DNA from: a candidate division FCPU426 bacterium
Lineage (GTDB): Bacteria > Oederibacteriota > Muellerivitia > Muellerivitales > Muellerivitaceae
Assembly (NCBI GenBank): GCA_030038835.1
Contig: JASHQZ010000139.1
Span: 1-35,481 of the forward strand
Reading direction: 5' to 3'
Length of the DNA: 35,481 nt
A program made the position numbers and the translations under genes. The notes under the pieces were generated by a model. It did no database searches. It was not told the origin of the DNA and saw only the letters and a list, made by a program, of their open reading frames with translations. Shown here piece by piece: positions 1 through 35,481 of the stretch. Within the stretch, counting starts at the first letter, position 1; each line of letters begins with the position of its first letter.

Positions 1-375
1 ACGGCCAAGCGGTATTTCATCGTTCAAAAGGCCCTCAGGGCCTCGGCGGTGGGGGTCTGCCGTTCCTTCCCACCCCGGGGATTCAAGCTCACCGACGTGG
101 AGATAAGGGTGACGTCCCTTCCCAAGGGGGAAGTGTTGATCCTCCGGCTCACCCCCGACCGGACCCTTTTCAAGGGCTGGCTGGACACCCCCTGGAATTA
201 TTTCCCCAAGTCCTTCCCTTTGAGGGGGTTCGAGCTTTTTGACGTGGTGAAGCTCACCCGAAAATTGGCGGGCCGCTGGGGCCAGTTCACTGAGGTGGAA
301 TGGATCCTGTCCGAAGGCAAGGTGTACGTGCTGGACGGCCGTCCCGTCCGGACTAATGCAAGTTCAGAGTTATGA
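1..375 (+). CDS. 3' end of a CDS truncated by the window edge; C-terminus resembles the end of a PEP synthase / pyruvate phosphate dikinase N-terminal (PPDK_N) domain
   Basis: Frame 1 is open from base 1 to TGA at 373-375; EVEWILSEGKVYVLDGRPV resembles the (D/E)(V/I)EWA.ddGK.Y.LQ.RP motif of PPDK_N domains. Confidence 0.55.
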   Translation, partial: TAKRYFIVQKALRASAVGVCRSFPPRGFKLTDVEIRVTSLPKGEVLILRLTPDRTLFKGWLDTPWNYFPKSFPLRGFELFDVVKLTRKLAGRWGQFTEVEWILSEGKVYVLDGRPVRTNASSEL

Positions 376-473
376 GTGTTGAGTTGATGGGATTTTCGGA
401 TTCGAAGGCGAATCCGAAAATCCATATATATATTTTGCAAAGCATAAATTTTAATAACTTGGAACTCAAAACT
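361..473. repeat. Heptad repeat element, two opposed arms around a perfect 15-bp hairpin
   Basis: Plus arm AGTTCAG-AGTTATG-AGTGTTG-AGTTGAT (361-388); hairpin GGATTTTCGGATTCG-AAGG-CGAATCCGAAAATCC (390-423); minus arm AGTTTTG-AGTTCCA-AGTTATT (473 down to 453). Confidence 0.85.
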
Positions 474-501
474 TCCCTGGAGGCATTTCACGTTTAAAAA
501 A

Positions 502-945
502 ATGATTCTCGTTATCGGTTTCCTCGCGTGCTGGACGATAACGGTGAGCGTTCATGCTGCAAACGAGGCCGTGACCATTCCCGTGGTACTGGCCGATTAT
601 TACGCCTGGGCCTATACCGAGGCCTTCGAGGACCACTCCGATGTTTACGCCTGGTCCGCCGCGGGCGTGGACGCCCTGGGATGGACCTTGTTTTTCGCCG
701 CCAACGACTATGACGCCGGGCTGTTTTTCGTGAACGCGGACGGCATCGCCAAGACCCTTTACCCGGTGGTGACCCTTTTGGATGCTTCCAATCCCGGGGT
801 GCGGCAAAGGGCCTGGATCGCGGTAGGCACCCACGCTGCAACCCTCCTCACGCTGCAAATCCTGGGCCGCCCCGCCTTGAACGTCCAAACCTCTTTAGGC
901 CCCAATCGGGACGGGTATGGGGTTTCCTTGGCCTACAAATTCTAA
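502..945 (+). CDS. Small secreted/membrane protein of unknown function
   Basis: 147-aa ORF with N-terminal hydrophobic signal-like segment (MILVIGFLACWTITVSVHA). Confidence 0.6.
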   Translation: MILVIGFLACWTITVSVHAANEAVTIPVVLADYYAWAYTEAFEDHSDVYAWSAAGVDALGWTLFFAANDYDAGLFFVNADGIAKTLYPVVTLLDASNPGVRQRAWIAVGTHAATLLTLQILGRPALNVQTSLGPNRDGYGVSLAYKF

Positions 946-950
946 AGGTG

Positions 951-1018
951 GCTCAAAGTTCACAGCAAAGGCTTTAAAGACCTCGCTGCGAACTGTCACC
1001 TGTGAGCTGTCAGCCGCC
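951..1018. repeat. Heptad repeat element (ANCTGTS flavour) between convergent genes
   Basis: Plus arm AACTGTC-ACCTGTG-AGCTGTC-AGCCGCC (991-1018); opposed arm GCTCAAAGTTCACAGC (951-966, reverse complement GCTGTGAACTTTGAGC); imperfect stem between them. Confidence 0.7.
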
Positions 1019-1019
1019 T

Positions 1020-1964
1020 TTATTGGAAGTTGTAAAGGAGCCCTACCGTATAACCCGTGAAATTCTCCACGGTGGGCTGGGTGAAGGTCCGGGTTTTACC
1101 CGTGATGGGGCTGAAGACGGTGCCCGCCGAGTAAAACTCCTGGCCCGCCTGGGCGGACAGGACCAGTTGGAAATCCTTGCAAAAAGTGGTTTCGGTTTCC
1201 AGGGTGAGGGAGGGGATGCGGTCGGACTGGTTGATGTATTTGACGTTGTTGCCATCAATGCCGTTGGTTTGGAAGGTCACGTCGATTTCCTGTTGCCCGG
1301 TAAGCGTCAGGGTCTCAAAATCCCATGGAACGAAGGAGACTTCCACCCCCGCGTTCCAATCGCCCGTACTGACGACGAGGAAGGAATCGGGGTTGGACGC
1401 ATTGGGGTAAATCTGCGAGGCGGGACCCTGATGGGTTTCCAAGCCCCCGCTGACCAGGGGGCCCACGGTGAGGGAATCCAAAACCTCAAAATCTAAGTTC
1501 AAAATCGAACTGTAGGAATTCAGGGCGGAGGCACCCTCCTCAAGGGAGAAAGAAAGGGTGGGCAGGAAAACTCCCATGGCCAGGCAGCCTTCCGTCGTGA
1601 TTTCCCCAAAATTGGTATTGGCGCCCTCCAACAACATCTCCCCCCCCGCTATCTCCAGGGACAGGTAAGTGCCGCTTTCGGTGATGTTGTAGGTGCCGGT
1701 CAGGTTGAGCTGTTCGGTTTGCTGGCCCTGGCTCAATTGGGTGGGTTGGGTGGAGTAAGTGAGGCCCAACTGGCCGGTCCAGTGGGGCACAAAAGGCTTC
1801 TCCAAATCCCCCAAGATCCGATCTTCGTCGCCTTCATCCCCTTGGGCGGACTGGCCCGGGGACGGCGTGACCGAGGCGGCGGGGGTTGTTTGGGCGTTGG
1901 AAGGGACGCCCATATTCCCTAGAACCGCCATCAGGATTACCACAAGGATAGGATGCCTCATCAT
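1020..1964 (-). CDS. Secreted outer-membrane beta-barrel-like protein, paralogue of the next gene
   Basis: Start taken at MMRHPILVVILMAVLGNMGVPSNA (signal peptide); alternating beta-rich sequence ending in ...YTVGLLYNFQ; ORF-track start at 2408 would overlap the neighbouring gene. Confidence 0.65.
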   Translation of the reverse strand: MMRHPILVVILMAVLGNMGVPSNAQTTPAASVTPSPGQSAQGDEGDEDRILGDLEKPFVPHWTGQLGLTYSTQPTQLSQGQQTEQLNLTGTYNITESGTYLSLEIAGGEMLLEGANTNFGEITTEGCLAMGVFLPTLSFSLEEGASALNSYSSILNLDFEVLDSLTVGPLVSGGLETHQGPASQIYPNASNPDSFLVVSTGDWNAGVEVSFVPWDFETLTLTGQQEIDVTFQTNGIDGNNVKYINQSDRIPSLTLETETTFCKDFQLVLSAQAGQEFYSAGTVFSPITGKTRTFTQPTVENFTGYTVGLLYNFQ

Positions 1965-2004
1965 TGTTTTTTCCTGGGTGGACTTGATCTGGGGCCCAAG
2001 GATG

Positions 2005-3147
2005 CTACTCGAAACTGTAGCTGACGGAAACAGTGCCGCCCACGAAGTTTTGGGAAGTAGGCGAGGTGTTAAACACCAAACCGCCCGCCTTCGGGTTGTA
2101 AACCGCGCCTGCAGGCAAATATTCCCGGCCCACTTGGGGGGCCAGGTCCAGGATGAAGCCCTTGAAAAGGGTGAAATCCAGGGCCAGGTTGAGGGTGTCG
2201 ATTTGTTCGGCTTGGTTGATGGGGACCTTTTTGTTCGGGTGATAGATGCCCTGCAATTCATAGGTGATGTCGTACTCGTAACCCACTGTCGTGGAAATAG
2301 ACCACCAATCCCAGGGGGTAAAACTGGGCCCCAAGGTGGTGTTCCAGCTGGCCGTGTCGATGCGCGCGGTTTCGTTGATGGAAGGATAGAATTGGGACAC
2401 CGGTCCATCGTGGTAGCCTGCGTTGCCTCCCAGGGTGTAATTCAACGCCAAGGGGTCCCAAAGTTGGAAACCGAGGGTCAGGTTTCCGTCCAACTGGTGC
2501 CAGGCGTTTTGGCCCCACTCACCTCCGATAGAGAGGGCGGGTGAGAAAAACCCCAACCCCAACCCGCCCTCGAAGGTCAGGACGCCGATGCCCGAGGCCG
2601 CCCCTTCCACCTTTTGCCGCTCGAGCTGGAGTTCGCCGGAGGCGAAATCCCCGTCCTCGGTGAAATGCTGGGTGCCGGTATAGGAAAGGGCATTGGTGGA
2701 TTGCCCCGCCTGCTGGTTGGTGGAGCTTAACCCGAATTCATTTTCCCAATAGGGCTTGAAAGGTTTCCCCTCCTCGTCTTCGCCGGAGGAAGCCGTGGAA
2801 TCGGCGGAATCGGCGCCCGACGGCAATTGGGACTGGAGCGATAGGGTGAGCGAGGTTAAGGAGGGGTTGCCGGGGTTAAGGGCCAGGGAGGCCCGGTAAT
2901 CCGAGAGGGCTTGCGCTTTGTCGCCCTGGGCCAATTCGCAATTGCCCAGGCCCTCGTAGGCCTGCCATAAATGGGGGTTCAGTTTCAACGCCGACTGGTA
3001 GCAACGGAGGGCCTGGCTGTAATTTTTTCCCAGGTACAGCTTGTTCCCCGCGGCCAAGTACTGCGCGGCGGAATCCTGGGCATAAGCGGTGAAAGCCAGG
3101 CTTAAGGCGAAAAATGCCGCTGCCAAGGTGAATCGCATCGGTTTCAT
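2005..3147 (-). CDS. TPR-containing secreted beta-barrel-like protein
   Basis: Signal peptide MKPMRFTLAAAFFALSLAFTAYAQ; TPR motifs (AGNKLYLGKNYSQALRCYQSALKLNPHLWQAYEGLGNCELAQGDKAQALSDYRASLALNPGN); C-terminus ends in aromatic SYSFE typical of OM barrels. Confidence 0.75.
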   Translation of the reverse strand: MKPMRFTLAAAFFALSLAFTAYAQDSAAQYLAAGNKLYLGKNYSQALRCYQSALKLNPHLWQAYEGLGNCELAQGDKAQALSDYRASLALNPGNPSLTSLTLSLQSQLPSGADSADSTASSGEDEEGKPFKPYWENEFGLSSTNQQAGQSTNALSYTGTQHFTEDGDFASGELQLERQKVEGAASGIGVLTFEGGLGLGFFSPALSIGGEWGQNAWHQLDGNLTLGFQLWDPLALNYTLGGNAGYHDGPVSQFYPSINETARIDTASWNTTLGPSFTPWDWWSISTTVGYEYDITYELQGIYHPNKKVPINQAEQIDTLNLALDFTLFKGFILDLAPQVGREYLPAGAVYNPKAGGLVFNTSPTSQNFVGGTVSVSYSFE

Positions 3148-3288
3148 GCTTTGCCCTTTCGGCCCTAAGTCCGGTCGAACTTCATGGTTTTCAAAAGGGA
3201 GCCCTTTCCGGGCCCGGGTGGACGCCGGAAAAATTTGTGGTTCCGCCTGGGGAAAATTTTATCCCAAACGGCGGGCGGAGGGGCGGGG

Positions 3289-4008
3289 TTATTTTGAGGG
3301 GGGTGAAGCCGGTTCTTCCTTCGAGAAGGAATGGATGCCGCACTCGATTTTGCCCGTGCCGGCCCAGCGGCCCGAACGGGCGTCCTCCCCCAGCTTGACC
3401 GGACGGGTGCAGGTTTCAGGCGAGCAGCCGATAGACAGGTAGCCTTTTTCCCAGAGGGGATGGTAGGGCAGGCCGTGTTTCTTGGCGTAATCCCAGAGCA
3501 TCTTGCCTGTCCAATTCAGCAGGGGGCTCACCTTGACCAGGGTGCCACGGTAGTTTTCCACGAAAGGCGCTCCCTGGCGGGTCACGGCCTGGTTGCGGCG
3601 GATGCCGGTAATCCAGCCCTGGTAGTCCTTCAGGGCTTTCTCAAAGGGCGCGATCTTATTCATGGCGCAGCAGGCGTCCGGGTCCCGCTCGTAAAGCTTG
3701 CCGTATTGGGACAGGAATTCCTCATGGGGGATTTCCGGGGTCAATTCCCGCAGGTTCAATTTGAGGCGGCTGACCAGGTAATCCTGGTGGTCCAGTGTTT
3801 CTTTAAAATGGAAGCCCGTGTTGGTGAATAGCACGGGGATACCGGGTTTGATTTGGGTGACCAGGTGAAGCAGTACCGCGCTTTCCGCGCCGAAGGATGT
3901 GGACATGACCAATCCGTCGCCGAATTCCGCCACCGCCCAGCGGACGATGTCCTCGGAGGATTGGGCTTCGAAATCGCGGTTGAGCTTTTCGTAATCGTAA
4001 GCTTTCAT
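3289..4008 (-). CDS. cysH: Phosphoadenylyl-sulfate / adenylyl-sulfate reductase
   Basis: VMSTSFGAESAVLLHL loop, CCAMNK cysteine pair, TGIRRNQ, ECGIH C-terminal catalytic motif; ATG at 4008 preferred to TTG at 4023. Confidence 0.9.
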   Translation of the reverse strand: MKAYDYEKLNRDFEAQSSEDIVRWAVAEFGDGLVMSTSFGAESAVLLHLVTQIKPGIPVLFTNTGFHFKETLDHQDYLVSRLKLNLRELTPEIPHEEFLSQYGKLYERDPDACCAMNKIAPFEKALKDYQGWITGIRRNQAVTRQGAPFVENYRGTLVKVSPLLNWTGKMLWDYAKKHGLPYHPLWEKGYLSIGCSPETCTRPVKLGEDARSGRWAGTGKIECGIHSFSKEEPASPPSK

Positions 4009-4080
4009 GGGGCTTCCCGCCAAAAAATGGTTTCAGTCATGATACGTTGCGAAAGGGCCTAAGACAAGGAAGAGGCTTTT

Positions 4081-4094
4081 AAAGACGCGTCTTT
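4081..4094. promoter_or_regulatory. 14-bp perfect palindrome AAAGACGCGTCTTT between divergent cysH and the pstS-like gene
   Basis: Direct reading; lies in the 218-bp divergent intergenic region. Confidence 0.35.
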
Positions 4095-4226
4095 TTAAGG
4101 GCTTCAAGCGGCTCCAGCCGGCTTTCGGTTTTTTTTGAATTGACGGTAAGTTAAGGTCGTGGCAATCTCGGACGCCAAGCCTCAACGCGTCACCGGCATT
4201 TATAGGAAAAAATAACGGAGCAACAC

Positions 4227-5252
4227 ATGAAAATATCAAAGCTTCTGGCCGCCATCGTCCTCTTGTCCGTATCCCAGGCCTTCGCCGACACTTCCCTGAA
4301 AGGCACCGGTTCGGCTTTAGCCGGACCCCTTTTGGGGAAATGGGTCAAGGAATGGCGCCAAGCGCAGCCCACCGTTAAAGTCCAATACGAAGCCAAAGGT
4401 TCCTCGGAGGGCGTACAGAAAGCCCTGAACCATGGTTCGGACTTCGCCGTGGTGGACACCCCCTTCACCCTGGAGGAGGGGCAGTTGGTGCAAAGCCGCG
4501 CCATCCTGCACTTGCCGGTGGCTGTGGAAGCGGTGGCCATTACCTACAACCTGCCGGGCGTGGAGACCGGCCTCCAATTGACGCCCACGGTGCTTTCGGG
4601 CATTTTCCGGGGCGTTATCCAGAAATGGAACGACCCCGCGATCAAGGAATTGAACCCCGGCGTGGACCTGCCGGACATCGAAATCCGCGTGGTCCACCGG
4701 GAAGAGGAAAGCGGTTTGCATGACCTTTTCCCGTCCTTCCTGGTGAAGGCCGATTCCCAATGGGCCTTTAAAAACGAAAAAGAAAAGAAACTCCACTGGC
4801 CCGTGGGGCAGAACGTGAAGGGAAACGGGAAGGCCCTTGAGAAATTACGCCTTTGGCCCGGCACGGTGGCGGCGGTGGACCTGACCTTCGCCGCGCAAAA
4901 CCACCTGCCCACGGCGGCCTTGAATAACCAGGCCGGGAGTTTCGTGGAGCCCTCGACGGAATCGCTGGCCGCGGCCCTTTCCGACCTGGAAGGCTTGCCG
5001 GAGGGCTTCCAGGTCAACCTGGACCAGTCCCGCGCCAAGGAAGCCTATCCCCTCTGCGCCTTTTCCTACCTGCTGGTCCACCAGAATTATTTCAACGTCG
5101 CCCATGACCACAAAAGGGGAAAGGCCTTGGTGGACTTCCTGAACTGGATTTTATCCGACGGGCAGAAGCTGGAGGCCGACTTATCCTACGCCCCCCTGCC
5201 GGACGCTTTTCTTTCCCAGGTGAAGGAGAAGGTCGGCGAGATCAAGTATTGA
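4227..5252 (+). CDS. PstS-like periplasmic phosphate/anion-binding protein
   Basis: Signal peptide MKISKLLAAIVLLSVSQAFA; GTGSALAGPLLGKWVKEW, KGSSEGVQKAL, FAVVDTPFT, LSGIFRGVIQKWNDPAIKELNPGVDLPDIEIRVVHR match the PstS fold order. Confidence 0.8.
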   Translation: MKISKLLAAIVLLSVSQAFADTSLKGTGSALAGPLLGKWVKEWRQAQPTVKVQYEAKGSSEGVQKALNHGSDFAVVDTPFTLEEGQLVQSRAILHLPVAVEAVAITYNLPGVETGLQLTPTVLSGIFRGVIQKWNDPAIKELNPGVDLPDIEIRVVHREEESGLHDLFPSFLVKADSQWAFKNEKEKKLHWPVGQNVKGNGKALEKLRLWPGTVAAVDLTFAAQNHLPTAALNNQAGSFVEPSTESLAAALSDLEGLPEGFQVNLDQSRAKEAYPLCAFSYLLVHQNYFNVAHDHKRGKALVDFLNWILSDGQKLEADLSYAPLPDAFLSQVKEKVGEIKY

Positions 5253-5360
5253 GAGATCCACGGACCCATTCAAGAGGCTCCCCATCGTGGAAGCCGGGGG
5301 AGGCATCTTAGCACCCAGGAAGAAACGCCGGCCGGGTGGAAAGGGGAATGGCGCCCGGCC

Positions 5361-7352
5361 TTACTGGCTTCGGCCCATTCCCAAGGCAGAATGAAAGGGG
5401 ATCAGGTTGTTTTCGATCAGGTAATGCTCCAAAAGCACGGCGATCAATTCGTTCCCGTAAACCGTGTAATGGTTGGTGTCGGTGGGGTAATAGCTGCGAA
5501 CCAAGGCGTTATAGGGCTCGCTCAAGTCGAAGAAGTCCAAGTGGAAGCGTCCGCAAAGATCGCCGTAAAAGGAATCGCAGCATTCGTTGGGGAAATCGGC
5601 GCAGGGGACATAGTAAAAGTACAGTTGGGGGAGGCTGCCCGAGGAGGTGCGAAGGTTGGCGATCTTATCGCTTAAAATCTTCAGGCGCCGGCCCGTCAAC
5701 TCGATCATGTCGTTGCGGATCTGGGGGTCCGGGGAACACATCAGGTCCCAAAGCTGGTCCCCGGGGCAATCCTGCTTTTCGGAGACGGGCATTTTCAGTT
5801 TCTTAAGGCGTTGGAGGATGTCCCTGGCCTCCGCGGTCGCCGCCCTTTGGGAGAGGGGTTTGTCCATGTATCCCGGGGGCGCCGTTTGCGCCGGTATCCC
5901 CTCGGAAGTCAGGGGTTTCATGTAATAGTCCTTGTAACCGCTGCGGTCCGTCAAGGCCAGGACAAGGTCGATGTCGTATTTCTCGACGATTGTGGGCACG
6001 TCCTGGCAGACGAAGGTACTCAAGGCGTCCCCCCGCCGGGAGATGTTCATCACCTCAAAATGGATGTCCCTGTTCCCGAGCGCCACCTCCGTGTTGAGCA
6101 TGAACTCCAGTTGTTTCGAGAAGTTGCTGACCATGGGGTCGCCGCTTTCCAGGTCCTCGTTGACTGGGGTGTCCGGGTCCGGGGGAACGGGAACCGACTC
6201 CGAATTCCTGGAGGCCCCGATGGTCAAGATCCGGAAAGTCCTCGGTGGCTTTTTGGGGGGGTAATCGAAATCGGTCAGGGGGCGGCCATCCCATTCCATG
6301 GCCCCCCAATACTTCTCGAAGCTATAATCCCGGACGCTTAGGACGGAATTGTCCGTCGAAATGTAAAATTTCCTCGCTTCGATGAGGGAAGCCAAGAATC
6401 CCACGGGGCGGTCCCCGGGGAGGTTCAGAAAGGGGAACCGCCCCTGGTGATCCTGGTTTTTGAATAGGAAGCCCCAGGGGGTGGGGAACTTCACCATGCC
6501 GGGTTCAGGCGCCACCTTCCACAGGAAACCTCCCCGCTGCAGGGCGTAAAGGTTGCCGTCGCTGGAGCAAAGCGCCAGCAGGTCTTTGACGTTTCCCAAC
6601 ACCGAAAGGGGAGCCGGGGTTGCGACGGTGGACGGTCCGTTCGGGGGCGGTACTTCGTAAATGGTGGCCGAGTTGCTGTCCGCCACGCAGAGATTATCTT
6701 CGTACAGGCAAAGGGCGGCAGGGGAAGGCACCTGGGGATTGTTGGAAAGGACGGTTGAAACCTCCAGCGATTTCATGTCCAGCTTTTCCACTTTCCGGCT
6801 GTCCGGTTCGGAAAAGTAAAGGCTGTTATCCTGCGGCCGGTAAAGCAGGTCCGCCACGTTGAGGTTTTGGGCCAGGGTGGAAACGGCCTGGGTTTTAAGG
6901 TCGATCAGCCGGATCGAGTGGTTCCCATCGTCGTAGACCACCAGCAGGTTTCCGGAGGCCATGGCCAGTTTCGTCGGATGGTTGAAAGTTGCGATGGAGA
7001 CGGGCCCATCCGTTGCCCCGGCCGTGTCGTTTCCCGCCAGGGTTTCCACATCGTTGTTCCAATCGAGGTGGACCACCCGGATGCGGTGGTTCCTTGAATC
7101 CGCTACGAAAAGCTCATCGCCCCCCTCGTTCATAGCGAGTCCCGAGGGGCCGTTAAACCGGGCCAGGGCGAAAGCCCCGTCCTTAAAGCCGGCGTCGTTC
7201 CCTCCCGCCACCAGGCTGTTGTAATAGTCCATGGGCGTCACGGCCTGGCCGAGCCCCGGGGCCAGCAGGACCAGTAGGAACCCCAGGGCACCGGTTAACC
7301 CCGGGGAAAGCTTGCTGAAATGTATGGATCTTGCCGCTTTTCCTCTCGCCAT
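5361..7352 (-). CDS. Secreted NHL-type beta-propeller fused to an SGNH/GDSL-like hydrolase domain
   Basis: Signal-like N-terminus; repeated FNGPSGLAMNEGGDELFVADSRNHRIRVV (NHL); C-terminal RILTIGASRNSES block I-like and DTNHYTVYGNELIA block V-like. Confidence 0.7.
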   Translation of the reverse strand: MARGKAARSIHFSKLSPGLTGALGFLLVLLAPGLGQAVTPMDYYNSLVAGGNDAGFKDGAFALARFNGPSGLAMNEGGDELFVADSRNHRIRVVHLDWNNDVETLAGNDTAGATDGPVSIATFNHPTKLAMASGNLLVVYDDGNHSIRLIDLKTQAVSTLAQNLNVADLLYRPQDNSLYFSEPDSRKVEKLDMKSLEVSTVLSNNPQVPSPAALCLYEDNLCVADSNSATIYEVPPPNGPSTVATPAPLSVLGNVKDLLALCSSDGNLYALQRGGFLWKVAPEPGMVKFPTPWGFLFKNQDHQGRFPFLNLPGDRPVGFLASLIEARKFYISTDNSVLSVRDYSFEKYWGAMEWDGRPLTDFDYPPKKPPRTFRILTIGASRNSESVPVPPDPDTPVNEDLESGDPMVSNFSKQLEFMLNTEVALGNRDIHFEVMNISRRGDALSTFVCQDVPTIVEKYDIDLVLALTDRSGYKDYYMKPLTSEGIPAQTAPPGYMDKPLSQRAATAEARDILQRLKKLKMPVSEKQDCPGDQLWDLMCSPDPQIRNDMIELTGRRLKILSDKIANLRTSSGSLPQLYFYYVPCADFPNECCDSFYGDLCGRFHLDFFDLSEPYNALVRSYYPTDTNHYTVYGNELIAVLLEHYLIENNLIPFHSALGMGRSQ

Positions 7353-7386
7353 CCCGCCATTTTAAGAGACGCCGACAAAAATCAAA

Positions 7387-7407
7387 AATAAAAGTGGTTT
7401 GAACCAC
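7387..7407 (-). terminator. Candidate intrinsic terminator of the MBL-ferredoxin gene
   Basis: Minus strand GTGGTTCAAACCAC followed by TTTTATTTTT, downstream of the stop at 7452. Confidence 0.55.
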
Positions 7408-7451
7408 AAAAGCACAAAGAAAGGCCCAAAAATAAGGCGACTCACACCCAC

Positions 7452-8339
7452 TTAATCATTCCAGCCTGGCTCGAGGGAGGCCTTCATACGGTGGACCAAG
7501 GCTTCCAATTCCTTTTTCATTCCCGCCTTTGGCAGTTGGATCCTCTGGCCGTGGCCGGGCAGAATCCACTCGAAATCAAACCGCATCAGCCGCTCCATGG
7601 ATTCGGTTTGTTTGCGCCAGGAATACCATGCCACATTACGGGAAGCCCCCAATTGTTTTCGACGACGGCGCCACCAGAGGTGGTCTCCGGTGAAAAGGTA
7701 TTTATCCTTATAAAGCAAAACACAATGGCCCCGGGTATGGCCGGGGGTGGGGATGATCTTGAAGCCCGGAACGGGTTCCAGTATGTCCATGCCCTTTACA
7801 ATGATTTCAGCGCCGGGTTGGGCGTCCTTATCCTCCTCGTGGATGATTCTTTGGCTCCCGAACTTTTCCGCGTAATGGGCGGCCTCGGCCACGTCGTCCT
7901 GGTGGGTCAAGAAGATAGTGCGGATTCCACCCGCTTCCCCGAACTTGCGCGCCAGGTGGGGAAGGAACTTGGGAGAGTCTATTAGCCAGTTGCCTTCGGG
8001 GTGACGGATGAAATAACTGTTGCCACCGTAGGATTTAGGGGAATTGAAACCGCAGTAGAAAACACCATCCTCGATTTTCAAGGGGAAATCGTCCATGATT
8101 TCCGAGGCCTTATTTTTGTGGAGGGTGCCGATGGACCCAGTTGGGCAGGCTAAAAGGGCCCGAAAGGCGGCCTGGGCTTCTTCAGGGGTCTTGGGCTGGC
8201 GCTGGACGAAGGAGGTGTTCCCCCCATCCTCGAAAACGGCGGGGGCCAGCTGGCGGCAGGTGTCACAGTCAATGCAGGTGGAATCCACGAAAAACTCGCC
8301 CGCTACGTTTTGGGGAACAATTTTTTTGAAGTCCGCCAT
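7452..8339 (-). CDS. 4Fe-4S ferredoxin domain fused to MBL-fold hydrolase
   Basis: CIDCDTCRQLAP...ACPTGSIG ferredoxin motif; MBL motifs FLTHQDD, PTPGHTRGHCVLL, FTGDHLWW, LPGHGQ. Confidence 0.85.
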   Translation of the reverse strand: MADFKKIVPQNVAGEFFVDSTCIDCDTCRQLAPAVFEDGGNTSFVQRQPKTPEEAQAAFRALLACPTGSIGTLHKNKASEIMDDFPLKIEDGVFYCGFNSPKSYGGNSYFIRHPEGNWLIDSPKFLPHLARKFGEAGGIRTIFLTHQDDVAEAAHYAEKFGSQRIIHEEDKDAQPGAEIIVKGMDILEPVPGFKIIPTPGHTRGHCVLLYKDKYLFTGDHLWWRRRRKQLGASRNVAWYSWRKQTESMERLMRFDFEWILPGHGQRIQLPKAGMKKELEALVHRMKASLEPGWND

Positions 8340-8421
8340 AAACACCCTCCTCAGTCGACAGCCGGGCGGGCGGGATCATGACTTTTAGGCCTTGCTGGGA
8401 CCGTCGACGGGTAGCTGTCAC

Positions 8422-8469
8422 CTCGTTTTGGGTTTCACCCTAAAAACACGAGTTTCCCCAAGTTTGGGG
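8422..8469. promoter_or_regulatory. Two tandem hairpins in the zwf upstream region
   Basis: CTCGTTTTGGGT-TTC-ACCCTAAAAACACGAG (8422-8452, small bulges) and CCCCAA-GT-TTGGGG (8456-8469). Confidence 0.35.
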
Positions 8470-8554
8470 CAGGGTTGAAATAATTACAAGGCTCGGTTCA
8501 AATAAGTCCGCTAAAATAAGGTCTCACCTAAAATCTTTTTTTCCGAGGTTTTTT

Positions 8555-10090
<1,536 letters not shown>

Positions 10091-10141
10091 CTGCGGTCGA
10101 CATTCGTCGGCAAAGCGAAAGGCTTGAACCTTTTCTGCCAA

Positions 10142-10176
10142 ACCGTTGACCGTGGACTGCCGACCGTTGAGTGGTT
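10142..10176 (+). repeat. Heptad repeat array (ACCGTTG flavour) between zwf and opcA
   Basis: ACCGTTG-ACCGTGG-ACTGCCG-ACCGTTG-AGTGGTT in exact 7-nt register. Confidence 0.75.
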
Positions 10177-10190
10177 TTAAGAGGTATGAA

Positions 10191-11294
10191 ATGACCGTTT
10201 CAGCCCAATCCATTGAAAAAGACCTGGCCGAGCTCTGGAAGGCCGGGCCCGAGGACAAGGGCCAGGAACTGGGCCTCCAGCGGGTCTATACCACCAACCT
10301 GGTGGCCTATGCCTCGGACCATGGGGAAGGGTACCGGGTAGAGCAAATCCTCAACGACTTGGCGGAAAAGCACCCGGGTCGCTACATCCTGGTTCGGCCC
10401 GCAGCCGACCGCAGTGAACCCCCCCTGCGTTCCTACCTTTCCGGCCATTGCCTCTTCGGCGCGGGCCGAGAAAAGAGGGTCTGCTGCGACCTCATCAAGC
10501 TAGTGGCCCAGCCCGAAATCATCGAAAACCTCTACGGCTTCGCCTTCTCCCTCTTGATGCCCGACCTGCCGGTGGAGTTTTGGTGGCCCGGCGACCTGCC
10601 CTATGAAAACGCCTTTTTCGAGAAGATGGCCCAGGAATCCAACCGCGTCTGGGTGGATTCCTCTAAGTTCAAAAAGCCCGTGCAATCCCTCACCCGCCTG
10701 GCCGCCTTCTGGCACAGCCGCTACCCCCACACCTTCCTGGGCGACCTGAATTGGATCCGCATCCAAAGGTGGAGGTCCTTGATCGCCGAGCTTTTCGATG
10801 GGGAATGGTCCAAGGCCCTGAAGGATATCCGCAAGGTCACCATCGAGTATGGGGAGGGAACCCAGCCCACGCGCAGCTTTTTTTTGGCCTGCTGGCTGGC
10901 GTCCCAATTGGGCTGGCATTACCTGGGGCCCCGACTTTCGGAGTTCACGGACCGCCTCACTTTTGAGGGGGCCCGGGGAAACGTAGAAGTTTTCCTGAAA
11001 CCCGTGCCCGTGCCCGACATGAAACGGGACCGGATTTTCGCCGTAGGGATCGCCACCGGCGGAGGGCAGGAAGGGATTTTCACCGTGGTCCGGGACCAGG
11101 ACCCTTATTGTGTCGTCGCCCGATCGGAGGTCATGCACAAGGTGGCCTTTTCCCGCACCGTTTCCTTCGACCACCTTCATTCCAATGAATTGTTGACCCT
11201 GGGCCTCAAGCATTTGGAGGAAGACCCTCTTTGGAAGAAGACCCTGGCGATGGCCGGATCGGTGTTAGTCAAACCCAAGTTAACCCTGGATTAA
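10191..11294 (+). CDS. opcA: Glucose-6-phosphate dehydrogenase assembly protein OpcA family
   Basis: LPVEFWWPGDLP and FLGDLNWIRIQRWRSLIAELFDG motifs; directly follows zwf; start taken at MTVSAQSIEKD. Confidence 0.88.
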   Translation: MTVSAQSIEKDLAELWKAGPEDKGQELGLQRVYTTNLVAYASDHGEGYRVEQILNDLAEKHPGRYILVRPAADRSEPPLRSYLSGHCLFGAGREKRVCCDLIKLVAQPEIIENLYGFAFSLLMPDLPVEFWWPGDLPYENAFFEKMAQESNRVWVDSSKFKKPVQSLTRLAAFWHSRYPHTFLGDLNWIRIQRWRSLIAELFDGEWSKALKDIRKVTIEYGEGTQPTRSFFLACWLASQLGWHYLGPRLSEFTDRLTFEGARGNVEVFLKPVPVPDMKRDRIFAVGIATGGGQEGIFTVVRDQDPYCVVARSEVMHKVAFSRTVSFDHLHSNELLTLGLKHLEEDPLWKKTLAMAGSVLVKPKLTLD

Positions 11295-11336
11295 ACCCAA
11301 CCTGCCACCCCTAAGCGCTACGACCGCGGAGGAAAA

Positions 11337-12221
11337 ATGTCCCCCAAGAAAATGATTCCGGCACACCTGAAGGGCAAAAAAAACAGATCCCCAGCGAAAC
11401 AAAAGAAAAGGAAGTTGAAAACCAGGCCCGCCCCCAAGACCTCCGTTCCCCGGGGACCGAAGGCGGTTCGCCCTAAGGTTTTGCTCTTTCAACCCGAAGT
11501 ACGGGTCTATCCCACGCCGGAGACCTTGTTCCAGGAGTCCGCCCACCAGTTCATGCAGATCGCCCGGGAGGCCGTGAACGAAAGGGGCCGCTTTCTGGCG
11601 GCACTCTCCGGAGGGGCCACTCCCCGGGGACTATTCCAACAGCTCACCGAGGAGCCCTACCGGACTCTCATTCCCTGGGCCAGAACCTATTTTTTCTGGG
11701 TGGATGAGCGCCACGTGCCCTTGGATCACGAAACCAGTAACTATCGAATGACGCAGGAGTGCCTGCTGTCCCGCGTGCCCATTCCCAAAGAAAACCTATT
11801 TCCCGCCACGAACGGGTCCCTGCCCGTGGACAAGGCGGCCTCGGCGTATGAGATGAAGTTGAGGAAATTCTTTGGAGACGCCTCGGCCCCGGTTTTCGAC
11901 CTGGCCTTGATGGGCATGGGAGAGGATGGCCATACGGCCAGCCTATTTCCCGGCGTGCCCCAAGTGAACGAGATGGAAAAATGGGTGGTGGGTTATTTCG
12001 TGGATGAGGCCCGTAAAGAAAGGGTATCCCTCACCTTCCCGGTCTTGAACGCCGCCCGGTTCCTAATGGTTTTGGTGGAGGGAGAGAAAAAGGCGGCTAT
12101 TGTGAAGGAAAGTTTGGGCGGCTCTTCCGAGCCTCCCCGCTATCCCATCCAATACCTGCGTCCCGCCACGGGAAAGCTGGCGTTTTTTCTCGACCAGTCC
12201 GCGGCCGCCTTGCTTCCCTAA
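11337..12221 (+). CDS. pgl: 6-phosphogluconolactonase with a basic N-terminal extension
   Basis: ALSGGATPRGLFQQL, FFWVDERHVPLDHETSNYRM, LMGMGEDGHTASLFPG motifs; follows zwf-opcA. Confidence 0.93.
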   Translation: MSPKKMIPAHLKGKKNRSPAKQKKRKLKTRPAPKTSVPRGPKAVRPKVLLFQPEVRVYPTPETLFQESAHQFMQIAREAVNERGRFLAALSGGATPRGLFQQLTEEPYRTLIPWARTYFFWVDERHVPLDHETSNYRMTQECLLSRVPIPKENLFPATNGSLPVDKAASAYEMKLRKFFGDASAPVFDLALMGMGEDGHTASLFPGVPQVNEMEKWVVGYFVDEARKERVSLTFPVLNAARFLMVLVEGEKKAAIVKESLGGSSEPPRYPIQYLRPATGKLAFFLDQSAAALLP

Positions 12222-12229
12222 ATATGAGG

Positions 12230-13582
12230 TTATTCCCCCGATAGCTTCAAATCGTATTTCTTGATCTTGTTGAAGAGGGTTTTCCTGGTGATGCCGAGTC
12301 TTTCCGCGGCCTTGGATTGGTTGCCGTTGGTCTCGACCAAAGCCTTCTGGATGTTCTCTTTCTCCGCGTCTTCTTTGCTCATGGAACCTTTGGAAGGGGC
12401 CGCGGACTTCCGGGCTTCCATGATTTCCTTCGGCAGGTCCTTCACTGTAATGCCGGAGTCTTTGGTCGTGATGACCATGCGTTCGATGACATGCTTCAAT
12501 TCCCTTACGTTGCCGGGCCAGCCGTAATTTTTAAGCTTCTCGAGGACATCGTTGGAAAGAAGGCTCAGTTTTCTTCCGAAGGCCTGGCAGGCTTCCTTGA
12601 AGAAGAAATGGGCCAGCTGCTCGATGTCTTCCGGCCGGGACCGCAAGGGGGGAAGGGTGATGGGCACCACATTCAAGCGGTAAAACAGGTCGGCCCGAAA
12701 TCGGCCTTCCTGCACTTCCTTTTCCAGGTTGCGGTGGGTAGCCGCGATAATCCGCACATCCAGGGGGATTTCCCGGTTTCCCCCCAGGCGTCGGAGAGTT
12801 TTCTGTTCAAGGACCTTCAGGAGTTTAGTCTGGACAGCCGGCGTCAGCTCGCCGATTTCGTCCAGGAAGACGCTGCCGAACTGCGCCTCTTCAAAAAGGC
12901 CACGCTTTTGTTTGCGCGCGTCGGTGAAGGCGCCCGGTTCGTAGCCGAAAAGCTCCGACTCTAAAATGGTCTCGGGCAGCGCCCCGCAGTGGAGTTCCAC
13001 GAAGGGCTGGGAAGCGCGGGGAGAAAGGGAGTGAAGGAGTTTGGCGATATGCTCCTTGCCCGTGCCGGTTTCGCCCAGAATCAGGGCCGTAATTTTGTCC
13101 TGTTGGGCCACCTGTTCGATTTGATCATAGATTTTTTGCATTTCCGGGTCGGTGAGAAAAAGATAGTCCTTGCGGTAAAGTTCCCGCCGCTGCTTCTTGA
13201 GGGCGGAAACTTCCCTCAGAAGGCCCTGTTTCTCGGCGATCTTCTTGATGACGATCTTCAGCTTTTCGACGTTCAGGGGCTTTTCCAAGTAATCCTCGGC
13301 GCCCATCTTCATGGCTTGCACTGCCGTATCCACTGAACCCTCGCCCGTGATCATGACCACCCGGGCAGGCATTTTCCGTTCGTTGATTTGACCTAAAACC
13401 TCCAAGCCGACCATATCCGGCAGGTGGACGTCTAGGAGGATGACATCAGGATTCAGGGTCTCGGCTCGCTCCAGGCCGTCCTTGGCGGTGAAGGCTGAAA
13501 AAGCCTCGTGTCCTTCCTGCTGGATGAATTTGGAAAGGATTTTGGCGATGCCTTCTTCGTCGTCGATGATAAGCACTTTCAT
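12230..13582 (-). CDS. Sigma-54-dependent NtrC-family response regulator (REC-AAA+-Fis HTH)
   Basis: REC IIDDEEG...VILLDVHLPD...ITGEGS...EKPL; Walker A GETGTGKE; GAFTDA loop; C-terminal NQSKAAERLGITRKTLFNKIKKY. Confidence 0.95.
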   Translation of the reverse strand: MKVLIIDDEEGIAKILSKFIQQEGHEAFSAFTAKDGLERAETLNPDVILLDVHLPDMVGLEVLGQINERKMPARVVMITGEGSVDTAVQAMKMGAEDYLEKPLNVEKLKIVIKKIAEKQGLLREVSALKKQRRELYRKDYLFLTDPEMQKIYDQIEQVAQQDKITALILGETGTGKEHIAKLLHSLSPRASQPFVELHCGALPETILESELFGYEPGAFTDARKQKRGLFEEAQFGSVFLDEIGELTPAVQTKLLKVLEQKTLRRLGGNREIPLDVRIIAATHRNLEKEVQEGRFRADLFYRLNVVPITLPPLRSRPEDIEQLAHFFFKEACQAFGRKLSLLSNDVLEKLKNYGWPGNVRELKHVIERMVITTKDSGITVKDLPKEIMEARKSAAPSKGSMSKEDAEKENIQKALVETNGNQSKAAERLGITRKTLFNKIKKYDLKLSGE

Positions 13583-13903
13583 GCCAACTCTCCCTTGGAA
13601 AATATTTTAAGAAGTTGGTATCGCACCGATTTCCTTTTCAACGAAGAGGCATCGACGCACACCGACCCTCTTTCATACAGGAAAATCGATACCTAGCTGC
13701 TTTGGGCGAGGGAGCCGAAAAACTAACCAATTTTAACGTTTTTTGAGGTTCTTTTCCGAAAAATGAGTTTTGACAAATATTCCGGCTCGATTTTTTAACA
13801 GCACAAATAGTGGCTGGAAATGGCAAACCGCCGGTTCTTCAAAGATATTTGGCATATTTGGGAGTTGGGGCACGGTAGAGCGTTTGGACAGGCGCCCGAT
13901 TTC

Positions 13904-15166
13904 TTAAAACCGGCTGATATCCCTTCCAAAGAGGCCGGTTTTAAGCCAGTCGAAAATCACGAGCAACTTGTTTTTCCAGCTCACCAGCCTCGTCAAATAG
14001 GCCGAACGCCAGAGGAAGTAAGTGGTCCTGCCCTTCCCCTTGATTTCGGGCAGGTCGGCGATGGCCGCATCCTCCCCGACATAGGCTAACATTCCGTGAT
14101 GGCGGTATCGAAAGGGAATGACAGGTTTCCCTCTGGCCAGGTCGTTGAGGGCCTTGCCCAGGTAAGCCCCTTCCTGCATGGCCACTTGGGCCGTGGCGGG
14201 ATAGTTTTTGCCAATGACGCAGGAGCAATCCCCCAGGGCATAAACCGAATCCTGTCCCTGGACCTTGAGAAGGTCGTCGACCAGGAGGCGGGAAGACTTG
14301 TCCTTGGGGAGGTTGAAGTTGTTGACCGCGATGGTGGGCCCCAGGCCCGTGGACCAAACCACCATCCCGAAGGAGACCTCGGACCCGTCGTTGAGGATAG
14401 CGCGGTCCTTTTCAAGTTTCACGGTTCGGATGCCGGTGCGCACCTGGATTTTTTCGCGCTGGAAATGACGAGTGGTGTAGTCGCTGAGGGACTTATCGAA
14501 GGCGCTGAGGATATGGTCGGCGGCGTCCACCAAGGTGATAGTGACGTCGGCAATCAGGGAGGGGTAGCAAGCCTTGACTTCCTTCATCACGAAATCGTGC
14601 AATTCGGCCGCGAATTCCACCCCCGTTGGCCCCCCTCCCACCACCATGAAATGCAAAAGCTGCCGCCGTCTTTCCGGGGACACGGCGGGTTCGGACGCCT
14701 GCTCGAAACATTCGATGGTGCGCCGCCGGATGCGGCGGGCGTCCTCCGCCGTCTTGAGGAAAAGGGCGTTTTCGACGACTCCGGGAATGCCGAAGGTATT
14801 GACCTTGGCGCCTACGGCAATCACCAAGAGATCGTAAGGAATCTCAAAGAGTTCCTGCCCACCGGGGGTTTCACACCGGACGACTTTTTGGCCAGCGTCG
14901 AGCCCGCGGGCCGAGGACAGGTAAAAACGGACGCCTTTCAAGGCCCGGCGGACCGGTTCGATGATACTCCTAAATTCCACGGTGCCTACAGTGGAACTGG
15001 GCAGAAGGGGCGTGAAGAGGAAATGGTTGCGGGAGGCAATCAGCGTTACGTCGTAAGCCCGGTTTTCGAGCTTCTTCAGGAAGGTAAGACCGGAGAAGCC
15101 CGCTCCCAACACGACCAGCTTGGGTTTGGAGGCTAAGGGACTGGGGGCGGAAAAAAATTCGGGCAT
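13904..15166 (-). CDS. ndh: Type II NADH dehydrogenase-like FAD/NAD(P) oxidoreductase
   Basis: LVVLGAGFSGLTFLKKL dinucleotide motif; FMVVGGGPTGVEFAAELHDF; VYALGDCS. Confidence 0.9.
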   Translation of the reverse strand: MPEFFSAPSPLASKPKLVVLGAGFSGLTFLKKLENRAYDVTLIASRNHFLFTPLLPSSTVGTVEFRSIIEPVRRALKGVRFYLSSARGLDAGQKVVRCETPGGQELFEIPYDLLVIAVGAKVNTFGIPGVVENALFLKTAEDARRIRRRTIECFEQASEPAVSPERRRQLLHFMVVGGGPTGVEFAAELHDFVMKEVKACYPSLIADVTITLVDAADHILSAFDKSLSDYTTRHFQREKIQVRTGIRTVKLEKDRAILNDGSEVSFGMVVWSTGLGPTIAVNNFNLPKDKSSRLLVDDLLKVQGQDSVYALGDCSCVIGKNYPATAQVAMQEGAYLGKALNDLARGKPVIPFRYRHHGMLAYVGEDAAIADLPEIKGKGRTTYFLWRSAYLTRLVSWKNKLLVIFDWLKTGLFGRDISRF

Positions 15167-15229
15167 GGTGTTAGCTTAACCATGCCCGATCCAGCTTACA
15201 ATATTCCGTTAACTCTTGTTACGCGAATG

Positions 15230-15688
15230 TCACTCAAACCCGTAAAAGGAATAGGGAAGGCCTTTGGAATCCTGCACAGTGCTGTTTACGTACACGCTTC
15301 CGAAGTTGCTGTCGTAAAGCCATCCCGTGCCGCTTCCCGTCGGAACCGAACTCATTATGGTCATGGTGACCAAGTTCCCCGCCGGGCTCGTGGCGCCAGC
15401 CACGAAGGCACCCGTTACCTTCACAGAGGAGAGGTTGTCCAGGTAACGGCTGAAGCCGTAAATGCTCATGGATTCCAGCGTGGACGGCCAAGTGCCTTGG
15501 GTGTCGCCGTAGTAAATCGAAGCGGCGGATTTAATGGAACCCAAGTTGCCCTTGGTCGACCCTTCCCTGGATTTTTCCAACATTTGGGCGAACCGCGGAA
15601 TCGCAATGGCCGCCAAAATTCCGATGATTGCGACAACAATCATCAGCTCAATCAAAGTGAATCCTTTTTGCTTTAAACGAATCATCAC
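15230..15688 (-). CDS. Type IV pilin / type II secretion pseudopilin-like protein
   Basis: Prepilin signal KGFTLIELMIVVAIIGILAAIAIPRF. Confidence 0.92.
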   Translation of the reverse strand: MMIRLKQKGFTLIELMIVVAIIGILAAIAIPRFAQMLEKSREGSTKGNLGSIKSAASIYYGDTQGTWPSTLESMSIYGFSRYLDNLSSVKVTGAFVAGATSPAGNLVTMTIMSSVPTGSGTGWLYDSNFGSVYVNSTVQDSKGLPYSFYGFE

Positions 15689-16001
15689 AGCCTCCTTCAG
15701 TTATTTTGTAATACATTTTCCAATAAATTTTATCGTTTTAATATAAACTTTGGACGCTACAACCAGCCCTTTTGTTTTGGAAAGATTACCACAATAAAAG
15801 TGCGAAAATTGTTAAAGAAATCATCATTTTTAGGAGGATTAGGCAAATCCTTAGGTAAACGGGAACCTTAAGTTTAAAAAACCCCAATTAGCCCCTGGTG
15901 ATGAAAACGCTTCCAAAAACTCTATCTCCTGCCATCGGACGTACTGAAGTTTTAAGGACCTGACTTAAAACATTGCTACCTAAAGGTTATGTTGGGTAAA
16001 T

Positions 16002-16016
16002 AAGGAAAAGTTCCTT
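16002..16016 (-). terminator. Possible short terminator hairpin after transketolase
   Basis: AAGGAA-AAG-TTCCTT hairpin just downstream of the minus-strand stop at 16029. Confidence 0.3.
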
Positions 16017-16028
16017 GTTTAGAAGATT

Positions 16029-18035
16029 TTAAGTTTCTTTCAGGCTTTCTTTGGCCGCCTTTACCAAATTTTCCACGGTAAATCCCAGGTTTTTCATGGC
16101 CACACCGCCGGGCGCGCTGGCGCCGAAACGTTCCAGGGTTACAAACTTTCCGTGGGGACCGGCCCAGCGATGCCAGCCGAAGGAGGTGGCGGCTTCCACC
16201 ACCACGCGGGCATGAACCGGAGGAGGCAAAACCTCGTCCTGGTAGAAAGTGGGCTGGGCGGCAAAAAGTTCCCACGAAGGGAAGCTCACCACCCGTGCCG
16301 CAATTCCTTCCTTTTCCAGTAGTTCCTGGGCCTTCACGCAAAGCTGGACCTCGGAACCCGTTCCAATGAGGATAACCTTGGGACTTCCGCCCTTGGCCTC
16401 GGAGAGGATATAAGCGCCTTTCAAGGTGCCCGAAGCGGGAGCGAACTTGGTACGGTCGAAAGTCGGCACGGCCTGGCGGGACAAGACCAGGGCCGTCGGC
16501 CCGTTTTTTCGCTTCAGGGCCGCCAGCCAGGCATAGGGTACTTCGCCAGAGTCGCCGGGACGGATGACACAGCCGTTGGGCGTGGCCCGCATGGCGGCCA
16601 GGGTTTCCACGGGCTGGTGGGTGGGACCGTCTTCGCCCTGGCCGATGGAATCGTGCGTGAACACGAATATGGACTGCACGCCCATCAAGTGCGCCAGGCG
16701 ATAGGCTGGTTTCATATAATCGTTGAACATCAGGAAGGTGCCGCCGAAGGGAATGACGCCCCCGTGCAGGGCCATGCCGTTCAAGGCGGCCGCCATGCCG
16801 TGCTCACGAATGCCGAAATGGAAAATGCGGCCTAGGTAATGGTCGGCCTCAAAATCGCCACCTTTCTCGATGAGGGTGTCGTTGGAACCGGCTAGGTCCG
16901 CCGAGCCGCCGTAGAAGAAGGGGACTTCCTTGGCGATAGCGTTGAGGGTTTTGCCCGAGGACTGTCGGGTGGCCAGGCCCTTTTCATCCGGGGGGAAAGT
17001 AGGGAGTCTCTGTTCCAAGTCCGCCGGAAGTTCCTTGGCCAGGGCCTGTTCAAACTGTTTGAACTTGTCAGGATTGCCCTTGGCATAGGCGTCGCGTTGG
17101 GCGTTCCAATCGGCCTCGGCTTTCCTTCCTTTCTCCACCGATTCCAGGCAGCGTTTCTTGGCTTCCTCCGGGATATAGAAAGTGGGTTCCTGGGGCCACT
17201 TGAAGAAGTCCTTGGTCTTCTTGATGTCCTCGGGAGGCAGGGCGGAACCGTGCGCCTTGGCGTTGTCCTGGAGGGGGCTGCCATAACCGATATGGGAGCG
17301 CACCGCGATGATGGAGGGGCGCTTCGTCTCCACCGCAGCCTCGGCCAGGGCTCTGTCCAAGGCTTCCAGGTCGTTGGCGTCGGCGACCCGCAATGTATGC
17401 CAGCCATAAGCTTCATAGCGTTTCAGCACATCCTCGGAAAAGGCCAGGTTGGTGTCTCCCTCGATGGAAATATGGTTGTCGTCGTAGATTACCTTGAGGT
17501 TGGCCAGCTTCAGGTGGCCCGCCAGGGAGCCGGCCTCATGGGACACGCCTTCCTGGACGTCGCCGTCGGAGGCGATGACCCAGGTTTTATGGCTCACCAG
17601 TTCGTCCCCGAAGCGGGCGGCCATGATCCTTTCCCCCATGGCGAAGCCGGTGGCTGTGGCGATGCCCTGGCCCAGGGGGCCGGTGGTGGTTTCCACCCCT
17701 TCGGTGTGGCCGTATTCGGGGTGCCCGGGGGTCTTGCTACCCCATTGTCGGAAATTCTTCAGATCTTCCAAGGACAGGTTGTAGCCGTGCAGGTGGAGAA
17801 GGGCGTAGAGAAGCATAGAACCATGGCCCGCGGAAAGCACGAAGCGGTCCCGATTAAACCAATGAGGGTTAGAGGGGGAATGTTTCAGGTGCCGGGTCCA
17901 AAGCACATGCGCCGCGGGCGCCATGCCCATGGGCATGCCGGGGTGGCCGGAACTCGCCTGGCGGGTGGCGTCCACTGCCAACATACGGATGGTGTTGATG
18001 GCCAAGGTATCGGCTTGGTCGAAAGGCTTGGACAT
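16029..18035 (-). CDS. tkt: Transketolase
   Basis: Full-length 668 aa; [80 protein letters not shown] motifs. Confidence 0.97.
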
Positions 18036-18137
18036 GGAAGGCTCCTTACGCGGAATGGATCAACCGGGACCGGGGAAAGACCCCAAAGGCTCCTTATCTT
18101 AAAGGCAAGGGTGGAGCGAAGGAAAGGCCCATCCCGG

Positions 18138-18167
18138 AAAAAAAGGAACCCAGAAAAACACCTGGGT
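18138..18167 (-). terminator. Candidate intrinsic terminator downstream of the DUF2203-like gene
   Basis: Minus strand ACCCAG...CTGGGT followed by TCCTTTTTTT. Confidence 0.5.
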
Positions 18168-18349
18168 GGCCGCGTAAAATTGTTCGAATGTTGGCAGAAG
18201 GCCGTGTAGGCAGATTGGAGGTTTTGGTACCGGTCCCCGACCACGAAATTCTAATGGGGATACATTGGAATGGTGAATTATCTGTTCACATTTTGGATCC
18301 AATCGGACCTAGGATTCCCGTTGGTCATGGGGGAAAGCCCTGGACGGGT

Positions 18350-18772
18350 TTAAATTGGTTTGCGGTTCTGGAAACCGCCCTGCAGGCTATGCCAGTGGGT
18401 GATTCCGGGCTCATCTTCCTTCCAGCACAGGAACACCACTTCGCCATCGCGGCGGCTGTAAAAATCCACCAGGCCCGCATCCAGATCCTTCAGGTGGGCG
18501 CCCCTTTGGATCATTTCCCCTAGCTTTTCCTCGAAGCTGCGAGTTTGAAGCCGCAGGTTTTCCATTTGGCGGGTAACGGCCGCCTGTCCTGCAGGTGAAA
18601 GGCCCCCAGTGGAAGAGGTGGCCGTCATTTCCTCAATCTCGATCTGGGCTTGGGTGCGCAGGATGGCGGCCCGCTGTTCCCGCAGGGATTTCAAGTCCAG
18701 TCGCAACTGGGGCAGGAGGGCGTTGGCCTCCTCCAAGGTGAGCATCTTGATTTTCGTTTCGTCGTTGGGCAT
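18350..18772 (-). CDS. DUF2203-like protein
   Basis: MLTLEEANALLPQLRLDLKSLREQR... ending in LKDLDAGLVDFYSRRDGEVVFLCWKEDEPGITHWHSLQGGFQNRKPI, typical of DUF2203. Confidence 0.85.
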   Translation of the reverse strand: MPNDETKIKMLTLEEANALLPQLRLDLKSLREQRAAILRTQAQIEIEEMTATSSTGGLSPAGQAAVTRQMENLRLQTRSFEEKLGEMIQRGAHLKDLDAGLVDFYSRRDGEVVFLCWKEDEPGITHWHSLQGGFQNRKPI

Positions 18773-18859
18773 AAGATTTCTTTCGCCGGCATTGTAACAG
18801 CCTGCCGGAAGACCCCGCAAGACGGGGCTTTGACCTTAAAAAATGGTAGCGTTATTTAT

Positions 18860-18890
18860 TTGACATTAATTTCCATTTGTAATAAATTAC
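18860..18890 (+). promoter_or_regulatory. Candidate promoter with overlapping palindromic operator upstream of the Fur/PerR-like gene
   Basis: TTGACA (18860-18865), 17-bp spacer, TAAATT (18883-18888); GTAAT-AA-ATTAC inverted repeat at 18879-18890 overlaps the -10. Confidence 0.5.
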
Positions 18891-18928
18891 CATCTGTGAA
18901 AATCAGCGCCCAAAATTTAAGCGAGAAG

Positions 18929-19372
18929 ATGGGACACTTCGAGAAATTATGCCGGGAACAGGGCGTGCCCCTGACGGTCCAGCGCCGCGCTATCCTGGAA
19001 TCCCTAGCCCTGCGGGAGGACCACCCCACGGCCGACCAAGTCTTTGAGGACGTGGCCCGCCGGATCCCAGGCCTGTCCCGCACCACGGTTTACCGGGTGC
19101 TGGAAACCCTGGTGGACATGGGGGTCATCCATAAGGCCAGCCACCTAGGCTCGGCGGCCCGTTACGACCCCAATACCGAACGGCATCACCATTTGACCTG
19201 CCTTTCCTGTCACAAGGTGATTGACGTGGAGGAGGGACCCGTACAACGGGTGCAGTTGCCCAAGGCCCAGGCCAGGGGTTTTGAGATCCTGGATTATTCG
19301 GTGCATTTCAAGGGTTATTGCCCCGATTGCTTGAGGAAGGGAAGACGCGCCTCGGGGACCGCCCGCGCCTGA
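18929..19372 (+). CDS. Fur-family regulator, PerR-like
   Basis: PLTVQRRAILESL, LSRTTVYRVLETLVDMGVI winged helix; HHHLTCLSCHKV and CPDC zinc motifs; ATG 18929 or GTG 18896 possible. Confidence 0.88.
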   Translation: MGHFEKLCREQGVPLTVQRRAILESLALREDHPTADQVFEDVARRIPGLSRTTVYRVLETLVDMGVIHKASHLGSAARYDPNTERHHHLTCLSCHKVIDVEEGPVQRVQLPKAQARGFEILDYSVHFKGYCPDCLRKGRRASGTARA

Positions 19373-19438
19373 AATGAACTGGCTTATAGGACGGTCCCAC
19401 AAAAACCGATATGTTGTTGACGTCCCAGGGAGGAAGAG

Positions 19439-19531
19439 GTGAAACCCAACATCGGCATCAACGATTTCCTGGGGGGACTGATGTAACAGCACGAGAAAAA
19501 GGCTTGGATGTTGAGGGCCTTTTCAGCTTGA
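19439..19531 (+). pseudogene. dps-like remnant: N-terminus joined to C-terminus by a large internal deletion, with an in-frame stop
   Basis: SD-like GGAGGAAGAG then GTG: MKPNIGIN-DFLGGLM-stop-QHEKKAWMLRAFSA-stop in one frame; MKPNIGI and DFL.GLM.QHEK.AWMLRA resemble the two ends of Dps-family proteins. Confidence 0.7.
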
Positions 19532-19667
19532 AAAAGACGAACCGGTTTAACGGCCTTTTAACACTGGAATTTATCCAGGGAAGGGCTTGAACCGGGAAGT
19601 TGGGATTTGGATACTACTGCTCCTGCAAGAGCGGTGGAAAAGTTGAATTAAATAAGGAGGAAGCGCT

Positions 19668-20189
19668 ATGCCAGTTCAAGTGGGACAAAAGGCCCCGGAT
19701 TTCCAGGGCCAAGCGGTAATGCCAAACGGGGAATTCAAGGAAGTAAAGCTCTCCGACTTCAAGGGGAAGTGGGTGGTCTTGTTCTTCTATCCCTTGGACT
19801 TCACCTTCGTCTGCCCGACGGAGATCAAGGCCTTCAACGAGAAGTTCGACGAGTTCAAGAAAATGGGCGCCGAGATTATCACGGCCTCGACCGACAGCGT
19901 GTATAGCCACAAAGCCTGGCAGGAGAACGGATTGGGCAAGCTCAAGTTCGCCCACTTGGCGGACACAGCCCACCATATTTCCCGCGCCTACGGCGTTTTG
20001 ATCGAGGACAAGGGAATCGCCTTGCGCGGGACCTTCATCATCGATCCCGAGGGAAACTTGAAGCACGCCACCGTGAATGACACCGCGGTCGGGCGCAATG
20101 TGGAGGAAACCATCCGCACCTTGGCGGCCTTCGAGACCGGCAAGCTAACCGGCTGCGGCTGGACCCCGGGGCAGAAGACGCTCAATTGA
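19668..20189 (+). CDS. ahpC: 2-Cys peroxiredoxin (AhpC/Prx1 type)
   Basis: FFYPLDFTFVCPTEI peroxidatic motif; C-terminal GCGWTPGQKTL resolving Cys; RBS AAGGAGGAAG. Confidence 0.93.
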   Translation: MPVQVGQKAPDFQGQAVMPNGEFKEVKLSDFKGKWVVLFFYPLDFTFVCPTEIKAFNEKFDEFKKMGAEIITASTDSVYSHKAWQENGLGKLKFAHLADTAHHISRAYGVLIEDKGIALRGTFIIDPEGNLKHATVNDTAVGRNVEETIRTLAAFETGKLTGCGWTPGQKTLN

Positions 20190-20320
20190 CGGAATCATCC
20201 AAGGGGTGAAGAAGAGATTCCGTCATCCCGAGGAGCTAAACCGATAGGTTTAGTTGGCGACAGGCCTGTGGCAAGTTGGCCTGTAGAGCCAAGTGTGGTT
20301 GGCCGCAGGCCAACCGGGAT
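20188..20320. repeat. Multi-hairpin intergenic palindromic element
   Basis: GACGGAATC/GATTCCGTC; ATCCCG/CGGGAT enclosing CTAAACC-GATA-GGTTTAG (20236-20253) and GGTTGGCC-GCA-GGCCAACC (20297-20315). Confidence 0.75.
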
Positions 20321-20332
20321 AACAGGTTTTAA

Positions 20333-20361
20333 GGGAGGCGGGTTCCCGCCTCCCTTTTTTT
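20333..20361 (+). terminator. Intrinsic terminator between ahpC and the convergent crtC-like gene
   Basis: GGGAGGCGGG-TT-CCCGCCTCCC-TTTTTTT. Confidence 0.85.
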
Positions 20362-21520
20362 ATTCAACGGGCCTTGTGGTGGAAACATCACCTGAGGTCG
20401 GGGGTGGGCCTATGCCCCCCTCACTCGGCTCCACTATCAGACTCTTGCCCTTCAACATGGGGAAAAAGAACCGGCTGGAAAGGCGAGGGGTATAAAGATA
20501 ACTCGAAAGACCCCGAGTTTTCAGACTTTCCCCGGCAGACGTCCATTGAACGTTATCCTCAAAAATCAGGCTCACCGGACCATCGCATAACGTTTGATGA
20601 TGTTCCACGCTGAAATCGGAATTATCGGGAGATTCCAGCCTCTTGGGGTAGGGAAGCCAAAAGAAATTGCGATTGTTTTTGGAGGGTTTGAATTCCGTTT
20701 TCGCCATCCGAATCCCGTCTTTGCTGGCCGTTAAAAGGAATCCCTCCGTCGGTTCTTCGGCTTCCACGGGTGTTTGGATCGAATAAACCAGCGTCTGATC
20801 CTCCGCAAAGGCCCTCCCCCAATGCCAGGCTTTGACGAAACGGTCCAATGGGACTGTACCCACATGGTGGTCGTGGTAACCCTTGCCCACAAAGGCCACT
20901 TCTTTTTGGGACTCCCCTTCGCGGTTTACCCATTGGAAAGTCCCTTCCACATGGCATAGGGGCGCGGCCAAGATCCAAGTGTGAGTTGAAGGGTTTTCCG
21001 GTTGGGGAAGCGCGGGCCATTGCGTCAAAAGGGGGGCAAAAAAGAGCCGGGCCCGGACGGTCGCCCTGTCGAGGGGAGCCTGGGCCGTCAATACATAGGA
21101 GGGCGGGTCACCCCTTGGGTCCCAATTGAAACGATTGGGGCCCAAAAGGACAGCGCCGTGCTTGTCGGAGGCCTTCAAGGATTTTTGGGAGAATTCCTGG
21201 AGGCTTTCCAACGCCATGTTTCCCCTATGGAATAGCCGGAACGAAACGCCACAATAGTCCAACGGATTTGGCGGGCCCATTGCGGGCGTATCCCGCGCTT
21301 CGGAATTCTGGGAAGGATCCAACAGTGGTGATTTCGTTTTTTTCCAATAGATTTTCAGGCTATCTTGGTAATAGGCGGAAAAAAGGTTCCCCGCGTAGAA
21401 TTGGATGGAAAAAGAGTAACCGGATGAATCGTCCGTTCCGTCGAAATGCCACCATTCATAGGCCCCCGGCGACTTCTGGGGCCGGTGGAAATCCTGGTCG
21501 ATACCCGCTACGAGGTTCAT
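20360..21520 (-). CDS. CrtC/AttH-family protein (carotenoid 1,2-hydratase-like)
   Basis: YEWWHFDG N-terminal motif and GYHDHHVGTVPLDRFVKAWHWGR, resembling the GYHDH.WG motif of CrtC. Confidence 0.75.
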   Translation of the reverse strand: MNLVAGIDQDFHRPQKSPGAYEWWHFDGTDDSSGYSFSIQFYAGNLFSAYYQDSLKIYWKKTKSPLLDPSQNSEARDTPAMGPPNPLDYCGVSFRLFHRGNMALESLQEFSQKSLKASDKHGAVLLGPNRFNWDPRGDPPSYVLTAQAPLDRATVRARLFFAPLLTQWPALPQPENPSTHTWILAAPLCHVEGTFQWVNREGESQKEVAFVGKGYHDHHVGTVPLDRFVKAWHWGRAFAEDQTLVYSIQTPVEAEEPTEGFLLTASKDGIRMAKTEFKPSKNNRNFFWLPYPKRLESPDNSDFSVEHHQTLCDGPVSLIFEDNVQWTSAGESLKTRGLSSYLYTPRLSSRFFFPMLKGKSLIVEPSEGGIGPPPTSGDVSTTRPVE

Positions 21521-22723
21521 GTGGTTTTACTCGCTGCCTATTGGTGGTTCATGGCCGGCTGGCTTGTTTTCTGCGCCTGGGACAATACCCGACTTTTCCA
21601 AAAGCCCGGCCCGCCCAATCCCAGGCGGAAAAAATGGCCCAGGGTTTCCGTCCTCATCCCGGCGCGCAACGAAGAAAGCCGGATCCGTCCTTGTCTGGAA
21701 AGCCTGTTGAAGCAGGATTATCCCGACTTTGAAGTCCTGGTGCTCGATGACCGGTCCACGGACGGCACGTTTAATTTAGTGAAGGAGTTGGCCAAACACA
21801 ACCCTTCGATGCGCGGAGTCTACCCTGAGCACCCGAAGGGAGTCGAACGGGCTTACTCAGGGCGGGCTCCCCAATTGAAAATTCTAAAAGGAAAGGAACT
21901 GCCGGAGGGTTGGGTGGGTAAGCCCTGGGCCTGTTGGCAACTTTCCCAAAAAGCCGGCGGCGAATGGTTTTTCTTTACGGACGCGGATACCTGGCATAGC
22001 CCGCAGATGCTCCAACGCACAGTCCAAATGGCGGAAGGAAGAAAAGCGGACGTCCTGACCCTCTTCACCCGGCAAATCACGGAAACCTGGATGGAGGCTC
22101 TGGTCGTTCCCGTGATGGCCTACACCCTCCTGGCCTTTTTACCCGCAAGGTGGGGCCTCCGAAAGGAAAGCCGTTTCAGCCGGTTCGCGGGCGTCAGCGG
22201 GCAATTTGTTTTCATCCGCCGGAAGGTTTACCGGGCTTTGGAGGGCCACTCGGTGGTGAAGAACGAAATCGTGGAGGATTTGAATTTTGGCAAACAGGCG
22301 GTCCGGAAGGGTTTCCGGCTGGTCTATGGAGACGGATCGGATTTTTCCTTTTGCCGCATGTACACCAACGCGGGAGAGGTATGGCAGGGGTTTTCCAAGA
22401 ACTTCTTCCCGGCTGTCGGTTTTCACCCGCTTTATTTTTTGAACGCCCAGGTGGTCTTGATCCTTGACGGGATTTTGCCTTTCATGGCAGTGGGTATGGG
22501 CCCCTCTTCTCCGTTGTTTTGGCCCGGCTTCGCGCTGGCGTCCATATCTCTGGGAATCCGATGGCTTCAGGCGGTTCGGTATGGCTTTCATAAAGGATCG
22601 GTATTCTTCCATCCCTTGGGTTGCCTGCTCTTCGCTTTGATCGGGGTCAATTCGATGCGCTGGTACCGGTGGAGGGGCCACGGCCATTGGAAGGGAAGAG
22701 AATTGTCCGTGAAGCCCGTTTGA
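21521..22723 (+). CDS. GT2-family membrane glycosyltransferase
   Basis: VSVLIPARNEESRIRPCLESLLKQDYPDFEVLVLDDRSTDGT; FFTDADTWH; NEIVEDLNFGKQAVRKGFR; C-terminal TM segments; GTG 21521 preferred because it precedes a TM segment and follows GAGG. Confidence 0.88.
   Translation: MVLLAAYWWFMAGWLVFCAWDNTRLFQKPGPPNPRRKKWPRVSVLIPARNEESRIRPCLESLLKQDYPDFEVLVLDDRSTDGTFNLVKELAKHNPSMRGVYPEHPKGVERAYSGRAPQLKILKGKELPEGWVGKPWACWQLSQKAGGEWFFFTDADTWHSPQMLQRTVQMAEGRKADVLTLFTRQITETWMEALVVPVMAYTLLAFLPARWGLRKESRFSRFAGVSGQFVFIRRKVYRALEGHSVVKNEIVEDLNFGKQAVRKGFRLVYGDGSDFSFCRMYTNAGEVWQGFSKNFFPAVGFHPLYFLNAQVVLILDGILPFMAVGMGPSSPLFWPGFALASISLGIRWLQAVRYGFHKGSVFFHPLGCLLFALIGVNSMRWYRWRGHGHWKGRELSVKPV
21823..21862. repeat. 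Palindromic repeat embedded in frame within the GT2 gene
   Basis: CCCTGAG...CTCAGGG termini around CACCCGAAGGGAGTCGAACGGGCTTA; encodes the extra peptide YPEHPKGVERAYSGRA. Confidence 0.65.
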
Positions 22724-22730
22724 TTTTGGA

Positions 22731-23189
22731 TTAAGACTTGGGAGGGGCTGACGGCGGGTTCTGCTTTTTCTTGGCGATTTCCTGCTGGACTAGGGCGATC
22801 CATTCCTTGACGTCTTTCTTCGGCTGGGGTGGCGTTGGAACCAGGGGCCGGGAAGATAGGTTATTCGGGCTTAAAAGGCTGGGGCCGCCCGTTTTGATCT
22901 TTTCCTTGGTTTTGTCCACGTAGGTTTTTTGGAGATCGTCTAAAACTTCCCTTAAAACTTTCTTTTCCTCCACGTTGAGATTACCGGAGGTTTTCTTGAT
23001 AAGGGATGAAATCATGTTGATGGTGATCCGCGCACGAGGGAGGTTCACGTCCTTGTCGTGGTAATAGGGATGTACCAACTCGCCCAGGTCGATCTTGGCC
23101 GAGGAAGCCAGCATGAGGACGAGGTCGATGAAGTAATAATCGGTGGTGCCCCAATCCCGGTTATCCTTGTAATTTTGAGGATCGGCCAT
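22731..23189 (-). CDS. DUF1844-like protein
   Basis: FIDLVLMLASSAKIDLGEL... NLPRARITINMISSLIKKTSGNLNVEEKKVLREVLDDLQKTYV. Confidence 0.8.
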   Translation of the reverse strand: MADPQNYKDNRDWGTTDYYFIDLVLMLASSAKIDLGELVHPYYHDKDVNLPRARITINMISSLIKKTSGNLNVEEKKVLREVLDDLQKTYVDKTKEKIKTGGPSLLSPNNLSSRPLVPTPPQPKKDVKEWIALVQQEIAKKKQNPPSAPPKS

Positions 23190-23206
23190 ACCTTATCCCA
23201 AAGGCG

Positions 23207-23278
23207 AATTATGAATTAATGTCAATTTAAGGTGGAAAAATATCGAAAATTTACCATCATTTCTAATTCCTCATTATT
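23207..23278. repeat. Heptad repeat element (AATTATG flavour), two opposed arms
   Basis: Plus arm AATTATG-AATTAAT-GTCAATT (207-227); minus arm AATAATG-AGGAATT-AGAAATG (278 down to 258). Confidence 0.65.
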
Positions 23279-23292
23279 ACCTAAATTGAGTT

Positions 23293-23976
23293 TCAGTCCT
23301 TTTCGCCGCTGACCATTCGTACTGCACGGATCCAGGCGTCCCATTCCTTGCCCAGGGACTCTTGGGATCGATGATAGTCCTGCTTTTCCAGAAATTCATT
23401 TAAATCTTTTATCAGCCGTTTTAAGGCTTTTTCACCCGCCTCCCTCAAGGTTTTGCGCGCGGAAGCATTCATTTTTTGTCCCAACGCCTTTTCCAAATGA
23501 GGAAGGCAAAGGATGCCCTTTTCGGAAAAGGCGCCGCGGAGTTTGTCCGATTCCGACCAACAGCGGACGAACTCGCGAACCGCCGTGAGGTCCCGAACCT
23601 TTTCGGATTCGCAAAGGGGGCATTCCGCGGCCTTTCTGGATTGCCAAAAGCGGCGGGTTTTTGGGGGAAGCTCCTGGAGCCATTTATCCATCAGGCTGTT
23701 GTAAATCACAGCCATTCCCAGCGCTTGCCGTTGATGGACTCCTTGCCAGGCGTGGCGCCGGCAGAACCCCTTGGAATGGAAAAGTTTTTCACGGGTGGCG
23801 GGGTCGTTAACGCTTTCATCCAAGAGGGATTTCAGGTGCTCGTAAATGTAGGCGCGAACCAGGAAGCAAAGGGGACACCGATCGGGCTGGAGAACCTCGA
23901 GGAGTTGGTCAGGGTCCGCGAAGGAAGGATTGCCACCCGAAGTTAGGAAATTCAATACAAGTCCTCCTTCGCTCAA
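23293..23976 (-). CDS. DUF6062-like cysteine-rich protein
   Basis: CPLC...CRRHAW...CPLC...CLPHLEKAL pattern; N-terminal start uncertain because the 5' end overlaps a palindromic repeat. Confidence 0.7.
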   Translation of the reverse strand: MSEGGLVLNFLTSGGNPSFADPDQLLEVLQPDRCPLCFLVRAYIYEHLKSLLDESVNDPATREKLFHSKGFCRRHAWQGVHQRQALGMAVIYNSLMDKWLQELPPKTRRFWQSRKAAECPLCESEKVRDLTAVREFVRCWSESDKLRGAFSEKGILCLPHLEKALGQKMNASARKTLREAGEKALKRLIKDLNEFLEKQDYHRSQESLGKEWDAWIRAVRMVSGEKD

Positions 23977-24032
23977 GCTACGGAGGACATCCCTCGTTCT
24001 TTAATCGAGACTTTAAGGAAACGAAGGATGGC
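23961..24032 (+). repeat. Palindromic repeat copy A (GTCCTCC family plus second hairpin)
   Basis: GTCCTCC-TTC-GCT-CA-AGC-TAC-GGAGGAC followed by CATCCCTCGTTCTTTAA...TTTAAGGAAACGAAGGATGGC. Confidence 0.8.
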
Positions 24033-24057
24033 ATGAACGGCCACGGCGCGGCATCAA

Positions 24058-24612
24058 TCAGAATATTTTTTTGGACCAAATGGAGGGCTCGGAGCCAGCC
24101 TCGTCCTCGATCCGGTCCATTACGCCCGTGAACCCGCTGACCGGCGAAAGTCCACCGGTAGGCGGGGCGGGTTGCGTGGGGCCCTGGTTTTCCTTGTTCT
24201 TGGTCCAGAAATACCAACCGATACCTCCTAGGACCAGCGCCACCAGGATCCATAAAAGCCAGTGGGAAGCAACCGGCCTTTTAACCGGCGCGGGGCTTTC
24301 CATGGCGGGGGTTGGATTTGTCGCAACCAACGGCGTGGGAACGGGTGTCGCGACGCCTTCAGCGGTAACCGGCGTCGTAGTGATGGACGTGGTGGACTTT
24401 GGGCCCTTGGTGCGGTGGATCTTTTCCACGTAACTGCGCGCGGGCGATTCACCGTTGGAAACAGGGGTTGTTTCCGGATTCAAGACGGTTTCGGGGGGAT
24501 TTTCGGTTTTAACGTTGTTTTTGTTACCGCAGGCGGGCAGGAGGGCAACAGCGCCGCCCAAGAGAACCAGGAAAAGCCAGCTTCGTGTTAAGGTGTTCAA
24601 AGGTGTCTCCAC
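24058..24612 (-). CDS. Proline/threonine-rich lipoprotein with an internal TM segment
   Basis: Lipobox-like LLPAC after a hydrophobic signal; second hydrophobic span LLWILVALVLGGIGWYFW. Confidence 0.6.
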   Translation of the reverse strand: METPLNTLTRSWLFLVLLGGAVALLPACGNKNNVKTENPPETVLNPETTPVSNGESPARSYVEKIHRTKGPKSTTSITTTPVTAEGVATPVPTPLVATNPTPAMESPAPVKRPVASHWLLWILVALVLGGIGWYFWTKNKENQGPTQPAPPTGGLSPVSGFTGVMDRIEDEAGSEPSIWSKKIF

Positions 24613-24779
24613 GTTTATAAGCTTTTACCTATTTTACCTAAGCCAAGGGTCCTTGAATAGGGAAAGAAGTCAAAAAAGCTGTGGAACACAACAAAAAGCG
24701 CAGTTTGAGGAGGCATTACCAGAGGTAGAGGTTTGGATGTCGAAGGGATACTAAATACATGGCTCACCACCCGAAGATG

Positions 24780-24793
24780 GATAATTCATAACT
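24780..24793 (-). repeat. Short heptad remnant
   Basis: Minus strand AGTTATG-AATTATC in 7-nt register. Confidence 0.4.
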
Positions 24794-24804
24794 GTCCCCC
24801 TAAC

Positions 24805-24873
24805 GTCCTAGGCTTCGGAGGACACCCTATGTCTCCTTAAATCATGTGTTGTTTTAAGGAAGCGTAGGATGGC
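24805..24873 (+). repeat. Palindromic repeat copy B, adjacent to tRNA-Ser(GCT)
   Basis: GTCCTAGGCTTCGGAGGACACCC...CTCCTTAAA...TTTAAGGAAGCGTAGGATGGC, aligns along its length with copy A. Confidence 0.75.
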
Positions 24874-24962
24874 GGAGAGGGAGGGATTCGAACCCTCGAG
24901 AGGGCTTTTGACCCTCCAACGGTTTAGCAAACCGTCGCCTTAAGCCGCTCGGCCACCTCTCC
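24873..24962 (-). tRNA. tRNA-Ser(GCT)
   Basis: GGAGAGG/CCTCTCC acceptor, ACGGT-TTGCTAA-ACCGT anticodon arm, long variable arm, GGTTCGAATCC T-arm. Confidence 0.95.
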
Positions 24963-25112
24963 ACGGGCTTAAATGAAAAAGTTAGGTTGAAAACAGCAAA
25001 GGCAAAAGAAAACAGAAAGAACAAGCCCGGAAATCCCGCTCCCTTCGTTGAACCTTCGGGAGACCTCCTAGCTCTATTCGACTTCGGGGGCCGGCTCTTT
25101 TCCAAGTGGCCA

Positions 25113-25143
25113 GCCACCCGAAGCTCGAAGAGCGGAGGGTGGC
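25113..25143. repeat. Palindromic repeat copy C abutting the tRNA-Ser(TGA) 3' end
   Basis: GCCACCC-GAA-GCTC-GAA-GAGC-GGA-GGGTGGC; same architecture as copy A. Confidence 0.65.
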
Positions 25144-25226
25144 GGAGGGTGCAGGACTCGAACCTGCAAGGGGTTTCCCCCGGTGGATTTCAAGTCCACT
25201 GCCTTACCAATTAGGACTAACCCTCC
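25143..25226 (-). tRNA. tRNA-Ser(TGA)
   Basis: GGAGGGT/ACCCTCC acceptor, GTGGA-CTTGAAA-TCCAC anticodon arm, GGGG-AAA-CCCC variable arm, GCAGG-TTCGAGT-CCTGC T-arm. Confidence 0.95.
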
Positions 25227-25333
25227 GACTGCCCCAATTGTACCCGGCCGAGGCCGGTCAAGTCAGGGGGCATATTGTACCCAAAAACCAGGATGGGACA
25301 ACTTATTCCAGGTAGCCCTTTGGTTCCATGGAC

Positions 25334-26197
25334 TCAATGCTCAAGAATCAAAATCCGGTTCCCACCCGCGTCATCCTTGCCGAAGGATCGTTTCAGGCCC
25401 TGGCCCTTGAAAAAGGAGCTGACCCTCCGCGCCCGGCTAGGATCCAGCTCCATCAAAGCAGCCCCACCGGGCGCCAACTTTTTTTGAAGGATGCGGGCCA
25501 TGGTCCGGTAGGGGTCCAGCCCGGTTTTTCCACCGAAGACAGCCACAGGTGGTTCAAAACCCGTGATTTCCCGGTTCAGGAGATCCCTCTCGAACCGGGC
25601 AATGTAAGGCGGGTTGCACAAGATGACCTGGAACTGGCCGGGATCCCGCTTGGTCAATGCCGAAAACCAGCTCCCCCGGCGCCACTCCACTGCGCCCGCG
25701 CCCAACAGACGGCGGGCATTGGCCTGGGCGACCACCAGGGCCTTTTTCGAGATATCCACGGCCCAAACCCGGCAGGGTAGGTATTTGGCGATGGTGATGG
25801 CGATGTTCCCGCACCCCGTCCCCAAATCCAAAACCAGGCGCCTTTCCTCGGGGATTTTCGCCAGCATGTCCAGCGCTATTTCCACCAATTGGCCTGTCTC
25901 CGGCCGGGGCCTCAGGACCGCGGCGGAGACCCTGAAGGGAAGGCCGAAAAAGAAAGCCTCACCGAGGATATGCTCCAAGGGTTCGTGCTTCATCCGGCGC
26001 TGGATATAGCCGCGGATTCTTTTAAGCTTGCCGCCTTTCAACACCCTGCCGAAGTGAAGATGGAGGTTCAGGGGATCGACGCCCAAGCCGAAGGCGGTCA
26101 GGCACATGGCGCTATAACGGGGGTGGAGGACCTGGTTTTGCCTTAAAAGGGGCACGGCCCATTGAATCACCCTGAGGGGAGTCCAAGTTTTTTTCAT
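25334..26197 (-). CDS. prmC: Peptide chain release factor N5-glutamine methyltransferase
   Basis: RRMKHEPLEHILGEAFFFGLPF, PRPETGQLVE, VLDLGTGCGNIAI, CNPPYI motifs. Confidence 0.93.
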   Translation of the reverse strand: MKKTWTPLRVIQWAVPLLRQNQVLHPRYSAMCLTAFGLGVDPLNLHLHFGRVLKGGKLKRIRGYIQRRMKHEPLEHILGEAFFFGLPFRVSAAVLRPRPETGQLVEIALDMLAKIPEERRLVLDLGTGCGNIAITIAKYLPCRVWAVDISKKALVVAQANARRLLGAGAVEWRRGSWFSALTKRDPGQFQVILCNPPYIARFERDLLNREITGFEPPVAVFGGKTGLDPYRTMARILQKKLAPGGAALMELDPSRARRVSSFFKGQGLKRSFGKDDAGGNRILILEH

Positions 26198-26360
26198 TTT
26201 TGGCCAATCTTTTCCGGAATGAATGGGATTATAAGTTCAACCGCCCTTACCCGAAAACGGAATAGACCTCTTTTCAAGAAAGTTTCCGAGGAATTCACCG
26301 AGATAACCTTGACCCATGAGGGCCTCCTGAACCAGGATTGGCTCAACTAAGGAGGGGTTC

Positions 26361-26750
26361 ATGTTGACCATCGAGCAAAAAGTACGGTTTGAGGCCACAC
26401 CCAAGGAACTCTACGACATCTTTCTGGATTCCAAGAAGCACACCGAGGCCACGGGAGGCAAGGCCACGGCCAGCGGCAAGGTGGGCGGGTCCTTCAAGGC
26501 CTGGGATGGCTACCACTGGGGCAAGAACCTGATGCTGGTGCCCGGCCGACTGATCGCGCAGACTTGGCGCAACTTGGACTTCAAAAAAGACGAAACCGAT
26601 TCACTGCTCCTGCTTTCCTTCGATAAAAAAGGCAGGGGAGCCGAATTGACCATGGTCCATGCCATGTTGCCGGACCGCATGGGAGACCTGGCCCAGGGCT
26701 GGCGGGATTATTATTGGAAGCCGTTTAAGAAATACCTGGCGAAAAAGTAG
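26361..26750 (+). CDS. SRPBCC / AHSA1-like domain protein
   Basis: RFEATPKELYDIFLDSKKHTEATGGKA... WRDYYWKPFKKYL pattern. Confidence 0.85.
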   Translation: MLTIEQKVRFEATPKELYDIFLDSKKHTEATGGKATASGKVGGSFKAWDGYHWGKNLMLVPGRLIAQTWRNLDFKKDETDSLLLLSFDKKGRGAELTMVHAMLPDRMGDLAQGWRDYYWKPFKKYLAKK

Positions 26751-26825
26751 TCAAAAACTTCCCTGATTGAAAAAGGCACGGATTTTTCCGCGCGCCTTTT
26801 CATTTTCGGCGTTTATCATAAGCCC

Positions 26826-27284
26826 GTGCCCCATCTCCACGAAAAAATCGACTTCACCGTTTCCATTTTCATCGTGAAGGACCGGAAGGTCCTCTTCATC
26901 TTCCACAAGCAATTGAACCGCTGGCTTCCCATCGGGGGACATATTGAGTTGGATGAAAACCCGGAGCAGGCGGCTTTGCGGGAGGCCAAGGAAGAAAGTG
27001 GCCTGGACGTGGAATTGGTAGGGGAAAAACCTCCCCTCAAGCCTGAGCCGGGGTTTGTGCCCCTCCTCCAGCCTTCCTATATGGATATCCACCTGATCAA
27101 GGAACCCCATTGGCATATAGGAATGGTCTATTTCGCCAGGGTGAAATCCGGCGCAGTCCGGTTGAACGCCGAGGAGCACAAGGACATCCAATGGTTGGGT
27201 GAGAAGAACCTGGAAGACCCCAAATGGAATCTTTACGAGAACTTGAAGTTTTACGCCCGAAAGGCGCTGGAAAAGATTGAGTAA
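26826..27284 (+). CDS. NUDIX hydrolase
   Basis: Nudix box GGHIELDENPEQAALREAKEESGLD; GTG start. Confidence 0.92.
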   Translation: MPHLHEKIDFTVSIFIVKDRKVLFIFHKQLNRWLPIGGHIELDENPEQAALREAKEESGLDVELVGEKPPLKPEPGFVPLLQPSYMDIHLIKEPHWHIGMVYFARVKSGAVRLNAEEHKDIQWLGEKNLEDPKWNLYENLKFYARKALEKIE

Positions 27285-27304
27285 TTGGCTGGTGGAGGTG
27301 CCAT

Positions 27305-27335
27305 TGCGGGGGCAGGATCCCGATCCCCGCATTTT
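27305..27335 (+). terminator. Candidate intrinsic terminator of the NUDIX gene
   Basis: TGCGGGG...CCCCGCA followed by TTTTC. Confidence 0.5.
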
Positions 27336-27508
27336 CTAATAAGAAATCTTAATAAGGAATGTGGGAGTTATCCCATTCTCCTTATCTAAACTTTCAAGGA
27401 GAAATGGGGCTAGGGAAACGGTTCCACATGAAGTAATCCTCGTTGAAATAAGTCCTTTCCAAAGGAAATCATTTTGGTACTGAGGTTGCTTCGTCGTAAT
27501 GACGGCGA

Positions 27509-28030
27509 TTACTTGATCTTAGGTACTTTAATCTGGCTGACCCGAATTCCTAATTGCTTGGCCGCGTCAAAGATGCGGTCGTCCCGGTAGAATTCCCCAT
27601 AGTAAATATTTTTGATTCCGGCATTGGCAACGATCTTGAAGCAATTCCAGCAGGGAGAGGCCGTGATGTAGATATCCGCCCCGTCCACGCGCACCCCGTT
27701 CTTGGCGGCCTGGATGATGGCGTTGGCCTCGGCGTGGATGGTGGCCACGCAATGGCCGTCCTCCATCATGTGGCCCACGTCGTCGCAATGCGGCAAGCCC
27801 CGCACGCTGCCGTTATAGCCGGTGGAAAGGATGGTCTTGTCCCGCACGATGACCGCGCCTACGTGCTTGCGGTCGCAGGTGGAACGAGTGGCCACCTCGG
27901 CAGCGATGTTCATGAAGTACTCGTGCCAGTCCACCCGGCGACGCGGAGCCTTGGAGGGAGACGACTTTTGGGACGGGGTCTGTCGTTTGGAGAGACGTTC
28001 GATTTTTTCCTTCTTAAATTTGATTTTCAT
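27509..28030 (-). CDS. dCMP deaminase-like (cytidine/deoxycytidylate deaminase family)
   Basis: HAEANAI and PCWNCFK zinc motifs; RSTCDRKHVGAVIVRD; start taken at MKIKFKKEK. Confidence 0.93.
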   Translation of the reverse strand: MKIKFKKEKIERLSKRQTPSQKSSPSKAPRRRVDWHEYFMNIAAEVATRSTCDRKHVGAVIVRDKTILSTGYNGSVRGLPHCDDVGHMMEDGHCVATIHAEANAIIQAAKNGVRVDGADIYITASPCWNCFKIVANAGIKNIYYGEFYRDDRIFDAAKQLGIRVSQIKVPKIK

Positions 28031-28035
28031 TCTTC

Positions 28036-28956
28036 TCACGTCCTGGGGTCCACGGCGTACAACTGCGGCCGTCGGCAGGGATGCCAATATTCCTTGGATT
28101 CAGCCAGCCTTGGAAGCCCTTCGGCATCGCCCGCGTTAATGAAAGTGTAATTTTCCACTTGCCGACAGGCATTGGCGAATATATAAGCGGATAGGCCTTT
28201 GACCGTCAAGTCCGTAACCTCCAGGTAAATGCCATAGGTATCCGGTGAAATCGTGGATCCCACCGTATAAGCCGCAAGGCGGTTTTCCAAAAAAACCACC
28301 CAAGCGTCCATTCCCCAATCCTCCCCCTGGTGGAGGGCCCGGAAATGGGCCTTTTGGGAGGAAAGCAACATCCTTTCCCCCATTTCCCCCTTGAGGATGG
28401 ACAAGCGCTGATCCTTCCAAAGCTCAAAAAGTTCGCCACACGCTTTGAGGTCGCTTTGGCGGTAGGGGCGAAGCACCACCGAGTGGTTCTTTAATAAATG
28501 GTTGATCTCGGCTCGCTTTGCCCGGTAAGAATCGCCATGAAGACCGGCCATTTGGGCCCGGTCGTAAATGTATTCCACAAGAGTGGGGCGGGTGGGGTAG
28601 CCCCAGACCTCGGCCCGCTTCTTTTGGTCTTCCGTGAGGCCCTCCACACGGGAGATTCCAACGCCCGGGCCATTGACCTTTTTCATGAATTCAAAAGCCG
28701 CCTGGAAAGTTTCAAGAGTGAACGGCTTGGGGGGAACGGGGAAATAAACATACCGGCCGTAGAGGGCCACGACGAAGGACGCAGCGCCCTGGGAGGCCAG
28801 GGCATAAGCGAATTCGTCCTGCCACATGAGGAAAGCGGGAAGCGAAGCGGACAAGGACGGGGCCGGGTGAAACAGGGAAGAAGCCCTTTCTAGGGCCGAA
28901 TCCAACGGCTCAACGGAATCGAAAAAATCAGCATGAGGAAGCCGAATAGCGGGCAT
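28036..28956 (-). CDS. DUF2156-like (phosphatidylglycerol lysyltransferase C-terminal-like) protein
   Basis: TLVEYIYDRAQMAGLHGDSYRAKRAEINHLLK and tandem GNAT-like organisation. Confidence 0.7.
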   Translation of the reverse strand: MPAIRLPHADFFDSVEPLDSALERASSLFHPAPSLSASLPAFLMWQDEFAYALASQGAASFVVALYGRYVYFPVPPKPFTLETFQAAFEFMKKVNGPGVGISRVEGLTEDQKKRAEVWGYPTRPTLVEYIYDRAQMAGLHGDSYRAKRAEINHLLKNHSVVLRPYRQSDLKACGELFELWKDQRLSILKGEMGERMLLSSQKAHFRALHQGEDWGMDAWVVFLENRLAAYTVGSTISPDTYGIYLEVTDLTVKGLSAYIFANACRQVENYTFINAGDAEGLPRLAESKEYWHPCRRPQLYAVDPRT

Positions 28957-28957
28957 A

Positions 28958-29045
28958 AGTTTTGAGGTCTCAGTGCTGAGTTTTGAGCTAATGAAATTTT
29001 CTATCCGGGCAATGCCCGGATAGAAAATAACCGGGACTCATAACT
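28958..29045. repeat. Heptad repeat element with opposed arms around a perfect 15-bp hairpin
   Basis: AGTTTTG-AGGTCTC-AGTGCTG-AGTTTTG-AGCTAAT (28958-28992); ATTTTCTATCCGGGC-AAT-GCCCGGATAGAAAAT (28996-29028); minus arm AGTTATG-AGTCCCG (29045 down to 29032). Confidence 0.85.
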
Positions 29046-29069
29046 TACACGGGGGTTCTTTTTTTTAAA

Positions 29070-29133
29070 AAGGCCTTTGGCCTTGAAATGAGAACGATGT
29101 GACCCTCATTACCTTCATCGGGCGAAGCCCGAT
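29070..29133. repeat. Three consecutive short hairpins
   Basis: AAGGCC-TTT-GGCCTT (29070-29084); AATGAG...CTCATT (29087-29110); ATCGGGC-GAA-GCCCGAT (29117-29133). Confidence 0.6.
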
Positions 29134-29173
29134 ATGGCTAAAGAGAACGAGGGCAAAACTAAAACCGTCTTTC

Positions 29174-29926
29174 CTATTGGCCGGTCAAAACCCGCGCGAT
29201 CTCGCGGCGCAAGCCGTAGCTCAACCGGTGGGCGCGGGAAGGCGGACGGTAGTTGGCCAGATACTGGGGTAGGTTGTTCAGGTCCACCACTCCGTGCTCG
29301 TGGCTGACCACCGCCGAGGCATCGCCCTGGGGATGGGCGAAGACCACCACGCCTTGGATCCAAATTTGGGAACATTCCTGGGCCCAACGGGACCCCAGGT
29401 TGGATTCCAAATGGCTCCTCAAGTGGTAGATCTGCGTGGCCACCTGTTTCAAGGGGTTGTAAAAGCCCCGTTTATAGCGCGAACGCGTCTTGCGGGCCCG
29501 CTTGTGCAGGGTCCATTCGCGGTCGAGGACGTCCCCCGCGATGCGGCCCCGGAGGTACTTGGTTTCGATGACGAACAAGGCGCCGGGGGTGATCAGCAGG
29601 TGATCGATCTCCCGGGGTTTGTCGCCCGACTCGAACTGCACCGAATGCAACACCCGGGCGTTTTCCATCGTCATGTTGTCCAGGGTCTTGGCCGTCAAGG
29701 CCTCCCCTTCGGAACCCTCGCCCACGATGCGGCTGCGATGCTGGGCGATAGTGAAGGCCCAGTAGCCGCAGACCAAAACGATGGGAATCACCACCCACTT
29801 GGACCAGTGGGGCAGGAAGAAAAACACTGCCACGGCCAAGGCAACCAGCAAAAAGGTGATCCATCTCCAACGCGTCACCCACCGCATGGCGCGGGGGGGC
29901 TGCAACTTCTGCAAAGTTGCGACCAT
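29174..29926 (-). CDS. NERD (nuclease-related domain) membrane protein
   Basis: TM segments; GEGSEGEALTAKTLDNM...REIDHLLITPGALFVIETKYLRGRI. Confidence 0.85.
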   Translation of the reverse strand: MVATLQKLQPPRAMRWVTRWRWITFLLVALAVAVFFFLPHWSKWVVIPIVLVCGYWAFTIAQHRSRIVGEGSEGEALTAKTLDNMTMENARVLHSVQFESGDKPREIDHLLITPGALFVIETKYLRGRIAGDVLDREWTLHKRARKTRSRYKRGFYNPLKQVATQIYHLRSHLESNLGSRWAQECSQIWIQGVVVFAHPQGDASAVVSHEHGVVDLNNLPQYLANYRPPSRAHRLSYGLRREIARVLTGQ

Positions 29927-29929
29927 TTC

Positions 29930-30445
29930 CTATGCCTTTCCCAGCGACAGCTCGCGCACCTCCACAACCTCTTCCTGGAATTCGCTAATAAATTGAGGAT
30001 ATTTTCGAATGAGGGACGAAAGAGTGGCGCTTCCCAAGTATCGCTGAATCGAATCTAAGTAATTTCCCAACCTGGCGGCCACGGAGGGCCGCCCCAGGGC
30101 CGGACATTTCGTGTCCGCCCCCAGCAACATCTTGTCATGTTCCCGGCTGTGCATGACCACTGCGGGGTACATCGAACAATCCAGGGGACGGGCCTCATAG
30201 ACCAGGCACGTATGATCCTCAGGATTGAAGAATGAACAGGCGAATCCGTGTCCGCACGCCACGAGTCCGGCCTTGGAGGCCCCGGGCCCCCGAAATGAAC
30301 CTTTAGTCGGAAGAGCTTCAGCCAGGCTTCTTTCCTCGGGGAAGAAAAAAGGGGAGAGGGCCGCCTGCTTATCGGGAAAGCGGCAACAAACGGGACATTC
30401 CAGGCAAATTTCACTAGGGATGAGTTGGGGAAGCTGGGGTCGCAT
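29930..30445 (-). CDS. YkgJ-family cysteine cluster protein
   Basis: CLECPVCCRFP...CSFFNPEDHTCLVYEARPLDCSMYP. Confidence 0.85.
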   Translation of the reverse strand: MRPQLPQLIPSEICLECPVCCRFPDKQAALSPFFFPEERSLAEALPTKGSFRGPGASKAGLVACGHGFACSFFNPEDHTCLVYEARPLDCSMYPAVVMHSREHDKMLLGADTKCPALGRPSVAARLGNYLDSIQRYLGSATLSSLIRKYPQFISEFQEEVVEVRELSLGKA

Positions 30446-30457
30446 GGGGCTCCAGGG

Positions 30458-30649
30458 TTATAAGTTGTAAATGCCCAAACCGATGGTGACCAGGCCGCCG
30501 ATGATGAGGACCGGCGCCAAAGTCATGGACCCCACGGCCAAGAACATATAACCCGCCACCAGGACGCCGACGCCGACGCCCAGGGTGATCTTTCCCGCCT
30601 TGGTCATTTTGGGTTCGATGGTTTGGGACTTCGCGGCCTTCTCAACCAT
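30458..30649 (-). CDS. Small two-TM membrane protein
   Basis: 63 aa with two hydrophobic spans; upstream GGAGACCCC SD-like sequence. Confidence 0.6.
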   Translation of the reverse strand: MVEKAAKSQTIEPKMTKAGKITLGVGVGVLVAGYMFLAVGSMTLAPVLIIGGLVTIGLGIYNL

Positions 30650-30849
30650 GGGGTCTCCTAAATAAAGGTTGGGTGTCTTTTAGGAAAATTATTGTACCAG
30701 AGGTGGCCGGAAATACGGATAGGGAAAGGCCGACCAGTGGGGATTAAAGGGTTTCGGCCTGCTTTACCGCTCCAGGCCGTCCAGGCGGCCGGAGGGCTTC
30801 CGGCACCCCAACTGACCCGTCCGCTTGCCCGTTCGACCACTCCGGTCGC

Positions 30850-32124
30850 TCAGGGTTTCGCGGGGGTAATGGCCTTTAAGCCGCCGAGATAAGGTTGAAG
30901 CGCCTCTGGGATCAAAATCGACCCGTCCGCTTGCTGATAATTCTCGAGAAGGGCCAGCCAGGTGCGGCCGATGGCCAGGCCGGACCCGTTGAGAGTATGG
31001 ACCAGTTCGGGCTTGGCGCCCTCCCTTTTCACCTTGATGCCGCCCCGGCGAGCTTGGAAGTCGGTGCAATTGGAACAACTGGAGATTTCCCGGTAGCTGT
31101 TCTGGCTGGGCAGCCAGACCTCCAAGTCGTAGGTTTTGACCGAGCTGAAGCTCTTGTCGCCGGCGGCCAGCACCACCACCCGGTAGGGTAGGCCCAGTTT
31201 CTTCAGAATATCCTCCGCGTCGGAGGTGAGCTGCTCCAGCGCTTCCATGCTCTTGTCGGGCTCCACAAAGTAGAACAGTTCCACCTTGTTGAACTGGTGC
31301 AGGCGGATGAGGCCCTTGGTGTCCTTGCCGTAGCTTCCCGCTTCCCGGCGGTAGCAGGGGGAGAAGGCCATGTACTTTTTGGGAAGGGACCCGGTTGGGA
31401 AGGTTTCGCCCCGGTGCAGGTTGGCCAGGGAGACCTCGGAGGTAGGGATCAGGTAGAAGCCGTCCTTCTCGACGGCAAAGGCCTGTTCGATGAACTTGGG
31501 GAACTGGCCGGACATTTCCATGGACTGGTAATTGACCAGGTGAGGCACCACCATTTCCTGGTAGCCCTTGGACCCGTTCAGGTCCAGCATGAAATTGACC
31601 AGGGCCCGCTCCAGCTTGGCGCCCAGGCCCCCAAGACTGAAGAAACGCGCGCCTGAAACCTTGGCGGCCCGCTCAAAGTCCAGGATGCCCAGGGCCACCC
31701 CCAACTCGTCGTGGGACTTGGGTTTGAAGTCGAACTTGCGAGGTTCGCCGACCCGGCGCACTTCCTGGTTGGCTTCCTCGCCGCCGACGGGGACGCTTTT
31801 GTCGGGGAGGTTGCAGACCATGAGCTCCACTTCGTGGAAATCCTTCTCCACCGCCGCGATCTCCGCATCCATCTGCTTGATCTCGTCGGAGAGCTCCTGC
31901 AGCTTGGCCCGGTAAGGCGTGATGTCCTTTCCTTCTTTCTTGAGCTTGGCCATCTCCTCGGAGGCCTGGTTCAGGCGGGCCTTGCGCTTGTCCACGGAAA
32001 CGGTCAGGTCCCGGCGGCGGCGCTCCAGGTCCAGGTAAAGGGACAGGTCCACCTTGGACTTGCAGTCCTCCAAGGCCTTGCGGACCTCGGTCTCGTGTTC
32101 ACGGACGTATTTGGGATCGAGCAT
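30850..32124 (-). CDS. serS: Serine--tRNA ligase
   Basis: MLDPKYVREHETEVRKAL N-terminus, coiled-coil arm, TSEVSLANLHRGE, FSPCYRREAGSYGKDTKGLIRLHQFNKVE, EISSCSNCTDFQARR. Confidence 0.97.
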   Translation of the reverse strand: MLDPKYVREHETEVRKALEDCKSKVDLSLYLDLERRRRDLTVSVDKRKARLNQASEEMAKLKKEGKDITPYRAKLQELSDEIKQMDAEIAAVEKDFHEVELMVCNLPDKSVPVGGEEANQEVRRVGEPRKFDFKPKSHDELGVALGILDFERAAKVSGARFFSLGGLGAKLERALVNFMLDLNGSKGYQEMVVPHLVNYQSMEMSGQFPKFIEQAFAVEKDGFYLIPTSEVSLANLHRGETFPTGSLPKKYMAFSPCYRREAGSYGKDTKGLIRLHQFNKVELFYFVEPDKSMEALEQLTSDAEDILKKLGLPYRVVVLAAGDKSFSSVKTYDLEVWLPSQNSYREISSCSNCTDFQARRGGIKVKREGAKPELVHTLNGSGLAIGRTWLALLENYQQADGSILIPEALQPYLGGLKAITPAKP

Positions 32125-32183
32125 GGGGTTCCTTATTCAAAATGGAACGATATTTTAACTACCGAGGGGAAAGCTTCAACCGA

Positions 32184-32483
32184 TTAAAGCCTTTTTAAGA
32201 CCGAATCCACTTTGTCAATAGGGCGCTGGTTCTTGTCCTTGCGTTCGTCCAGCTTAATGACGGTATAGACCCTTTTGACTCCCTTGGAAAAGGGGAGCTT
32301 GTGCATGGCCGCGGCCAGTTTGAGCAAGGTTTCCGTTTTGCCGGTCACGATAGTTCCCATGCCATTCAACTCATATTGGATGCCTTTTTGCTTTTGGAGA
32401 TATTTGAACATGTCGGCAACGAATGGGCTGACCGATGTTTTACCTGTTCCCAGGGGGATTACGCTGATTTCCATCATGGCCAT
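32184..32483 (-). CDS. MTH1187-family thiamine-binding-like protein
   Basis: MMEISVIPLGTGKTSVSPFVADMFKYL..YELNGMGTIVTGK. Confidence 0.85.
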   Translation of the reverse strand: MAMMEISVIPLGTGKTSVSPFVADMFKYLQKQKGIQYELNGMGTIVTGKTETLLKLAAAMHKLPFSKGVKRVYTVIKLDERKDKNQRPIDKVDSVLKRL

Positions 32484-32638
32484 GGGTTTGCTCCTTGAAC
32501 GGTAAAGGATGGTGGGGGCAAGTATAGCCAAGGAGCCGAAGAATGGATAGACGGGCGCCCGGTCTTAAAATGCTGTCCGGCGGCCCCCGGAAGGAATATA
32601 CTTTTGAGGCGTCTCATCAATCCCAAAGGGAGGGCATC

Positions 32639-33379
32639 ATGCGCGTCATTCATCCCAAAAGGCTCCTTGCGGCCGCGGTCCTGCTGGCGACTCTGCCGCT
32701 TTGGGCTGCCGAGCGAACAGGCGCTTTGCTGGACGACTATGGCGACGTCAAGACCACGAAGGAAGAAAAGGCGATCAAAAAAGAGCAAGACGCCATCCTG
32801 AGGATGCTCATCGCGGGAAACAAGCGCCATGTCCAGCATATGGTCCATGGAAAGGACCCCCGCGTGATGGTCGTCAGCTGCGCCGACTCCCACGTCACCC
32901 CCGAATCCGTTTTCAACGCGTCGCCCGGCGAACTTTTCGTCAACCGCGCTTTTGGGAACGTGGTCGATAAGGTGATTTTGGCCAGTTTGGAGTACGGGGC
33001 TACGGTTCTGCATTGCCCGGTCTTGGTGGTGATGGGCCACACCGATTGTACGGCCGTCGAGGGAGCCATCCAGGAGCACGACAATCCCCGGACGGAGGAC
33101 CAGTGGGATTCCTTGAACCAGAAAGCCCTTTATGAGGAACTGGAGCCGTCGGTGGATGAGGTGGAGCAGGCCCAAGATGAATCCGCGGCCCAGACGGGGA
33201 ACAGGCTCACTGGGGGTCCTTTCTTGGAGGCGGTGGTGAGGGCGAACGTCCTGAACACCATGCGCCAAATCCGCCAAAAGAGCCCGGTGCTGTGGCATTT
33301 GGAACAAAAGGACTACCTTAAAATCGTAGGGTGTATTTACCACAAGGACACTGGAAAAGTGGATTGGATTAAGGAATAA
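32639..33379 (+). CDS. Secreted beta-class carbonic anhydrase-like protein
   Basis: Signal peptide MRVIHPKRLLAAAVLLATLPLWAAE; SCADSHVTPE, FVNRAFGNVV, GHTDCTAV. Confidence 0.88.
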   Translation: MRVIHPKRLLAAAVLLATLPLWAAERTGALLDDYGDVKTTKEEKAIKKEQDAILRMLIAGNKRHVQHMVHGKDPRVMVVSCADSHVTPESVFNASPGELFVNRAFGNVVDKVILASLEYGATVLHCPVLVVMGHTDCTAVEGAIQEHDNPRTEDQWDSLNQKALYEELEPSVDEVEQAQDESAAQTGNRLTGGPFLEAVVRANVLNTMRQIRQKSPVLWHLEQKDYLKIVGCIYHKDTGKVDWIKE

Positions 33380-33391
33380 CGAAAAGGCGTC

Positions 33392-33419
33392 TCACGGCTG
33401 ACATCTGACAGTTCACAGT
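33392..33419 (-). repeat. Heptad repeat array (ACTGTCA flavour)
   Basis: Minus strand ACTGTGA-ACTGTCA-GATGTCA-GCCGTGA in exact register. Confidence 0.75.
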
Positions 33420-33427
33420 AAAGATGT

Positions 33428-33461
33428 ACCAAAGGCGACCTGAGGGCCGCCTTTGGTTTTT
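33428..33461 (+). terminator. Intrinsic terminator of the carbonic anhydrase gene
   Basis: ACCAAAGGCG...CGCCTTTGGT followed by TTTT. Confidence 0.8.
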
Positions 33462-33477
33462 AAACAAAGGGTTTGTA

Positions 33478-34566
33478 ATGATCATCGGTGTGCCTAAGGA
33501 AATCAAGGACAACGAATACCGCGTGGGGGTGGTGCCGGGAGGGGTGGAGGAATTGGCGGCCGCCGGGCACAAAGTGCTCATTGAAAGAGGGGCGGGCCGT
33601 GGGAGCGGCATTACCGACGCGGAATTTCAGGAAGCGGGGGCCGGGATGACCTCCAAGGCGGAGGTCTTCCGCCGCGCTGAAATGATCCTGAAGGTCAAGG
33701 AGCCCCAGCCGACCGAATACGGCTTGATCCGCCCCAACCAGACCCTTTTTTGCTATTTCCACTTCGCGGCCTCACCGGAACTGACCCGCGCCATCCTAAG
33801 GACGAAGGCGGTTGCCATCGCTTACGAGACCATCCGGCTTTCCTCCGGGGAACATCCCCTGCTGACCCCCATGAGCGAGGTGGCGGGAAAAATGGCCATC
33901 CAGGAGGGCGCGAAATACCTGGAACGTTCCATGGGCGGCAAGGGGATCCTCTTGGGCGGCGTGGCGGGGGTGAAGCCCGCCAAGGTGGTGGTTTTGGGAG
34001 GGGGCGTGGTGGGCATGAACGCGGCCAAGACCGCCGCGGGGCTGGGAGCCCGGGTAACCCTCCTGGACATCAACCCCATCCGGTTGCGTTACCTGGAGGA
34101 CATCCTTCCCAAAAATGTCGTCACCTTGGTTTCCAACCTCCGGGTGGTCCGCGAGGAGGTCCGGGAGGCGGACCTTCTCATCGGCGCGGTTTACATCGAG
34201 GGGGCCAAGGCTCCCCGCTTGGTCACCGAGGCCATGGTGAAACAAATGAAGGAGGGCTCGGTGATCGTGGATGTGGCCATCGACCAAGGCGGTTGCGTGG
34301 AAACCTCCCGGCCCACCACCCACAGCCGGCCGGTTTACGTGAAGCATGGCGTGGTTCATTACTGCGTGACCAACATTCCGGGCGCGGTGGGCATGACCTC
34401 CACTTACGCCCTCACCAACTCCACCCTGCCCTTTGTCCTGGAAATCGCCGGGCACGGGTATCGGGAGGCGGCCCGGCGTAATCCGGCCCTGCAACACGGC
34501 CTGAATATCGACCGGGGAGCCTTGATGCACCCGGCCTTGAAAGCCGGCTTCAACAAAGGTCATTGA
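33478..34566 (+). CDS. ald: Alanine dehydrogenase
   Basis: MIIGVPKEIKDNEYRVGVVPGGV; KVKEPQPTEY; VVVLGGGVVGMNAAKTAAGLGARVTLLDIN; full length. Confidence 0.96.
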   Translation: MIIGVPKEIKDNEYRVGVVPGGVEELAAAGHKVLIERGAGRGSGITDAEFQEAGAGMTSKAEVFRRAEMILKVKEPQPTEYGLIRPNQTLFCYFHFAASPELTRAILRTKAVAIAYETIRLSSGEHPLLTPMSEVAGKMAIQEGAKYLERSMGGKGILLGGVAGVKPAKVVVLGGGVVGMNAAKTAAGLGARVTLLDINPIRLRYLEDILPKNVVTLVSNLRVVREEVREADLLIGAVYIEGAKAPRLVTEAMVKQMKEGSVIVDVAIDQGGCVETSRPTTHSRPVYVKHGVVHYCVTNIPGAVGMTSTYALTNSTLPFVLEIAGHGYREAARRNPALQHGLNIDRGALMHPALKAGFNKGH

Positions 34567-34579
34567 AGCCGGAGGTTTA

Positions 34580-34607
34580 TATTTTGAGCTCTAAGTTTTG
34601 AGTTAAG
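34580..34607 (+). repeat. Heptad repeat array downstream of ald
   Basis: TATTTTG-AGCTCTA-AGTTTTG-AGTTAAG in exact 7-nt register. Confidence 0.7.
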
Positions 34608-34630
34608 GAAAATTCCGTCGCGTAAACTCA

Positions 34631-35398
34631 ATGGGATTTTTTCAAAAACTTAAAAGCGCGAACTTAAAACCCATAATACAAGGTTTCAAAATGCCCACTG
34701 TTTTCGCCAGCGTCAGTGTCACCCTCCTCCTTTTCTTCGCCGTGACCATCGCAATGGCCTACGCCCACACGCTTTCCGTGGGCATGCACATGCTTTGGGG
34801 TTTTTTTGTGGCGGTCTTGATCGTGTTGCTGCAGTGCCTGGTTTTCGGGTTTTTCATCGGCAGCGGCAAATCCATCAAGCGCGGGGTGGAGGAAAACGGG
34901 CTGAGCCAGGAATGGATCCAAAAAACCAAGGATTATAAGAACCGCTGTTACCCCATGCTGATGTTGGCCGTCCTGGTGACGGTGGCCGCGGCAGCCGTGG
35001 GAGGGGGCGTTTCCATGGGTTCGGTCCCCTCTTGGGTCCATCAAGCCCTGGTGTGGTGCGCCTTCGGGATGAACCTTTACTCCCTTTGGGTTTCCCTCCG
35101 GGTGGTGGTGGAAAACGTCGAAGCCATCCACCACATTAACGACGAAGCCCGGCTTTTAAGGGCGCAGGGCCGGCTGCCCGTGGCTGCCGCCCCGGAGGGA
35201 AAAAAGGAGGCGCTACCGCCCCCCAAGTCCGCCAGGTCCTCCCGTTTTTATTTTTTTGCCGCAGCGGCTTGGGTGCCCTACCTTTATATGAAGTTTTCCC
35301 TCGGCAGCCGCACTTTCCCCTATTGGCCGTTTATCATTGTGAGCGGTTTTGGCCTGGTGGCCGGCTGGTGGAGCACCCAAAAGACAAAAAATTCATGA
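34631..35398 (+). CDS. Multi-pass membrane protein of unknown function
   Basis: 255 aa with at least four hydrophobic spans; alternative start MPTVFASVSV at 34691. Confidence 0.65.
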   Translation: MGFFQKLKSANLKPIIQGFKMPTVFASVSVTLLLFFAVTIAMAYAHTLSVGMHMLWGFFVAVLIVLLQCLVFGFFIGSGKSIKRGVEENGLSQEWIQKTKDYKNRCYPMLMLAVLVTVAAAAVGGGVSMGSVPSWVHQALVWCAFGMNLYSLWVSLRVVVENVEAIHHINDEARLLRAQGRLPVAAAPEGKKEALPPPKSARSSRFYFFAAAAWVPYLYMKFSLGSRTFPYWPFIIVSGFGLVAGWWSTQKTKNS

Positions 35399-35481
35399 GT
35401 TGTTAATGAACGGTTTCAATCGAAAAACGATCGAAAAAACACCAAAATTCACACAGTTTCTCCGAATTAAATGGGGCCTTT

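Follow-up and report, generated by a model that had tools for sequence, protein, structure and literature searches.

The literature on the PerR regulon names dps, mrgA, and ahpC, and PerR-regulon clusters that hold dps or mrgA together with ahpC occur in, for example, Bacillus subtilis. The locus described here lies in a window of 35,481 nucleotides (the whole stretch of DNA that was analyzed) and resembles these clusters in that a PerR-like regulator gene adjoins peroxide-defence genes. It differs from them in that dps appears to be dead, and PerR-type regulation is putative here. Dps itself is a miniferritin that stores iron and protects DNA (PF00210; solved relative, 8ff9). Between the regulator gene and ahpC, a short remnant was found whose two ends both resemble Dps and follow each other in the expected order and frame, at a locus syntenic with one that retains an intact dps. 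Unlike in Dps, ~80% of the protein is gone, only part of the last of the four helices is left, and the frame contains an internal stop codon. A literature search found nothing relevant on a dps pseudogene.

The remnant comprises 93 bases (window positions 19439-19531, plus strand), and its features are collected in Table 1. Its translation reads VKPNIGINDFLGGLM, stop, QHEKKAWMLRAFSA, stop (VKPNIGI-ND-FLGGLM up to the first stop), corresponding to Dps residues 1 to 8-9 and the final ~23 residues with an in-frame join. The original prediction had described a good Shine-Dalgarno sequence followed by an MKPNIGIN start joined directly to a Dps C terminus. The Shine-Dalgarno sequence is indeed present, and the KPNIGI-ND reading was correct, but the first codon is GTG, which specifies Met when used for initiation, and not ATG. 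Likewise, the two dps ends are fused in frame, but the join is not clean, because the junction bases AACGAT are common to the N- and C-terminal pieces. ORF callers see nothing at the remnant, and its discovery came from reading the raw sequence. No Rfam match was obtained at the locus, and a terminator-like fold 3' of the remnant was no better than those of shuffled sequences.

Table 1. Features of the dps remnant and its surroundings (window positions)
Feature	Position	Strand	Evidence or remark
Fur-family PerR-like regulator gene, upstream, intact	18896-19372	+	Pfam FUR, 91.7 bits
Shine-Dalgarno sequence (GGAGG) of the former dps gene	19429-19433	+	Direct reading; 5 nt before GTG
dps N-terminal piece, (V/M)KPNIGI-ND, residues 1-9	19439-19465	+	
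Deletion junction, GGCATCAACGAT	19454-19465	+	Hybrid of both break-point repeats
dps C-terminal piece, NDFLGGLM, stop, QHEKKAWMLRAFSA, stop, residues 135-157	19460-19531	+	
In-frame stop TAA	19484-19486	+	At residue 143, Glu near-invariant in homologues
Old dps stop TGA	19529-19531	+	
ahpC-type peroxiredoxin gene, downstream neighbour	19668-20189	+	Pfam AhpC-TSA, 146.9 bits
Two tRNA genes	24873-25226	-	

To measure the similarity of the two ends to Dps, a position-specific scoring matrix (PSSM) was built with residues 1-8 joined to residues 136-156; its input was the 80 best intact homologues among GTDB genomes. The joined ends scored 75.6 bits at position 19439, and a score above zero was reached nowhere else in the window and in none of 30 dinucleotide-preserving shuffles. 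When scored alone, the C-terminal piece gave 60.4 bits. The N-terminal octapeptide alone gave 19.0 bits, barely over chance (shuffle maximum, 16.0 bits), and counts because it immediately precedes the C-terminal piece in the same frame and follows a ribosome-binding site. Furthermore, when the genome of the window was searched in six frames with an intact Dps from a relative (G008, described below), one match was obtained, at 19448-19525, with 69% identity and an E value of 7.3e-6; this match contains one TAA. No second Dps place was detected by this search in the genome, which is 84.7% complete. Against the PDB, phmmer with the 30-residue read-through returned two Dps matches, both weak (E 0.1-0.2), and the same read-through, being too short, had no Pfam match. 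Dps similarity thus exists on both sides of the junction, as had been predicted, and marks the segment as what is left of a Dps gene rather than as a functional Dps.

The distance between the two break points in the 80 homologues is 125-127 codons (~380 bp), in agreement with the claim that most of the ferritin-like core was deleted; the four-helix core and the inter-subunit ferroxidase residues are absent from the remnant. What is left also deviates at conserved sites. Residue 139 is Thr in 76 of the 80 homologues and Gly in the remnant; residue 143 is Glu, again in 76 of 80, and is replaced by the predicted nonsense mutation; and residue 148, Met in 70, is Lys. Gly, stop, and Lys occur at these respective positions in none of the 80 intact homologues. 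The stop together with T139G and M148K points to a loss of constraint after the deletion, and such disabling changes combined with lost constraint are what is expected of a pseudogene.

An intact counterpart was found in another candidate division FCPU426 bacterium (G008; DAHXKG010000003.1, locus L097), the only genome compared from the same order but outside the family. Its dps lies at exactly the matching position, in the same order between perR and ahpC, where the original prediction had proposed that an intact gene be sought in relatives. The encoded protein has 158 residues (MKPNIGIKD to TNDFLTGVMEKHEKMAWMLRAFAEA); the gene is preceded by an orthologous PerR-like regulator (~53% identity) and directly followed by ahpC (82% identity). 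The persistence of an intact dps at this position in a related bacterium makes the gene loss unusually clear.

The genes on either side conform to the peroxide-response setting that had been proposed. The best PDB match of the regulator is B. subtilis PerR (2fe3; E 3.8e-20), and the regulator has Asp where PerR has Asp104 (aligned as "kvid" versus "kivd" in 2fe3). NCBIfam PerR models ranked at the top, yet fell below their cut-offs, and we therefore name the regulator only "PerR-like." Its gene starts either at GTG 18896, which aligns with the ATG of relatives, or at ATG 18929. At 18860-18898, this gene has TTGACA and an inverted-repeat-like element, TTGTAATAAATTACCA, which is nearly invariant in five genomes and stops a few bases 5' of the aligned start codon. 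The element suggests autoregulation of the PerR-like gene, and the mRNA is perhaps leaderless. The region 5' of ahpC (19587-19637) carries a promoter-like TTGAAC-17-GATACT, directly followed by a perfect 9-bp hairpin (CTACTGCTC...GAGCGGTGG, z -3.6); a similar hairpin of variable length, with paired changes, was observed in four relatives (G001, G002, G005, and G006).

A likely origin of the deletion was indicated by intact homologues. In two of them (L105 and L138), the sequences at the break points, GGCATCAACGAC and GGCACGAACGAC, form a 12-base direct repeat with 10 of 12 bases identical. This near-perfect repeat at both break points makes slipped replication or illegitimate recombination between the repeat copies the likely route. 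In G008, the nearest intact orthologue, the repeat is less well developed (GGAATTAAGGAC and GGAACCAATGAT), so the proposed slippage rests on the more distant relatives; in an ancestral gene with the codon usage of the window, an almost identical repeat would have been present. We propose that the stretch from perR to ahpC formerly included dps, an arrangement retained by the relative of the same order, and that ~380 bp would have been lost between short imperfect direct repeats located around codon 8 (GGCAtcAACGAt) and codon 135 (GGCAcnAACGAt). Such a deletion would have eliminated the ferroxidase site along with helices A to C and one half of the final helix, and, judging from the repeat in intact relatives, would have fused both dps ends in frame. 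The unconstrained stump would then have gained its stop codon and missense changes. Ordinary bacterial pseudogenes formed by deletion between short direct repeats show the same combination of break points at a short repeat and subsequent nonsense and missense decay; the remnant differs from them in that the reading frame happens to be preserved across the deletion and both ends are still recognizable. We assign a probability of roughly 95% to the reading that the remnant is a non-functional dps pseudogene that arose between perR and ahpC through this repeat-mediated deletion and decayed later.

Two other explanations were weighed against a dps pseudogene. The organism might possess an intact dps whose two ends were joined by the assembler, by collapse or chimera formation, and the draft state of the assembly (360 contigs) and the short repeat at the junction would favor such an artifact. 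The junction is also known from one assembly: a search of all GTDB r220 genome contigs for the junction pattern gave no match, so that an independent copy was not found, and the 60-base junction (≤3 mismatches) was found among 19 relatives and the window's own genome in the latter only. However, the repeat has at most 12 bases, and usual assembly word lengths exceed this. Moreover, collapsing an intact gene would introduce neither a nonsense codon nor changes at two near-invariant sites, and 98%-complete sister genomes lack any dps. We consider an assembly artifact very improbable.

Slightly less probable still is that the 15-codon frame from GTG to TAA was kept, with the leftover ribosome-binding site, in a perR-ahpC transcript to act as a leader peptide with a regulatory role or to couple translation. 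The ribosome-binding site is indeed intact and the frame open, and any product of the remnant would be a peptide of 15 residues. By contrast, three relatives with short perR-ahpC spacers (G001, G005, and G006) have no Dps-like segment, and ahpC is preceded by a conserved promoter-like sequence of its own, 3' of the frame. A dps pseudogene remains our preferred reading, and as such it is well documented yet ordinary, the product of ordinary gene loss.

We also surveyed dps across the lineage. Two genomes of the genus, each 98% complete, gave no match to PF00210 (ferritin superfamily). As to the proposed check for another dps, none was detected with PF00210 in the window's own genome, a draft in which one could be missed because it is 84.7% complete. 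In the other members of the genus and family, the perR-ahpC locus is devoid of dps, and the spacers of six of them (G001, G002, G003, G005, G006, and G007) contain no Dps traces. In G001, of the same genus, and in G005 and G006, perR is followed by ahpC; in G003 and G007, no regulator gene lies directly upstream of ahpC. In the remaining genomes of the genus and family, the six-frame search with the G008 Dps produced no similar match apart from a distant Dps-like protein in G006; where family members retain a ferritin-like protein, it is of another type and encoded elsewhere in the genome. In the closest relative, G002, the perR contig (L081, G002:C3:1-500) and the ahpC contig (L080, G002:C69:1-280) both end between the two genes. 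The terminal sequence of the perR contig recurs at several places in the G002 genome. It has no Rfam match and may be a mobile element that occupies the position where dps once lay.

The remnant cleanly illustrates how a gene was lost in a candidate phylum about which little is known, and the genus manages its peroxide defence with no Dps or ferritin that could be detected. The loci without dps in the genus and family, together with the intact gene in G008, make repeated loss probable; the alternative that some lineages acquired dps later would be less simple. Such repeated loss is the most notable point of this analysis: judging from the genomes compared, dps has probably been lost repeatedly from the perR-dps-ahpC cluster in related lineages of this phylum, and the window probably preserves one of these losses half-way.
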